64,000 bases of DNA from an uncultured Alteromonadaceae bacterium. GTDB taxonomy: Bacteria > Pseudomonadota > Gammaproteobacteria > Enterobacterales > Alteromonadaceae. The position numbers were made by a program, and so were the translations under genes. The stretch spans positions 1-64,000 of the forward strand of contig CALKGI010000106.1 of the NCBI GenBank assembly GCA_938085045.1, read 5' to 3'. Shown here in pieces: positions 1 through 64,000 of this stretch. Each line of letters starts with the position of its first letter. The stretch's first letter is position 1. A model generated the notes under the pieces. It had not been told where the DNA came from. It did not search any database and saw only the letters and a program-made list of their open reading frames with translations.

Positions 1-2
1 TG

Positions 3-2621
3 TTGGCCGGGGCTGTTGGCTCTTTGTCAGACAAGCAGCGTCATAATTTATCGCTGATTGTCACCAGCGGCAATCGTTTAACCCATTTGGTCGACGATAT
101 ACTCGATTTTTCAAAATTGAAGCATCATGAACTTAGCCTCAAACTCACGCCTGTTGATGTTTATACCTTGACTGATTTAGTCATTTTGTTCTCTCGCAAT
201 ACGGTTAGCAAATCTAAGGTTCAGTTAGTTAATAAAGTCGATAGGGGGATTCCGCTGGTGTTGGCTGATGAAAATAGGGTGCAGCAAATTCTCTATAATC
301 TGATTGGAAACGCCATTAAGTTCACCAACGAAGGGCAGATCACCGTATCGTCGAGGGTATGGCGAGATAATGTCACAATTTGTATTGCTGATACCGGCAT
401 TGGCATTGCTGATGACAAACAAGAAAGCATTTTTGAATCTTTTGAGCAGGCCGATGGGTCGGCAACAAGAACGTCGGGTGGCACAGGTTTGGGATTGGCC
501 GTAACCAAGCAATTGGTAGAGCTACATAATGGCACCATTAAGGTTGTCTCGTGCGAGGGAAAAGGCTCAGAATTCAGCTTTACTCTACCAGTTTGCGAAC
601 ATCAACCTGCATCAAAAGAGCTGAGCGAACAAACTCATACCGCCAAAGTGCTGGCTCAAAGTTTAACCAACGAACCTGACGCCCAAACTGAAGGCATTAT
701 GTTAAACGGCAATAAGCCGTTGATGAACAACAGCAAAATTGTCAGTAATACGTCAAGAAACGGGCAAACTACCACCGAGCGCATTTTGGTCGTCGATGAT
801 GAACCAATCAATATTCAGGTCATGCAGAATCATTTGAGTCTAGACAATTATCAGGTGGTTGCGGTGAGCAATGGCAAAGACGCATTGAAGGTCATTGAAA
901 ACGAAGAAAAATTTGATGCGATATTGCTTGATGCCATGATGCCGGGCATGACCGGTTATGAGGTGTGTCGCCAAATTCGCCGTGTTTATCCTGCCAACCA
1001 ATTGCCGGTATTAATGGTCACAGCAAAAGGCGCAGTAGACGACATGAGTGCCAGTTTTGAAGCTGGTGCTAACGACTTTTTGACCAAACCGGTGTCTAAA
1101 ACCGAATTACTCGAAAGAGTGAAAACGCACATTAATGTGGTGCGACTCAACCATGATTTAAATCAAGCCAATTTGCAGTTGAAAAAGCATGCCGACCAAC
1201 TAGAGAAAAAAGTTCTGCAAAAGGCAGCCAAACTGGCCGCGCATGGCGAACAATTAGATAAGGCCAATATCGAATTGGCACATGCCACCAAAAAAGTCAG
1301 CAAAAGCACCACCGATATCGTGATGCTCGAAGAGCTGGGGCGAAGCCTAACCGCGACACTTGAATTGAATCAGGTGATCAAAAATATCTATCGTAGCTTA
1401 AGTACCATTTTAGATGCTCATAGCTTTTTGTTGGGTATTTTAGACATAGAACAAAATGTGGTGCATGTGCCCTTGATAGTTGAAGACAGTCAAAAGCTGT
1501 CTGCGATTGATTATGATTTAGATGAGCCAGGTAGCCCTGTGGTTTGGTGTGTTAAAAACCGCAAAGAGCTATTGATTTTTGAACCATCTGACGTGCGAAA
1601 ATATTTCAATCAGCCACTAGCCAGTCCTAAAACGGGAAAAATCATGGCAACCATCATTTTTATCCCTTTGATTATTGGTGATAAAATTGTTGGTTGCCTG
1701 AGTGTTCAACACCCAGAAGCCCATGCCTTTAACCGTGAACAGATTGATATGTTGCGTACTTTGGCCAGTTATTCTGCCATCGCCATCGCCAATGCATCGG
1801 GTTATGACAAGTTAGAAAGAACCCATGAAGCGTTAATTGATGCGCAAAAACAGTTGGTATTGCAAGAAAAAATGGCCTCGTTGGGTACCCTGACCGCTGG
1901 TGTCGCCCATGAAATAAATAACCCGACCAATTTTGTTCATGTTGGGGTTGAAAATTTGCAGGCCGATTTGGAACGTTTTCATACATTTATTCTTGAATTG
2001 GCCGGGGACGATGCTGATGAAGAAGTGATTGAAGCGTTAAACGAGAAATTCAACCCACTCAATGAACATATCGACACCATCATTAACGGCACCCAGAGAA
2101 TCAAGATCATTGTACAAGACCTACGTGCGTTTACCCATTTACACAGTTCGGATAAGAAACCGGGGGATATTGTTGAATGTATCGAGTCGACCATTAATTT
2201 GGTAAAAGCCAAATACTTTGAAGTCACCGAATTTTTTACTGACTTTAACCCTTTGCCCAAATTGCAGTGTTATCCGGCCCAGCTCAATCAGGTTTTTTTA
2301 AACATTATTGTTAACGCTTGTGATGCTATTGAAGAAAAACAAGCCACTCAATCGATACGTCGTCTGGGTAGTATTTCATTAAGCTGTAAATTTGAAGATG
2401 GCAATATTAAAGTGGTTATTAGTGATAATGGCGCTGGCATGACTGAGCAAACCCGGCTCAGGTTGTTCGAGCCATTTTACACCACCAAAGCCGTAGGCGA
2501 TGGCACAGGCCTTGGTATGGCCATCTCATTTGGTATTATTGAAGACCATGGTGGCACCATCACAGCCCAGTCTACCAAAGGGGTTGGCAGTGAAATTACA
2601 GTGAATTTACCTTTGCTGTGA
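3..2621 (+). CDS. Hybrid sensor histidine kinase, 5' end outside window
   Basis: The frame is open to the window edge, so the true start and the first phospho-accepting His lie upstream. Visible order (residues of the in-window part): remainder of a HisKA helix pair (about 7-60), an HATPase_c domain with N box and GTGLGLA G box (about 75-200), a receiver domain (about 259-375) with VVDDEP acidic pair and Asp near 309 in LLDAMMPG, a coiled coil, a GAF domain (about 455-590), and a second HisKA with AGVAHEINNP (His near 634) plus HATPase_c ending in TGLGMA. Two kinase cores in one chain suggest an internal phosphorelay. The signal is unknown. The second core closely resembles that of the next gene, so the pair probably arose by partial duplication. 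Confidence 0.93.
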   Translation: MAGAVGSLSDKQRHNLSLIVTSGNRLTHLVDDILDFSKLKHHELSLKLTPVDVYTLTDLVILFSRNTVSKSKVQLVNKVDRGIPLVLADENRVQQILYNLIGNAIKFTNEGQITVSSRVWRDNVTICIADTGIGIADDKQESIFESFEQADGSATRTSGGTGLGLAVTKQLVELHNGTIKVVSCEGKGSEFSFTLPVCEHQPASKELSEQTHTAKVLAQSLTNEPDAQTEGIMLNGNKPLMNNSKIVSNTSRNGQTTTERILVVDDEPINIQVMQNHLSLDNYQVVAVSNGKDALKVIENEEKFDAILLDAMMPGMTGYEVCRQIRRVYPANQLPVLMVTAKGAVDDMSASFEAGANDFLTKPVSKTELLERVKTHINVVRLNHDLNQANLQLKKHADQLEKKVLQKAAKLAAHGEQLDKANIELAHATKKVSKSTTDIVMLEELGRSLTATLELNQVIKNIYRSLSTILDAHSFLLGILDIEQNVVHVPLIVEDSQKLSAIDYDLDEPGSPVVWCVKNRKELLIFEPSDVRKYFNQPLASPKTGKIMATIIFIPLIIGDKIVGCLSVQHPEAHAFNREQIDMLRTLASYSAIAIANASGYDKLERTHEALIDAQKQLVLQEKMASLGTLTAGVAHEINNPTNFVHVGVENLQADLERFHTFILELAGDDADEEVIEALNEKFNPLNEHIDTIINGTQRIKIIVQDLRAFTHLHSSDKKPGDIVECIESTINLVKAKYFEVTEFFTDFNPLPKLQCYPAQLNQVFLNIIVNACDAIEEKQATQSIRRLGSISLSCKFEDGNIKVVISDNGAGMTEQTRLRLFEPFYTTKAVGDGTGLGMAISFGIIEDHGGTITAQSTKGVGSEITVNLPLL

Positions 2622-2681
2622 TGCACGTTGCAACGCGTAGCTACGACAATTCAACGCCTAATATAAAAGGAATCGTTTAAT

Positions 2682-4817
2682 ATGACAGTCAGTAGAGTAA
2701 AGTTTGGTATTAAACAAAAATCTTTATTGGTGTTTATCGTTATCTTTTTGGCTTTGTTGATTTTTAGTGGTTATTTGGGCATATCATCACTGGATACCGC
2801 TAAAAAGAACTCGTTACAGGCAAGCAATGCCACGCTACTCGAACACAGTAAAACCTTCTATCAAACTCATACCAGCGCACAAAAACAAACGCTGTCTTTG
2901 TTGCTCAAATCTATTGAAGATGATGCATTAAGCCTTGCTGATTTTGTCGAACGTTTGCTAGTTGAAAATAAACCTCTAACCGGCCTTAGTGACTATTCTG
3001 AGCCGTTATTAAAGCGAAATTCTCACACCAAGAGCCATTTTTTTGTTAATAACACTGGCGATGTAAAATACTACTTGAGCACTGATACCAACGCTGTTTT
3101 AAGGCCAAATCATCCTGCTGTAACAGACCTTTTTTACACTTTGGGCACACCTACCAATAACCCACAAAGAGAATTGCGATGGACACCTTTGTATCAAGAC
3201 CCCACAGGCCTTGGCAGAGTAGTTAGCGCAATAGTACCTGTTTATCATGAAAACCAGTTTGTTGGGGTGGTTGGCACCAGCATTATGCTGCAAAATTTAG
3301 TAGAGCATTTTGTTAAAGCGGATGCCCAAAATGACAGTTACGCGATACTGCTTGATGAGTCATTTCGACCAATTGCCTTAGGTTTGCAAGCCATTAATGA
3401 TATTTATCGTCAAAACCCGCTTGAAGTAGAGCAACTGATACAACAATCATTACTTGAATATGATTCTGATTTTAAAGGTTTTTTTAAACAGATTAGCAAA
3501 ACGCTAAACAATCAAACCAATGGTTACGAAAAAATCACACTGGCTGGACAGGTTCGCTACATAGCTTATGCCGCATTAGATGAACAAGGTTGGATATACG
3601 TCAATATTTTGAGCGAAAAAGCGTTGATTCGCATGGGCCAACCGCTTAACCAGCAATTTGATGACATTTTGGAGGCACTACTCCTCAAATTTGCATTGCC
3701 AACATTGGCCTTTTTTGTGGCCATTTTTTTCTTGATATCGTGGTTACTCAACCGATTTTTACGACCTATCATTCAATTGTCTGACGTCACTAAAACCATT
3801 GCCGTTGGCGCATATGATCAAAAGATAGAGATACAAGCGGTGGGTGAGATTGGCATGCTAGTCGACAATTTCAAATTGATGCAACAATCGATTGTTAAGC
3901 AACAACAGGGGCTTGAGAGCTTTAACAGCGAATTACAAGAAAAAGTGGCCCTTAGAACCGAGGCCATCGAAGCGTCAAACGAAGCGTTACAAACCATGGT
4001 GCACAACCTAAAATTCATGCGCGACCAAATGATAGAGTCAGAAAAAATGGCTTCTTTGGGCACACTGACCGCAGGCGTTGCCCACGAAATTAACAACCCC
4101 ACCAACTTTGTGCATGTGAGTGTACAAAATCTAGAAGCCGATTTAAAAGCGTTTGAAAAGTTCCTTTATAACCTGCTTGACGCCGGTGAAGATGACGAAA
4201 TACAAGAAAGCTTTAAGCAGCAGTTCACCCCGTTATTTGAGCACATATCAACCATTGAAGAGGGTACTGAGCGAATCAAAACCATTGTTCAAAACTTGCG
4301 AACCTTCAGTCATCCGCAGGCGGTGGATAAGAAAATTCTTAAAGTGGCAGATGGTTTGGCGTCAACAGTGAAGTTGGTGCAAACCAAACACACTGAGCTT
4401 GCCCAGTTTGTTACTGACTTTAAAGATAACCCCGCGCTTTTGTGTTACCCCTCAGAGCTTAATCAGGTTTTTATGAACCTCATCATAAACGCGTGCGATG
4501 CCATTCGAGACAAACGTGAAAAGTATAACACCAAAGAGTTAGGCACAATCACCATAGGTTGCCAGCAATTAGAAGAAGCGGTAGAGATCACCGTTCAAGA
4601 TGATGGCTGCGGTATGAATGAAATTACCAAACACCGTTTATTCGAACCCTTTTTTACCACCAAAGACGTAGGCGAGGGCACTGGGCTGGGGTTATCGATT
4701 TCGTACGGCATTATCCAAAAACACGAAGGTGAAATGAAAGTAGAGTCTGAAATTGGATCAGGGACGCTGTTTAGGGTTATTTTGCCGATTTGTGGTGGGT
4801 CTAAAGAGCTTGACTGA
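2682..4817 (+). CDS. Membrane sensor histidine kinase with dCache-like sensor and HAMP domain
   Basis: 711 residues. A first membrane helix (about 14-33), a periplasmic region of about 300 residues of Cache type, a second membrane helix (about 335-357), a HAMP segment, a coiled coil, a HisKA domain with AGVAHEINNP (His near 467) and HATPase_c with GTGLGLS near the C terminus. It should autophosphorylate in response to a small periplasmic ligand. No response regulator gene is adjacent. The only neighbour with a receiver domain is the preceding hybrid kinase, which carries a near-identical H-box, so the two may work together (inference). An AAAGG ribosome binding site lies about 11 bases before the ATG. 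Confidence 0.95.
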   Translation: MTVSRVKFGIKQKSLLVFIVIFLALLIFSGYLGISSLDTAKKNSLQASNATLLEHSKTFYQTHTSAQKQTLSLLLKSIEDDALSLADFVERLLVENKPLTGLSDYSEPLLKRNSHTKSHFFVNNTGDVKYYLSTDTNAVLRPNHPAVTDLFYTLGTPTNNPQRELRWTPLYQDPTGLGRVVSAIVPVYHENQFVGVVGTSIMLQNLVEHFVKADAQNDSYAILLDESFRPIALGLQAINDIYRQNPLEVEQLIQQSLLEYDSDFKGFFKQISKTLNNQTNGYEKITLAGQVRYIAYAALDEQGWIYVNILSEKALIRMGQPLNQQFDDILEALLLKFALPTLAFFVAIFFLISWLLNRFLRPIIQLSDVTKTIAVGAYDQKIEIQAVGEIGMLVDNFKLMQQSIVKQQQGLESFNSELQEKVALRTEAIEASNEALQTMVHNLKFMRDQMIESEKMASLGTLTAGVAHEINNPTNFVHVSVQNLEADLKAFEKFLYNLLDAGEDDEIQESFKQQFTPLFEHISTIEEGTERIKTIVQNLRTFSHPQAVDKKILKVADGLASTVKLVQTKHTELAQFVTDFKDNPALLCYPSELNQVFMNLIINACDAIRDKREKYNTKELGTITIGCQQLEEAVEITVQDDGCGMNEITKHRLFEPFFTTKDVGEGTGLGLSISYGIIQKHEGEMKVESEIGSGTLFRVILPICGGSKELD

Positions 4818-4902
4818 TTTTTGTTGAATTGGCGTCATATGCACTTGCGTTGCGCCCTAATATTCCGCTAGCCTGTAGTGCGCAAATCAAAAAGGTAAAA
4901 AA

Positions 4903-5556
4903 GTGAAAGAAACCTACGCCCTACTTGATATGAAAAGCTGGCCCCGCAGTCAGCATTTCGAATTCTACAAAGCCTTCGCTCAGCCGTTCTTTCAAATTGG
5001 CTGCGACTTAAATGCCAAAGCACTGTTCAGCTATTGTAAAACCAACAACTTGCCATTTTTTGACGCCTACCTGTACTTAACCATGAAAACCATCAATCAG
5101 TTAGAACCGTTTCGTTATCGGGTTGCCGGCGATGAGGTTAGGATTTATGAAAATGTGATGATAAGTGTGGCGGTGATGGCAGCAGATCAAACCTTTCGTT
5201 TTTGCGATATTCCCTATGCCGACAATTTTGTGCAATTCAGCGCAAATTTCAAGGCAGCTAAAGATAAGGCAATATCAGAGCTGTTTTTCAACGATACCTT
5301 TGCAACCAACCAAGCCAACAAAGGCACGGTTTATATGTCGGTGATCCCGTGGGTGAGCTTTACCAGTTTTAACCATGCATCACACTCAAACGACCCTAGC
5401 GGTATACCGCGCATGGTGTTTGGTAAAATGCGCAAAAGCGATTATACAATGCCCTTTACCCTTGATGCGCATCATGCGGTTGTTGACGGGTTACATGTCG
5501 GACAGTTTATTGAGGTTTTACAGGGGTATTTTGATGAGCCGGGGTTGCTTGGGTAG
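4903..5556 (+). CDS. CatA-like chloramphenicol acetyltransferase family protein
   Basis: 217 residues, the usual length of trimeric CatA-type acetyltransferases, which transfer acetyl from acetyl-CoA to a hydroxyl. The active-site motif HHAVVDG (catalytic second His near 189) is intact, and the aromatic N-terminal part (FEFYKAFAQPFF) fits the family. It starts at GTG behind a weak AAAGGTAAAA. Family members on chromosomes of environmental bacteria often have unknown substrates, so drug resistance cannot be assumed. It converges on the toxin gene with only two bases between the stop codons. Confidence 0.85.
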   Translation: MKETYALLDMKSWPRSQHFEFYKAFAQPFFQIGCDLNAKALFSYCKTNNLPFFDAYLYLTMKTINQLEPFRYRVAGDEVRIYENVMISVAVMAADQTFRFCDIPYADNFVQFSANFKAAKDKAISELFFNDTFATNQANKGTVYMSVIPWVSFTSFNHASHSNDPSGIPRMVFGKMRKSDYTMPFTLDAHHAVVDGLHVGQFIEVLQGYFDEPGLLG

Positions 5557-5558
5557 GG

Positions 5559-5852
5559 TTAAATGCGATCAACCCAGTATCCTGGTTTTCTGCTGTTGTG
5601 CATTACAGCAACAATATAAATCCTGTCTTCACTTGCTCTATAGATGAGGGAAAATGGAAATCGTTTGAGCAAGAAACGGCGAAAGCCTTTGAGAAAATTT
5701 GGCCATGTATCTGGCAAAGCGGTGACCGCTGCAATCGCTGATTCAAGTTCATTCATAAAATCATCACCAAGACCAATCGCTTTGTCTTCATACCAGTCGT
5801 AAGATTCTTCTATGTCATATTGAACGTCTGGATGAAATATCAACTTAGCCAT
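5559..5852 (-). CDS. RelE/ParE-type toxin of a toxin-antitoxin pair
   Basis: 97 residues. FHPDVQYDIEESYDWYED and the C-terminal segment LIYRASEDRIYIVAVMHNSRKPGYW are characteristic of the ParE/RelE superfamily. These toxins act on gyrase or on ribosome-bound mRNA; which one applies cannot be told here. The gene overlaps the upstream antitoxin by 8 bases, so the two are translationally coupled. A single such pair on a chromosome may act in stress response or simply be addictive; no mobile element borders are visible. Confidence 0.9.
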   Translation of the reverse strand: MAKLIFHPDVQYDIEESYDWYEDKAIGLGDDFMNELESAIAAVTALPDTWPNFLKGFRRFLLKRFPFSLIYRASEDRIYIVAVMHNSRKPGYWVDRI

Positions 5853-6078
5853 TTTTAGACATTACTGCTGTTTTAATATCGTGCCAGGAAACGGGTTTGA
5901 CTTTCCCTGATTCAAGTTCTTTAAAACGTTGTTCAGCCAATTCTGCCCAGGCTTCATCGACACCGCTGTCTTGTCGGGTTTCAAGAGAAGATATTAGGCA
6001 ATGCGCTACCATGGCTTTGTCATCCGCAGAAAGTGCAGTGGCATCTTTAATCACTTGCTTTAAATTCGTAGACATCAT
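5845..6078 (-). CDS. Antitoxin of the RelE/ParE-type pair (addiction module component)
   Basis: 77 residues, acidic and helical. LSADDKAMVAHCLISSLE and the C-terminal WAELAEQRFKELESGKVKPVSW match the short 'putative addiction module component' antitoxin family that precedes ParE-like toxins. The C-terminal half is expected to wrap around the toxin. The gene comes first in the two-gene operon, the usual order, which allows the complex to regulate its own promoter. Two start codons are adjacent (MM); the first is used here. Confidence 0.86.
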   Translation of the reverse strand: MMSTNLKQVIKDATALSADDKAMVAHCLISSLETRQDSGVDEAWAELAEQRFKELESGKVKPVSWHDIKTAVMSKNG

Positions 6079-6201
6079 GTTACTCGTGTTTTCAGTTTAT
6101 AAGGCGAATATTAGCACAATACTATGACGGAGCATATTTGGCAGTTTACGTATGCAAGTTGGTTACTCCTTGAGTTGGGCTGTTCATGTGCTGATAATAA
6201 G

Positions 6202-6230
6202 TTGACCAAATGGTTAACTAAACATAAATC
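6202..6230 (+). promoter_or_regulatory. Candidate promoter of the Oar-like TonB-dependent receptor
   Basis: TTGACC and TAAATC are separated by 17 bases, about 120 bases before the chosen start codon. It is the best sigma70-like match in the 274-base gap after the antitoxin gene; a TATAAAT stretch near 6245 is an alternative -10. The spacer contains TGGTTAACTA, a short palindrome that might bind a regulator. Confidence 0.35.
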
Positions 6231-6352
6231 ATTCAATATCCAACCTATATAAATACCTGTTAAGCTACGTCGGTTTGGGTTCGCCAAAAGCCGAAATGGG
6301 GTCTACTATTTCTGGCATCACTACCCTTTTTTATTCTATTCGGAGAGCATTC

Positions 6353-9300
6353 ATGCATAAACTGACTCGTGTTGCCTTATTTGTGACCGCAGCCTTGCTG
6401 ACCAGTCACCAAGCTTCAGCGCAAGTGACTTCATCTGGTATCCGGGGGCAACTGGTTGATACCCAGGGTAGCCCGTTGGCGGGGGTCACTGTTGAAGTTA
6501 TTCACGTGCCCACCGGCAGTAAAAAAACCTTAACGACCAGTGCCAACGGTATATTTCAATCTAAAGGTTTGGCCGTAGGTGGCCCTTACACCGTTAAACT
6601 CATGGACGGTTCGCAGTATAAGGTCAATAACATCACCGAATTATTCTTGAAACTTGGCCGTACTGCCAGCGTTGAGCTACAAGCTGCGAGCGCTGCCAAA
6701 GTTGAGGTCATTTCAGTCAAAGGCTCTTCGGCGATGGCTGCGGCAATGAAAAAAGGCCCAAGCAGCGAGTTTAGTGAAGAAGATATTCGTAGCACGCCGT
6801 CTATTAGCCGTGATTTGAAGTCTTTGCTTAAGCGTGAATCTAAAATTATGGTTGACCCTACCGCCGATGGCGGCCCTGCGCTGTCTATTGCGGGCGGTAA
6901 CGTACGTGGCAACAGTTTGACTGTTGACGGCGTTAAGCAAAATGATGATTTTGGTCTGAACAAAAACGGTTACCCGGGTCGTCGTTCACCTATCTCGTTA
7001 GACGCCATAGAGGCATTATCGTTGAATATCGCGCCATTTGATGTCACCTATGGTGATTTTCAAGGCGGTAACATCAATGTCACCACCAAGTCGGGCACCA
7101 ACGAATTCCATGGTACGGCGTTTTATTTCCGCTCCGACGATTCAATGATTGGCGACAAAAGCGAAGGCGAAGATTTGAATATCGGTGATTACACCGAAGA
7201 CACTTACGGATTCACCATTGGTGGGCCTATCATTGAAGACCAATTGTTTTTCTTTGCTTCTTATGAAAAATTTAAGTCCAACTCACCCTATCAATTTAGC
7301 CTCGACAACGAAAATGGTGTTGTTGAACCCAATGAAAAAATTGGTGTAACACAAGCAGACTTCGATCAAATCGCCAGCATTGCTCAGTCGGTTTGGAATT
7401 ACGACATTGGGTCGTACAATACCCCCAAAGATGAGCAAGCCAAAAATCTATTGTTGAAACTCGATTGGTATATAAATGACGACCATCGTGCATCTTTGAC
7501 TTATCAAGACAATAAAGGCAACACGGTTCGTGATTTTTGGGGTGAGACTTTCCCTAACGCCAATTGGGCAACGGCTGAATCAAACCGTTACAACCAAAAC
7601 GAAACGCTTAAAGCCTATAGCTTGCAGGTGTTCTCTGATTGGAACGCCGATTTCTCTACCGAATTTAAACTGTCAGAAAAAGAAGTCAAAACCGCTCAAG
7701 ACCCTTTGTTAGGCGCCAATTTTGGCCAGATGCTAATTGGCACACCAAACGGCGGTCAATTATATATTGGTCCTGATCAGTTCCGTCATGCCAATACGTT
7801 GTCTAATGTTCGTTCTACGATGAAAATCGGTGGTGATTATTTTGTCAATGATGAACATAAGTTGACCTTTGGCTGGCAACATGAAGAGCTTGAAATCGAG
7901 AACCTGTTTGTATTTGGTTCTTTAGGTATGAGTACCTTTGAGAGCATTGAGGCTTTTGAAAATAACTTGGCTTTTCATGTGTTTCAAAACGCGCTTGATG
8001 GCAATCCTCTAAGTGCGCTAGACGAGTTTGAATATGACCTTGATACCTTATATATACAAGACGAGTGGAATGCTACTGATGAGCTGATAGTGACCTACGG
8101 TCTGCGCTACAGCATATATCACAATGATGTTCTACCTACGTTAAACTCCGACTTTGTTTCGCGCCACGGCTATTCAAATCAAGGTAACTTTGACGGCTTA
8201 GACTTGATTGAACCGCGCGTTGGTTTCACCTACACCTATGACAATGAAACCGTTGTTCGTGGCGGCGTTGGCTTGTTTGGCGGCGGTGGCCCTAACGTGT
8301 GGTTGTCTAACTCATATGGCAACGACGGCAGACGCAAAACTTTTGCCGGTTGTTTCGGTGGTTGCTTCGACGGTCATAGCACTCCGCAAGAGGTCACTGA
8401 CTTTTTGGCCGCAGGTGGTTTTAGTGGCGGCAACAGTGATACCAACTCGGTTCATCCAGACTTTGAAATCCCTAGCATTTGGAAAATGAACATTGGCCTA
8501 GAGCGCCGTCAAGACCTTGGCTTTTTGGGTGAAGATTGGTTGCTTACTGGCGACATCATCTATAACAAAGTGAAAAACGCGGCTAAGTATCGTGAATTAA
8601 ACATGGTTAAAACCGCAACGGCACCGGATGGTCGTCCAATTTACAGTTCTCCAGCGCCGTTTGATTTGTCGCTTGAAAATACGAGTAAAGGCGGTGGCGT
8701 GATTGCCAGCATTGGTGCTGCTAAAGTCTTTTACACCGACCACGGCACCTACAGCTTTGACATAGGTTACACCTATCAAGACTTGACCGAGGTGAACCCG
8801 GGTAACGCTTTTGTTGCGTTTGAAGGTTATTCAATGCCAGCCAATGCTGATTTTCAAAGTGAAGAAGAATACAATTCTGAATTTGAAATCGCCCATTCAA
8901 TTACCGCAAATTTAACGTGGAGTGATGAAATTTTTGGTGATAATACCACCACGGTTGCCATTGGTTATACCGGTCGTGAGGGTCGTCATTACAGCCATAC
9001 AATGCGTACGGGTGTTGCCAATGGCTTTGGTGGTTTTGCTGATTTCGCCACTTGGGTGGGTTACAACTCGCAGTCATTGTACGTACCAACTGACGAAAAC
9101 GATCCTTTGGTGAGCTTTGCCGCAGGGTTCGATAAAACGGGTTTCTTCGATTACATCAATTCATCTGAATGTTTGTCCAGTGCCAAAGGCACGATTTCAC
9201 GCCGCCACTCGTGTGAGAGTAGCTGGATACACCGTTTTGATGTGCGCATTATGCAAGAAGTGCAGGTAACCGACGAACAGGCAATTGAGTTAACGTTAGA

Positions 9301-9553
9301 CATCGAAAACATTGGTAACATGCTTAACGATGACTGGGGCAGAGCAGAAGGTTATGTTCAACCGTTTAACGCACCTGTTGTGAATGGCGGATTTGACGCA
9401 ATCACTAACGGTGTTGACGGCGATGGTAATCCTATTGTGACAGGTTACGACTACAGTCATTATGTTTACAGCAACTTTACCAAACCTTCTCCAACAGTGG
9501 CCAAAGTGCCATCTGTTTGGAAGATTCAGTTAGGTGTTCGTTTCCGTTTCTAA
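6353..9553 (+). CDS. Oar-like TonB-dependent outer membrane receptor with carboxypeptidase-regulatory-like domain
   Basis: Starting at the ATG at 6353 (CGGAGAG just upstream) gives 1066 residues with a clear signal peptide ending ASA-Q; the reading frame is open further upstream but without signal-peptide logic. Domains: a beta-sandwich carboxypeptidase-regulatory-like domain (about 26-100), a plug domain (about 135-260, with GGNVRGNSLTVDGV), and a large beta-barrel ending in the aromatic RFRF. This architecture is typical of Oar-type receptors, thought to import large substrates such as peptides or glycans using TonB energy. FAGCFGGC and the ECLSSA...RRHSCESSW stretch suggest extracellular disulfides. 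The substrate is unknown. A transposon-like inverted repeat begins right after the stop. Confidence 0.93.
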   Translation: MHKLTRVALFVTAALLTSHQASAQVTSSGIRGQLVDTQGSPLAGVTVEVIHVPTGSKKTLTTSANGIFQSKGLAVGGPYTVKLMDGSQYKVNNITELFLKLGRTASVELQAASAAKVEVISVKGSSAMAAAMKKGPSSEFSEEDIRSTPSISRDLKSLLKRESKIMVDPTADGGPALSIAGGNVRGNSLTVDGVKQNDDFGLNKNGYPGRRSPISLDAIEALSLNIAPFDVTYGDFQGGNINVTTKSGTNEFHGTAFYFRSDDSMIGDKSEGEDLNIGDYTEDTYGFTIGGPIIEDQLFFFASYEKFKSNSPYQFSLDNENGVVEPNEKIGVTQADFDQIASIAQSVWNYDIGSYNTPKDEQAKNLLLKLDWYINDDHRASLTYQDNKGNTVRDFWGETFPNANWATAESNRYNQNETLKAYSLQVFSDWNADFSTEFKLSEKEVKTAQDPLLGANFGQMLIGTPNGGQLYIGPDQFRHANTLSNVRSTMKIGGDYFVNDEHKLTFGWQHEELEIENLFVFGSLGMSTFESIEAFENNLAFHVFQNALDGNPLSALDEFEYDLDTLYIQDEWNATDELIVTYGLRYSIYHNDVLPTLNSDFVSRHGYSNQGNFDGLDLIEPRVGFTYTYDNETVVRGGVGLFGGGGPNVWLSNSYGNDGRRKTFAGCFGGCFDGHSTPQEVTDFLAAGGFSGGNSDTNSVHPDFEIPSIWKMNIGLERRQDLGFLGEDWLLTGDIIYNKVKNAAKYRELNMVKTATAPDGRPIYSSPAPFDLSLENTSKGGGVIASIGAAKVFYTDHGTYSFDIGYTYQDLTEVNPGNAFVAFEGYSMPANADFQSEEEYNSEFEIAHSITANLTWSDEIFGDNTTTVAIGYTGREGRHYSHTMRTGVANGFGGFADFATWVGYNSQSLYVPTDENDPLVSFAAGFDKTGFFDYINSSECLSSAKGTISRRHSCESSWIHRFDVRIMQEVQVTDEQAIELTLDIENIGNMLNDDWGRAEGYVQPFNAPVVNGGFDAITNGVDGDGNPIVTGYDYSHYVYSNFTKPSPTVAKVPSVWKIQLGVRFRF

Positions 9554-9566
9554 TTGGGTTGGCTCG

Positions 9567-9887
9567 TAGGGGCGGGATTGCCGCCAATGCTGTTGACCTA
9601 AGATTAAAAAATCAAAAACTTATCACCACAGAGGACGCAGAGGACACAGAGAAGGGCAAAAACAAAAACCAGTAATTTTGATCTTGTTTCTTTTCTCTGT
9701 GCTCTCTGCGTCCTCTCGACAACCGCTCCTGCGTTGTTCTAATTACATACTTCCATGTACTAATGTGGTTAAAATATTTTAAAGAAAAGAACAACTCGCT
9801 GCTAGAATATCGCTACCCTTTGGTAGACTGCGTAAAATCGAACCAATCCTTAAGTTAACAGCATTGGGGATTGCCTCCCTTGCCCTA
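9567..9887. repeat. MITE-like element with ~37-base imperfect terminal inverted repeats
   Basis: The left arm (9567-9602) and right arm (9849-9887) are inverted copies; the inner 19 bases match at 17 positions (CCAATGCTGTTGACCTAAG against CCAATGCTGTTAACTTAAG). Both ends start TAGGG. It fills almost the whole 331-base gap and its right end reaches into the stop codon of the following lytic transglycosylase gene. No transposase is encoded, so it would be non-autonomous. A second palindrome is nested inside it. Confidence 0.65.
9630..9716. repeat. CACAGAG palindrome, copy 1
   Basis: Arms 9630-9655 and 9691-9716 are inverted copies built of repeated ACAGAG/GGACGCAGAGG units, separated by about 35 bases. 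Related palindromes occur at 42321-42458 and 56901-57070. All three are intergenic, so this is a dispersed, probably multi-copy, hairpin family. Confidence 0.7.
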
Positions 9888-11990
9888 TTGCGCTATATCC
9901 AAATACCCTAAATAACGCTGCTGAATATTCCTCACATAATTAACCGGTTCGCTGCCTCGGCAATAACCAAAACGGGCCTTTTTGTAGTATTTTGGCTTTT
10001 GCAGTAATAACATCGCTTTTTCTACGTTGTTAAACCACACATCAGATTTTAGATTCATTTTTTTAGCCAGCCTTTGGGCATCCTTTACATGGCCATAACC
10101 TGCGTTATAGGCGGCGAGTGCGAAAAAGAGTCGTTGTTGAACAGGCATATCATCCGAAAAGCGGTCGCGCGTCCAGTCAAGGTAGTGAATACCGGCTTTA
10201 ATAGATTCTTCAGGATTAGTGAGGTTGTCATAACCCAACTCTTTGGCCGTTCTTGGCAATACCTGCATTAAACCCACGGCGCCTGCCGATGATTTGGCCT
10301 TGGGGTTAAAGCGGCTTTCTTGAAACATTTGCGAGGTGATTAAACGCCAGTCGAATTGATGCTCACGGGCGGCGTCTTTGACTAGGTTGTCGTAGGGTGA
10401 CAGGGCTGAGTCTACTTGTATTCTGTTTTCGCGGTAATTCTTTTGGCGTTTTTTATTGCCAAAATATCTGGTTTTGACCACGTTATAAAAGGTGCCTCTA
10501 TATTCTTTTTTGATAAAGGCATTGAGTGCGTTGAGTAGCTGCGGGTTACGTTTTCGCACGGCCCAAGCATAAGGTACTTTTTCTTGTAATGTCAGCGATA
10601 CATGCAGGTTATCTCTAAATCGTTGTTCAATGCCAATCAAGTTGCTGTCGGCGATAGTCAAATCAATAGTTTTGTCGGCTACTTGTGCAATTAACAATTC
10701 GGTGGGCATATCTTCATCAGCGGGTAACACTTTTGCCCCATGTTCTTTGGCCAGTGTTTGCGCCGTATCCCAAAAGGCGCTGCTCTTACGAACCGTAATG
10801 GTTCGGCCTTTAAGATCGTCAGGCGTATTGATAGTTGGGTTATCTTGATGAGAAACAAGCTGCTCAGATACCCGATTATAACGGAAGCTGAATTGCAGTT
10901 CTTTTTGACGCTCAGGTGTTCTAGATAGTCCAGCGGCAATCACATCACCTTTGCCTTGCTGTAACAGTTGTTTCATCTGCTCGTAAGAGTCGGCAACAAC
11001 TACTTCTAATCTTACTTTGTGCCGTTTGGCAAATTCACGCATTAATTCATATTCAAACCCAGCCAGTTCGCCGCGCCATAAAAAATAGGTTTCGGGGCTG
11101 TTGCGGGTGATCATACGCAGTGGTTGTTTTCGTTTTTTAATTTGGTTTAAATCCAATTTTCGACTGGCTTGGGGTGACTGCTCAACATGGTGGGCTGCAA
11201 TAAACTCATTCAATTTATCCGCCAAGCTGTGATTGTCTTTAGTGACTGCCCAGGCCAGTTGCCTCGTTTCTGGCAATTTCATTAACGGCACTACATCGTC
11301 TCGGTAGGCGGTGAGCTGCGCGGCGGCGTGATTGTCGAGCACGCTGTATTGAATTTTTCCCTCAGACAAAGCATCAGCGGTATCTTCCCAGTTAAGCAAG
11401 TCTTTGAGAGGGGCTATTTTCCACTCGGGGAAATGCTTTTTAAGTGTTTCGATATAAGCCGTATGCTCTGGCACTGAAACGGTAATGACTGATTTTGTGT
11501 CAGGCACAGGCATGCCCTTTTTGCCGATGAGCATTTCCTCGTCTTGAGCCAGTGGCAAGGTAAAGGTCATATGCGATTGTCTTTTGTCGGTAATGCTTAG
11601 GTGACGGGGAATAATGTCGGCTTTAAATTGTGCCAACTGTTCAAACATTTGATTGAGGTTATCGACTTTATGCCATTGAATACGCAGACCGTGTTGGTGG
11701 GCAAACTCAGTTAATAAATCGATATGAAAAAGGCTGGTGGCGCCACTGCGAGGCAGGCTACTTTGTGCTTCCCACTGTAATTTTAGTGCGTTGAGCACGC
11801 CACTTTGTTTTATCTGCGCCCAGCTTCGAGCACTGTTGTTTTTAATTGGGGCTTGAGTGGCTATTTTGCTTGGTGTTTTTTGCGCGCTTGTTGTTTTACT
11901 GACCGGGATTTTATCTACAGGTTTCTTTTCAGATTCGCAGCCAGTGAGTGTTAAAATCAGTAACAGACTAAACAGAAAAGATTTATACAT
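9885..11990 (-). CDS. MltF-like membrane-bound lytic transglycosylase with two solute-binding domains
   Basis: 701 residues. Signal peptide with lipobox LTGC (Cys18), so a lipoprotein. Then a first SBP_bac_3-type domain (about 60-270), a second one (about 295-510), and an SLT lytic transglycosylase domain (about 540-690) with SQMFQESRF (catalytic Glu near 557), GLMQVLP and AAYNAG. It should cleave the MurNAc-GlcNAc bond to form 1,6-anhydro ends. E. coli MltF has only one solute-binding domain and is about 520 residues, so the extra domain here is notable. The extra module may bind muropeptides or other ligands (inference). The stop codon lies at the edge of the inverted-repeat element downstream. 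Confidence 0.92.
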   Translation of the reverse strand: MYKSFLFSLLLILTLTGCESEKKPVDKIPVSKTTSAQKTPSKIATQAPIKNNSARSWAQIKQSGVLNALKLQWEAQSSLPRSGATSLFHIDLLTEFAHQHGLRIQWHKVDNLNQMFEQLAQFKADIIPRHLSITDKRQSHMTFTLPLAQDEEMLIGKKGMPVPDTKSVITVSVPEHTAYIETLKKHFPEWKIAPLKDLLNWEDTADALSEGKIQYSVLDNHAAAQLTAYRDDVVPLMKLPETRQLAWAVTKDNHSLADKLNEFIAAHHVEQSPQASRKLDLNQIKKRKQPLRMITRNSPETYFLWRGELAGFEYELMREFAKRHKVRLEVVVADSYEQMKQLLQQGKGDVIAAGLSRTPERQKELQFSFRYNRVSEQLVSHQDNPTINTPDDLKGRTITVRKSSAFWDTAQTLAKEHGAKVLPADEDMPTELLIAQVADKTIDLTIADSNLIGIEQRFRDNLHVSLTLQEKVPYAWAVRKRNPQLLNALNAFIKKEYRGTFYNVVKTRYFGNKKRQKNYRENRIQVDSALSPYDNLVKDAAREHQFDWRLITSQMFQESRFNPKAKSSAGAVGLMQVLPRTAKELGYDNLTNPEESIKAGIHYLDWTRDRFSDDMPVQQRLFFALAAYNAGYGHVKDAQRLAKKMNLKSDVWFNNVEKAMLLLQKPKYYKKARFGYCRGSEPVNYVRNIQQRYLGYLDIAQ

Positions 11991-12332
11991 TCATCGCGCC
12001 AGATTATTTTTATGGATAACAACAATATACAAGACAAAGTGCTGAATATGTAGCCCTGAGTGGGAAAGTTGCCCAAACACCACCAAAACCCGCTTTTTTA
12101 ATTATTGTGTCTTAAACCGTAGGGGACACTGAACCTATTTTAACTGGTTGAAAAATAACAATAAAAATTCAATTTTTGTTGATTTATAAAGGCACAATAA
12201 AAAGTTGAAATGTCCCTCAGTATTATTGCTTTTTGAACCTACTCATTGCTGTCGTATTGTGTAATATATAATCAATCAGCGGAGTTTTATGGCCGATGAT
12301 TGTTTCATAAACTGTATATTAGGAGGGTTAAA
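11991..12332. other. Divergent intergenic region with an AT-rich inverted repeat
   Basis: This gap separates the divergent lytic transglycosylase and first TIR-like genes. GGGACA at 12123-12128 is mirrored by TGTCCC at 12211-12216, and an AT-rich hairpin (12157-12183, AACAATAAAAATT against AATTTTTGTTG) sits between them, suggesting a decayed ~97-base repeat element. TTGCTG (12246) and TATAAT (12267) give a possible promoter for the TIR-like gene, though the spacer of 15 is short. Confidence 0.4.
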
Positions 12333-12722
12333 ATGGCGCAAAGAATCTTTGTTTCTTACAACTTTAGTGATCGGATTGTCAAAGAGTTGGTTCAAAGTAT
12401 GATGCGAAAAGCGCTGAAGCAATTGGATGGACATCTCGTTTTTGTGACTGACGATGTATCATACAATGGACCTTCTGCTATTGCCTGGGAAGTGGCGCGT
12501 TTGATGGATGAATGTGACGCGACTTTGTTTATTGTCGGTGAAAACCCGCACAACAGCCCTTGGCTTGATCATGAGGTTGAGTGTGCAATGTCAAAAGGGA
12601 TGACAATATTGTTGACTCAGCTGCCGCAAACCAACGCTTACATCCCTGATTTGTTGGCCAACACTAGCAGTGTAAAAGTTGGTTGGGACGTTAATGAAAT
12701 CATTGCTTGCTTGAATTCGTAA
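12333..12722 (+). CDS. Small TIR-like (ThsB-type / DUF1863) protein, first of a tandem pair
   Basis: 129 residues from the ATG at 12333, which is preceded by a strong AGGAGGG; an upstream in-frame start has none. The whole protein is one TIR-like fold: IFVSYNFSDR at the N terminus (first strand and BB loop side), DGHLVFVTDDVSYNGP, CDATLFIVG, and HNSPWLDHEVECA, where Glu81 sits at the place of the catalytic or conserved Glu after Trp in TIR domains. It resembles the MTH538/ThsB TIR-like family, whose Thoeris members make NAD-derived signal molecules on phage infection. No ThsA-like effector is adjacent. The next gene is a close paralogue. Function unproven. Confidence 0.8.
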   Translation: MAQRIFVSYNFSDRIVKELVQSMMRKALKQLDGHLVFVTDDVSYNGPSAIAWEVARLMDECDATLFIVGENPHNSPWLDHEVECAMSKGMTILLTQLPQTNAYIPDLLANTSSVKVGWDVNEIIACLNS

Positions 12723-12730
12723 TAACCTCT

Positions 12731-12766
12731 GCTGGCTGGTGAGGATCACCGGCTGGCATTTTTTTT
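12731..12766 (+). terminator. Rho-independent terminator after first TIR-like gene
   Basis: GGCTGGTGA and TCACCGGCT pair across a short loop (allowing G-U pairs), followed by a run of eight T. It separates the two TIR-like genes into independent transcripts. Confidence 0.75.
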
Positions 12767-12943
12767 AGTTGTCCATCCTTCGTTTAACAGCCTACATTCG
12801 TCAGAAATCTCTTTATTTATTTTGAGACATTGCCCTCAAATTAGCAGACATTTGCTACTGCTCAGTTCCGGACTGTGGTGTAGAATGTGCCCAATTAATC
12901 GAGTCCCAAATTAAACACACAGCGTATTAACCGGAGAATTGTA

Positions 12944-13336
12944 ATGGCTAAGAATATTTTTGTTTCATATGACTTTAATGATCGCAAAGTGGCGCAAGTT
13001 GTTAAAAACATGGTGATGCAACATAAAGACGATATTGATGGCCATTTGACTTTTGTTGAAAATGACGTTTCTTATAACGGCCCTACAGCCGTTAACTGGG
13101 AAGTAGAACACACCATGGAAAATTGCGATGCCGCTTTGTTTGTTCTAGGTGACCAACACCACAACAGCCCTTGGTTGAATGTTGAAGCGCACCATGCCGC
13201 TGAAAAACACATTCCTATCATGGTTACATGTTTGCCGGGAGAAGATTCAGTAATTCCGCAAACACTTGTTGATGAAAACTGTACCAAGCACAGCTGGGAA
13301 TCTGGTGACCTTTATGCTCGTATGAACGAGTGCTAA
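12944..13336 (+). CDS. Small TIR-like (ThsB-type / DUF1863) protein, second of a tandem pair
   Basis: 130 residues, paralogue of the preceding gene over its full length: shared IFVSY-F-DR, DGHL-FV, DVSYNGP-A, WEV, CDA-LF, HNSPWL and Glu81 (WLNVE). It differs in a His-rich helix (VEAHHAAEKH) and more acidic loops. A good ribosome binding site (CCGGAGAA) precedes the ATG. It is flanked by terminators on both sides, so it is probably transcribed alone from a promoter in the 220-base gap (TAGAAT near 12881 is a possible -10). Roles to consider are NADase or signal synthase in defence, or a protein-protein adaptor; none can be chosen from sequence. Confidence 0.8.
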   Translation: MAKNIFVSYDFNDRKVAQVVKNMVMQHKDDIDGHLTFVENDVSYNGPTAVNWEVEHTMENCDAALFVLGDQHHNSPWLNVEAHHAAEKHIPIMVTCLPGEDSVIPQTLVDENCTKHSWESGDLYARMNEC

Positions 13337-13354
13337 AAACCCCGCTTTAAAAAG

Positions 13355-13385
13355 ACCTGTCTATAAGGATTTAGACAGGTTTTTG
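13355..13385 (+). terminator. Rho-independent terminator after second TIR-like gene
   Basis: A perfect 9-base stem (ACCTGTCTA / TAGACAGGT) with an 8-base loop and five T following. It also lies at the end of the convergent helicase gene. Confidence 0.85.
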
Positions 13386-13432
13386 TATTCCTTCTTTGCT
13401 GCTTTCTCCTCATATTGTTTTGACCAAAAACC

Positions 13433-16400
13433 TCAATCTAATGTTTCAATCAATTCCTTCGTATCAGCAAAACACTGCCATAACAGTTTGTTGGGTATGG
13501 CATTGGCTAACCGCAAGCCAATCACCTGACTGACGATATAAGTTTGCTCTAGTGTTAATAAACCCGCTGGAATTGCCTCGGAATATAACCACACGGGCAC
13601 TTGCTCGATAGGCATCAACTGGGGTGATTGAGCAATTTCAGTTAACATTGACGCAATGGCTGAACAAATCAGCTCCATCACGCCACCTGTTATTTTTTGC
13701 TCCAACAACGTTTGCGCGGCGTCTAACTTCTCGTTTGCTTGTAACACCCACGGGCTAATGCGTTCATAAACCGGTGCTGGTAAATCTATGGTTTGGCTGT
13801 CTGCACTTAAAGGATTAACGCCCATTTGTTGCAGTTGGTGCAGGGTTTTAACATCAACAATTGCCGCCGGAACTGACAGTTTAAGCGAATCGAGAAATTC
13901 ATTATCGGTTGTGTCAACCTCACTTAAAATGATCAACAAACCACCGCCTTTGGCGAGTATCTGCTCAATTCTATTGCCAAATTGTTGGCCAATATTGATT
14001 AGGGCTTCTTTGATTTCGTTGTCGTCGTCTGATTGTAATTGGCTTGGCAGTTGGAAACTTTGAGCAGGCGCCACGTTTGCTTTTTGTGACACTTCAGGCA
14101 AATCAATCGCTGGGAACTTTTCTAACACTTCATCAGCAGGTTTAGCCTCTTTGGCCAAATCGTCGACCACCTCAGTGAGGGTTTTCTTCGAAATGCCGAC
14201 CACATCTTCGCCGCCCTCTGGGTCAATTACATTGTCGAACAAATCTTGCTTGTTGCTGACCAATTGAAATACCCGTTGCTCGTAAGAATTTTCGGCTATC
14301 ATCAAAACAATCTGTACTTTATTGGTTTGGCCTAAACGGTGTATGCGGGCATTACGCTGTTCAAGCACCGCCGGATTCCACGGAATATCCATGTTGACCA
14401 ACACCGAAGCCGATTGCAGGTTTAAACCCGAACCACCTGCATCGGTAGAAATAAACACTTTAATAGCATCATCACTGGCAAAATCATCCATTAACTGGCC
14501 ACGCTTATTGGTGGGAATGCCGCCATGCAGATGCACACAACCCACGCCCATATGGCGCAACATATCTTCAATCATGGTGGTCATGGTACGCCACTGTGAA
14601 AACACCACCATTTTACGGCCACCATCAATACACAAATCTTCAACCAGTGTTTTGAGTTCGTTTAACTTAGGCGAGCCTTTGGTTTTTTTATCGACCAAAC
14701 CTGCGGCATCACAAGCCATGCGAGCTTGTTGCAATGAGGCCATTAGGCGGTTTCTTTCAGAAGGGGTTAAAGGCCGAGTTTTGGCTATATTGGCAATATG
14801 ACCGGCGGTGCTGATGGCGCTGTCGTGTAATTCAATTTGCTTTTTCGACATCATGACATCTAGGCGCAAAGTGGTTCGACCCGGCAATTGGTCGGCAACT
14901 ATGGTGCGATTGCGGCGCATCATTGATTGACCAATGCGTTGGCGTAAATGCGCCAAATTACGATAACCTTGAATTTTGCCACCTTCATCCAAGATATGAT
15001 AATCGCTTAAATAGCGCCATAAAGGCCCAAGCACATCTTGACTGACCACTTGCATGAGTGAATATAAATCTTCTAGGCGGTTTTCAAGTGGCGTGCCGGT
15101 TAGTACAAAGGCATATTGACTGTGCACCAGTTTAATTGCTGTGGCTATTTTAGTTCGCCAATTTTTAATGCGCTGAGCTTCATCGAGGATCATTAAATCA
15201 GCAGCTAGAACTTCGTTGATAACACTAAGGTCGCGCAGAACTAGTTCGTAGTTAACGATAAAAAAGGTTTTGTCTTGGGTATATTGAGCGTGACGCTTGG
15301 CAGGTCCACCTTGAATGATTTGTGATGACTGACCTGTAAATTTTTCAATTTCGCGTGCCCATTGGTGTTTAAGTGATGCAGGGCAAACAATTAGTACTTT
15401 TTTGGCTCCGCTATTATGAGTAAGCCACATGGCCCCGGCTATGGCTTGCAAAGTTTTGCCCAATCCCATGTCATCGGCCAGCAGTCCTCGGCCATTAGCT
15501 GCTAAAAATGCCACACCTTCGAGCTGATAAGGATAAAGCGTTGCATTAACGCCGGGCAGCTTGCCGCCTGATGCCATCACTTGTTGATGAGTTTGCAAAG
15601 TCCTGACCTGATTGGCCTGCTTGATCACTAGCGATTGCACCAGTTGCCGAGCATCGTCACCAATGAGAATATCGTCTTGACCAAATATTAAATCGGTAAA
15701 CTTAAAAAAGTCGCTGGGCAATTCACCCTTGAATAACCCTTGGGCATCAAAGAACCTGTCTATCAATTTGCTAGTCGCCTCGGTCACGCCACCTGTGCGC
15801 TGCACGCGTAAATCGGCATCTAGCCCAAAAGAACGATAAACAAAAGGTTTGGGAGCAGGGCGAGGAAAGTTTTTATTCTCTTTGGCCAATTGATGCAAAA
15901 CCGCTTCGATGTGTTTGCAGGTCGCCAATTGGTTATTGGCAAGGTCTAGGCAAGTGCAAGCATTAACCTTTTCAGAAACCGACCGAATGTTCACAGTATA
16001 ACTTTGTTGTACATTGGCTGTTGATACAATCGACGCGGCAGTCCAAGTGCCAAAAGCTGGCAGACCATCAACATGGGTTACGTTAACCTCAGTTTGGCCA
16101 CGCTTGATTCGGTCACGAATAGCGATGTCTTTGGCAGAGCTATATAACTGACTGTTTTTACTTGATTCACTAAATGCCAATAATGTGGCGACTGCGTGTT
16201 TGCATATTAATCGCTCACTGACTGTTGATTTGTTATTTGCGGTCGTGTGGTCGGCCGTACAATCGCAGCGTCCATGAAGATGTCCTGCATCATCATGGGA
16301 AAGTTCAACAGTGTAAGGAAACGCTGAATCACCACCCTCAACCCGGCCATATAAAACGTTTTGCTGTTGGTAATGCTCAATCACCCGGTTATCTTTAAAA

Positions 16401-16513
16401 TACAAAAGCCCTGCTTTGTATATTTCGTCAGAGCTGGCCGCCAGCATTGTTTGCGTGTCATATCCGCCAAAGGCATCAGTTTGTTTGGGCGTTTCGGTTG
16501 ATGGTTTATTCAT
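13433..16513 (-). CDS. SWIM zinc-finger SNF2-family helicase/ATPase
   Basis: 1026 residues from the ATG at 16513; a TTG five codons upstream is the alternative, and neither has a clear ribosome binding site. Two SWIM-type CxC...CxH zinc-binding motifs (CDC...CKH near 90-115; CTC...CKH near 190-205) precede an SNF2 ATPase core with Walker A DMGLGKT (near 348), DEAQ (near 444), and a C-terminal helicase lobe with STDAGGSGLNLQ and QRNARIHRLGQ. Bacterial relatives (RapA/HepA-like and stand-alone SWIM-SNF2 proteins) remodel nucleoprotein complexes; the target here is unknown. A C-terminal tail of about 250 residues is not recognised. It converges on the TIR-like pair; related helicases occur in some phage-defence systems, but this proximity proves nothing. 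Confidence 0.92.
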   Translation of the reverse strand: MNKPSTETPKQTDAFGGYDTQTMLAASSDEIYKAGLLYFKDNRVIEHYQQQNVLYGRVEGGDSAFPYTVELSHDDAGHLHGRCDCTADHTTANNKSTVSERLICKHAVATLLAFSESSKNSQLYSSAKDIAIRDRIKRGQTEVNVTHVDGLPAFGTWTAASIVSTANVQQSYTVNIRSVSEKVNACTCLDLANNQLATCKHIEAVLHQLAKENKNFPRPAPKPFVYRSFGLDADLRVQRTGGVTEATSKLIDRFFDAQGLFKGELPSDFFKFTDLIFGQDDILIGDDARQLVQSLVIKQANQVRTLQTHQQVMASGGKLPGVNATLYPYQLEGVAFLAANGRGLLADDMGLGKTLQAIAGAMWLTHNSGAKKVLIVCPASLKHQWAREIEKFTGQSSQIIQGGPAKRHAQYTQDKTFFIVNYELVLRDLSVINEVLAADLMILDEAQRIKNWRTKIATAIKLVHSQYAFVLTGTPLENRLEDLYSLMQVVSQDVLGPLWRYLSDYHILDEGGKIQGYRNLAHLRQRIGQSMMRRNRTIVADQLPGRTTLRLDVMMSKKQIELHDSAISTAGHIANIAKTRPLTPSERNRLMASLQQARMACDAAGLVDKKTKGSPKLNELKTLVEDLCIDGGRKMVVFSQWRTMTTMIEDMLRHMGVGCVHLHGGIPTNKRGQLMDDFASDDAIKVFISTDAGGSGLNLQSASVLVNMDIPWNPAVLEQRNARIHRLGQTNKVQIVLMIAENSYEQRVFQLVSNKQDLFDNVIDPEGGEDVVGISKKTLTEVVDDLAKEAKPADEVLEKFPAIDLPEVSQKANVAPAQSFQLPSQLQSDDDNEIKEALINIGQQFGNRIEQILAKGGGLLIILSEVDTTDNEFLDSLKLSVPAAIVDVKTLHQLQQMGVNPLSADSQTIDLPAPVYERISPWVLQANEKLDAAQTLLEQKITGGVMELICSAIASMLTEIAQSPQLMPIEQVPVWLYSEAIPAGLLTLEQTYIVSQVIGLRLANAIPNKLLWQCFADTKELIETLD

Positions 16514-16724
16514 GTGCTCGGTCCACAACAGGTGTTTTGGGGGTTTTGATTGAGATTGAGTTTATGGGAATAGATAGGTGATTGGTACTACCGAATTGGG
16601 TAAAGGTGAGATTTGTTACGCATTAGAATGAGAGAGTTATTTTGCCCTATACAAACGATATGGCTACAAAGATAGCGTATGATGCCCATCAGTAATAGCT
16701 TTTGATAACTTTATAGGTGGAACA

Positions 16725-17354
16725 ATGACTAAATATTTGTTGCTGGGATTTTTGTTGATATTCGCTCAAGCAGGACAAGCGCACGATCATTCAGTAGGTG
16801 TACATGGCATGGTGTTAATGCCGGTGGGTGAGCGAATTTTTGCATCCCATATGCCACTGCATCACAGTAAACATGCGCATCAAATTGTGCTGGAGTTGAA
16901 AGTGGACGGTCAAGCCAAAGCTGGCATCATGCGACTATTGAACAAACATGAACTGGTTAGCTTAATGCCTGAAACGTTTTCGCTAAGCAAACTGCAAAAT
17001 GGTCAACTAAAGCAATTTAGCGGGGTGATTTATACCGGTCATTTTGAACGTAAAGGCATGGTGGCTCTTAAAGATGTGTTGTTCAAGGTTGAAAAGCAGT
17101 GGCTCAATCAACCACTGGTGCAAGAGGTAAATGGTGTTTATTATGTACTTGATATTAATCAATATCAGGCATTGCTGGTACATCGTATTGGTAAGTTACC
17201 GAGCTTTGATCAAATTTTGTTGATAAGTCCGTCGACAAGAAAAACGTTGAGCTCACCTATCAATTTGGGCAATAAACAGCCACTGCAAACGCAAATTGAT
17301 GGGTTAAATATAGAAAAGTCACTTTATTTGGAAACCCAAGATTTTTCGAATTAA
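16725..17354 (+). CDS. Unknown secreted protein with His-rich N terminus
   Basis: 209 residues with a signal peptide (cleavage likely after QAGQA or near AHDH). The mature N terminus carries many His (AHDHSVGVHG, HMPLHHSKHAHQ), which might bind a metal (inference). The rest reads as a compact beta-rich domain without a family I recognise. It has a good AGGTGG ribosome binding site, and is followed 54 bases later by a LysE-type exporter on the same strand, so the two may share a transcript. It is not recognisable as a copper chaperone or as a NlpE-like protein. Confidence 0.7.
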   Translation: MTKYLLLGFLLIFAQAGQAHDHSVGVHGMVLMPVGERIFASHMPLHHSKHAHQIVLELKVDGQAKAGIMRLLNKHELVSLMPETFSLSKLQNGQLKQFSGVIYTGHFERKGMVALKDVLFKVEKQWLNQPLVQEVNGVYYVLDINQYQALLVHRIGKLPSFDQILLISPSTRKTLSSPINLGNKQPLQTQIDGLNIEKSLYLETQDFSN

Positions 17355-17408
17355 AAAACGCAAATAACAACAATAAAATAAACTGCCACTATATATAAGG
17401 AAAAACCA

Positions 17409-18047
17409 ATGCCATCGATAGATACTTTACTGACATTTGCATTGGTTTCGTTTTTGCTCAGCATTACACCGGGCCCATCGGTGCTGTATATCATGGCACG
17501 CAGTATCAGTCAGGGGCCACGGGCGGGTTTTGCTGCGGCAGGCGGCATGGCCATCGGTGCGTTTATTTACCTAGTGGCAACGGTGCTAGGTATTGCGGCT
17601 ATTTTTCAATATTATCCACAAGCGTTTACGGCAGTTAAATTGTTTGGTGCGGCCTATTTACTGTATTTGGGTTATCAATATTTATCTGCCGACAAATTTG
17701 ATCCCGCGCAAAAGCAAACGATCACGACTTTGTCGAAAGGCAAAATTTTGCGTCAAAGTGTGGTCGTTGAATTGACCAATCCTAAAACGGCTTTGTTCTT
17801 TTTGGCTTTTTTACCGCAATTTGTCGAGTTCGAATTAGGCTCGATAGCGACTCAGCTGATTGTGTTAGGCACTTGTTATACATTTGTCACGTTATGTTGC
17901 GATTGTGGTGTGGCGTTGATCTCGGGGAAATTGGGTAGATGGCTGTCAAAACATCCCAAAGCTATCTACTGGCAAGACCGTTTGGCAGGTTCTGTGCTGG
18001 TCGGTTTAGGGATTTTAATTGGTTATGAGGTGTTTTCAAATCTCTAA
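17409..18047 (+). CDS. LysE/RhtB-family amino acid exporter
   Basis: 212 residues, six predicted membrane helices. The N terminus LTFALVSFLLSITPGPSVLYIMARS carries the SITPGPS signature of the LysE/RhtB superfamily, followed by G-rich helices (GFAAAGGMAIGAF) and LTNPKTALFFLAFLPQF in the middle. These inner-membrane proteins export amino acids or their derivatives (homoserine, threonine, leucine analogues); the substrate cannot be assigned. An AAGGAAAAACC ribosome binding site precedes the ATG. No terminator is evident after it. Confidence 0.92.
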   Translation: MPSIDTLLTFALVSFLLSITPGPSVLYIMARSISQGPRAGFAAAGGMAIGAFIYLVATVLGIAAIFQYYPQAFTAVKLFGAAYLLYLGYQYLSADKFDPAQKQTITTLSKGKILRQSVVVELTNPKTALFFLAFLPQFVEFELGSIATQLIVLGTCYTFVTLCCDCGVALISGKLGRWLSKHPKAIYWQDRLAGSVLVGLGILIGYEVFSNL

Positions 18048-18208
18048 TGCTGAGCCTAAACAGACAGGTTTTTCAGTTAAACTCTTTAATGTTGTGTTAT
18101 CAATATGAAACCCTAAAGTTTTAGAATGATGATCCATTTGATTTTATTTTTACGCTTTTTTGATTGAAATCAACTGAAATTGGCGGTTAGAATCGACCTA
18201 AATACCCT

Positions 18209-18264
18209 GATCTTGACGATCATCCCTTCTTGTTCACCACCAGATCATCGATAGATCAGCGATC
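18209..18264. other. Cluster of five GATC (Dam) sites
   Basis: GATC begins at 18209, 18218, 18243, 18254 and 18261, five times within 56 bases, against an average of about one per 256. Spacings of 7-25 bases are compatible with SeqA-type binding to paired hemimethylated sites in organisms that have Dam and SeqA. It lies about 370 bases before the mraZ promoter. Confidence 0.5.
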
Positions 18265-18578
18265 TTAACGCATGGTTAATATTCTAACATTGAATCCTTC
18301 AAATACGCTTACTCTTCCCATAAAGTGAATCGATTTGGGCCTAACTGCCCTTATATTCCTATTATAAAAGCTGGTTTTTTAGGCTAATTTGCCATAAGAC
18401 GGGTTTTTTACATTTTTCTCTTGCTTTCTTATGATTTTGGTTATGGGAATAGTGTCTGTTTTTTCCATGAAAAGCGCGTAAATATTAATCCTCCCACATT
18501 TTCCCACCAAAATCATGAGCTTCGCGCCACGCCTTGTTTTTATTGCGTTTTGGTGGGGGTAATTAATCAGCATTGCGC

Positions 18579-18608
18579 TTGACAGCTGGTTATAATAATC
18601 ACTAAACT
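18579..18608 (+). promoter_or_regulatory. Promoter of the dcw operon (Pmra)
   Basis: A perfect -35 TTGACA (18579-18584) is followed after 18 bases by TAAACT (18603-18608). Transcription would start near 18615, right at the MraZ repeats, as expected for an autoregulated mraZ promoter. A TATAAT at 18591 lies too close to this -35 to pair with it. Confidence 0.7.
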
Positions 18609-18615
18609 GTACATC

Positions 18616-18640
18616 GTGGGAGAAAGTGGGTTTTTGTGGA
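18616..18640 (+). promoter_or_regulatory. MraZ operator (three 10-base-period GTGGG repeats)
   Basis: GTGGG at 18616, GTGGG at 18626 and GTGGA at 18636 give three direct repeats with exactly 10-base periodicity. MraZ in E. coli and Mycoplasma binds such TGGG repeats and represses its own operon. The box covers the predicted start of transcription. Confidence 0.85.
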
Positions 18641-18727
18641 TCATCCGCCCAAAAATTTGGTAGATCTCCGGCAACGAATCACAATAAAAAATTAACGAAT
18701 ATAGTAACAACAGGTAGGACACAGTAA

Positions 18728-19186
18728 ATGTACCGGGGTGCGAGTTCAATTACCATTGACAGCAAAGGCCGTTTGGCAATACCGACTAAGTTTCGGGAGT
18801 TGCTGGTGGCTGAGTGTCAGGGTGAAATGATCTGCACGATCGACATTCATCAACCTTGTTTGTTGTTGTATCCGTTGACGGAATGGGAAGAAGTTGAAGC
18901 CAAGTTGCGCAAGCTGTCGAGCATGAATCCTCACGAACGCCGAGTACAACGGCTTTTGTTAGGACACGCCAGCGAATGTAAGCTTGACGGTAATGGCCGC
19001 ACGTTGATCTCTGGGCCATTACGAAATCACGCCAGCCTGCATAAGAATATTATGTTGGTAGGACAGTTAAATAAATTTGAGATTTGGGACGAGGCCACTT
19101 GGCAACAGCAAGTAGAGCAAGATATTGAACTCGAAAATGCCGGCGGCTTTGAATTAACCGAACGATTACAAGACTTTTCATTCTAA
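18728..19186 (+). CDS. mraZ: Transcriptional regulator MraZ
   Basis: 152 residues made of two tandem AbrB/SpoVT-like swapped-hairpin halves: [21 protein letters not shown] at the start and a second copy around [19 protein letters not shown]. MraZ forms ring-shaped multimers, binds GTGGG repeats and represses the dcw operon; in E. coli its excess is toxic and is countered by RsmH, encoded next. AGGTAGGA supplies the ribosome binding site. It is the first gene of the cluster, 88 bases after the last operator repeat. Confidence 0.98.
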
Positions 19187-19189
19187 ATT

Positions 19190-20125
19190 ATGCCAGATCA
19201 ATCAAAACATATTTCAGTTCTGCTGAAAGAAGCGGTCGACGCTCTTGATATAGCACCAGACGGTATATACGTCGATGGTACATTCGGACGCGGTGGGCAT
19301 TCACGTCAGGTTCTCGCTCAATTGAACGATAACGGTCGTTTGTATGCTATCGACAGAGACTTAAGGGCCATCGAAGAAGCTAAAAAATTGGCTGATGACT
19401 CTCGTTTTCATATTACGCACAGTGCTTTTTCTGAACTCGAAGCCGTAGCACAAGATCTACAGATCACCGAAAAAGTCGATGGTTTATTGTTAGACCTTGG
19501 CGTTTCTTCTCCGCAGTTAGATGAAGCCGAACGCGGTTTTAGTTTTATGCGTGACGGTCCGCTCGATATGCGAATGGACGTAACACGTGGACAAACTGCT
19601 GCACAGTGGTTAGCCGATGCCGATGTAGAAGACATCAGCTGGGTATTAAAAACCTTTGGCGAAGAAAAGTCTGGCTGGCGCATTGCCAATGCTATTGTTG
19701 CTGCTCGCGAAGAATCTCCCATCACTCGAACGGCTCAATTGGCTGCTTTGATTCAAACCGAAGCCCCTAAAATCAATGAGAAAAAACACCCTGCCACTCG
19801 CAGTTTTCAAGCCATTCGGATTTATATCAACAGCGAACTTGATGAGATTAAAAAAGCCCTTGAAGGTGCATTAAAGGTGCTTAAACCCGGCGGACGACTG
19901 GCGGTGATTAGTTTTCATTCGCTTGAAGATCGTATTGTTAAACAATTCATTAAGAAGCATTCAAAAGGTGCGCCTATCCCTAGAGGTTTGCCACTGCGTG
20001 ATGATCAAATAAATCTTGGTTTGAAGCTTAAGCAGGTTGGTAAGGCGATTAAACCTTCGAAAACCGAAATCCAAGAGAACGTACGTTGTCGTAGCTCTAT
20101 TTTACGTATCGCCGAGCGTTTGTGA
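19190..20125 (+). CDS. rsmH: 16S rRNA (cytosine-1402-N4) methyltransferase RsmH
   Basis: 311 residues, the usual length. [10 protein letters not shown] at the N terminus, SAM-binding [31 protein letters not shown], and the C-terminal [14 protein letters not shown] are all RsmH (MraW) signatures. It methylates N4 of C1402 in the decoding centre of 16S rRNA using S-adenosylmethionine. It begins three bases after the mraZ stop without an obvious ribosome binding site, suggesting coupled translation. Confidence 0.98.
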
Positions 20126-20127
20126 TC

Positions 20128-20448
20128 ATGGCTGATAAAAAACGTCAACCTAACCTGGCCAAAGAGATCTTTAATGATCTGTTTCGTCACAAGTTGGTGT
20201 TGGTGCTTATTTTGGTCAATGTGACAACGGCATTGTTTATTGTGCAATTTGCCCATATGAATCGACTGGCTTTTATCAAGCAAGACAAGCTGTTACAACA
20301 GCGCGATGATTTAGACCTACAATGGCGCCATCTTTTAATTGAACAGCGCACGCTGGCCGAACACAGCCGGATTGAGTCTATTGTTGGCGATAAATTGGGA
20401 CTTTACCGAGGCAAATTGGCCGATGAAGTTGTGGTGAATGTCCAATGA
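20128..20448 (+). CDS. ftsL: Cell division protein FtsL
   Basis: 106 residues from the ATG at 20128, two bases after the rsmH stop (an upstream GTG would overlap rsmH by 4 bases). A basic cytoplasmic N terminus, one membrane helix (LVLVLILVNVTTALFIVQFA) and a periplasmic coiled coil (QDKLLQQRDDLDLQWRHLLIEQRTLAEHSRIE). FtsL forms a complex with FtsB and FtsQ and activates FtsW/FtsI septal synthesis. Its sequence is poorly conserved, so the call rests on topology, size and position. Confidence 0.93.
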   Translation: MADKKRQPNLAKEIFNDLFRHKLVLVLILVNVTTALFIVQFAHMNRLAFIKQDKLLQQRDDLDLQWRHLLIEQRTLAEHSRIESIVGDKLGLYRGKLADEVVVNVQ

Positions 20449-22235
20449 GCAAAGTGACTGCAACGGCAAAAAGCTCTCGCAAGGGCGCTAAAAGAAACAC
20501 TGGCAACAAGGCGCCGAGCTTAACCACTTGGCGTTTTATGTTGGTACTGAGTTCAATCACCCTGATTTTTTGCGGGTTGGGCGCGCGAGCCGCATTTTTG
20601 CAAGTTTATGATTCTGATGATTTAACACGCCGTAGCGACAACCGTACCATTCGAACCAAATCAGAAGATGTTGAGCGGGGCATGATCCTTGACCGCAACG
20701 GCATTGAACTGGCGGTTAGTGTGCCGGTTCAGGCAATTTGGGCCGACCCTAAAACCATCGCTAAAGCCAGCAAAAAGGCCAATTTACCTGTCGAACTCGA
20801 CAAACGCTGGATGGCGTTAGCGGATGTGTTGCACATCAGCCGTGATCAGTTGTTTAAACGTGTCACGGCAAATCCCAACAAACAGTTTGTTTATCTTAAA
20901 CGTCAGGTTGAGCCAGCAATGGCCAGTTACGTTAAGAATTTGAAGATCCCTGGGGTTTATCAGCGCAAAGAATCTAAGCGTTATTATCCTAACGGCGAGA
21001 TAAGCGCCCATTTGGTTGGGTTCACCAACTTAGATGCTCAAGGTATTGATGGCATCGAAAAACTTTATAACAAGCAAATGGTCGGTACTGCGGGCAGTCG
21101 TAAAATTCGCAAAGACGCCAAGGGCCGTGAAATTGAGGTGATTGAAGAAGTTGAGCCGGTGGCCGGACAGTCACTGACTTTGAGCATCGACCAGCGCATA
21201 CAAGCTGTCGCTTACAAGGCAGTTAAATCGGCGGTGACCTCTTTTAACGCCACCTCTGGTTCGGCGGTAGTGGTTGATATTAAAACCGGCGAAGTATTGG
21301 CTTTGGTCAATAGCCCTTCTTATAACCCCAATAATCGCAGCGGCGTTCAAAGCCATCGATTTAGAAATCGAGCAGTGACTGATGTATTTGAACCGGGATC
21401 TATTTTAAAGCCAGTCGCGGTAATAAGTGCCTTGGAGTTTGGATCTTTTACAGCAGATGAAGAGATTAACACCTCTCCGGGTTACATGCGGGTTGGTGGA
21501 AAGCGGGTTCAAGATTCTCGCAACTATGGCAAGCTTGATATGCGCGGCATTTTACAGCATTCGAGTAACGTTGGGATCACCAAGTTGGCGTTGTCTATGC
21601 CCAAAGAGCATTTACTCGACACTTTTTATAACCTCGGATTTGGTGGCGATACCGGATTGGGCTTGATTGGCGAAAGTTCAGGAGTATTTGGTGACAGACG
21701 GCGCTGGTCTAAATTCGAATTGGCAACTTTGTCGTTTGGCTATGGTTTGTCGGTGACTACAGTGCAGTTGGCTAGAATGTACGCCACGCTCGGTAACGGC
21801 GGTGTTGCTTTGCCATTGACTATTTTAAAACAGACTACGCCTGTTGAAGGCGAGCAAATGATTTCTCGGCAAACGTCCAACACCCTGCTCGAAATGATGG
21901 AGTCAGTGCTCGAAAAAGATGGTACAGGTCAAAAAGCGGCAGTGCCGGGTTATCGAATTTCAGGTAAAACGGGTACATCTCGTATTGCCGTCAACGGCGG
22001 TTATGGCTCTGATTATGTCGGATCATTCGGTGGTATTGGTCCCGTGTCAGATCCTCGCATTGCTGTAGTGGTTTTAATTAACGACCCTGCCGGTGATTAT
22101 TTTTACGGAAACGATGTGGCAGGTCCTGCGTTTTCTACAATTATGGGTAATTCATTGCAAATGCTCAATATTCCGCCCGATGCAGACAATCACCACAATT
22201 CGGTGATTGCCGCACGTGGAGGCGAAAATGACTGA
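20445..22235 (+). CDS. ftsI: Septal peptidoglycan transpeptidase FtsI (PBP3)
   Basis: 596 residues: a basic N terminus and membrane helix (about 30-50), a dimerisation/pedestal domain (about 60-235), and a transpeptidase domain with SxxK in EPGSILKP (near 318), SSN (near 373) and KTGTS (near 508). It cross-links septal peptidoglycan and is the partner of the glycosyltransferase FtsW. The ATG overlaps the ftsL stop by four bases. No unusual insertions seen; the length is close to E. coli FtsI (588). Confidence 0.98.
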   Translation: MSKVTATAKSSRKGAKRNTGNKAPSLTTWRFMLVLSSITLIFCGLGARAAFLQVYDSDDLTRRSDNRTIRTKSEDVERGMILDRNGIELAVSVPVQAIWADPKTIAKASKKANLPVELDKRWMALADVLHISRDQLFKRVTANPNKQFVYLKRQVEPAMASYVKNLKIPGVYQRKESKRYYPNGEISAHLVGFTNLDAQGIDGIEKLYNKQMVGTAGSRKIRKDAKGREIEVIEEVEPVAGQSLTLSIDQRIQAVAYKAVKSAVTSFNATSGSAVVVDIKTGEVLALVNSPSYNPNNRSGVQSHRFRNRAVTDVFEPGSILKPVAVISALEFGSFTADEEINTSPGYMRVGGKRVQDSRNYGKLDMRGILQHSSNVGITKLALSMPKEHLLDTFYNLGFGGDTGLGLIGESSGVFGDRRRWSKFELATLSFGYGLSVTTVQLARMYATLGNGGVALPLTILKQTTPVEGEQMISRQTSNTLLEMMESVLEKDGTGQKAAVPGYRISGKTGTSRIAVNGGYGSDYVGSFGGIGPVSDPRIAVVVLINDPAGDYFYGNDVAGPAFSTIMGNSLQMLNIPPDADNHHNSVIAARGGEND

Positions 22236-23754
22236 TTTGCAAGCTTGGTTGATGCCATTTGGCGTTGATGCGCCAGCGATTAATGTTAAAGGCGTTAAAG
22301 CCGATAGCCGCGAAATTACACCGGGTGACGTGTTTATTGCTACCAAAGGCATTTTTCAAAACGGCGTGATCTTTATCGACAGCGCGATTAAAAATGGTGC
22401 AGTGGCAGTTTTAGTCGACAGTCTATTTGCTAACGAGCGAACAGATGTGATTGGTGTTGATAATTTATCCGCCGTTTTGCCTAAATTACTGGCGGCGTTT
22501 TATCACAAGGGTAACAACATTCATAAGATTGGTATTACTGGCACCAATGGTAAAACCACCATTTCTCAATTGATTGCCCAATTGGGCAAACAGATAACAC
22601 AAAAAGTGTCGGTGATTGGCACCCTAGGCGCGGGCACGCTAGATAACTTAGTGAATATCAACAATATCAAACCGGGCCTTGCTAGCAATACTACGCCGGG
22701 TCTTGCTAATAACTATCGATTGTTTGATGAGTTTGCCCAAGATGGCAGCCAGTTTGTGGCAATGGAAGTCAGCTCAGAAGGGCAGGCTCAAGGGCGAGTT
22801 AGCGGTATTGAATTTGATTGTGTGGTGTTTAGCAACTTAACTCGCGACCACCTTGATTATCACGGTACGCTCGACAATTATGCCCAAGCCAAAAAAGCGT
22901 TGTTCGACAGCAATCCGTCGGCCACTACCGTGGTCAATATTGACGATGACACAGGTTGTGATTGGTTTGAACAATGGCATGACACACGCAATGTGATTGC
23001 GGTGGGCGCTTATGACGAAAAATACGCAAAGTTTAATCATGTAATGTTCGATGATGTTCAATACACACCTAAGGGTCTGGCATTTACGTTACGTAGCAGT
23101 TGGGGTCAAACAGTGGTGCTCAGTCCACTGTTTGGCCATTTTAATTTAACTAATTTGGTGTCGGCGATTGGCGTTTTGCTGTCATTTGGCATCAAGTTGG
23201 CTGAGTTAACCGATGCAGTCGCCCATATTCAAGCAGTACCGGGGCGAATGGAACAATTTGCTGCCGACAAAGCGATTGCCATTGTTGATTATGCCCATAC
23301 GCCAGATGCTTTGTCGCAAGCTTTACAGGCGCTGAAAAATCATGTTGAAGGTCAACTATGGTGTATTTTTGGTTGTGGTGGCGATAGAGATCAAGGCAAA
23401 AGGCCGTTGATGGGCAAAATGGCTGAGTTGCACGCCGATAATATTGTGATCACCAATGACAACCCTCGTCACGAAGCGCCCGAACAAATCATCAGTGATA
23501 TTTGTGCAGGTTTAAGCAACCCAGATTTGGTTTGCATTGAAATGAATAGAAAGCAGGCCATTAGCACTACGCTGGCGAAGGCAAAAATGGGTGATATTGT
23601 GTTAATTGCCGGAAAAGGCCACGAAGCCTATCAGGTGTTTGGCGATGATGTGATTGATTACGACGAGCGTACTTTTGTACGTGAGTGTGCTTTGGCTTTA
23701 CAAACCGATGCTTTAGCAAAAAGCAGCTCAATGAACGAGGAAACCGTTTCATGA
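22228..23754 (+). CDS. murE: UDP-MurNAc-L-Ala-D-Glu:meso-diaminopimelate ligase MurE
   Basis: 508 residues from the ATG at 22228, which has GTGGAGG upstream and overlaps ftsI by 8 bases. ATP-binding GITGTNGKTT, the central Mur ligase domain, and DNPRHEAP near residue 411, the motif associated with meso-diaminopimelate rather than lysine specificity. It adds the third amino acid to the peptidoglycan stem in the cytoplasm. The in-frame region upstream of 22228 is within ftsI and is not used. Confidence 0.97.
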   Translation: MTDLQAWLMPFGVDAPAINVKGVKADSREITPGDVFIATKGIFQNGVIFIDSAIKNGAVAVLVDSLFANERTDVIGVDNLSAVLPKLLAAFYHKGNNIHKIGITGTNGKTTISQLIAQLGKQITQKVSVIGTLGAGTLDNLVNINNIKPGLASNTTPGLANNYRLFDEFAQDGSQFVAMEVSSEGQAQGRVSGIEFDCVVFSNLTRDHLDYHGTLDNYAQAKKALFDSNPSATTVVNIDDDTGCDWFEQWHDTRNVIAVGAYDEKYAKFNHVMFDDVQYTPKGLAFTLRSSWGQTVVLSPLFGHFNLTNLVSAIGVLLSFGIKLAELTDAVAHIQAVPGRMEQFAADKAIAIVDYAHTPDALSQALQALKNHVEGQLWCIFGCGGDRDQGKRPLMGKMAELHADNIVITNDNPRHEAPEQIISDICAGLSNPDLVCIEMNRKQAISTTLAKAKMGDIVLIAGKGHEAYQVFGDDVIDYDERTFVRECALALQTDALAKSSSMNEETVS

Positions 23755-25160
23755 TCAAAGTGAGTACCCAATGGATTTGCAAGGCGCTGTCGGCACAGAT
23801 GGTTGGCGATGCACTAGACATCGACAAGGTCAGTACTGACACTCGTCATATTGAACCCGGGGCGTTGTTTATTGCCCTGCGCGGACCAAACTTTGACGGG
23901 CACTTGTTTGTTGAACAGGCCATAGAAAAAGGCGCAGCAGCGATTGTGGTCGACCATCAGTTAGATGTTGATGTCACTCAAATAGTGGTTAAAGACACCA
24001 CCGAGGCGCTTGGGGCATTGGGCGCGGCAGTTAAAGCAACAGTCAATCCAAAGACCATTGGCATTACAGGCAGCGTTGGCAAAACAACGGTTAAAGAAAT
24101 GACGGCAGCGATTGTGTCGCGTCTTGGCACGGTGCTGGCCACCAAAGGTAATTTCAATAACGAAATTGGTGTGCCACTGACTTTGCTCAGACTTGAACCG
24201 CAACACGAGTATGCAGTAATAGAATTGGGTGCTAATCATCCGGGCGAGATTGCCCGCACCACCACATTGGCTAAGCCCGATGTGTGCATGATAAACAATG
24301 TCGCCGAAGCCCATTTAGAAGGTTTTGTTGACCTTTATGGGGTGGCACGTGCCAAAGGCGAAATTTTCACTCATTCAGAAGATGATTCAATTGCGGTGGT
24401 TAATCTTGACTGTAACTACTGCGATTATTGGCTACGTAAACTCAAAGACCGCCCGGTAAAAAGCTTTGCTATGAGTGGCGATAAAGATGTAGACGTGTGG
24501 GTCGACAATATTCGCCTTGATGAATATGGTTGCGCAACCTTTGATTTGTATCGCAAAACGAAAGAGGGTACGGAGCAGGTTGAAGTACAACTTAGCGTGC
24601 CTGGTATGCACAACGTAAATAACGCTTTAGCATCGGCCAGTGTTTGTATGAGCTTAGGTGCAACAATGCAAGATGTCAGCGAAGGATTGCAACAAATGCA
24701 GCCAGTGGTTGGCCGAGTAAATCTGATTAAGATTAAGCCAAATTTGACTGTTATTGATGATACCTACAATGCCAATGTTGAGTCGGCCAAAGCGGCCATA
24801 GATTTATTGCTAGAAACTGCCGGACTGAAAATGTTGGTACTGGGTGACATGGCCGAATTGGGCCTTAATGCTCGGGTTTATCACGAAGAGGTGGGCATTT
24901 ACGCCAAAGAACGCGGCATCGACCGATTGTTTACACTTGGCGTACTGTCACAAAATGCCAGTGAAATGTTCAATGGCGACGGCAAGCATTTTTCGTCCAG
25001 AACACAGCTAATGCAGCACTTATGCGAAACAGTCGATGAAGCAAATCAAACAGTTACAGTGCTAGTAAAAGGCTCTCGCAGTGCCAAAATGGAGCTGGTC
25101 GTCAAAGCACTAGTTGATAATTATGATACAACGCAACAAAATCCAAGGGAGGCCAGCTAA
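23751..25160 (+). CDS. murF: UDP-MurNAc-tripeptide:D-Ala-D-Ala ligase MurF
   Basis: 469 residues from the ATG at 23751, overlapping the murE stop as ATGA; the longer open frame runs back into murE and is not real. [14 protein letters not shown] is the ATP-binding loop, with [11 protein letters not shown] and [10 protein letters not shown] typical for MurF, and [18 protein letters not shown] in the C-terminal domain. It adds D-Ala-D-Ala to complete the pentapeptide stem. Confidence 0.97.
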
Positions 25161-26242
25161 TGTTGGTTTGGCTGACAGAATATCTAACCCAATATTACAG
25201 TGCGTTTAACGTATTTTCATATTTGACCCTGCGGGCGATTTTGTCGGTATTGACGGCATTGTTTATCTCATTATTTTGGGGCCCTAAACTTATCCGCAAG
25301 TTGCAAAAAATGCAGATAGGTCAAACCGTTCGTGACGATGGACCACAAAGCCATTTGTCAAAGTCGGGCACACCGACCATGGGTGGTTTGTTGATTTTGG
25401 CGGGTATCGTCATTAGTGCCTTATTGTGGGCTGATTTATCGAATAAATATGTGTGGGTCACCCTGTTTGTCGTGATCAGCTATGGTGTTATTGGGTTTGT
25501 TGATGACTATCGAAAGGTGATTCGTAAAGACCCTAAGGGTTTGATTGCTAAGTGGAAATACTTTTGGCAATCGGTGGTGGCATTAATTGTGGCGTTTGGT
25601 TTGTTTTACACCCGTCAACATGAAGCTGAAACCATGCTGTTGGTGCCATTTTTCAAAGATGTGATGCCGCAAATGGGCATGTTATTCATTTTGATGACCT
25701 ATTTTGTCATCGTCGGCACCAGTAACGCGGTCAACCTGACCGATGGACTCGACGGTTTGGCCATAGTGCCGACCATTATGGTGGCCGGGGCGTTGGCGTT
25801 GTTTGCCTATGTCAGTAGCCATGTGAATTTTTCGGATTATTTGAATATACCGTATCTGCCGTTGGCCTCAGAGTTGGTGATAGTGTGCACCGCAATCGTT
25901 GGGGCAGGACTCGGCTTTTTATGGTTCAACACCTACCCGGCCCAAGTATTTATGGGCGATGTAGGCAGTTTAGCGCTTGGTGCTGCACTGGGCGTTATTG
26001 CTGTATTGGTAAGACAAGAATTGGTGTTGTTTATTATGGGCGGCGTTTTTGTCATCGAAACTGTTTCGGTGATTTTGCAGGTCGGCTCATACAAGTTACG
26101 GGGCACGCGAGTTTTTCGCATGGCACCGATACATCACCATTACGAATTAAAAGGATGGCCTGAACCCCGCGTGATTGTGCGGTTTTGGATCATCTCGTTA
26201 ATTTTGGTATTAATCGGATTGGCAACTTTGAAGATCAGATAA
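25160..26242 (+). CDS. mraY: Phospho-N-acetylmuramoyl-pentapeptide transferase MraY
   Basis: 360 residues with about ten membrane helices, the same length as the E. coli enzyme. [17 protein letters not shown] with the catalytic Asp pair, [22 protein letters not shown] and the [11 protein letters not shown] loop are all MraY hallmarks. It transfers phospho-MurNAc-pentapeptide to undecaprenyl phosphate, making lipid I. It overlaps murF by one base (TAATG), preceded by AAGGGAGG. Confidence 0.98.
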
Positions 26243-27564
26243 TGAGTTATATCGATACGCTGGCAAATAAAAAGATAGCAATACTGGGACTGGGTGTCTC
26301 AGGGTTATCTTGCGTGTCGTTTTTGACCAAATTTCGCATAGTGCCTTTTGTTATGGACAACAACCTTGACTCTAAAGGTGTTAAACACGTAAAACTCAAG
26401 TGGCCAAAAATCGCTGTTTATCAGATGGATGACCAGATGATGTTTACCGCCGACATGCTGATTATCAGCCCCGGTATTGCATTGTCGACGCCTGCCTTGG
26501 TTGAAGCCAAAAAACGCGGCATTGAGATCATCGGTGATGTTGAATTATTTGCCCGCATTAATCAAAAACCGGTGATAGCGATTACTGGCTCTAACGGTAA
26601 AACAACCGTGACTCAACTCGTGACCCAGCTGTTAAATGATGCAGGTTATCATGCGGTTTATGGTGGCAACATTGGCGTGCCAGTGCTCGATTTACTAGCC
26701 AAACCTTTTGATGTTGCTGTGCTTGAATTATCAAGTTTTCAGCTCGAAACCACCGACAGTTTACAAGCCAAAACGGCAACAATACTGAACTTAGTTGAAG
26801 ACCACATGGACCGTTACGACTCGTTTGATGGTTATGTTGATGCCAAACAAAAAATTTATGCCGATTGCGAAACTGCGGTTTATAACCGTTTAGATGCCAG
26901 AACTAAACCGCTGCAAGAGGTTGTTTGCTCTTTCGGCTTGGATGCTCCAGCCAAAATTGATGTAGGCATAAAGGACAGTCACTTTAGCGATGGCGATAAG
27001 AAACTATGCCCGCTTGATTCGCTCGAATTGGTTGGACAGCACAATGTACTCAATGCTTTAGCCGCCATTGCGTTGGTTAAACCATTTAAAGTCGACGCCT
27101 CGGTAATTGAACAAACATTTAAACAGTTCAATGGGTTACCCCATCGCTGTGAACGAGTGACTGGCACAGGCAAAGTACAATGGATTAACGACTCAAAAGC
27201 GACCAATGTTGGCGCAACTGTTGCGGCATTACAGGGCATTAAACCGTTGTGCAAAGGTCATTTAATTTTGATTGCTGGTGGCGTAGGCAAAGACGCTGAC
27301 TTTATGCCTTTACAACAGGCACTGAACGAACATGTCGACCATTTGATTACTTTTGGACAAGACGGCGACCAAATTGCCAAGCTCGTTGGGCAATCGCAAA
27401 GTGCTACATCGTTAGATGATGCAGTGAACAAAGCGCATAAACTTGCCATCGATGACGATTGTGTTTTGTTGTCACCCGCATGTGCCAGTTTTGACATGTT
27501 TGCCAGTTTTGAAGCCCGTGGAACGCGTTTTATCGCGTTGGCGCAGGAGGCTTATCATGTCTGA
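26242..27564 (+). CDS. murD: UDP-MurNAc-L-Ala:D-glutamate ligase MurD
   Basis: 440 residues from the ATG at 26242, which overlaps the mraY stop by one base (TAATG); the open frame upstream lies inside mraY. AILGLGVSGLS is the N-terminal nucleotide-like fold, AITGSNGKTTVTQL the ATP loop, and HRCERV, INDSKATN the C-terminal signatures. It adds D-glutamate to UDP-MurNAc-L-Ala. Confidence 0.97.
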   Translation: MSYIDTLANKKIAILGLGVSGLSCVSFLTKFRIVPFVMDNNLDSKGVKHVKLKWPKIAVYQMDDQMMFTADMLIISPGIALSTPALVEAKKRGIEIIGDVELFARINQKPVIAITGSNGKTTVTQLVTQLLNDAGYHAVYGGNIGVPVLDLLAKPFDVAVLELSSFQLETTDSLQAKTATILNLVEDHMDRYDSFDGYVDAKQKIYADCETAVYNRLDARTKPLQEVVCSFGLDAPAKIDVGIKDSHFSDGDKKLCPLDSLELVGQHNVLNALAAIALVKPFKVDASVIEQTFKQFNGLPHRCERVTGTGKVQWINDSKATNVGATVAALQGIKPLCKGHLILIAGGVGKDADFMPLQQALNEHVDHLITFGQDGDQIAKLVGQSQSATSLDDAVNKAHKLAIDDDCVLLSPACASFDMFASFEARGTRFIALAQEAYHV

Positions 27565-28963
27565 AGTTGTGATTGATGATGACCTAATTAACGACTTAAT
27601 CGATGATGAATTGCGCGATGAGCGTTTGCCGGGTGAAGAGATACAAATAGATGAGCCTGATGTTGATGAGGCGGGTTTAGATGAGCAAACAAAACCTAAA
27701 GCCAAAGTAAGTAAAAGAAAACCGAAGGTAAAAAAGGCAGATAAACCTGAAGCTGGCGAAGCAACCGACGCACACAAACAAACATCATTCGATTTTGGCG
27801 CATTCTTGACCGACACCTTAGGTTGGAAACCTGCGCCTACAGCAGTATTTGACCGAGTGTTGGTATTAACGGTGTTCATGTTAGTGGCCTTTGGTTTTGT
27901 GATGATAAGTTCAGCATCAATGCCAGTGGCAGAACGCATAAATGGCAATCAATACCACTTCATTATTCGCCATGGTATTTACATTTGTTTGGCGTTGATT
28001 GCAGCAATAGTGACGTTACAACTGCCAATGGATAAGTGGCAAAAGTACAACGGTGTGTTGTTGGGGTTATCAATCGCGCTGTTGGTGATAGTGCTTATTG
28101 TTGGCAAAACCGTTAACGGCGCTACCCGCTGGATTGTCGTCGGGCCAATTACCATTCAGGCGGCAGAGCCTGCAAAACTGTTTTTCTTTGCCTATTTGGC
28201 CAGTTATTTGGTGCGCAAACATGATGAAGTGCAAGAACACTTTAAAGGTTTTGTAAAACCGCTGTTGGTGTTTTTTGTGGCAGCCATTTTACTGCTTAAC
28301 CAGCCTGATTTAGGCACCGTGGTGGTGATGTTTATTACCACCTTGAGCTTATTGTTTTTGGCAGGCGCAAAACTGTGGCAGTTCTTTGGCTTGATCATCA
28401 CAGGTATGGCGTCTTTGGTGACATTAATCATTATTGAGCCGTATCGTATGGCGCGAGTAACCTCGTTTATGGATCCGTGGCAAGACCCGTTTGGTAAGGG
28501 TTATCAGCTGACACAGTCATTAATGGCCTATGGTCGCGGCGATATGTTCGGACAGGGGCTTGGCAACAGCGTACAGAAATTAGAATATTTGCCTGAGGCG
28601 CACACCGACTTTGTGATGGCTGTATTAGCCGAAGAGTTGGGTTTGATGGGCGTTTTGTCGATTTTAACCTTGCTGTTAATTGTGGTTTTTAAAGCCATGT
28701 TAATCGGCAAAAAAGCATTGGAACAAGGTAAAGCATTTGAAGGCTTTTTTGCCATGGCAATCGGTGTGTGGTTTAGCTTTCAAACCATGGTCAACGTTGG
28801 TGCAAGCGCAGGCATATTGCCTACAAAAGGTTTAACGTTTCCGCTGGTGAGCTATGGCGGCAGTAGTTTGATTATTATGTTTATCGCGGTGTCTGTGCTG
28901 CTTCGAATCGACCATGAGATACGAATGACGACGACTCATACCACCCGAAGAGGTGCTTTGTGA
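27557..28963 (+). CDS. ftsW: Septal peptidoglycan glycosyltransferase FtsW with long charged N terminus
   Basis: 468 residues from the ATG at 27557 (CAGGAGGC upstream; 8-base overlap with murD). A SEDS protein with about ten membrane helices: RWIVVGPITIQAAEPAK, QPDLGTVVV, and GQGLGNSVQKLEYLPEAHTDFVMAV carry the conserved residues. It polymerises lipid II at the septum with FtsI. Unusual is a cytoplasmic N-terminal region of about 95 residues that is first very acidic (DDDLINDLIDDEL) and then Lys-rich (KPKAKVSKRKPKVKKADK); in E. coli this part is about 45 residues. Confidence 0.97.
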   Translation: MSEVVIDDDLINDLIDDELRDERLPGEEIQIDEPDVDEAGLDEQTKPKAKVSKRKPKVKKADKPEAGEATDAHKQTSFDFGAFLTDTLGWKPAPTAVFDRVLVLTVFMLVAFGFVMISSASMPVAERINGNQYHFIIRHGIYICLALIAAIVTLQLPMDKWQKYNGVLLGLSIALLVIVLIVGKTVNGATRWIVVGPITIQAAEPAKLFFFAYLASYLVRKHDEVQEHFKGFVKPLLVFFVAAILLLNQPDLGTVVVMFITTLSLLFLAGAKLWQFFGLIITGMASLVTLIIIEPYRMARVTSFMDPWQDPFGKGYQLTQSLMAYGRGDMFGQGLGNSVQKLEYLPEAHTDFVMAVLAEELGLMGVLSILTLLLIVVFKAMLIGKKALEQGKAFEGFFAMAIGVWFSFQTMVNVGASAGILPTKGLTFPLVSYGGSSLIIMFIAVSVLLRIDHEIRMTTTHTTRRGAL

Positions 28964-30060
28964 CCTTAGTTAGTGATAAGAGTAAGGTTAATAAAATACT
29001 CATTATGGCTGGTGGTACCGGGGGTCATATTTTTCCAGGCTTAGCCGTAGCCGATCATTTGGTCGCCGAGGGCTGGGAAGTTTGCTGGCTAGGCACCAGT
29101 CAAAGAATGGAAGCCACGCTAGTACCAGAGCGCGGTTACAAAATTCGCTTTATCCCTGTTGCTGGTGTTAGAGGCAACGGTTTGAAAAGATTATTACTGG
29201 CACCTTTGATGATTATGCAGTCAATTATTCAGGCCATTAAGGTGATCAGAGAAGAAAAACCGTCAGTGGTATTGGGCATGGGCGGATTTGCCAGTGGCCC
29301 CGGTGGTATCGCCGCATGGTTGCTAAGAAAGCCCATTGTATTGCACGAACAAAATGCAATTGCTGGCTTGACCAACCGCATTTTGGCTTATTTTGCACGG
29401 CAAGTATTGATGGCATTTCCCAATACCTTTGCCAGTAAGCACAAGGCGGTGATGGTGGGTAACCCCATTCGCCAACAGATTAGTGATTTAGCAGCGAGTG
29501 AACTGACAAGCATTGGTGACAGGCCATTGAATGTGCTGATACTTGGTGGCAGTTTGGGCGCTAAGGCCTTAAACGAAAATCTGCCTAATTTGCTGGGTGA
29601 GTCGACATCAACCGAGAAGATAAATGTATGGCACCAAACCGGTCGTGGCAACAAAGAGGCGGCGGTAGAATTATATAAAGGCAATGGTATTGATGCCAAA
29701 GTCGATGAGTTTATTGTTGATATGACTCAAGCCTATCAATGGGCAGATTTAGTGATTTGCCGAGCGGGGGCTTTAACAGTCGCCGAGGTAGCAGCAGCGG
29801 GAGTTGCAGCCATTTTTGTGCCGTTTCCGTTTGCGGTGGACGACCACCAAACATTAAACGCCGGGTGGTTGGCAGATAACGATGCAGCAATTATTGTGCA
29901 GCAAGATGTATTGGCACAACCTAATTCAGTTAAGCAGATTAATGATTTGCTGGCAGACAGAACACAATTACAACAAATGGCAGTGAAGGCAAGAGAAGTC
30001 GCAATAACCGACGCAACCGACAAAGTTGCAGGATATTGTAAAGACCTAGCTCTCACTTAG
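28960..30060 (+). CDS. murG: N-acetylglucosaminyltransferase MurG
   Basis: 366 residues, GTG start in a GTGA overlap with the ftsW stop. [16 protein letters not shown] is the N-terminal glycine-rich motif, GGFASGPGG and [12 protein letters not shown] follow, and the C-terminal donor-binding lobe has [12 protein letters not shown] and [10 protein letters not shown]. MurG adds GlcNAc from UDP-GlcNAc to lipid I, producing lipid II at the inner face of the inner membrane. Confidence 0.98.
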
Positions 30061-30073
30061 AACCGTAACAAAA

Positions 30074-31537
30074 ATGGTAGATATGACAGAACAAACGCAA
30101 CAGTTAGCAATACCCGAAATGAGAAAAGTGAACCAAATTCACTTTGTCGGGATTGGTGGTGCCGGTATGGGTGGCATTGCCGAGGTTATGCATAACCAAG
30201 GATATAAAGTGACCGGTTCTGACATTCAGACCGGCCCTGTGGTTAGCCGTTTGAACCGGTTGGGTGCGACAATTTTTATCGGCCATGCCGCATCAAATAT
30301 TGTTGATGCTAGCGTGGTTGTTGTGTCATCGGCAGTAGATCAGCAAAACAGTGAATTAGTGGCAGCAAGAGAGCAGCGTATACCGATTGTTCAGCGCGCC
30401 GAAATGTTGGCCGAATTAATGCGTTTTCGTCATGGTATCGCCATTGCTGGCACTCATGGCAAAACAACAACAACCAGCTTGATAGCGTCGATATTTGGTG
30501 AGGCCGAATTAGACCCGACCTTTGTTATCGGCGGTTTGCTTAATAGTGCTGGTACCAACGCCCGATTGGGTAAGAGCCGTTATTTAATTGCTGAAGCCGA
30601 CGAGAGCGATGCTTCATTTTTGCATTTACAGCCTATGGTCAGCGTGATCACCAATATCGAAGCTGACCACATGGATACTTATGATGGCGATTTCGAAAAA
30701 ATGAAATCGACCTACGTCGACTTCTTACGCAACTTGCCTTTTTATGGGGTTGCTGTGGTGTATATCGATGATGAAGTGGTTAAAGAAGTCACCGAACGTT
30801 GTGGTCGAAAGCTTATTACTTATGGACAGTCTGCTGAGGCAGATTACCGAGTGTCAGATTACCGCCAAGAAGGTAGTCGCAGTACTTTTACTGTTAACGG
30901 CCCTAACGGCGGTTCGATGGAAGTTAGGCTGAATTTGCCGGGCCTGCACAATGTGCTTAATGCAACGGCGGCGATAGCTGTGGCGCTAGATGAAGGTATT
31001 GAGCCTGAGTCGATAAACGCCGCATTAGACAAGTTTGAAGGCATTGGCAGGCGTTTCCAGCAATACGGTGAGTATGACGTTGATGGCGCTAGTATGATGT
31101 TGGTAGATGATTACGGTCATCACCCCACTGAAGTTGCCGCGACAATAGCGGCGGCACGAGCCGGTTGGCCAGACAGGCGTTTGGTGATGGTTTACCAACC
31201 GCACAGATATTCACGAACACGTGATTTGTACGAAGATTTCGCCAAGGTATTGTCAGAGGTCGATGTATTGTTATTGCTTGAGGTGTATAGCGCAGGTGAA
31301 GAGCCTATAGCTGGTGCCGATGGCCGAAGTCTTTGCCGTACTATCAGGCAACGAGGCAAGTTAGACCCGATATTTGTAGAGCCGTCTCAATCGCTCTATA
31401 CCGTATTGGCCGATGTGCTGAGCGATCAAGATTTATTACTGACCCAAGGGGCTGGTGACATTGGTGGCATGGTAAAAGTGATTGCTAAAACACAATTAAA
31501 TAAAGAACAACTAATAAAGTGTGGAGAACAGGTGTGA
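30074..31537 (+). CDS. murC: UDP-MurNAc:L-alanine ligase MurC
   Basis: 487 residues from the ATG at 30074; a second ATG three codons on is equally possible. [44 protein letters not shown] and [10 protein letters not shown] identify MurC. It adds the first amino acid to UDP-MurNAc. It starts 13 bases after murG, one of the few non-overlapping junctions in the cluster. Confidence 0.98.
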
Positions 31538-32463
31538 GCGAATTTGGCAAAGTCGCAGTAATATTCGGCGGTACATCGGCTGAAAGAGAAGTTTCGTTAA
31601 ATTCTGGTGCCACCGTATTGGCCGGTTTGCTGGATGTGGGTGTTGATGCTTTTGCCTTTGACACCAAAGATCAGCCGCTGTCGGCTTTGGCAGACATGAA
31701 TGTCGACCGAGTGTTTATTGTATTACATGGTCGCGGCGGAGAAGACGGCACGATTCAAGGCGCGCTTGAATTTATGGGCATTCCCTATACTGGCAGTGGC
31801 GTGCTTGGCTCGGCTTTGGCGATGGACAAAGTGCGCTGTAAGCAGTTATTTAAAGCCAACGATTTGCCAACACCCGATTTTTTGGTGGTTAACAAAGCCG
31901 ATTATAAAAAGGGCAGTACGTCGGCAATTATTGACAATTTGGGTGGTGTTGTTTTTGTCAAACCAGCCAACGAAGGGTCGAGCATAGGCATGGATCGCGC
32001 ACAAACATCTGAGCAATTGTCTGTTGCGATTGATACAGCAATGCGGTTTGATGACACGGTGCTAATTGAGTCGTTTGTTGACGGGCCTGAGTACACAGTA
32101 ACGATACTGGCAGGACAAGCTTTGCCAGTAATAGAATTAAAAACACCGAGAACGTTTTACGATTATAAAGCAAAGTATCAAAGCGATAATACCCAGTACA
32201 TTTGCCCATGTGCACTTGACGCCGCCAAAACTGTACAGGTACAAAAGTTGGCAAAATCGGCGTTTGATGTGGTTGGTGCAAAAGGCTGGGGCAGGGTTGA
32301 TGTGATGCTGGACAAAAATGGCGAGTTTCAACTGTTAGAGGTTAATACGGTGCCGGGCATGACTGCAAAGTCGTTGGTACCGATGGCGGCAAAGGCCGCA
32401 GGATATGAATTGAGTTCATTGTTGCTAGAGATTTTAAAAACCACACTGGACAAAACGGTTTAA
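31534..32463 (+). CDS. ddlB: D-alanine:D-alanine ligase
   Basis: 309 residues from the GTG at 31534, which has TGTGGAGA upstream and overlaps the murC stop; the longer frame has no good start. Ddl N-terminal motif [30 protein letters not shown]-grasp residues through [12 protein letters not shown], and EVNTVPGMT at the Mg site. It makes the D-Ala-D-Ala used by MurF. The size matches the DdlB type found in dcw clusters. Confidence 0.97.
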
Positions 32464-32468
32464 TCTGC

Positions 32469-33239
32469 ATGATGAAAAACTTATCCACAATCAAGCAAAA
32501 GTACAACTGGACGTTGATTAGTGGTCTAACATTTTTCTTTACAGTCATTGTTTTGATGGTGCTGGGTTATCAGCAAATAGTGACTTGGTTGATGGATGAA
32601 AAAGCTGTGCCATTACGCCATGTCGTAGTGACTGGCCAATTGCAGCATATAACTAAGCAGGAAGTCGCCCAGCAGGTGATGAGTAATAAAGTAGGTAGTT
32701 TTTTCAATGTTGATGTTAACGCCGTACAGCGCTCGATTGAGAGCTTACCATGGGTATACCGAGTCTCGGTGCGTAAGAAATGGCCAGACACTTTAAACGT
32801 CCATGTCACCGAACAGGCTGTTGTGGCGCGGTGGAACGACGAAAAACTGCTGAACGTTCAAGGTCAAGTCTTCACTGCAAAGCTCAGTGAAGGGTTACCA
32901 GCATTGCCAAGATTGTTTGGTCCCCAAGGCAGCGAAATGGACGCACTGCAAGGGTATAGAGATTTAAGTAGTTTATTGAGTATTAATGGTTTTAGTGTTG
33001 CGCAGTTAACGTTATCGGCGCGTTTTTCGTGGCAGTTGACGCTTGAAAATGGTGTCTTGCTACAGCTTGGACGTGATGAGCGAGTGGCTAGGGTACAACG
33101 ATTTATCGATATGTTTGAGGTGATATCTAAACATGAAGATAAACCCGTCACCAGTGTCGATTTACGTTACGATACCGGCATGGCGGTGCGTTGGTCGCGA
33201 CCACAAAGTGAAGAATCCAAAGGTGAAAAGAATTCATAA
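32469..33239 (+). CDS. ftsQ: Cell division protein FtsQ
   Basis: 256 residues: short cytoplasmic N terminus, one membrane helix (LTFFFTVIVLMVLGY), a POTRA domain (about 55-125: RHVVVTGQLQHITKQEV through VRKKWPDTLNVHVTEQ) and the beta domain. FtsQ bridges early and late divisome proteins through FtsB/FtsL. The first two codons are both ATG. A perfect DnaA-box-like TTATCCACA lies inside codons 5-7, probably by chance. Confidence 0.96.
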   Translation: MMKNLSTIKQKYNWTLISGLTFFFTVIVLMVLGYQQIVTWLMDEKAVPLRHVVVTGQLQHITKQEVAQQVMSNKVGSFFNVDVNAVQRSIESLPWVYRVSVRKKWPDTLNVHVTEQAVVARWNDEKLLNVQGQVFTAKLSEGLPALPRLFGPQGSEMDALQGYRDLSSLLSINGFSVAQLTLSARFSWQLTLENGVLLQLGRDERVARVQRFIDMFEVISKHEDKPVTSVDLRYDTGMAVRWSRPQSEESKGEKNS

Positions 33240-34474
33240 TGGCTAAAGAAGTGGATAGAAATTTAATTGTCGCATTAGACATCGGCACTTCAAAAATCTC
33301 GGCAGTGGTGGGAGAAATCACTGACGACGATCAATTGAGTGTGGTTGCTGTTGGCAATAGTCCGGCCAAAGGGATGGACAAAGGTGGGGTTAACGACCTC
33401 AACAAGGTCATTGAATCTATACAAAAGGCCGTAGATGAAGCCGAATTGATGGCCGACTGTAGAATTTCGTCGGTTTATTTGGGCATTTCAGGCAAACACA
33501 TTAGCTGTCAGAACGAAAGCGGTATGGTGGCCATTAATGACGCTGAAGTGATTCAAGATGATGTCGACAGTGTCATGCACGCGGCAAAGTCAGTGCCGAT
33601 GTCGGCAGAGCGCAGAATGTTGCATGTATTGCCGCAGGAGTTTTCGGTAGACATGCAAGAAGGCATCAAAAGCCCAGTGGGCATGTCTGGTGTCAGAATG
33701 GAAGCGAAAGTCCATATCATTACCTGTGCCAATGATATGGCAAGAAATATCGTCAAGTGCGTGGAACGCTGTGAGCTACAAGCTGATCAGTTGATATTCA
33801 CCGCACTGGCATCAAGTTATGCAGTGCTGACCGAAGATGAAAAGGATCTCGGGGTTTGCGTAGTAGATATAGGGGGGGGCACCATTGATATCGTTATTTA
33901 TACCAATGGCGCAATACGTTATTCGGCAGTGTTGCCGGTCGCAGGAAATCAGGTAACCAATGATATTGCCAAAATTTTCCGTACACCGATAAGTTATGCC
34001 GAAGAGATTAAAGTGCAGTATGCCTGCGCCATTCGCAACATGGCCAGTGCCGAGGAAAACATTGAAGTGCCTAGTGTCGGCGGACGGCCAGCCCGTTCAA
34101 TGTCGCGGCACACCCTAGCCGAGGTGATAGAACCGAGGTATCAGGAAATGTTTGAAATGGTGCTAACCCAAATTCGCGAAAGCGGCTTGGAAGGTCAAAT
34201 TGCAGCCGGGGTAGTATTAACCGGTGGCACGGCAAAAATGGAAGGCGCAATTGAATTGGCTGAAGATGTATTTCAGATGTTAGTGCGATTGGGTAGGCCT
34301 ATTGAGGTAGGCGGGTTGTCGGAGTATGTAAACGACCCGTGTTATTCCACGGCCGTTGGATTGCTGTTGTACGGTAAAGAAATGAAGAGTCAGGCGATGA
34401 ACGAGTCGCAAAATGTCGCTGGAGTTGGTAACATGTTGCGCCGAATCTCCAGCTGGTTCAAAGGTGAGTTTTAG
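33239..34474 (+). CDS. ftsA: Cell division protein FtsA
   Basis: 411 residues, actin-like fold: VALDIGTSKISAVVGEI phosphate-1 motif, the inserted 1C domain, CVVDIGGGTIDIVIY phosphate-2 motif, and VLTGGTAKMEG adenosine motif. The C terminus MLRRISSWFKGEF is the amphipathic helix that binds the inner membrane. FtsA anchors FtsZ filaments. It overlaps the ftsQ stop by one base (TAATG). Confidence 0.98.
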   Translation: MAKEVDRNLIVALDIGTSKISAVVGEITDDDQLSVVAVGNSPAKGMDKGGVNDLNKVIESIQKAVDEAELMADCRISSVYLGISGKHISCQNESGMVAINDAEVIQDDVDSVMHAAKSVPMSAERRMLHVLPQEFSVDMQEGIKSPVGMSGVRMEAKVHIITCANDMARNIVKCVERCELQADQLIFTALASSYAVLTEDEKDLGVCVVDIGGGTIDIVIYTNGAIRYSAVLPVAGNQVTNDIAKIFRTPISYAEEIKVQYACAIRNMASAEENIEVPSVGGRPARSMSRHTLAEVIEPRYQEMFEMVLTQIRESGLEGQIAAGVVLTGGTAKMEGAIELAEDVFQMLVRLGRPIEVGGLSEYVNDPCYSTAVGLLLYGKEMKSQAMNESQNVAGVGNMLRRISSWFKGEF

Positions 34475-34476
34475 TT

Positions 34477-34520
34477 CCGTCAGGAAATCATGATTTCTAA
34501 CTGCCAAAGTGGCAGGACGG
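34477..34520 (+). promoter_or_regulatory. Predicted three-way-junction structure at the start of the ftsA-ftsZ spacer
   Basis: An outer stem CCGTC (34477-34481) / GACGG (34516-34520) encloses two hairpins: the perfect palindrome GAAATCATGATTTC (34484-34497) and CTGCCA-AAG-TGGCAG (34501-34515). The nesting is too regular to be likely by chance. It begins three bases after the ftsA stop, so it could be an RNA processing or attenuation element, or a dispersed repeat. Confidence 0.55.
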
Positions 34521-34542
34521 TGTTATGCAGCGTGGTCGTAAA

Positions 34543-34600
34543 GCTTATTTAATAAGCGACGAGTTTCATTCTACAGACGTATTCTAATAGCGCTTGCGCT
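34543..34600 (+). other. Two further hairpins in the ftsA-ftsZ spacer
   Basis: GCTTAT-TTA-ATAAGC (34543-34557) and AGCGC-TT-GCGCT (34589-34600) are short perfect hairpins in the middle of the 213-base spacer. Neither is followed by a T tract, so simple termination is unlikely. Confidence 0.45.
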
Positions 34601-34651
34601 GAGATGAGTTTAAAGATGAAAGCGAGTGAGGCAGTCGACGGTGCAAGCGGG

Positions 34652-34667
34652 TTATTGTCGACAATAA
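34652..34667. promoter_or_regulatory. 16-base perfect palindrome upstream of ftsZ
   Basis: TTATTGTCGACAATAA is perfectly self-complementary. It ends 20 bases before the ftsZ ATG, just before the GCGGAGAG ribosome binding site, and is followed by six more A. It could bind a dimeric regulator or fold in mRNA next to the ribosome binding site. Confidence 0.5.
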
Positions 34668-34687
34668 AAAAATGCGGAGAGTCAAAG

Positions 34688-35875
34688 ATGTACGAACTAA
34701 TGGAAAATCATAACGAAGACGCGATAATTAAGGTTGTCGGCGTTGGTGGAGGCGGCGGAAACGCGGTCGAACACATGCTCGAACAAACCATCGAAGGGGT
34801 GGATTTTGTCACGGCAAATACAGATTCCCAGGCGCTGAGAAAATCGTCTGCCGGATTAACCATTCAACTGGGTGCCAATGTCACTAAAGGTTTGGGTGCG
34901 GGTGCAAACCCTGAAATCGGACGCCAATCGGCTGAAGAAGACCGGGAAATGCTCAAGCAAACCCTTGAAGGTGCCGATATGGTGTTTATCGCTGCCGGTA
35001 TGGGTGGCGGTACAGGCACAGGCGCGGCACCAATTGTTGCCGAAGTTGCCAAAGAACTGGGTATTTTGACGGTTGCGGTTGTCACCAAGCCTTTCCCTTT
35101 TGAGGGCAAAAAGCGAATGACCCATGCTGAAAAAGGTATCGAAGAGTTGTCAAAACATGTTGACTCATTGATCACCATCCCAAATGACAAACTGCTTAAA
35201 GTGCTCGGCAAAGGCACCAGCTTGTTAGATGCATTTAAAGCGGCCAACAACGTACTGCTTGGCGCTGTTCAGGGCATTGCAGAGCTTATCACCCTACCGG
35301 GTTTGATTAACGTGGATTTCGCCGATGTACGCACCGTAATGTCTGAAATGGGCACTGCGATGATGGGCACCGGTATTGCGTCTGGTCCTGACAGAGCAGA
35401 AGAAGCAGCAGAGGCCGCTATTTCAAGCCCATTGCTTGAAGATGTTGATTTGTCTGGTGCTAAAGGCATTTTGGTCAACATCACAGCTGGTCTTGATATC
35501 AGCATTGAAGAATTTGAAAACGTTGGTAATGCTGTCAAAGCTTTTGCTTCTGAAAACGCTACCGTGGTTGTCGGCGCCGTGATTGACATGGAAATGACTG
35601 ACGAGCTACGAGTAACGGTTGTTGCAACGGGTATTGGCGAAGGCAAAAAAGCCGATATTTCATTGGTGACCAATTCAGCGCCTGCGCCACGTCCAATGAC
35701 ACCAACTGGTGCTTCTACTATGGGTTCTGCTGCACTTGATACAAACGCTGTATCAAACCAAATGGCAGATGCTTCTACGGTAGCTTCAAGCCATGTTAAT
35801 GCAACACCAGCGACAGAAACTGAAAAAGAAAGCTATTTGGATATTCCGGCATTCTTGCGTAAGCAAGCCGATTAA
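34688..35875 (+). CDS. ftsZ: Cell division protein FtsZ
   Basis: 395 residues from the ATG at 34688, which has GCGGAGAG upstream and gives the conserved N terminus; the open frame extends 28 codons further into the structured leader without a ribosome binding site. Tubulin-like GTPase with [13 protein letters not shown], the [10 protein letters not shown] signature loop, and the C-terminal peptide [13 protein letters not shown] that binds FtsA and ZipA. It forms the Z ring. Unlike the rest of the cluster it is separated from the gene before it by 213 bases, which allows separate control of its level. Confidence 0.98.
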
Positions 35876-36011
35876 CCTTTATTTACGTTCATAGGGAACC
35901 AAGTCAAGATGGCTGGGTCCTAAGCTAAACTTGAAAAAGGTTAAGCTTGTTCAGTTTCGGTTCACCCGAACGTTAATATACTTAAAGCAGATAAACAGGC
36001 TGTAGAAAAAA

Positions 36012-36039
36012 TAGACTCAACAAAAAAGTGTGTTATAAT
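36012..36039 (+). promoter_or_regulatory. Candidate lpxC promoter
   Basis: A perfect -10 TATAAT (36034-36039) in the context TGTTATAATGCGCC, with a weak -35 TAGACT 16 bases upstream. It lies 58 bases before the lpxC ATG in the 221-base gap after ftsZ. TTCGG-TTCAC-CCGAA (35956-35970) is a weak hairpin further upstream; no clear ftsZ terminator was found. Confidence 0.55.
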
Positions 36040-36096
36040 GCGCCCCCGCAATATCGCGGAAAGGTTAATTTTTAAACACATCAGAGATGATTATTT

Positions 36097-37011
36097 ATGA
36101 TTAAACAACGAACCATCAAACAGATCGTCAGCGCGACAGGTGTTGGATTACACAAGGGAGACAAGGTCAAACTGACTCTCCGTCCCGCACCGGAAAATAC
36201 CGGCATTTTATTTCGCCGTATTGATCTTGATCCTGTGGTTACATTCCATACATCGCCTGAACTGGTTGGTGATACTATGATGTGTACGTGTTTAATTGGT
36301 GAAAATGATGTTCGGTTATCAACAACCGAACATTTGGTTGCCGCCATTGCCGGACTTGGCATTGATAACATGGTTATTGATGTTGACGCTGGCGAAATTC
36401 CTATCATGGACGGCAGCGCCATCTCTTTTGTCTATTTGATTCAAAAAGCCGGTATCGAAGAACAGTCAGTTGCTAAACGTTTTATCCGCATCAAAGAAAC
36501 TGTACGTGTTGAAGAAGGCGATAAATGGGCGCAGTTTACGCCTAATGACGAAGGTTTTAGAATCAACTTTGCCATTGATTTTGATCACCCAGCCATTGCA
36601 GGCTCACCGCAACGTGTCTCTATCGACATGTCACCGAGCGCCTTTATCAAACAAATAAGCCGTGCTAGGACCTTTGGTTTCATGAAAGACATCGAATATC
36701 TTCACGCTAATAACTTAGCCCTTGGCGGCAGCATGGAAAACGCCGTGGTAATGGATGAGTACAAAGTCCTTAACCCACAAGGTTTACGTTACGAAGACGA
36801 ATTCGTTAAGCACAAAATTCTCGACGCGATTGGCGACTTGTTCATGGCCGGTCACAACATCGTTGGCGAATTCACCGCATTTAAATCAGGTCACGCCCTG
36901 AACAACAAATTGTTGCAAGCCTTGATGAACAATCAAGAAGCTTGGGAATACGTGACCTATGAAGACCAAGCTGAAGCTCCAGAAGGATTTTTGGTTCCGC
37001 AGTTTGCTTAA
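36097..37011 (+). CDS. lpxC: UDP-3-O-acyl-N-acetylglucosamine deacetylase LpxC
   Basis: 304 residues, the standard length. [24 protein letters not shown] opens the first alpha/beta domain; zinc ligands lie in STTEHLVAA (His) and in the [11 protein letters not shown] segment (His and Asp), with [11 protein letters not shown] providing the general-acid His region. It carries out the committed step of lipid A synthesis in the cytoplasm. It has its own promoter and terminator. In E. coli its level is set by FtsH proteolysis acting on the C terminus. Confidence 0.98.
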
Positions 37012-37036
37012 ACCCGTTTTACCCGCATTTATAAAG

Positions 37037-37064
37037 AGCCTCGCTACCGCGGGGCTTTTTTTTG
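37037..37064 (+). terminator. Rho-independent terminator after lpxC
   Basis: GAGCCTCGC-TACC-GCGGGGC (one G-U pair) followed by a run of nine T. Confidence 0.88.
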
Positions 37065-37112
37065 GGTGTTTTTTTGATGGTGCATTGTGAAACTTCAAAT
37101 AAATCCGCATGA

Positions 37113-37312
37113 GGAGGATGGGTTAGGCGAGGTTCGAGCCGTAACCCATCGCTGGCTCGGGTATCCTTCAAGCCGTGAATATACCAATGATTTAACATTG
37201 GTTCAGGAAAATGATGGTCATTAATATACGGGGTTGAACTTGGGTTCTAGTAACCGATGGGTTACGGTTCGTGCCTCACCTAACTTCGCCTCACAAGTTC
37301 GGCCCATCCTCC
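37113..37312. repeat. GATGGGTTA/TAACCCATC inverted-repeat element
   Basis: The ends GGAGGATGGG and CCCATCCTCC are exact inverse copies. The left arm (37113-37151) and right arm (37255-37312) share a ~30-base inverted match including CCGTAACCCATCG. Each arm is itself a hairpin (GATGGGTTA...TAACCCATC), and CCAATG/CATTGG forms a hairpin in the middle. It occupies most of the 371-base gap between the convergent lpxC and dciA genes. Similar GATGGGTTA-type palindromes are known as dispersed repeats in other bacteria, from general knowledge. Confidence 0.7.
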
Positions 37313-37382
37313 ATGTGTGGGTTATTGAAATTAAGTGATGGTGTGCATGTGAGGGTTATTTACGTTCGGCGTTGATGTCGGC

Positions 37383-37844
37383 TTAATCTTTCACCTGCAA
37401 AGCAGCCAACCGCTCAAGTTTACGCTTCAAACTATCGGGGGCATTGCTCGCCGCTTCCAATATATAAGACGCTGCCTGCTCAGATAATCGATTATTGTTG
37501 ACCGCTTCTTTTTTCACCTCTTGGTGTAAAAATTTGTTGTTTGGCACGACTTTAAGGGTGATGTTAGCCAATTCGGGGAGGACATTTTGACGAAAATTGG
37601 ATAGAATGTCGGCCAACATAAAATTGAGTCGTGTGGCAAAGGCTGAATTGGCGGTTTCAATGGTCAAAACCCCGTGGTGATAGTTGCTTACGCGGCAGTT
37701 TTGCGCGATAGTATCGCCCACTGATTTGGCGAGGAAAGAATTTAGCGTGTTTAATTGCTGGCTTCTTTGCGTAATCGATGCCAAATTTCCCGAGCTTTTA
37801 GCTAGCAGGTTGGTTAGAGTTTCGGGGGTATGGCGTTTTGGCAA
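37383..37844 (-). CDS. dciA: DciA-type helicase loader (DUF721)
   Basis: 153 residues. The N-terminal half contains the DUF721 domain (LAKSVGDTIAQNCRVSNYHHGVLTIETANSAFATRLNFM), here at the N-terminal side with a helical, basic C-terminal tail of about 60 residues. DciA loads the replicative helicase DnaB in bacteria that lack phage-derived DnaC. Its place between lpxC and secA, divergent from an M23 peptidase, is the known gammaproteobacterial neighbourhood (as in Pseudomonas). Its presence suggests that replication here starts with a DciA-type loader. Confidence 0.88.
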   Translation of the reverse strand: MPKRHTPETLTNLLAKSSGNLASITQRSQQLNTLNSFLAKSVGDTIAQNCRVSNYHHGVLTIETANSAFATRLNFMLADILSNFRQNVLPELANITLKVVPNNKFLHQEVKKEAVNNNRLSEQAASYILEAASNAPDSLKRKLERLAALQVKD

Positions 37845-37876
37845 AACATCGACACAAACATAGATAAAGAATAGGT

Positions 37877-38803
37877 ATGAGTTTAACAGTAAACTATCGT
37901 GGAAAATATATTAACTTTTCCACCGAGTTGAAAAAGCCCCAGTGGCTCCCCTTTTTACTGTTGAGTTTTGGTGCCGTAGTGTGGTCGGCCTATTATTATT
38001 CCATCATCGATGCAGAGCGCGCCAAAGTGCAAAACCAGTTGCACAGTTCTCAATTAGAATATCGACATCAAAAAGATGATTTGGCCTTGTTAAAAGACAA
38101 AGCTGAGCATCAATTGGTGGTTTTACAGCTAAAAATCGGCGAATTGCAAGGGCAAGTAAATCGGCTCAATGCTTTTGGTCAAGAATTAGCCAAAGTAGCA
38201 AATATTCCTGACAGTGAATTTAATTTTTCTGCTTCGCCTGCCATTGGTGGCGGGCCACTGGGTAGCGTTACAGAGCTTGCTGTTGCTGGGGTTTCACCCC
38301 TAATGCGACAAATGGATGACCTGTTAATGCAGCTCGATGGGCAGGAACAAAAGATGGCACTACTTGAATCTATACTACTTAATCACAATATAGAGAAGGG
38401 CAGCTACCTGTCAGGTAGGCCGATAACCTCTGGTTGGTTGTCATCTTACTTTGGCGCACGAAAAGATCCATTCACCGGATTACCTGCTGTTCATAAAGGG
38501 ATAGATTTTGCCGGAAAGCATGGAGACAAGGTGATAGCTACAGGCGCTGGCGTTATAAGCTGGGCCTCACAGCGTTATGGATATGGCCAGATGATAGAAG
38601 TAGACCATGGTGATGGGTTTAAAACCCGCTATGGTCATAACGAACAACTTCTGGTTGAGGTTGGTGATGTAGTGGAGAAGGGCCAGCTTATCGCCAAAAT
38701 GGGCAGTTCAGGACGTTCGACCGGTCCTCATGTTCATTATGAGATCCTCAAAGGCGGTAAACAGATAAACCCTTTAAAATATGTTTATCGACGACAGCAG
38801 TAA
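37877..38803 (+). CDS. M23 family (LytM) peptidoglycan endopeptidase, membrane anchored
   Basis: 308 residues: one membrane helix (about 27-45), a periplasmic coiled coil (about 48-105), a linker, and a C-terminal LytM domain (about 190-305). The zinc motifs are complete: HKGIDF (HxxxD) and HVHYE (HxH). It should cut peptide cross-links in peptidoglycan. Homologues lie next to secA in many gammaproteobacteria. It is divergent from dciA with a 32-base gap and is followed 85 bases later by secA, possibly as one transcript. Confidence 0.94.
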   Translation: MSLTVNYRGKYINFSTELKKPQWLPFLLLSFGAVVWSAYYYSIIDAERAKVQNQLHSSQLEYRHQKDDLALLKDKAEHQLVVLQLKIGELQGQVNRLNAFGQELAKVANIPDSEFNFSASPAIGGGPLGSVTELAVAGVSPLMRQMDDLLMQLDGQEQKMALLESILLNHNIEKGSYLSGRPITSGWLSSYFGARKDPFTGLPAVHKGIDFAGKHGDKVIATGAGVISWASQRYGYGQMIEVDHGDGFKTRYGHNEQLLVEVGDVVEKGQLIAKMGSSGRSTGPHVHYEILKGGKQINPLKYVYRRQQ

Positions 38804-38888
38804 TTCATAGACAGGCCAGATACGCTTTGCAATCGGTATCCCCCTGTTAAAGTAAAAAAATATAAATGGCAGTACAACGGATTTTAAA

Positions 38889-41597
38889 ATGATAGCAAAA
38901 CTATTCACCAAATTATTTGGTAGCCGCAACGACCGTCTGATTAAAAAGATGGGCGTGCCTGTAAAACAGATCAACGCGTATGAAGCTGAGTATGAACAAC
39001 TTGACGACGATGCGCTTAAAGGTAAAACAGCCGAGTTTAGGCAGCGTATCAGCGATGGCGAAACCGTCAACGCGTTGATGCCAGAGGCTTTTGCCGTGGT
39101 CCGTGAGGTGTCCAAGCGAGTGTTTGGTTTGCGTCATTTTGATGTGCAGATGATTGGTGGCATGGTGCTTAACGATGGCAAAATCTCTGAGATGCGTACA
39201 GGTGAAGGTAAAACCCTAACCGCCACGTTGCCAGCCTACCTTAATGCCTTAAGCGGTAAAGGCGTTCACGTAATTACCGTGAATGATTACCTTGCTGCCC
39301 GTGATGCTGAAACTAACCGTCCATTGTTTGAATTTCTCGACATGAGTGTTGGCTGTAACATCCCAGGTATGACCCATCCTGATAAACAAGCCGCTTATGC
39401 CGCTGATATCACTTATGGTACCAACAACGAATTTGGTTTTGACTATTTGCGTGACAACATGGCGTTTTCACCGCAAGAACGTGTTCAACGTCCATTAAAT
39501 TTTGCCATCATCGATGAAGTCGATTCAATATTAATTGATGAGGCCAGAACGCCGCTTATCATTTCAGGCGGTGCAGAAGACAGCTCTGAGTTGTACAAAA
39601 AAATCAACCTGATAGTGCCAGACTTAGAATTACAAGACAAAGAAGACACTGAGGAATACGTAGGTGAAGGTGACTTCACTATCGATGAAAAAGCCAAACA
39701 GGTTTATTTAACTGAACGTGGCCAGATTAAAGTTGAAGAAATTCTGCAAGGAAAAGGCATCATCAACGAAGGTGAGTCTTTGTATGCTGCCAGCAACATC
39801 ACTTTGTTGAGCCATGTATATGCGGCGCTTCGTGCCCACAAACTCTATCAAAAAGATGTCGATTATATCGTTAAGAATGATGAGGTTATCATTGTTGATG
39901 AACATACTGGTCGTACTATGGAAGGACGTCGTTGGTCTGAAGGTTTGCATCAGGCGGTTGAGGCCAAAGAAGGCGTCAACATTCAAAACGAAAACCAAAC
40001 ATTGGCCTCTATTACCTTCCAGAACTATTTTCGCATCTACGAAAAATTAGGTGGTATGACTGGTACTGCCGACACAGAAGCTTTTGAATTCCAACACATT
40101 TACGGCCTTGAAACCGTAGTTGTACCAACCAACAGACCTATGGTTCGTGATGACCGCACCGATTTGGTTTATTTGAGTGTAACTGAAAAATACGAAGCTA
40201 TCGTTGAAGATATCGTCGATTGTCAAAAGCGCGGACAGCCTTCGTTGGTGGGTACCATCTCGATTGAAAGCTCTGAGATTCTGTCAAAGTTTTTGCGTGA
40301 AAAGAAAATCGAACACAAGGTATTGAACGCCAAATTCCATGCTCAAGAAGCTGAAATTGTAGAAGATGCCGGTAACTTAGGCGCGGTAACCATCGCCACC
40401 AATATGGCCGGTCGTGGTACAGATATCGTGCTCGGTGGTAACTGGAAAGGACAAGCACAAAGACTCAAAAACCCTACCGAAGAAAAACTCAAAGAGCTTG
40501 AAGCCCAGTGGGAAGAAAACCACGCCAAAGTATTGGCCGCTGGTGGCTTGCATATCATTGGTACTGAACGTCATGAATCACGCCGTATTGATAACCAGTT
40601 ACGTGGTCGTTCTGGTCGTCAGGGTGATGCTGGTTCATCACGTTTTTACTTATCAATGGAAGATTCATTGATGCGCATATTCGCCACCGAACGCATGACC
40701 AACATGATGCGTAAAATTGGCATGGAACCAGGCGAAGCTATCGAGCATCCGTGGGTTAACCGCGCTATCGAAAACGCTCAGCGTAAAGTTGAAGGCCGTA
40801 ACTTCGACATACGTAAACAACTGCTTGAATTTGATGATGTTGCCAACGACCAACGTAAAGTGGTTTACCAGCAGCGTAACGAATTGCTTGACGAAGCCGA
40901 CATTGCTGAAAGCATTGAAGCCATTCGCGAAGATGTGGTCGACAGCACTATTAGCAGTTACATTCCGCCCCAGTCTTTGGAAGAAATGTGGGATGTGTCT
41001 GGTCTTGAAGAACGTTTGAAAAATGATTTTGCTATCGAAATGCCGATTCAACAGTGGTTGGATGACGATGATAAATTGCATGAAGAAAAAATGCGCGAGA
41101 AGATACTTGAAACAATTGTTGGTGCATATAAAGCCAAAGAAGAAAGAGTTAGCCCAGATGTAATTCGCCAGTTTGAAAAAGCGATTATGTTGCAAAGCCT
41201 TGACCAACACTGGAAAGAGCATTTGGCTGCGATGGATCACTTGCGCCAAGGTATTCATTTGCGTAGTTACGCTCAAAAGAATCCTAAGCAAGAGTATAAG
41301 CGTGAATCTTTTGAATTGTTTACCGACATGCTTGAGCTGTTAAAAGTAGACGTTATCAATATCTTGTCTAAAGTGCAGGTTCAGGCTGAAGAAGATGTTG
41401 AAGCGGTTGATGAGCAACGCCGTCATGCCGCTGAAGTGCCGCACAATTATCAGCACGAAGAAAGTGGTCAGTTAGGCGAGCACGCTGAAGCTGCGCAGGA
41501 ATCAGAGATGCGTCAGGGGCCTAAAATTGGCCGTAACGACCCTTGTCATTGTGGTTCTGGTAAGAAGTTCAAACAGTGTCACGGTAAATTGACCTAA
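38889..41597 (+). CDS. secA: Preprotein translocase ATPase SecA
   Basis: 902 residues, like E. coli SecA (901). Walker [22 protein letters not shown], the preprotein cross-linking domain, [13 protein letters not shown]-like Walker B ([16 protein letters not shown]), [17 protein letters not shown] of the second nucleotide-binding lobe, and a C-terminal zinc finger [13 protein letters not shown] that binds SecB. It drives protein export through SecYEG. No secM-like gene precedes it; the upstream gap is short and shows no arrest peptide. Confidence 0.99.
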
Positions 41598-41620
41598 GAG
41601 GCTTTCGCCTCTTATTGTAG
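41595..41620 (+). terminator. Possible secA terminator hairpin
   Basis: A perfect 8-base stem TAAGAGGC / GCCTCTTA with a TTTC loop, including the secA stop codon itself. The following T tract is weak (TTGTAG), so termination may also depend on the palindrome just downstream. Confidence 0.55.
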
Positions 41621-41629
41621 GGCGTTTGA

Positions 41630-41681
41630 TAGGTTTTGTAGGAGTGAGCGCCAGCTCGCTCCTACGACAGACCAAAACCTA
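41630..41681. repeat. REP-like palindrome between secA and exbD
   Basis: GTAGGAGTGAGC-GCCA-GCTCGCTCCTAC (41638-41665) forms a 12-base stem with one G-U pair, the typical form of gammaproteobacterial REP sequences. It is enclosed by TAGGTTTTG / CAAAACCTA, which lengthens the palindrome. It sits between convergent genes and its right end overlaps the exbD stop codon. Confidence 0.75.
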
Positions 41682-42077
41682 CCGTGAAACAATAGAAATC
41701 CCCAATTCTTCAATCGTACTAACCTGATCCAATACCCCTACAACTAAGCTGTGTTTGGCTTGGTCATCAGCATCAATCAATACTTGCGTGTGATTATGTT
41801 GAGTCAGCATAGTTTCAATGTTGGCTGGAATACGTGCCATATCGACCATTCGGTTGTTCATCCAAATATCACCGTTATCTTTAATTTGAATCACGATGGC
41901 CGGGGCGGGATTAGGGTTGGCCATTTTTGCCGGTGGCCTTAGCACTTCAAGACCCGTGGATTGTAAAAAAGAAGTCGAGACGATAAAGAAGATCAGCATG
42001 ATAAATACAATATCGAGCATAGGTGTCATATCGACGTTGGCTTCTGAGTTTTCATAGTGGGTGGTTGCTTTTGACAT
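41679..42077 (-). CDS. exbD: ExbD/TolR-family biopolymer transport protein, without a partner exbB
   Basis: 132 residues: short cytoplasmic N terminus, one membrane helix PMLDIVFIMLIFFIVSTSFL with the conserved proton-pathway Asp22, and a periplasmic domain. It most resembles the ExbD2 type that energises TonB2 systems. GGAGAG just before the ATG is a good ribosome binding site. ExbD normally works with ExbB in a proton-driven motor, but no exbB or tonB is found on either side. It is either a relic, a spare subunit for a motor encoded elsewhere, or a piece left after rearrangement. The two TonB-dependent receptors in the window would need such a motor. Confidence 0.9.
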   Translation of the reverse strand: MSKATTHYENSEANVDMTPMLDIVFIMLIFFIVSTSFLQSTGLEVLRPPAKMANPNPAPAIVIQIKDNGDIWMNNRMVDMARIPANIETMLTQHNHTQVLIDADDQAKHSLVVGVLDQVSTIEELGISIVSR

Positions 42078-42483
42078 AGGACTCTCCAGAACGCCCGGCG
42101 ACCCTGCCCGTTAGGGTATGGGTGGACAGGTCATTTCATGTTTCAAACGATGAGGCCGGGGAACCTCGCTTTTGGCAGAGAGTTTTACTATGACCCAGCG
42201 ATAATGGGTGTTCAAGGAAATGGCGAGGGTTTACGACAGGCGTGGTGTTTTGGCGGATGAATGGTTCTTTAAACGCAAAGTTCACCGTGGGGGAAAATAA
42301 ATGCTAAAAGATAAGGTCAAAAACTTTACCACAGAGGGCACAGGGAGCACAGAGAAAAGCAAAAAACAAAAAAGCTGCTAACTGCTCGAAGAATGGGTGT
42401 ATAGCGGCGTAATCTTCTTAGTCTTTCCTCCGTGTTCTCTGTGGTTAAAAAGCTTTTGATTTTCGCCTTTTTTTTGGGGGCTC
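42078..42483. other. Intergenic region upstream of exbD, no gene
   Basis: About 240 GC-richer bases (42085-42300) carry short hairpins (ACCCT/AGGGT near 42110; ACCCA/TGGGT near 42193) but no open frame that looks like exbB or anything I recognise. Then follows the second CACAGAG palindrome. The different base composition of the first part suggests an inserted repeat or remnant. Confidence 0.4.
42321..42458. repeat. CACAGAG palindrome, copy 2
   Basis: TTTACCACAGAGGGCACAG... in the left arm (42321-42360) is inverted in the right arm (42420-42458, ...GTTCTCTGTGGTTAAA), with about 60 bases between. Same family as the palindromes at 9630-9716 and 56901-57070. Confidence 0.7.
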
Positions 42484-43566
42484 TTAACTTACCTTAGCCA
42501 TCAAATAAGTATCAACATATTGCCCATCGCGAAAAGCATACCCTTTGGCTGTGCCTTCGAGCACAAATCCGTGTTTCTCGTAGAGCGCCTTACCTGCGGT
42601 ATTGTCTGTGTATACTTCAAGTTCAATACGTGTGACGGCCAGCCAGTTGTTGGCAAGATCTATCATTGCCGCAATTAATTTAGAGCCAACGCCCTGACCT
42701 TGGACGTTTTCGCTGACAGCCATGCCAATGTTGGCCACATGTTTTCGTCTGGGTGAGCTGAACACTTCCATGCCAATTTGGCCGACAATTTTACCGTCTA
42801 ACTCGGCCACCAGGCTATAGACATTGTCGCTGCTTTTACTCAGGCGTTGTTGCCATTTATCTTCTGAAGGGTAGGGCAGTTGTAATGTGCCTGCGTAACA
42901 CGAAGGCTGTTGGTAAATTTCTTTGATGGCCACATAATCTTGTGGCTCTGAATGTCTGATGGTGATATTCATAGGAATTCCCTTATTAATAATATTGCCC
43001 AAAACACTGGCGGCTTCATCGTTGTAATTGTCTGACTGCGGATTCATAAAGCCATGACGCCAAGTGGTTTTGATGCACTGAACCGCATTTGATTTTGACA
43101 CACTTTGAATGACTTTATCTACATCAAAATGATCTTCTTCGCACGGGAATATTAGGGTAACAGGGCAATTGGGATTAACGCCAAGGTGATGGCGAATTTG
43201 GCTAGGATAAAAGCCGATAAGGTGTTCTATGGTGCCCGGGCTGAAACGCTCGGTTAGCCTGAATGCAGCTGATGCACCAGCGCTAAATGAAAGTATTTTT
43301 ACCTTTGTGGACAAAGAATCAATGACAGAGAAAATTTTGTCAACATAGGCATCATGACCGCATTGTTCGATAAATCTTTGGTATGCCTGAGCTTCGTTGG
43401 CAAAGGTTTGGCGTACGCCTTGATAGGGGTCGACAATAGTTGCACAGTGTCCATTTTTTAAGGTAAGAGCAAGGTCAATTATGTCGTCAGTTAAACCAAA
43501 GATATCGGTGATAATAACAAGCGCGGTAGTGCTGGGGTTTAAACTTATACTTAAACTCAAGTTCAA
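42484..43566 (-). CDS. Dienelactone-hydrolase-like / YhhY-like GNAT acetyltransferase fusion
   Basis: 360 residues. Residues 1-193 read as an alpha/beta hydrolase of dienelactone hydrolase type: nucleophile Ser95 in SFSAG (Cys in classical enzymes), an acidic residue in EEDHFD, and His171 in WRHGF. Residues 199-360 are an N-acetyltransferase closely resembling E. coli YhhY (IRHSEPQDY, PYPSEDKWQQRL, NVQGQGVGSKL, NWLAVTRIELEVYTDN, YEKHGF). TTG start overlapping the tetR stop (TTGA). Met199 is preceded by AAGGGA at good distance, so a separate acetyltransferase could also be made, or two genes fused recently. Substrates unknown; a detoxifying role would fit the exporter operon (inference). Confidence 0.82.
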   Translation of the reverse strand: MNLSLSISLNPSTTALVIITDIFGLTDDIIDLALTLKNGHCATIVDPYQGVRQTFANEAQAYQRFIEQCGHDAYVDKIFSVIDSLSTKVKILSFSAGASAAFRLTERFSPGTIEHLIGFYPSQIRHHLGVNPNCPVTLIFPCEEDHFDVDKVIQSVSKSNAVQCIKTTWRHGFMNPQSDNYNDEAASVLGNIINKGIPMNITIRHSEPQDYVAIKEIYQQPSCYAGTLQLPYPSEDKWQQRLSKSSDNVYSLVAELDGKIVGQIGMEVFSSPRRKHVANIGMAVSENVQGQGVGSKLIAAMIDLANNWLAVTRIELEVYTDNTAGKALYEKHGFVLEGTAKGYAFRDGQYVDTYLMAKVS

Positions 43567-44165
43567 GCCCTTAAACTGCCAATATAATCTGCTAACACAC
43601 CGGTAAGTTTCTTCATCATATCGTTATCTTGCATACACTTAATGGCACCAATAATGCCTTGCAGTGAACTGATGATAAATATGGCTATGACTGTAGGGTC
43701 TACCGAGTCTTTAACTGTGCCGTTGGCTTTTCCGCGCTCAAGCGCCTCGGCAATTGAGCCACTCCACAGGTTGTAAATTCGCTCTAACCTTTCTTGAAAA
43801 CCTTCATCTAGCCCCGCCATTTCTTGTGAAATGTTATTGAGTGGGCAACCTTGCTCCATTTCTTCGAGGGTCATATCGCAAGTTGAGTTTTCGAGCACCT
43901 GTTTAATTGCGGTGATTGGGTCTTGGCAATCGCGCAATGGCTCTACCCAACGGGTTTCCATCTCTTTTTGCAGCAATTCGTCGACTACCGCATAACCGAG
44001 CGCTTGCTTGTTGGCAAAGTGATGATACAACGCACCTTTGGCCAAACCGGTTGCCGCAAGAATCTGGTCAACTCTCATTCCCTGATAGCCGTTACGGTAC
44101 ATTAATAGGAATGTTGCCTGTAAAATACGTTCTCTTGTTTGTTCTGCGTTTCGTTCTACTGCCAT
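43563..44165 (-). CDS. TetR-family transcriptional regulator
   Basis: 200 residues. The N-terminal helix-turn-helix (RERILQATFLLMYRNGYQGMRVDQILAATGLAKGALYHHFANKQAL) is a textbook TetR domain; the C-terminal ligand-binding part (about 80-195) is close to the TetR_C subfamily seen with CPLNN. It is the third gene of the leftward operon and overlaps the hydrolase/acetyltransferase gene by three bases. The operon promoter contains two AGACCA/TGGTCT operators typical for this branch of the family, so it probably represses its own operon and is released by a ligand related to the exporter's substrate (inference). Confidence 0.93.
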   Translation of the reverse strand: MAVERNAEQTRERILQATFLLMYRNGYQGMRVDQILAATGLAKGALYHHFANKQALGYAVVDELLQKEMETRWVEPLRDCQDPITAIKQVLENSTCDMTLEEMEQGCPLNNISQEMAGLDEGFQERLERIYNLWSGSIAEALERGKANGTVKDSVDPTVIAIFIISSLQGIIGAIKCMQDNDMMKKLTGVLADYIGSLRA

Positions 44166-44289
44166 TGTCTTTACCTTTATTACCGCTGTTGTTACGACAT
44201 CCTGTCTTCGATTGCTTGGATTATAACAAACTCGAAAGCCGCCGGTGCTGTTTGTTGCAGCAATCGGCGGCTAAAAAGAAGATCAAATG

Positions 44290-45099
44290 TTACCTAGCCC
44301 GTTTAAGACCCGACTTCGAAAAGTCTTTTTCGGCCAGCCCTACCTGAAACTGATAATTTTGCCATCTCAAATCAGTAGACTTACCGGTTTGATGGTTCAC
44401 CATCGTCATCAATGCTGGTCGCCAATAGGTATCTAAATAACGTTGATAATCTGTCGCGGTCAACGTTTTGAGTAGCGTGCCTTTACGGTCATAAAATTCA
44501 ATTTTATGGGCGCGTAATTCTTGCTTGTCTAGCCATACCAACTGGTACTTGTAACCCGAGTTTTTATAGTTCGGTGTGTACTTAACCAAATGGCTGTCCA
44601 TCGAATTAACGGTTTCTTCTTTGATGAACTGGTAGCTATATTTTTCGACTTCAAAAGAAGCTAAATCTTCAAAGGCAAACTCACTGCCCATAAACGGCCC
44701 TGACTTGGTGGCCGACGAAATGCGCTTAACACGTTTGAGTGCAGGCAAATATAACCATTGCTCGTCGGCATCAACCGCATGAGAGAAAGACAAAAATGCA
44801 GTGCCTTTAACGTCTCTTGGTTGGTCAAATACCGTCAGGCTTTTGTCGCCGTCGTTGGTCATTTCCATCGACTTGATACGGATTTTGCGCATACTGGTTT
44901 TACCCTGTTTGTTGCGCAACATCATTTGCATATCGGCGGTTGAGTCTTTCCAGCCAAAGTCTCTAAGCTTGGCTTCTTTGGCAATCGACAAACCTTTGGT
45001 TCGTTCTGCCATTTCTGGTGCCGCCTGTGCGGCACCACTGAGTACACTGACTAATGAAAAACTAAGCAGTGACAGGCTTAACAGTATCGAGCGCTTCAT
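44290..45099 (-). CDS. LolA-like periplasmic 'outer membrane lipoprotein-sorting protein'
   Basis: 269 residues with a signal peptide ending AAQA-A. The body matches the LolA-like family (PF17131 type): RDFGWKDSTADMQMMLRN, GTAFLSFSH, DEQWLYLPALKRVKRISS, GPFMGSEFAFEDL. Members are predicted half-open beta-barrels that shuttle lipids or lipoproteins in the periplasm and are commonly encoded beside MMPL/RND transporters, as here. It overlaps the RND gene by 38 bases, so translation is closely coupled. It probably accepts the substrate moved by the RND protein (inference); it is not the housekeeping LolA. Confidence 0.88.
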   Translation of the reverse strand: MKRSILLSLSLLSFSLVSVLSGAAQAAPEMAERTKGLSIAKEAKLRDFGWKDSTADMQMMLRNKQGKTSMRKIRIKSMEMTNDGDKSLTVFDQPRDVKGTAFLSFSHAVDADEQWLYLPALKRVKRISSATKSGPFMGSEFAFEDLASFEVEKYSYQFIKEETVNSMDSHLVKYTPNYKNSGYKYQLVWLDKQELRAHKIEFYDRKGTLLKTLTATDYQRYLDTYWRPALMTMVNHQTGKSTDLRWQNYQFQVGLAEKDFSKSGLKRAR

Positions 45100-47377
45100 C
45101 TTTTTTTCCTTCTAATTTAATCAATAATGGGGGTAACAATAGAAAATCTACGGCCAACGCAACGGCAATGGTGATTGCAGTCAAAAGGCCCATGTCTGAG
45201 TTCATTCTAAAGGTTGAGAACATCAGTACTGAGAAACCTGTGACCAATACGGCGGTAGTAACCATAAGTGCGCTACCGACATTTCTAAACGCATAGCGAA
45301 TGGCTTCTTGCGTGGTGAATTGTTTTTCTCGTTTGGCACGCATGTACTTACTTAAAAAGTGCACCGTATCGTCGACAACAATACCCAATGTCATACCTGC
45401 AACGATAGATACCGACATACCGATGTTGGCTGACAATATGCCCCAGGCACCAAAAGCGATGGCGACCGGCACTAGGTTTGGCACTAGGCTGATTAAGCCC
45501 ATTTTGACTGAACGCAGTGCAAAAATCAGTATCATCGAAATCAGTATCAAGGCCACGACAGCACCGCCAACTAAGCTTATGGCGTTGCGTTTGCCAATGT
45601 GTGAGAACATCAGTGAGGTGCTGGCAACATCAACATCGTACTGAGGAGCATTAGTTTGCAGCCAGTTATTGAGGTTTTGTTCTAGTGCCAACATTTGCTG
45701 GCTCGACATTTCACGCAACGACATGGTTACTCGGGTTGATGATTTGGCGATATCAATTTGGTTGTTTAAATCCAAACCATACGGCAAAGACATTTCGTAC
45801 AACAAAAGGTATTGGGCCGCCAAGTCACGTTGCTCTGGTAGTAAATACCAGTTAGGGTCGTCACCGTGCATGTTTTTGTTCAAACGGGTCATGATGTCGG
45901 TCAGACTATTTACGTGTAGTACCTCGGGCAACGTTTTAGCGTAATTAACAAAATCGTTAAGTGTTTTCAAAAATGCAGGTTCGCTAATGCCGTTGTCTTC
46001 ACCACTTTTTAATGAATATTCAATGGTGTAAGGGCCAACCAAGTGTTTGGTTGCGTAGTCGGTGTCGGCTCTAAAATCTAGGCTGGTATCGAAGTATTTA
46101 ACGTACTCGTCATTAAGCTGGTTATTGGGTATAAAGGTCATCATAAATACGCTTAGAATAACCATGCCATACAATAACTTGGTGTTATTGTTGATGACAA
46201 AATTACTGAGCTTATTCATTTTGCTTTCGTCGACGTCTTTGGCCTTTTTGACTCTTATCGGCAATATAACGGCCAAAGCAGGTAATAAGGTCACACTTAA
46301 AACAAACGCAGCAAATACACCTACGGCGACGATATTACCCAAGTGCACCAAAGGTGGTACGTCTGAGAAATTCATGGTCATAAAACCGATGATGGTGGTT
46401 ACCGAGGTTAGCAAAATGGGCTGCATGTTCACGCGTAAGCTTTCAGTTATTGCCTCTTGCTTATTCATGCCCAAACGCATACTGGCAATAAAAGTGACTA
46501 GAATGTGCACTGCATCGGCTACGGCCATGGTCAAAATAATGGTGGGTGCTGAGGCAGAGGGTGGGGTTAATTTGAACCCTGCCCAGCCAAACATGCCCAT
46601 GCCCACCAGAATCGACATAAAGATAATCACAACAGAAATAATGGTTGCGCTGACACTGCGAAGTAACACGCCCAATACCACGATAACCACCAAGAACATC
46701 AACGGCACCAAAGAAGCCATGTCGTTTTGTGAGCTTTCGCCAAAGGCGTTGTTGAGCATCATTATGCCTGTTAAACGAACGTCAATATTAGCGTCTCGTG
46801 CTTCGAGTTGTTTGGCCAAATCACGAGCAAATGCCACAACCTCTGGCACTTCAGATAAAGCTTTACCGGGCAGTTGAGTAGTGACGTTAATGGCGGTTAC
46901 CGTGGCTTGTTTGTTGATTAAGCGATTAACCAATAATGGCTCGGTGGTTGCTATGGTTTGCAATTCGGTTAAATCTGCGCTCGACATCTGAGTCGTGTCA
47001 CCGACTAAATCGGCCACTTCTAAATCGTCTTCAAAAGCGCGGGTATGTTGGTAGTTAGTAATTGAATCAACGCGGGTAGAGAAGGGAACTTGCCATGCTT
47101 GCTCGGTCATCCAGCGAATTTGCTCAAGGGTTTGCTTGGTAAAAACTAAGCCGTCTTTTGGCGTAATGACCATCAGCACGTTGTCTGACTTGTCGTAGGT
47201 ATCTTGCATGGCTTCAAAAGCCTGCAATTGTGGATTACCTTCGGCGAAAAATGCTCGGTAATCGGTGGTGAAAGCTAAGAAGCGGCCGCCACTGGCTGCC
47301 ATACCCACCCATAGTATTGTCATTAAAAGCACTAACCAGCGCCATTTAATGATTGTCTGGGCATATTTTATAACCAT
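45062..47377 (-). CDS. RND/MMPL-family transporter
   Basis: 771 residues in two repeats: TM1 (about 13-32), a periplasmic loop (35-225), TM2-6 (about 226-385), TM7 (about 397-413), a second loop (415-610), and TM8-12 (612-755). TLGIVVDDTVHFLSKY and TMAVADAVHILVTF are the paired intramembrane acidic motifs of the superfamily. The shape (two MMPL domains, no AcrB-like docking regions) fits exporters of lipids or hydrophobic compounds rather than AcrB-type pumps. It is the first gene of an operon with a LolA-like protein, a TetR regulator and the fusion enzyme. Ribosome binding site GGGAGAAC. Confidence 0.93.
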   Translation of the reverse strand: MVIKYAQTIIKWRWLVLLMTILWVGMAASGGRFLAFTTDYRAFFAEGNPQLQAFEAMQDTYDKSDNVLMVITPKDGLVFTKQTLEQIRWMTEQAWQVPFSTRVDSITNYQHTRAFEDDLEVADLVGDTTQMSSADLTELQTIATTEPLLVNRLINKQATVTAINVTTQLPGKALSEVPEVVAFARDLAKQLEARDANIDVRLTGIMMLNNAFGESSQNDMASLVPLMFLVVIVVLGVLLRSVSATIISVVIIFMSILVGMGMFGWAGFKLTPPSASAPTIILTMAVADAVHILVTFIASMRLGMNKQEAITESLRVNMQPILLTSVTTIIGFMTMNFSDVPPLVHLGNIVAVGVFAAFVLSVTLLPALAVILPIRVKKAKDVDESKMNKLSNFVINNNTKLLYGMVILSVFMMTFIPNNQLNDEYVKYFDTSLDFRADTDYATKHLVGPYTIEYSLKSGEDNGISEPAFLKTLNDFVNYAKTLPEVLHVNSLTDIMTRLNKNMHGDDPNWYLLPEQRDLAAQYLLLYEMSLPYGLDLNNQIDIAKSSTRVTMSLREMSSQQMLALEQNLNNWLQTNAPQYDVDVASTSLMFSHIGKRNAISLVGGAVVALILISMILIFALRSVKMGLISLVPNLVPVAIAFGAWGILSANIGMSVSIVAGMTLGIVVDDTVHFLSKYMRAKREKQFTTQEAIRYAFRNVGSALMVTTAVLVTGFSVLMFSTFRMNSDMGLLTAITIAVALAVDFLLLPPLLIKLEGKKDEALDTVKPVTA

Positions 47378-47397
47378 TTTTGTTCTCCCGATAGCTT

Positions 47398-47413
47398 CAG
47401 ACCAACTGGTCTG
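47398..47413. promoter_or_regulatory. TetR-type operator 1 of the RND operon
   Basis: CAGACCAACTGGTCTG: 7-base arms CAGACCA/TGGTCTG around two central bases. It lies between the predicted start of transcription and the RND start codon, a position suited to block elongation or initiation. Confidence 0.8.
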
Positions 47414-47421
47414 TTTGCGTT

Positions 47422-47450
47422 ATTAAATAACAAACCAACTGGTCTGTCAA
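47422..47450 (-). promoter_or_regulatory. Promoter of the RND / LolA-like / TetR operon
   Basis: On the minus strand TTGACA (47450-47445) and TTTAAT (47427-47422) are separated by exactly 17 bases. The second TetR-type operator lies in this spacer, so a bound repressor would exclude RNA polymerase. Confidence 0.75.
47431..47446. promoter_or_regulatory. TetR-type operator 2 of the RND operon
   Basis: CAAACCAACTGGTCTG, identical to operator 1 except one base. The two are 33 bases apart, about three helical turns, so two repressor dimers could bind the same face of the DNA. Confidence 0.8.
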
Positions 47451-47540
47451 ATATTTTTAGGCGCCAAGCTGTGAATAAAACCGATTGTTTTGTTAGAATG
47501 CGGTCGTTAAAACCCGCTCACTCTTTACCCGAGGCCAAAT

Positions 47541-48362
47541 ATGGAAGTGCATGTAGATATACAAACATCAGGCAACGCCATTGATATTTTGGCGGCCAAT
47601 TGCCAGCTGTCTAAACAAAAGCTTAAACAGGCAATGAGCAAAGGGGCAGTGTGGCTGGCTGCCAAAGGAAAACCTCAGCGATTGCGCCGGGCAGGTAAAA
47701 CGCTGCAACCCGGGCAAACATTACATTTGTATTACGATGTAGATGTGTTGGCTCAGGTACCTGAGCCTGCGATATTAATTAAAGACTGCAAAGATTACAG
47801 CGTGTGGCATAAACCTAGCGGTATGTTGTCGCAGGGTTCAAAATGGAGCGACCACTGCACTATTACACGCTGGGCCGAGCAAAACTTACAACCTCAACGC
47901 AATGCGCTTTTAATTCATCGCCTCGACAGGGCGGCAAGTGGATTAATATTGGTGGGGCACAGCAAAGGTGTAACAGCGCAATTATGTGATTTGTTTCAAA
48001 AGCGAAAATTAGATAAACGCTATTTAGTGATTGTACATGGCCAGTTTGCAGACAAGCTAACAATCGATGAGCCTGTTGACGACAAACCCGCGCTCAGCCA
48101 TGCAACGCTGCAACAATTCGATGAGGCGCAAAATCGTTCATTGGTCGAAGTAAAAATAGAAACCGGTCGCAAGCATCAAATTCGCAAGCATATGGCTGGT
48201 TGCGGTCATCCGTTAGTAGGCGACAGAATGCATGGCGTTGGTGATGAAAGTGAAGATTTACAATTGACGGCTTTTTCTTTGTCGTTTGAGTGCCCGGTAA
48301 AAGGTGAGTTGGTCGAGTTTGTATTGCCGCAAGGCTTGCGGCCTGCATTGGTTGGTGCTTAG
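47541..48362 (+). CDS. RluA-family pseudouridine synthase
   Basis: 273 residues. A short S4-like N terminus (LSKQKLKQAMSKGAVWL) precedes the catalytic domain with LIHRLDRAASGLIL (catalytic Asp near 128) and ETGRKHQIRKHMAGCGHPLVGDRMHG. It converts uridine to pseudouridine in rRNA or tRNA; the exact target (RluA, RluC, TruC or another) cannot be settled from the sequence. The gene starts 160 bases from the divergent RND operon promoter. Confidence 0.92.
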   Translation: MEVHVDIQTSGNAIDILAANCQLSKQKLKQAMSKGAVWLAAKGKPQRLRRAGKTLQPGQTLHLYYDVDVLAQVPEPAILIKDCKDYSVWHKPSGMLSQGSKWSDHCTITRWAEQNLQPQRNALLIHRLDRAASGLILVGHSKGVTAQLCDLFQKRKLDKRYLVIVHGQFADKLTIDEPVDDKPALSHATLQQFDEAQNRSLVEVKIETGRKHQIRKHMAGCGHPLVGDRMHGVGDESEDLQLTAFSLSFECPVKGELVEFVLPQGLRPALVGA

Positions 48363-48578
48363 TGGTATTGGTTTGCAAAGAGTTCGCTTCGTTGCTGTAG
48401 TTGGTTGATTTTTGTTATTATAAACGGTTTTAAAATATCTTTTCAGTCGCCCTCAGTGATGCCTTCCTTCTTATTATTCACGATTGTCTTTGTCGTTTTG
48501 ACGGATAAATAACCGTGCCTGTAATAGCTTGTAATATGTTTTTGTCGCGTAACGGCGTAAAGTTTATTTATACCTTAC

Positions 48579-48785
48579 ATGGAACGTGCACAGATGAAAA
48601 AACTAAAAAAAATTGCGCAGCAAAGAGTTTTCGCTAATGTCATTTTTGCTACTTTGGCTTTAATGTCATTGATTGCCTCAGTTGGTATTCACCATGACAA
48701 TTGTGATTTTATATCTTCATATCCGCAAGGTGAGTTGTTGATGGAGTTGATTACAGATGTTTGTGCCATGGTGAGAAAAGGCTAA
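48579..48785 (+). CDS. Small single-span membrane protein, unknown
   Basis: 68 residues, or 63 from the second Met at 48594, which has GGAACG about 9 bases upstream. A basic N terminus (KKLKKIAQQR) is followed by one hydrophobic segment (FANVIFATLALMSLIASVGI) and a short tail with two Cys. It is not recognised. Its length and topology are plausible for a real gene, but codon evidence is thin and it stands alone between a pseudouridine synthase and an FHA protein. Confidence 0.45.
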   Translation: MERAQMKKLKKIAQQRVFANVIFATLALMSLIASVGIHHDNCDFISSYPQGELLMELITDVCAMVRKG

Positions 48786-48898
48786 GGAAGTCTCGCAAAT
48801 GCTGGTCCTGCAAGTGTAATTGGCAGTGAATCGCTGTAATATACACAAGATCACACGAGTATGATGTTTATTATTGGCAATTTGAACGAGGAATACTG

Positions 48899-49879
48899 AT
48901 GGCAACCTTGCTGAACCTAAGCACTGGCGAAAATGTTAACCTGTTAACCCAGCATCTTTTTGGTCGCCATCCGGGGGCCTCTAGTACAGTACTTAAAGAC
49001 CCTAATGTGTCGCGAATGCATGCCTCAATCTATTGGGATGGCGAATGCTGGTTATTACAAGATTCCAGCACCAATGGCACTTTTATCAATGGTGTGCGGG
49101 TGCAAGGTGAAACTCGCAACCAAATCAAAGAAAATGACAATATTCATTTCGCCAATCTGTCTGGCGAGACTTGGCAGCTGATTGACGCACAAGCGCCTAA
49201 AAGTATGTTGGTGCCTAAGTCTGGCACTAGTGAATCTATTTTACTCAATGATATTGCAGTATTACCTAATGAAGAATCGCCTGAGGTGACTTTGTTTAAG
49301 TCACCCGCCGGGCAATGGATTTGTGAAAGTGAATCTGGTGTATCGACGCTTGTCTCAGGTGATTTAGTGGGCACTCAAAGTTGCGTATGGCGGTTTATCG
49401 AAGCCAAATCAGTGGCTCAAACAATACAAATCGAAACCATCAGTGAAACAGACTCCTCAGACATTCAAATGCACTTTGAGGTCAGTCAAAACGAAGAACA
49501 TGTAGCACTGAATGTGTTGTTAAAGGGCAAAAAATACGATTTGGGTGAAAGAAACCACCATTATTTACTGCTACTGCTTGCACGTAAGCGCATTGCTGAT
49601 AGTAAGGCCAATTTTGAAAAAGCAGAACAAGGCTGGATAGAAAAAGAACATTTGGGCCAGATGCTTGGTCAAAGTGAAACTCACATCAATATTCAGGTAT
49701 ATCGCTTCAGAAAGCAGATCATCAAAGCTTTACCCCAAAGCCTGCTGTTGCCTCAAGTGATTGAAAGACGCAGTGGCGAAATTCGTTTTGTTTATGACAA
49801 TATTCAGATTAACGGCGGTATGTCATCAAGCGAAAATACCCATTTAGCTCAACAAAGCGTCAGTAAAATCGCACTGTAA
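48899..49879 (+). CDS. FHA-domain protein with C-terminal winged-helix-like domain
   Basis: 326 residues. The N-terminal FHA domain (about 15-95) has the phosphothreonine-binding residues FGRHPG, VSRMHASI and DSSTNGTFINGV. A middle part of about 80 residues is not recognised. The C terminus (about 205-310: NHHYLLLLLARKRI, GWIEKEHLGQMLG, HINIQVYRFRKQI, VIERRSGEIRFVYDN) follows the pattern of an OmpR-type winged helix. It may therefore be a transcription regulator controlled by Thr phosphorylation (inference). No Ser/Thr kinase or phosphatase is adjacent. Good AACGAGGA ribosome binding site. Confidence 0.83.
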   Translation: MATLLNLSTGENVNLLTQHLFGRHPGASSTVLKDPNVSRMHASIYWDGECWLLQDSSTNGTFINGVRVQGETRNQIKENDNIHFANLSGETWQLIDAQAPKSMLVPKSGTSESILLNDIAVLPNEESPEVTLFKSPAGQWICESESGVSTLVSGDLVGTQSCVWRFIEAKSVAQTIQIETISETDSSDIQMHFEVSQNEEHVALNVLLKGKKYDLGERNHHYLLLLLARKRIADSKANFEKAEQGWIEKEHLGQMLGQSETHINIQVYRFRKQIIKALPQSLLLPQVIERRSGEIRFVYDNIQINGGMSSSENTHLAQQSVSKIAL

Positions 49880-49980
49880 CGCTGTTTTTTCAGTTAAAAA
49901 ATCAAATAAGCATTGGCAATGGGAGCATGTATAGATACTATCTGCGCACCATCGACTTCCAATGAAAGTAAGCTGATTCT

Positions 49981-50631
49981 ATGTTGCAGTATAAAATTAT
50001 TCCGGTTACCCCATTCGAGCAAAATTGTACGTTGTTTTGGTGTGATGAAACGATGGAAGGTGCCGTAATTGACCCCGGCGGCGATGTTGACAAAATACTG
50101 GCTGCCATCACTCAAGCAAAATTTAAGGTTAGTAAGGTTTTGCTGACCCATGCCCATCTTGACCATGCTGGTGCGACCGATGCCATTTCTAAGCATTTTT
50201 CGGTTGAGGTAGAAGGCCCGCAAAAAGAAGATCAATTCTGGATTGATCTTATCCCGGTTCAAAAACAACAAATGGGTTTCACTGAAGGTGAATCTTTCAA
50301 GCCCGACCGCTGGCTAGAGCAAGGTGATACGGTTGAGTTTGGCAACATCGAGCTTGAGGTTTATTACTGTCCGGGTCATACCCCAGGTCATATTGTGTTT
50401 TTCCACCGAGATTCTAAGCTGGCCCAAGTTGGCGATGTGATATTCAAAGGCTCTATTGGTCGTTGTGATTTTCCGCGTGGCAATCAAGCACAATTAATCC
50501 ATTCTATTCGCGAAAACCTGTTTCCTTTGGGTAACGAAGTGCAATTTATTCCGGGCCACGGACCAATGAGTACATTTGGTGCTGAACGCCAAAGTAACCC
50601 TTATGTGGCAGATAATGTGGTAGGCAGGTGA
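49981..50631 (+). CDS. gloC: Metallo-beta-lactamase-fold hydrolase, GloC/YcbL-like glyoxalase II
   Basis: 216 residues, as in E. coli GloC (YcbL, 215). The metal site is complete: THAHLDHAG, later GHTPGH, GDVIF, and GHGP near the end. The N terminus KIIPVTPFEQNCTLFW is conserved in this subgroup. It should hydrolyse S-lactoylglutathione to D-lactate and glutathione, ending methylglyoxal detoxification. It ends just before a strong bidirectional terminator. Confidence 0.9.
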   Translation: MLQYKIIPVTPFEQNCTLFWCDETMEGAVIDPGGDVDKILAAITQAKFKVSKVLLTHAHLDHAGATDAISKHFSVEVEGPQKEDQFWIDLIPVQKQQMGFTEGESFKPDRWLEQGDTVEFGNIELEVYYCPGHTPGHIVFFHRDSKLAQVGDVIFKGSIGRCDFPRGNQAQLIHSIRENLFPLGNEVQFIPGHGPMSTFGAERQSNPYVADNVVGR

Positions 50632-50662
50632 TTTAGCTTTTCTAACGGATATAAACATCGAA

Positions 50663-50690
50663 AAAAACGGGACCTTAGGTCCCGTTTTTA
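50663..50690. terminator. Bidirectional terminator between gloC and the surface-protein-like gene
   Basis: ACGGGACC-TTA-GGTCCCGT is a perfect 8-base stem flanked by a run of A on the left and T on the right, so it can end transcription from both convergent genes. Confidence 0.93.
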
Positions 50691-50711
50691 CTTTCTGGTC
50701 AATAAAAATAA

Positions 50712-52079
50712 TTAGTCATTCGACAGATACTGATCGGTGTTGATAAAGCCACGGTCTGAACCACCGATATTGTATGAGGTATAGACTATGATGTCAGCCT
50801 TAGGTACGTCAACAGTGATGGTGATGGCCAGCTTACCTGATGAAAACCCTTGTGTTGCCAGTGCTTGTTTGATGGTGCTCCCCAGCTTTGTTATTTGACC
50901 ACCAATAGAGGAGGCAACAACACCTAAGTCATATTTAGTGCCATTAGACTCAAAGGCCGTTACCGTAATATCGCCGGTTTGGGTGCCTGTGTTAGTTAAG
51001 TAGATGATTTGAGAGGCATTGTCACTATAAGGCATATACGGGACGATAACGCTGGAGCCGTTGAGCGTCCAGGCACCAGAAGCAAGACTGGAAGCAACGG
51101 TCTTAGCGCCTGCAACTGCACCCGCTGAGGCGTAGTTATACACGATATCTGTAGTGAAACTTTGGGTTTGCAACGCCACCGCACTGTCGCCAGTAGGTGG
51201 TGTGAACGTCAGGGTATCGCTAGTGACGCTATTGCTGTAGCTTACATCCACTTTGTCGGATGCTGCTGTGTAAACGACTGCACCACCGCCTGCCACTGTA
51301 AAATGATCGCCGCTTAGGTCAGCCATTTTTCCTGTCTCACCCTTGAATGTCATCACCGTACCATTGCTTGAGTTGATGGTTGCAAGGTTTAGCCAATTGG
51401 TTGTTGTTGGGTTGGCCACTGACCAAGACATGGTATCTTCGGTGCCAGAAGTAAAGGTTTTGCGTACTGTCGCCACGTCAATTATGTTATCAAACGAAGA
51501 CGAAATGGTTGCACTGCCGAATTGGCTTGATTTTCCAGCAAGTGTGGCGGTTTCCACGCTGTCTAGACTGCCACCATTACTGGTGCTTGAACTCACTGAT
51601 ATGGTGAATGTGCTGTCTAATGACGATATTGAATAATTCACTGAGCCAAATGGTACGATAGTGCCGACAGTTGACCTACCTGTGTATGCAGTACCACCAT
51701 CACCCGGAGTGTCATCTGGCTGACTTACGCCTGTGATCCGATAACTGGCAGAGGTTTCATCGCTGCTTAAAAAACCCAACACGGCACCGGCAACCGAATC
51801 TGCTTCTGTTGCGCTGTCGACAGGATCTATAGTTATCAGTGACGAAAATGTGGTTTTGCTGATGACATCGGCATTGAATTTAAACGTAATAGTGTCGCCT
51901 ACAGCATAGGCGGCACCAAGGGTGTAGCTGATTGCGTTAGAGGCTTGGTCTGCTACTACACCGTCTAATCCTTCGGTTGAATGGGTTTGTTCGGTTACGC
52001 TGAGTGTTCCTGCATTGGCACTGGGCAATACTGCTGCGATGGATGCTGACAACAACATGATTTTGAAAGTCTTTTTCAT
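50712..52079 (-). CDS. Secreted Ser/Thr-rich, cysteine-free surface-protein-like product
   Basis: 455 residues with a signal peptide ending ANA-G. The mature protein is rich in Ser, Thr, Gly and acidic residues, has no Cys, and looks all-beta. The C-terminal part (SVIVPYMPYSDNASQIIYLTNTG..., FINTDQYLSND) resembles the conserved end of surface-layer-like proteins of marine gammaproteobacteria (for example the Slr4 type); this is from memory and needs a search. GGAGT before the ATG and a strong terminator behind it would suit high expression. If not S-layer it may be another abundant extracellular matrix protein. Confidence 0.6.
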   Translation of the reverse strand: MKKTFKIMLLSASIAAVLPSANAGTLSVTEQTHSTEGLDGVVADQASNAISYTLGAAYAVGDTITFKFNADVISKTTFSSLITIDPVDSATEADSVAGAVLGFLSSDETSASYRITGVSQPDDTPGDGGTAYTGRSTVGTIVPFGSVNYSISSLDSTFTISVSSSTSNGGSLDSVETATLAGKSSQFGSATISSSFDNIIDVATVRKTFTSGTEDTMSWSVANPTTTNWLNLATINSSNGTVMTFKGETGKMADLSGDHFTVAGGGAVVYTAASDKVDVSYSNSVTSDTLTFTPPTGDSAVALQTQSFTTDIVYNYASAGAVAGAKTVASSLASGAWTLNGSSVIVPYMPYSDNASQIIYLTNTGTQTGDITVTAFESNGTKYDLGVVASSIGGQITKLGSTIKQALATQGFSSGKLAITITVDVPKADIIVYTSYNIGGSDRGFINTDQYLSND

Positions 52080-52330
52080 TTTAGTCTACTCCTGAATTTG
52101 AACGTGAAATCAGCAGAAATTACCAATCCCTTATTGAACGTTACTAAAAGGTCTAGTTAACATTCAGATGCTTGTCAAGGCGTGACTATAGGCGCGACCA
52201 ACAAATGCAGGACGTGCTTAAAATGTCAAAAATAATGTGGTGGGAAACGTGGGAAAAACCGCAGCGTTATTCTTTATCAGTGGGTAGTTAATGGGTAAAA
52301 AAGGGGAGGGAACGGGTGGTGTTTGCCCGT

Positions 52331-52900
52331 TCAGGTATCGACATCCTCGCCCAATGTTCTGAGTTTGGTGAGCGCTTTTTCCAACTGAACTTCTTTTATT
52401 TCCAAAGTATCTTTATTGGAAGTCAATTGGGTTTGCATCCGTTCGAATTGATCCGTCATTTTCTTTTTGAAGTCGTAAGTTTCGAGTGCGAGGTTAACGG
52501 TCTCTAAAAAATCGGCCGGTTCAAAGGGTTTGGTAATAAAGTGGTAAATCTTGGCTTTGTTGATGGCCACCAGAATTTCGCTGATGTCACTATAACCTGA
52601 CACAATTAAGCGCATGGTATCGGGCCTGGATACTACGGTACGTTCTAACAACTCAACACCAGTCATTTGAGGCATTCGCTGATCGGTAATGATCATGCTG
52701 AGTTCCTCTTCGCCCATGTCTTGAATCATATCCAGTGCTAATTGACCGTTAAGGGCGGTTAATACATGACAGGTTTTGCTCAACAATGATGACATGACAT
52801 GCAAATTGCCTTCTTCATCATCAACCAATAAAACGGTGTGCTTTTTTTGCTCGTCACCGTTTGGTTTGGGATTCAGGTTTTTACTTGAAAAAATGGCCAT
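52331..52900 (-). CDS. Response regulator receiver protein with coiled-coil tail
   Basis: 189 residues. An N-terminal receiver domain (about 21-140): LLVDDEE acidic pocket, phospho-accepting Asp73 in IITDQRMPQMTG, VSGYSD (Ser in place of the usual Thr) and Lys in ITKPFEP. After it comes only a coiled coil (about 145-185). The receiver resembles that of RpfG-like regulators, but there is no HD-GYP or DNA-binding domain. It may act by protein contact or serve as a shuttle for orphan kinases such as the two at the window start, which is speculative. Confidence 0.88.
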   Translation of the reverse strand: MAIFSSKNLNPKPNGDEQKKHTVLLVDDEEGNLHVMSSLLSKTCHVLTALNGQLALDMIQDMGEEELSMIITDQRMPQMTGVELLERTVVSRPDTMRLIVSGYSDISEILVAINKAKIYHFITKPFEPADFLETVNLALETYDFKKKMTDQFERMQTQLTSNKDTLEIKEVQLEKALTKLRTLGEDVDT

Positions 52901-53179
52901 TGCAATCCTTTATTAAAATAGGGACTCTACAAAATTATAAACGATAATCAGAGCGTTCGATTCGATATTGCAAAATCAAACTATACTTTTCCTTGAGGAA
53001 AATTGCTACCGATTTATCACTTAAGTGTAGTGTGTCATCGTCCTGTTGGTGTTTTTTATTTGGTTATTTGTTGCATAAGTCATTATTGACTAATTTATGA
53101 CCTCTACAGTGCGATTCGCAGAGGCCTTTGCTTTGAATAAACTGTTCATCTTTGTTCAATTTAGCTGTTTAGTTAAAAT

Positions 53180-54244
53180 CTACTGCACTGATTTGGTCAT
53201 TGTTTCTTCAGATAAATGCGGTTTAAAGGCAGCGCTCATTTTACTGACAAATTTGTCGCCATCACGAATGATCAAATAAATCGCAAAATCGTGCTTTTGG
53301 GCTAATGCCAATCCTTTTTCAGCACCCATAACCATAATGGCAGTGGCCAAACCGTCTGCGGTCATTGAAGAGGGATGAAATACCGTGACCGAGGCAAGAT
53401 TGTGACTGATTGGGCGACCTGTGGCAGGGTCAAGAATATGTGAATACCTGACGCCATTTTCTTCAAAGTACTGATAATAATCGCCGGAAGTGGCCACACC
53501 ATTATTACCCGGGTAAACCGCACGTTGCGCTTTGGGTGTGCCAGAGATTGGGTTGATAACCCCTATTTTCCAAGGTTTGCTTCGGCCGTTATGTCCTTTA
53601 ATTCGCATTTCGCCACCAATCTCGACCAGATAATGGTTTATTTTATGACTTTCGAGAAGTTGCGCGGTTTGATCAACCAAAAAACCTTTACCTATGGTAT
53701 TGAGGTCAACTTCAAGGTCGACAATTTTCTTACTGAGTTGTTCACCTTCAATCACCAGTTTGTCGACACCTGTTTTGGCTTTTACTGCCGCAAGGGCTTC
53801 ATCGCTTGGAATTTTGTGAGGCACATGATTGGGACCGAACCCCCACAAGCCAGAAAGCGGTTTAAGGGTAATATCTAGACTGCCAGAGGTTAATTCATGC
53901 AGGCGTATTCCCTCGGCAACGACTTTACGCACGCTTTGAGAAGAGTTGACCGGTTCTGTTGACTTCATTCGGTTGAAAACCGAAATTTCTGATGATTTGT
54001 GATAAGTTGACATGCTTTTATTGGCAGCATCAATCAGGTCATTGAATTCTTTCTCTAGCTGTTCGGTAGACAGTGACTCTTCACCTTCTAGAAAAATAAT
54101 AGAGTAAGTCGTGCCGATAGCCTGACCTTGAAGGCGTTTCTCTTGTGTGGGGCTTTGTTGTTGCCCCTGACTACAACCCACTAAAATGAGTGACGTCACT
54201 ATCACGATAACGGCCAACGGCCAGAATTTTATTTGTTTGATCAC
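53180..54244 (-). CDS. apbE: FAD:protein FMN transferase ApbE
   Basis: 354 residues from the GTG at 54244, chosen because GGGAG stands 8 bases upstream and it yields a lipoprotein signal with lipobox LVGC; the frame is open 48 codons further up but without such logic. Signature motifs: GTTYSIIF, GGEMRIKG, and VATSGDYYQYFEENGVRYSH with DPATGRP. ApbE attaches FMN to Thr of periplasmic parts of NqrB/NqrC, RnfG and similar proteins. No target gene is in this window. The lipid anchor places it at the periplasmic side of a membrane. Confidence 0.93.
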   Translation of the reverse strand: MIKQIKFWPLAVIVIVTSLILVGCSQGQQQSPTQEKRLQGQAIGTTYSIIFLEGEESLSTEQLEKEFNDLIDAANKSMSTYHKSSEISVFNRMKSTEPVNSSQSVRKVVAEGIRLHELTSGSLDITLKPLSGLWGFGPNHVPHKIPSDEALAAVKAKTGVDKLVIEGEQLSKKIVDLEVDLNTIGKGFLVDQTAQLLESHKINHYLVEIGGEMRIKGHNGRSKPWKIGVINPISGTPKAQRAVYPGNNGVATSGDYYQYFEENGVRYSHILDPATGRPISHNLASVTVFHPSSMTADGLATAIMVMGAEKGLALAQKHDFAIYLIIRDGDKFVSKMSAAFKPHLSEETMTKSVQ

Positions 54245-54444
54245 GATTGCTCCCAATTGATTAGTGCGGTAACTGTCAACTGTCCTTCGACCACTGCGTT
54301 TCCCGGGCGCGATTATACAAGCTAATGCCATTTTGATGAACGCATTTATCCGCGCGAAGGCAAATAAAACCCGGCAGAATGAAAACAAGCACCTTTGAAC
54401 GTAGTGTGAGTCACCGTTAACCCTTTACATATTTAGGATAATTA

Positions 54445-54462
54445 CATACTGTATACAGTATG
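54445..54462. promoter_or_regulatory. 18-base perfect palindrome over the gntR start codon
   Basis: CATACTGTATACAGTATG is perfectly symmetric and its last three bases are the ATG of the GntR regulator. TGTATACA cores are typical operators of FadR-subfamily (FCD) GntR proteins, so this is probably its own operator. The only ribosome binding site candidate (AGGATA) lies upstream of the palindrome. Confidence 0.75.
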
Positions 54463-55134
54463 CAAAAATTAAATTTTACACCTACAGGCAATTTGAGCGA
54501 CGAATTGGTCGACCAAATACGCACCATGATAGTTGACGAAAGGTTGCCCGAAGGTCAAAGAATCAACGAGGTTCATTTGGCTGAGCAGCTTGGTATCAGC
54601 CGTACGCCACTGCGCGAAGCATTAACTCGCTTAATTTCAGAAGGCGCATTGGAAGCCATTCCTAGGCGGGGTTTTTTCGTCAAAGCGCTGAGTATTGAAG
54701 AAGTTAATGATATTTATCCGATTAGGGCATTGTTAGACCCAGAAGCCTTGGCGTTGTCAGGTTTACCAAATGCAGAACAAATGCAGTATTTGAACCAACT
54801 AAATCAAGCCATATTGGCCGAAACCGAGCCGTTTAACATTATTGCTTTGGACGATGCCTGGCATTTGGCGTTGATTCAAAACTGCCCCAATAAGGTGATC
54901 TTCGATTTGATTCATCAGTTTATGTTGCGAACTCGGCGTTATGAATACGGTTTGATGAAGTCTAAAGACAATGTCAACACCGCCATTGAAATCCATCAGG
55001 CGATTATGGATGCATTAGAGGCCGGTGATTTGCCTGCTGCCTGTCAGGCGCTTAAGGAAAATATGGAACATGGCAGAAAACCTATTGTCCAGTGGTTGCA
55101 AAGCCGTGATTCTGAAACTGGAGGTACATCATGA
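54460..55134 (+). CDS. GntR-family transcriptional regulator (FadR/FCD subfamily)
   Basis: 224 residues: an N-terminal winged helix (about 8-75, VHLAEQLGISRTPLREALTRLISEGALEAIPRRGFFV) and an all-helical FCD effector domain (about 85-215) with Asp and His residues (DDAWH, EIHQAIMDALEAGD) that usually bind a metal and a carboxylate ligand. It overlaps the following serine hydrolase by four bases (ATGA), so both are coexpressed, and an 18-base palindrome over its start suggests autoregulation. The ligand is unknown; a small acid released by the hydrolase would be a natural guess (inference). Confidence 0.92.
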   Translation: MQKLNFTPTGNLSDELVDQIRTMIVDERLPEGQRINEVHLAEQLGISRTPLREALTRLISEGALEAIPRRGFFVKALSIEEVNDIYPIRALLDPEALALSGLPNAEQMQYLNQLNQAILAETEPFNIIALDDAWHLALIQNCPNKVIFDLIHQFMLRTRRYEYGLMKSKDNVNTAIEIHQAIMDALEAGDLPAACQALKENMEHGRKPIVQWLQSRDSETGGTS

Positions 55135-56894
55135 AAACACTGATAATTACCTTGATATTACTCATTTTTCCGGCTGGGCTATCTATAGCAATGCCGTTAG
55201 AAAAAACGACAGAACTCGCCCCGCTCTGGCAAGCAATCCGAAGTTTTGATCAAACCATACAAGGCCCAATAGTCGTTAACATTCGCAAAGGCAATGTCAG
55301 TGGCTTTATTGGTGATCACCAAACTAATGCAACACTCAAAGATAGTCGTTTTATTCTAGATTTTGGCGTTAAGGTAGGGCGTTTTCACGGTGAATTGTCA
55401 GGCGATGGCAATCAGCTTGAAGGTCATTGGGTGCAAGGGCCCACCGGCCAGTTTCTTTTTACGCCGTACGCCACACCTATTCGATTCAAAAAGCAACCAC
55501 ATGGTTTTGTTGGCAAAGTTGAACCACTACATGACCGCATGACACTTTACATGCTATTGGGCGAACAAACCGAGCAGGGTTATCAGATACAATTTATCAA
55601 CCCAGAGTCAAACCGAGGACGATTTTTTAAGGCAGCAGCACTAAAAATAGAAGGTGATAAAGCGATATTGTTCGGACAACTGCGTTGGCATAAAAAACCG
55701 CAAGTGTTGGCAACGGGTGGTTTTGACAAGCAAAACGCAACTATCTCCTTATATATGCCGATTTTTGGTGGCAGTTATGATTTCACTGTGGCTGATAAGG
55801 ACAGTCATTATTGGCCCAAAGCGCCTGACGTTCAATACCGTTATCGTCAACCAAATATTACGACAGTGGGCACTGGGCAATGGCTGGTTTCTAATGCAAA
55901 AAGTGAAGGCGTTGATGAGAGCAAACTCACCAAATTGGTTCAGTCAATTATCGACAACCCACCAAAGCACCCAAACGATGGTGCGGTACATGCTGTTTTG
56001 GTTGCCCGCAATGGCAAACTTATTCTTGAAGAGTATTTTAATGGGATAGACAGTCATACTTTGCACGATACCCGTTCTGCCAGTAAAAGCCTGACCGGTA
56101 CTTTGGTGGGTATGGCGCAACACGCCGGGGTGCCAATTAAACTAGAAGACCGCTTGTATCAGTCAATGTCTGTGAATTATCCGAATTTAACCAGTGAAGG
56201 GTTAAAAGCAGCCATTACTTTGCAGGATGTACTGAGCATGAGCACCGGGCTTGATTGTGACGACAACAACTCAGACTCGCCGGGCAACGAAGACACCATG
56301 CAATCTCAGCAGGCCCAGCCCGATTGGTTTCGCTATATGCTTGACTTGGAAATGGTTGGCAAACCGGGGGCGACCACCGCCTATTGCAGTGGTGGAATTA
56401 GTTTGGCCGGTGGTATGTTGGCGCAAAAAGCCGGTATGTGGTTACCATCGATTATTGAGCGCTATTTTGCTAAACCGCTTGGTATTAAAACTTATCATGT
56501 CAATTTGATGGCCAACGGTAAAGAGGCATATTCAGGGGGAGGTATGCGTCTTCGTGCTCGTGATTTCTTAAAGCTGGGTCAATTGATGCTCGATAATGGC
56601 CGATGGCAGGGTAAGCAGTTGATAGACCCAGACTACGCAAAGCTGGCCGTGTCGCCGTTAAAAGGCATGTTCGGTCAAAAATATGGTCTGGGCTGGTGGT
56701 TAAAAGATTTTGAGGTTGATGGTAAAACCAAAACGGTATTTTACGCTGGTGGCAATGGGGGCCAGCAAATCATTGCCGACCCACAAACCGGCTTGGTAGC
56801 CGTCTTTTTTGGTGGGGCCTATTCAACCAAGGGCACCTATTATGCCCGGGATACTTTAACACCGCGTTATTTGCTCAATGCTGTTATTGAGTAA
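55131..56894 (+). CDS. Secreted serine hydrolase of the class C beta-lactamase family
   Basis: 587 residues with a signal peptide (1-20). The N-terminal part of about 230 residues is beta-rich and not recognised. The C-terminal part (about 255-575) is a beta-lactamase-type serine hydrolase with SASK (Ser near 316, SxxK), YCS near 417 at the place of YxN, and a GGNGGQQ strand near 540. The family covers AmpC, D-Ala-D-Ala peptidases, esterases and 6-aminohexanoate-dimer hydrolase; the DARSASKS-like context and length point to the last group rather than true AmpC. It is coupled to the GntR regulator. Confidence 0.87.
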   Translation: MKTLIITLILLIFPAGLSIAMPLEKTTELAPLWQAIRSFDQTIQGPIVVNIRKGNVSGFIGDHQTNATLKDSRFILDFGVKVGRFHGELSGDGNQLEGHWVQGPTGQFLFTPYATPIRFKKQPHGFVGKVEPLHDRMTLYMLLGEQTEQGYQIQFINPESNRGRFFKAAALKIEGDKAILFGQLRWHKKPQVLATGGFDKQNATISLYMPIFGGSYDFTVADKDSHYWPKAPDVQYRYRQPNITTVGTGQWLVSNAKSEGVDESKLTKLVQSIIDNPPKHPNDGAVHAVLVARNGKLILEEYFNGIDSHTLHDTRSASKSLTGTLVGMAQHAGVPIKLEDRLYQSMSVNYPNLTSEGLKAAITLQDVLSMSTGLDCDDNNSDSPGNEDTMQSQQAQPDWFRYMLDLEMVGKPGATTAYCSGGISLAGGMLAQKAGMWLPSIIERYFAKPLGIKTYHVNLMANGKEAYSGGGMRLRARDFLKLGQLMLDNGRWQGKQLIDPDYAKLAVSPLKGMFGQKYGLGWWLKDFEVDGKTKTVFYAGGNGGQQIIADPQTGLVAVFFGGAYSTKGTYYARDTLTPRYLLNAVIE

Positions 56895-56900
56895 AAACGA

Positions 56901-57070
56901 GGTCAAGGACTTTACACAGAGACACGGAGGCGCGGAGGTTCACAGAGCAAGATTTAAAAGCGAAAAAGCATCTGGGCTTAATTTCATTGACTAATTAGTG
57001 TATTTTCTATTTTTCAGTCTTTCCTCGGTGAACCTTCGCGTCCCCGTTTATCCGTGTGAGGCTCTTGACC
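56901..57070. repeat. CACAGAG palindrome, copy 3
   Basis: The left arm (56901-56949) starts GGTCAAGGACTTTACACAG and the right arm (57018-57070) is its diverged inverse, ending in CTCTTGACC. The arms share GACGCG/GGTTCAC blocks. It fills the 199-base gap between the convergent serine hydrolase and M20 peptidase genes and may act as a terminator for both. It is the longest and most diverged of the three copies. Confidence 0.68.
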
Positions 57071-57093
57071 TAGGGCGCAAAGCGCCCACCAAA

Positions 57094-58413
57094 TCAGCGA
57101 TTAAGCAGACGATACATCAACAACACAGCCCGTTTGGTTTGCGAAGCTAAAGTCCGAATATCAGCAGTTTCGTCATCAGTATGCGATGAATGGCCCATTA
57201 AACCTAAACCATCAATGGCCATGTCGACATGCTTTGCGCTAAACGAAATATCTGCGGCACCAGCACGGCGAGGGTCTACTGCTTTGACTGGGCCAAAGCC
57301 AAGGTCGCGACTGGCATCGTCATAAATTTTCAGCAGTTTATTGTTGCCATCAGACGGTTCCATTGGTGGATAACCCGGCTCAAAAGTGATGGTCGCGCTG
57401 GTGTGAGGCAAATGGTTGGCGACGATTTTACGCATTGCCTTTTTCGCTTTTTCTTGCTGCTGGGGCGACAATGCTCTTAAATCGCCACTGACTTTGGTGG
57501 TTTGAGCAATCACGTTTTGTTTGCCATAACCCTTGGCTTTGGCAGAACCTGTGTCGAGCTCAGCTTGGGTGCCACCAACTATCAAACCGGGATTAAAGGT
57601 TAAATTGGGTTCATTTGATAATTGCGTTCTAAAACTGTTAAGAATTCGAGCGGTTTCATAGATGGCACCATAACCCATGTCTTCGCGGAAGATTTGTGAT
57701 GAGTGGGCAGGTTTGCCTGTAACGGCCAACTGCCAGCCGGTATAACCCCTTCTAGACACTACGGCGGTTTTCGGGTCGCCATCACCATTTTCAAACCCTA
57801 ATGCAATATCGGCCCATTTTGCTGAATCTATCAATACTTTTGCTGCAATATCTAACGGGCGACCACGCTTTTCTTCATCGCCGGTCATCACCACCTGAAT
57901 GCTAAACTGGTCTAAAATGCCTGCATCTTTTAACGCTTTAAGGGCGTAAACGATAATAACGTCACCACCTTTCATGTCGATGATGCCGGGGCCTTTTACA
58001 TAGGTATCATCTATTTCTATGTATTTTTGAACCGCACTGTCTTTAGAAAAAACCGTGTCTAGGTGGCCAATCATCAAGATTTTTGGGGGCTTTTTTTGGC
58101 TATTGGCCTTGCCCAAACGCTCGGCAAACAAATGTCCTGAACGGTTAAATGCTTTACCATCTATCCACTTGGTTGAAAAACCCAGTTGTTTTAGTTCGTG
58201 GGCAAAAATATCGCCAACCTTTTTAACCCCCTCAAAATTCATCGAACCACTGTTGATATTGACCACTTTTTTAAGCAAGGCACGAGCCTTGGGTTCATCA
58301 TCAGTGACCTGTTTGACCATTTGGGCTTCAACCCTGTTCAATGTGACTGCGTTGGCGACACCTATGTGACTGAATAATAAAATAGCGAAAATACCAGAAG
58401 TGATTTTCATCAT
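57094..58413 (-). CDS. Secreted M20-family metallopeptidase (carboxypeptidase G2-like)
   Basis: 439 residues with a signal peptide ending ANA-V. The di-zinc site is complete: MIGHLDTVF (His, Asp), GIIDMKGG (bridging Asp), TGDEEKRG (catalytic and ligand Glu) and GLMGHSSHTDDE (last His), with a dimerisation domain between about 215 and 330. Such enzymes release C-terminal residues, often glutamate, from peptides or folate-like compounds in the periplasm. It is divergent from a TonB-dependent receptor and may process what that receptor brings in (inference). Confidence 0.92.
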   Translation of the reverse strand: MMKITSGIFAILLFSHIGVANAVTLNRVEAQMVKQVTDDEPKARALLKKVVNINSGSMNFEGVKKVGDIFAHELKQLGFSTKWIDGKAFNRSGHLFAERLGKANSQKKPPKILMIGHLDTVFSKDSAVQKYIEIDDTYVKGPGIIDMKGGDVIIVYALKALKDAGILDQFSIQVVMTGDEEKRGRPLDIAAKVLIDSAKWADIALGFENGDGDPKTAVVSRRGYTGWQLAVTGKPAHSSQIFREDMGYGAIYETARILNSFRTQLSNEPNLTFNPGLIVGGTQAELDTGSAKAKGYGKQNVIAQTTKVSGDLRALSPQQQEKAKKAMRKIVANHLPHTSATITFEPGYPPMEPSDGNNKLLKIYDDASRDLGFGPVKAVDPRRAGAADISFSAKHVDMAIDGLGLMGHSSHTDDETADIRTLASQTKRAVLLMYRLLNR

Positions 58414-58726
58414 GGGCTTTAAACCTTGTTTTTGGATGGAATACGCTTAAGAAGGGGTTAATTTAACGTTAAGGGCAAGCTGTTACCACATTTTTTCAAA
58501 GAATTGGGGCGCGAAATACCGATGGATCGCCCTCAAAACAGCTATTTAACTCTTTATGTGCAATTTAGACTAAATATTCGAGCAAAAAACGATTATGATA
58601 ACGTCGACCCCTGACTGGTGGTTAGTATATCCAAAATAAAATACTTTATTAGCCATAAAAAACTGTTACCACATTAAAGCGGCACATAGAGGCTGCTAAT
58701 AATAAACAAATAGGACATACAACAAT
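58414..58726. promoter_or_regulatory. Divergent regulatory region with a 13-base direct repeat
   Basis: CTGTTACCACATT occurs at 58480-58492 and again, exactly, at 58663-58675. One copy lies 67 bases upstream of the M20 peptidase start and the other 52 bases upstream of the TonB-dependent receptor start, so each gene has one copy nearby. They may be operators for a common regulator. No promoter stands out clearly; TTTATT/TATCCAAAATAAAAT near 58628-58650 is AT-rich. Confidence 0.5.
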
Positions 58727-61306
58727 ATGAAAGCTCAATTTCGTGCTGGCACACTCGCTATCGCAGTGTCACTGGCCCTAGGTACCTCGACAATTGCTTT
58801 TGCTGAAGAAGCAACTGCTAAGAAAGAAAAACCTGAACGTATCGCCGTAGTCGGCTCACGTGGCGCGCCACGCTCAGTTGATGACTCACCTGTACCAGTA
58901 GATATTATCGGTGGAGAAGAGTTGGGTAAAGCAGGCAACACTGACATGTTGGAATTGATCAAAGGCACTGTGCCATCATTCAACGTTCACACTAACCCTA
59001 TTTCAGATGCTGCTAGCTTGGTTCGCCCAGCTAACTTGCGTGGCCTGTCTTCAGACAGCACCTTGATTTTGGTAAACGGCAAACGTCGTCACCGTGCTTC
59101 TGTTATCGCCTTATTAGGTGGTGGTATCAACGATGGTGCTCAAGGTCCAGATATCTCTGTTATTCCTAGTGCTGCAATCAAACAAATCGAAGTATTACGT
59201 GACGGTGCCTCAGCCCAATACGGTTCAGATGCCATCGCTGGTGTAATGAACTTCGTATTAAAAGATGCCTCAGAAGGCGGTTCTTTGACTATGCGTCATG
59301 GTTCTTACTACGAAGGTGACGGTGATAGCTCTGAGATTTCTGGTAACATCGGTTTGCCACTATCTTCTGACGGTTTTGCTAACTTAAGCTTCCAATACAA
59401 AACTTCTGATGCCACCAGCCGTAGTGTACAACGTCCAGACGCCGCTGCATTTATCCAAGCTGGCAACACTGCTGTATCTGATTTGGCACAAATCTGGGGT
59501 TCTCCAGAGGTTAATGACGATATTACAATTTTCGGTAACTTCGGTTTAGAGTTGAACAGCACTAGTGATGCTTATATGTTTGCTAACTATTCTGAGCGTG
59601 ATATTCGAGGTGGTTTCTATTACCGTAATCCGCATACTCGTGGTGGCATCTACTCAAATGATGGCGGTGAGACATTATTAGTAGCCGATCTTGATGGTGT
59701 TGGCACTGGCATCGAATGCCCAACGGTTAACATCACCACTGGCAATGTATTAACTCAAGCCGATTACGGTTTGATTGCTGATTCAAGCACCGCTGTTGGC
59801 CAAAACTGTTTTGCCTTCAACGAAATGTTACCAGGTGGTTTCACCCCTAACTTCGGTGGTAATATCATTGATACAGCGGTTACCTTTGGTACCAAAGGCG
59901 AATTGAAAGGTGACATGACTTATGACCTTAGCTTGTCGATTGGTCGTAATGCTTCATCTTATGTGATTTACGACACGGTAAATGGTTCATTGGGTCCAGA
60001 TACGCCAACGGTTTTCGAACCAGGTAAACACATTCAATTAGAAAAAACCTTAAATGCCGATTTAACCAAAGAATTTGATTTTGGTTTGGCCTCACCTGTT
60101 GTTGTAGCCGGTGGTTACGAATGGCATGCAGAAACCTTTGAAGTGACTGCTGGAGACGTAGCGTCTTTCACCGCAGGTCCTTTAACTTCTCAAGGTTTTG
60201 GTATCGGTTCTAATGGTTTCCCAGGATTCAAACCAACAGCTGCTGGCAAGTTCTCTCGTCGTAACTACGCTTTCTATCTTGATACTGAATTGCAGTTCAC
60301 TGACGATTTCTTGATGGGTTATGCGATTCGTTTTGAAGACTACAGCTCATTTGGCGACACCACTAACTACAAAGTGACTGCGCAATACGTTGTAAATGAT
60401 GATTTCTCGTTGCGTGCATCTGCAAACAGCGGTTTCAGAGCACCTTCAGTTGGTCAAGCTAACTACTCTAACGTACAAACTTCACTAGATGGCGGTGTAT
60501 TGGTCGATTCTGCCTTGTTGCCACCAACAAATCCGGTAGCAGTACAGTTAGGTGCTACGCCGTTGACGCCAGAAGAGTCTCAAAGTTACGCCTTTGGCGC
60601 GGTTTGGAATCTTGATGACATCAACATCACAGTTGATTACTACAATATTGAAGTAACCGATCGTATTTCTCAGTCAGAGCGTAGAACTTTGACCGATGCA
60701 GATAAAGCTATTTTGGAAGCCGCTGGCGTACCAAATGTTAACTCTATTCAGCAAGCGAGTTTCTTCACCAACGATTTCGACACCACCACTCAAGGTGTTG
60801 ACGTTGTGGTTAGCTACTCAACTGCATTGTTAAATGGCGATACTAACTTCAACATTGCTTACAACTGGAATGAAACTGAAGTTGACAAGTTCACAGCCAT
60901 CACTGGCCTTGGCAAAGTATCTCGCATCGAAAACGACTTACCAAACCATCGTGCAACGTTCACTTGGTCACAAAACTGGGATGAAGTAAGCATGTTCGCT
61001 CGTGTGAACTACTACGGTGAATTCCAAGGCGTACACGTTGATTGGGTTGGTACCGCAGAATCTCCGGGCACAGAAATCAATGCAAGTTCAACTTACACAG
61101 TTGACGTTGAAGTGAGCTATCACTTGACTGAAAGCATCACACTTAGTGTTGGCGCTCAAAACTTGTTTGACGAATACCCAGACGAATTGGCCTTTGCCGC
61201 TCAATCGGGTGCAGCTAACAATAGCTGGGGTGGTAAATACTACGAAACTTCTCCATTTGGTTTCAACGGTGGTTTCTACTACTTGAAAGCTAACTACAGC
61301 TTCTAA
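58727..61306 (+). CDS. TonB-dependent outer membrane receptor
   Basis: 859 residues with a signal peptide ending AFA-E. The plug domain (about 45-165) has VVGSRGAPRSVDDSPVPVDII, LRGLSSDSTLILVNGKRRH and IEVLRDGASAQYGSDAIAGV, all typical of TonB-dependent receptors; the barrel ends in LKANYSF with the terminal Phe needed for BAM insertion. Codon use is strongly biased to a few codons in the way of a highly expressed gene. It is divergent from an M20 peptidase. The substrate is unknown; a peptide or folate-like compound would fit the neighbour (inference). Confidence 0.95.
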   Translation: MKAQFRAGTLAIAVSLALGTSTIAFAEEATAKKEKPERIAVVGSRGAPRSVDDSPVPVDIIGGEELGKAGNTDMLELIKGTVPSFNVHTNPISDAASLVRPANLRGLSSDSTLILVNGKRRHRASVIALLGGGINDGAQGPDISVIPSAAIKQIEVLRDGASAQYGSDAIAGVMNFVLKDASEGGSLTMRHGSYYEGDGDSSEISGNIGLPLSSDGFANLSFQYKTSDATSRSVQRPDAAAFIQAGNTAVSDLAQIWGSPEVNDDITIFGNFGLELNSTSDAYMFANYSERDIRGGFYYRNPHTRGGIYSNDGGETLLVADLDGVGTGIECPTVNITTGNVLTQADYGLIADSSTAVGQNCFAFNEMLPGGFTPNFGGNIIDTAVTFGTKGELKGDMTYDLSLSIGRNASSYVIYDTVNGSLGPDTPTVFEPGKHIQLEKTLNADLTKEFDFGLASPVVVAGGYEWHAETFEVTAGDVASFTAGPLTSQGFGIGSNGFPGFKPTAAGKFSRRNYAFYLDTELQFTDDFLMGYAIRFEDYSSFGDTTNYKVTAQYVVNDDFSLRASANSGFRAPSVGQANYSNVQTSLDGGVLVDSALLPPTNPVAVQLGATPLTPEESQSYAFGAVWNLDDINITVDYYNIEVTDRISQSERRTLTDADKAILEAAGVPNVNSIQQASFFTNDFDTTTQGVDVVVSYSTALLNGDTNFNIAYNWNETEVDKFTAITGLGKVSRIENDLPNHRATFTWSQNWDEVSMFARVNYYGEFQGVHVDWVGTAESPGTEINASSTYTVDVEVSYHLTESITLSVGAQNLFDEYPDELAFAAQSGAANNSWGGKYYETSPFGFNGGFYYLKANYSF

Positions 61307-61344
61307 TTAAGCCTTTGGTTTAATTTAAAGATGATAGACAAATG

Positions 61345-61375
61345 AAAAGCCACTTCTTAGGATGTGGCTTTTTTC
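61345..61375 (+). terminator. Rho-independent terminator after the TonB-dependent receptor
   Basis: AAAAGCCAC and GTGGCTTTT form a 9-base stem around a 10-base loop, followed by more T. Confidence 0.88.
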
Positions 61376-61496
61376 TTGGGCATGATTAACCATCATTCAT
61401 CTCAAAAACTTCGCACCTTATCCTGCAATAACTTTTGTTTAGCGCATCTTGCGTATAAAGTAACGCCATTGAAAGCTTAACTCTGTGGATTTACTT

Positions 61497-62165
61497 ATGT
61501 TTAAACCTGTTGTTTTGGTGTCTTTGCTGGCTTTTAGCACATTGAGCACAGCCGAGGTCACGGTTTATACAGAAGTAGAGTATATCGAACTCAAGGCTAA
61601 CAACCCCAAAGACTTGATTAACAAACTAAAAATCGTTAAATCACCAATCATGGGCGATGCGTATGCTTGGGTTCATTCAAATAGCCAAAATGACACTACC
61701 TACACAACAAAGGATGAGAGTTGTAAACTGCATGGCTTTGATACCCAACTAGACATCACTATTACCTTGCCTCGTTGGACCAACGTTGAGCAGCGCAGCG
61801 AAAAGCACCAATTATGGTGGAAACAGTTAATTGGATTCATTACTGCCCACGAACTCAAACATAAGAGAATTATTATTGAGGCTGCAGAAGATTTTCAACA
61901 AGCCGCTAAAACCATCGGTGTGCAAGCCAATTGCTATGAAGTTAAAGAACGTTACCGTAAACTCAAATATAAATATGCCAGCCAAATAAGAGCCCGCGAT
62001 CATAAATTAGATTTTAAAGACCGTGGTCGTATGAAACTTAAAGACTTTTTGTTTCTTGATGCACTGCCTAGTGCCCCGAAAACTAAAGATGAAGATAGAG
62101 TCGAACAAAAAGTCGAACAAAAAAACAAACTGAAACAAAAAAGTCATCAAGAACGAGGCAAGTGA
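61497..62165 (+). CDS. DUF922-like secreted zinc-dependent protease, putative
   Basis: 222 residues from the ATG at 61497 (a GTG four codons upstream is possible). Signal peptide ending STA-E. The body has the pattern of DUF922 proteins: YTEVEYIELKANNPKDLINKL at the start, and TAHELKHKRI, an HExxH-like zinc motif. Two Cys may form a disulfide. The C-terminal 40 residues are Lys/Glu/Gln-rich (KVEQKNKLKQKSHQERGK) and probably unstructured. DUF922 members are predicted peptidases but are hardly studied. Confidence 0.72.
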   Translation: MFKPVVLVSLLAFSTLSTAEVTVYTEVEYIELKANNPKDLINKLKIVKSPIMGDAYAWVHSNSQNDTTYTTKDESCKLHGFDTQLDITITLPRWTNVEQRSEKHQLWWKQLIGFITAHELKHKRIIIEAAEDFQQAAKTIGVQANCYEVKERYRKLKYKYASQIRARDHKLDFKDRGRMKLKDFLFLDALPSAPKTKDEDRVEQKVEQKNKLKQKSHQERGK

Positions 62166-62206
62166 GGTCAGTTTCTGGTATCTTATGCAGCTTGTTGCTA
62201 ACTTGA

Positions 62207-63481
62207 ATGGATAGTCAGTTTTTGTTCGAACATTCGCCTAAATCTAGCTTTTTGTGGTTAATTCCCGCCAGTTTACTGCTTTTATCCAATGCTTATGCGG
62301 ATTCTGAACATGAGGTTTCGGGTAAGGCTGCGGTTATTATCAGTCAATCTGATGCGATAGCAGGCACAAATTCAGCGGATATGAGCCGCCTTGAAGGGGA
62401 TGACGCGTTTGATTTGTCAGGCCAATTACAATTGGCTTACGATTACAGCAACGAAAACTGGGGATTTTACAGCCATTTACAATTGACCGATGAAGGCAAT
62501 AGCAAGCACGGCAATGTTGGGTTGGTCGAAATGTACGGGTATTATCAATTCATACCAGACGAGAATCGAACGGTTACATTAACAATGGGACAAATGTTTT
62601 TGCCCTCATCGTTTGAAAACACCGAAGATTTTTGGGATTCGCCTTACAGCAATAATTTTTCAGCGCTAAACACTTGGATAGCTCAAGAAATTCGACCCAT
62701 CGGCTTAGAAGTTAAGTACGACTGGATAGCTGATGAGAATGATGATTTTAGTGCGTTTGGTTTTGGTGCCATGAGTTTTATTGGCAACGATTCGATGGGT
62801 TCGCAACTGACTTGGCGTGGTTGGTCGCTCGGACGACATAAAAGTGTTTATGGCGAAATACTTAATTTGCCCGAGATCACCAATATTGACAGTGGTATTT
62901 TTTCGGTGCAACGGGATGATGGTAGTAAACCGTTTGGTCGAGATTTAGATTACAAGTATGGCGTCGTAGCGCATGGTTACTGGTCACCGAATGCTGATTT
63001 GAGCTTCAACATCACATTCCTTGATAACAACGGTAGCGGCACCCTGTATCGCGGTGAATATGCATGGTCTACCATGTTTACTATCCTCGGTGTAAAATGG
63101 CAGATAAACGACAACTGGACGTTACTCGGCGAAACCATGAATGGCAAATCGTCGATGGGCAATCCGCCGGTTATGGGTGTGGGTGTTGAATTTGAAACAA
63201 CCTATATTCTAGCCAATTATCACCATGGGCAATGGGACCACACTGTTCGTGTGGAACAGTTCGATATGGTTGATGGTACGCGAATCCCTGGCGAGTCTAA
63301 CGACAAGGGAAAAGCGTTGACTCTGTCAACTCGATGGCAAGCCTTTGGTAAACCTTGGTCGGTGATCGGTGAAGTGCTGTTTATCGATGCTGGGGGACAA
63401 AGAACACGACTTTTGGACAATGGTAGCTTCATAGATGAAGATGAGTCACAGATGAGTCTGTCACTCAATTACTTCTTTTAA
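62207..63481 (+). CDS. Outer membrane beta-barrel (porin-like) protein, unknown
   Basis: 424 residues with a signal peptide ending AYA-D. The rest shows alternating hydrophobic strands with aromatic girdles (FDLSGQLQLAYDYSNENWGFYSHLQL, LTMGQMFLPSSFEN) and ends in LSLNYFF, so a beta-barrel with terminal Phe. The pattern is close to porins of the phosphate- or carbohydrate-selective type, but I cannot name the family. It begins 41 bases after the putative DUF922 protease on the same strand and may be cotranscribed. Confidence 0.75.
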   Translation: MDSQFLFEHSPKSSFLWLIPASLLLLSNAYADSEHEVSGKAAVIISQSDAIAGTNSADMSRLEGDDAFDLSGQLQLAYDYSNENWGFYSHLQLTDEGNSKHGNVGLVEMYGYYQFIPDENRTVTLTMGQMFLPSSFENTEDFWDSPYSNNFSALNTWIAQEIRPIGLEVKYDWIADENDDFSAFGFGAMSFIGNDSMGSQLTWRGWSLGRHKSVYGEILNLPEITNIDSGIFSVQRDDGSKPFGRDLDYKYGVVAHGYWSPNADLSFNITFLDNNGSGTLYRGEYAWSTMFTILGVKWQINDNWTLLGETMNGKSSMGNPPVMGVGVEFETTYILANYHHGQWDHTVRVEQFDMVDGTRIPGESNDKGKALTLSTRWQAFGKPWSVIGEVLFIDAGGQRTRLLDNGSFIDEDESQMSLSLNYFF

Positions 63482-63583
63482 ATCAGGCTGTAATGCAATG
63501 TAAAAAAGCCCACTCAAAGATGGTTTTTTTTCAATCTATGGCCTAAAGTAAAATTAACTTGGTACAATAATAAAAAGTTTAAT

Positions 63584-63868
63584 ATGGCAATAAAAAGAGT
63601 ACATATTTACGTTTCAGGCTCAGTACAGGGCGTTTGGTTTAGAGCCACTGCGCAAGGTGTTGCAATTGATGAAAACCTGACAGGCTGGGTTAGAAATCTA
63701 CGCGATGGTCGAGTCGAAATGGTCGCCGAAGGCGACGAAACGGGACTACAGGCACTAGTAAAGTGGTGTCACACTGGATCAGATGCCGCCGAGGTCAGCG
63801 ATGTCGACGACACTTGGTCAGATGCCACCCACGAGTTCGGTGCCTTTTTGAGTGGTGAAACCGCTTGA
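63584..63868 (+). CDS. yccX: Acylphosphatase
   Basis: 94 residues, the usual size. GSVQGVWFRATAQ holds the phosphate-binding loop and catalytic Arg, and GWVRNLRDGRVEMVAEGD the catalytic Asn. It hydrolyses carboxyl-phosphate bonds of acylphosphates in the cytoplasm. Start ATG at 63584. It ends in front of two hairpins, the second a clear terminator. Confidence 0.95.
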   Translation: MAIKRVHIYVSGSVQGVWFRATAQGVAIDENLTGWVRNLRDGRVEMVAEGDETGLQALVKWCHTGSDAAEVSDVDDTWSDATHEFGAFLSGETA

Positions 63869-63885
63869 TTTGATTCTGGATTTAT

Positions 63886-63919
63886 CAAGGCCATTGAAGA
63901 ACACAGTTCCATGGCCTTG
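63886..63919. other. Long hairpin downstream of the acylphosphatase gene
   Basis: CAAGGCCAT and ATGGCCTTG form a perfect 9-base stem that extends by GAA/TTC with one mismatch. There is no T tract behind it, so it is not a simple terminator; it might protect the mRNA 3' end or be a repeat. Confidence 0.45.
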
Positions 63920-63942
63920 CCCATTCAATATTATTTAAACTT

Positions 63943-63959
63943 GCCCGTTCGGGCTTTTT
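63943..63959 (+). terminator. Rho-independent terminator after the acylphosphatase gene
   Basis: GCCCG-TT-CGGGC followed by TTTTTC, a compact and strong terminator. Confidence 0.88.
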
Positions 63960-64000
63960 CTGTTTTATTTCCCTTTTGTTTTTGTATCTTTTTCTGATAT

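Follow-up and report, generated by a model that had tools for sequence, protein, structure and literature searches.

Several systems have been described in which an RND pump is linked to a LolA-like protein. In Castellaniella defragrans, deletion of ameABCD lowers the tolerance to hydrophobic monoterpenes; AmeABCD joins an HAE3 RND pump to a periplasmic protein of the LolA superfamily (AmeB, a DUF1329 protein), together with outer-membrane AmeA (DUF1302) and AmeC, and the excerpts of that report used here describe no TetR (PMC6394551). In the aryl-polyene cluster of Escherichia coli, a lipid-biosynthesis cluster that also encodes a LolB-like protein, the gene of a LolA-like chaperone adjoins that of an RND transporter (PMC8253772). 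In Thalassolituus oleivorans, MMPL and LolA-like domains are linked in a single fused protein, TOL_3187, which is strongly induced on a long-chain alkane and has a proposed role in alkane transport, the excerpted part of the source describing no TetR partner (PMC6304351). On the regulatory side, the E. coli repressor NemR (nemRA-gloA) is a TetR protein encoded upstream of detoxification genes; it regulates a reductase and a glyoxalase and no pump, and its Cys106-Lys175 pair is a reported HOCl (bleach) switch.

The locus studied here lies in a 64,000-nucleotide stretch of DNA (the window) from an uncultured Alteromonadaceae bacterium. Its four ORFs, all on the minus strand, are ordered RND > LolA-like > TetR > DLH-GNAT in the direction of transcription (Table 1), and its neighbours in the window are ExbD-, SecA- and RluA-type genes. 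The preliminary description had placed these ORFs correctly, as it had the 38-nt overlap between the RND and LolA-like genes and the 124-nt gap between the LolA-like gene and tetR; the overlap between tetR and the enzyme gene, given there as 3 bases, measures 4 nt (TTGA). Unlike AmeABCD, as excerpted from its report, the cassette lacks genes for AmeA (DUF1302) and AmeC, which sets it outside that subfamily. Unlike the aryl-polyene cluster, the locus has neither lipid-biosynthesis genes nor a LolB-like protein, and unlike TOL_3187 its pump and carrier are separate proteins. We read it, with a probability of roughly one in two, as an autorepressed RND > LolA-like > TetR export cassette with a genus-specific fused enzyme behind the repressor. 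This reading is favoured by the linkage of RND, LolA and TetR genes in dozens of genomes, by operator conservation and by the uniqueness of the sites, and disfavoured in part because no cassette outside the genus is accompanied by the enzyme and because a hairpin and a possible internal promoter precede tetR.

Table 1. Positions in the window of the genes and predicted regulatory elements of the cassette
Feature	Position	Strand	Remarks
RND transporter, MMPL / HAE3-like branch	45062..47377	-	771 aa ORF
LolA-like periplasmic protein	44290..45099	-	269 aa ORF
TetR_C_13 repressor	43563..44165	-	200 aa ORF; Cys107, Lys176, Cys177
DLH-GNAT fusion enzyme	42484..43566	-	360 aa ORF; TTG start in TTGA overlap with tetR stop
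Operator 1 (predicted)	47431..47446		overlaps -35 box; CAGACC-N4-GGTCTG
Operator 2 (predicted)	47398..47413		between inferred transcription start and RND start codon; CAGACC-N4-GGTCTG
Promoter TTGACA-17-TTTAAT	47422..47450	-	read from sequence; layout common to most RND>LolA>TetR relatives
Strong hairpin, gap between LolA-like gene and tetR	44237..44272	-	-24.6 kcal/mol, z -4.1
Candidate internal extended -10 before tetR	44220..44225	-	TGTTATAAT; conserved block in sister species

Downstream of the enzyme gene, positions 42300-42475 hold a non-coding element with inverted ends (CCACAGAG...CTCTGTGG), which is absent in the sister species and has 43 partial matches elsewhere in the genome; it is a dispersed short repeat inserted at this place. 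An Rfam search of the region matched no known RNA element, and an anti-phage system was ruled out, as PADLOC gave no match.

Pump and carrier

The RND protein scores 117.5 bits against the Pfam MMPL profile (cut-off 20.5). Its best NCBIfam model, HAE3 TIGR00921, aligns over nearly the full length with 157 bits, below the cut-off of 351.9, and for this reason we term the protein HAE3-like and not a named member. Asp288, Asp669 and Asp670 are kept in 62, 68 and 67 of 69 homologues, respectively; we take them to be proton-relay aspartates placed in TM4 (Asp288) and TM10 (Asp669/670). The periplasmic protein matches PF17131 (LolA_like) with 213.5 bits over profile positions 2-184 of 184, has, as read by eye, an apparent signal peptide with no lipobox, and aligns to PDB 3bk5, presumably a Vibrio protein, at E 9e-95. 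Among the classical-LolA equivalogs it reaches just 21.3 bits (LolA1_Flavo, cut-off 100), which places it outside that class.

What is known of the protein families, the conserved aspartates and the precedents of Ame, the aryl-polyene genes and the alkane-induced Thalassolituus protein point to a role in transport. The proton-driven pump would extract a hydrophobic or amphiphilic compound from the inner membrane and its LolA-like partner would carry this compound across the periplasm; that the substrate is hydrophobic and goes to the outer membrane is suggested at the level of the protein families.

Two further LolA-RND pairs were seen in the same genome. One (L066, C28, about 5826-8922) is of the family's usual type and compares with the window's pair at 61% for LolA and 47% for RND. 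The other (L067, C12, about 2612-5448) is distant, at about 23% for RND and 24% for LolA.

Operators and a NemR-like repressor

The two TetR-type operators that the preliminary description had seen are real: near-identical CAGACC-N4-GGTCTG repeats, 33 bp apart, precede the RND gene. Scanning the window with up to 2 mismatches gave 3 matches against 0.30 expected, the 3 being two places of which one was counted on both strands. Since the genome (81% complete) holds no further site with 1 mismatch or fewer, the TetR looks like a local regulator. The main promoter was missed by our promoter scan because the scanner demands an A at position 2 of the -10 box, and the matches that the scan did return were no more numerous than in shuffled sequences.

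Conservation of the operator follows the gene order. Upstream of the RND gene, a predicted operator with 0-2 mismatches was found in 27 of 28 loci of the same order (deduplicated), most of them with TTGACA joined to it, and the sole failure (L138) is truncated by its contig start; these counts are not independent trials, because the loci share descent. None of 15 RND-LolA loci without a related TetR, most of which have a different TetR upstream, has the operator, and their best scores of 5-7 mismatches compare with an average of 5-6 in shuffled sequences. TetR-first loci contain palindromes that are related to the operator but diverged. These sequence comparisons give good support to the prediction that the TetR represses the promoter of its own operon, and the earlier idea of a self-controlled export cassette holds up, TetR and operator being conserved with RND-LolA in dozens of further genomes. 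In the reading that we favour, the TetR would occupy both sites and thereby block transcription of pump, carrier and its own gene, and an inducer would free the repressor and permit expression of pump and carrier. Close TetR relatives (about 51%) were also seen at two loci (L140, 5041-5736; L145, 5061-5864) in divergent orientation beside a VIT-family gene, not RND-LolA, with a similar palindrome upstream.

What might this inducer be? The repressor consists of TetR_N and TetR_C_13 domains, and its Cys107 and Lys176 share alignment columns with NemR Cys106 and Lys175. In E. coli, TAGACCGACTGGTCTA lies 30 nt before the nemR start, and its core, GACC-N4-GGTC, is the same as that of the window operator CAGACCAGTTGGTCTG upstream of the operon. 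The protein is not a NemR orthologue, however: identity is 20%, the neighbours differ (nemA/gloA in E. coli), and Met and Ala stand at the positions of NemR Cys21 and Cys116. Perhaps it works like NemR, though it is not NemR itself, in which case the inducer could be a thiol-reactive compound or an oxidant sensed via Cys107-Lys176, as the aligned residues and the similar operator core, the most specific clue to the inducer, suggest. Almost every TetR of this group has such a pair, whether or not its gene is linked to RND, and the residues may therefore be structural. The Cys177 that follows (codon at about 43635-43637) is present in 17/17 RND>LolA>TetR loci vs 1/32 TetR-first loci, and could be a second thiol of such a switch.

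A different ligand can be entertained tentatively, with the odds leaning against it: the TetR would sense a lipid-like compound of the acyl-CoA, lactone or acrylate type, and the RND-LolA pair would serve envelope-lipid trafficking and not act as a stress exporter. Ligands of these types are sensed by other TetR_C_13 members, and the best NCBIfam matches of the repressor are AcuR (acrylate; NF051457, 88.3 bits against a cut-off of 247, which leaves it outside that model) and ScbR (butyrolactone type), both under cut-off. The LolA fold, moreover, binds acyl chains. HpnN, an HAE3 member, moves hopanoids as quoted in excerpts of the literature. Against this, a thiol switch is favoured by a Cys and a Lys that align exactly with those of NemR and by the common operator core, and the operon is without a lipid-synthesis gene.

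Distribution and origin of the three-gene core

In the sample from the order, the top TetR matches directly adjoin LolA and RND genes, and 80 named TetR loci fall into three arrangements: RND>LolA>TetR, TetR>RND>LolA and divergent. Most of the loci belong to Gammaproteobacteria; others come from Magnetococcales, Pelagicoccus (Verrucomicrobiota) and bins labelled Omnitrophota and Krumholzibacteriota, two labels that are possibly wrong. Loci of Kangiella, Pleionea and Aliikangiella share with the window the three genes, their order, the operator placement and the group in the RND tree, and differ in having no DLH-GNAT behind the TetR. Our literature search found no paper on these RND>LolA>TetR loci of public genomes, nor any on an RND-LolA-TetR operon. 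The three-gene core is thus a recurring, widespread and little-studied unit, and what is unusual in the window is the added enzyme and the possible chemical switch in the TetR. The linkage in related genomes expected by the preliminary description accordingly exists for the core, while its fourth gene is unlinked outside the genus.

In a tree of RND proteins (70 rows), a single branch separates each of the RND>LolA>TetR, divergent and other-regulator groups from all other rows, whereas two changes are required for the TetR>RND>LolA group. Within the RND>LolA>TetR group, the window's RND clusters with that of the sister species and those of two proteobacterial bins, and not with the RND-LolA genes of its own family. 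At E <= 1e-40, the TetR was found in only this genus's two genomes among 397 in the family. The simplest reading is a gain of the cassette from outside the family, though an old paralogue may instead have been retained in the genus.

The fused enzyme and its link to the cassette

The fourth gene encodes a fusion of a DLH domain (PF01738, 37.7 bits against a cut-off of 21) and a GNAT domain (Acetyltransf_1). Ser95, Glu144 and His171 of the enzyme are conserved in 12 aligned relatives, standalone ones included, and are the putative nucleophile, acid and His of the catalytic site. We considered whether the sister species has lost the DLH acid (Asn for Asp; KENHF vs EEDHF) and dropped the idea, because aligned relatives vary at this position but all keep the Glu located two residues ahead of HF. 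An assembly error or pseudogene is out, the fusion being open in both species with dN/dS of about 0.12-0.13. An AAGG stretch 8 nt before an internal ATG of the GNAT part (about 42965-42985) is conserved, and a separate GNAT product beside the fusion is therefore possible.

The fusion was seen only in the two species of the genus examined (G000, G001); the class (n=369) and family (n=397) samples held no further genome with it. The G001 locus is divided between two contigs. Their ends share a 38-nt overlap within tetR, with one mismatch, which makes linkage there very likely, not proven. The family has many standalone DLH and GNAT relatives, found neither together nor beside the cassette within the flanks examined. 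The closest standalone GNAT relative (71%; L231 in G749, about 1200-2100) was tried as an unfused DLH-GNAT pair, as the match reached into the DLH part, and discarded; it follows a gene whose product resembles, by eye, a Kdo/lipid-A core kinase.

How the enzyme gene is expressed depends in part on the gap between the LolA-like gene and tetR. The claim that all four genes lie behind one promoter fits the TTGACA-17-TTTAAT that can be read upstream of the RND gene, and is called into question by the 124-nt gap, with its hairpin and conserved extended -10. Between the two species the gap differs in length, and each has a strong structure there, not the same one. A block TTTGTTA(T/C)AAT...GACAGGATGTC is conserved in both just before tetR and resembles an extended -10 with a small inverted repeat; the resemblance is only suggestive, because the promoter scan did no better than shuffles and did not pick it out. 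With the hairpin and this candidate promoter ahead of tetR, a single transcript is not assured. Within the last two genes, the TTGA overlap is identical in the sister species and the codons right after it have diverged. Stop/start coupling to the TetR probably drives translation of the enzyme, which would for that reason answer to the same signal.

It is a serious possibility, if somewhat short of even odds, that the enzyme is a passenger that landed downstream of tetR, expressed by read-through or from an internal promoter and unrelated to the substrate of the pump. No gene for it lies beside the cassette in any other taxon of the family, order and class samples or among the 80 named TetR loci, its standalone relatives stand at unrelated places (the GNAT behind the kinase-like gene among them), and the hairpin and candidate promoter precede tetR. 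The DLH part is also the fastest-changing piece of the locus: between the two species, dN/dS is about 0.06 for RND, 0.05 for LolA, 0.08 for TetR, 0.13 for DLH and 0.12 for GNAT. Yet values this low indicate that all five parts are constrained, and purifying selection on both enzyme domains, together with a TTGA overlap between tetR stop and enzyme start that both species retain, speaks against a mere passenger. At the other extreme, a sensor, a modifying enzyme and an exporter that jointly handle one compound seem improbable to us. The four-gene order is retained in both species of the genus, but the enzyme accompanies the cassette in no other genome and nothing links it to the substrate; the integrated and recurring system for sensing, modification and export envisaged at the outset is thus not borne out. 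Under the favoured reading of an autorepressed cassette with a genus-specific enzyme behind it, the four-part combination would be a genus-level add-on with a putative functional link to the pump, and the DLH-GNAT protein might conceivably modify or detoxify a compound related to the exported one.

RND and LolA-like pairs are common, and their substrates and signals are little characterised. With this in mind, one may speculate, although we consider it unlikely as a whole, that the locus belongs to a widespread, undescribed class of RND-LolA exporters under NemR-like switch repressors. According to this speculation, the class would form an envelope response to oxidants or electrophiles, exporting damaged lipids or lipophilic electrophiles, and the hydrolase/acetyltransferase added in this genus would detoxify the same compounds in the cytoplasm. 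The conserved operator and Cys-Lys pair offer a cheap entry to such systems, from the repressor to its inducer and from there to a hint at the substrate, and the genus-specific fusion provides a natural case of an enzyme appended to an export cassette.
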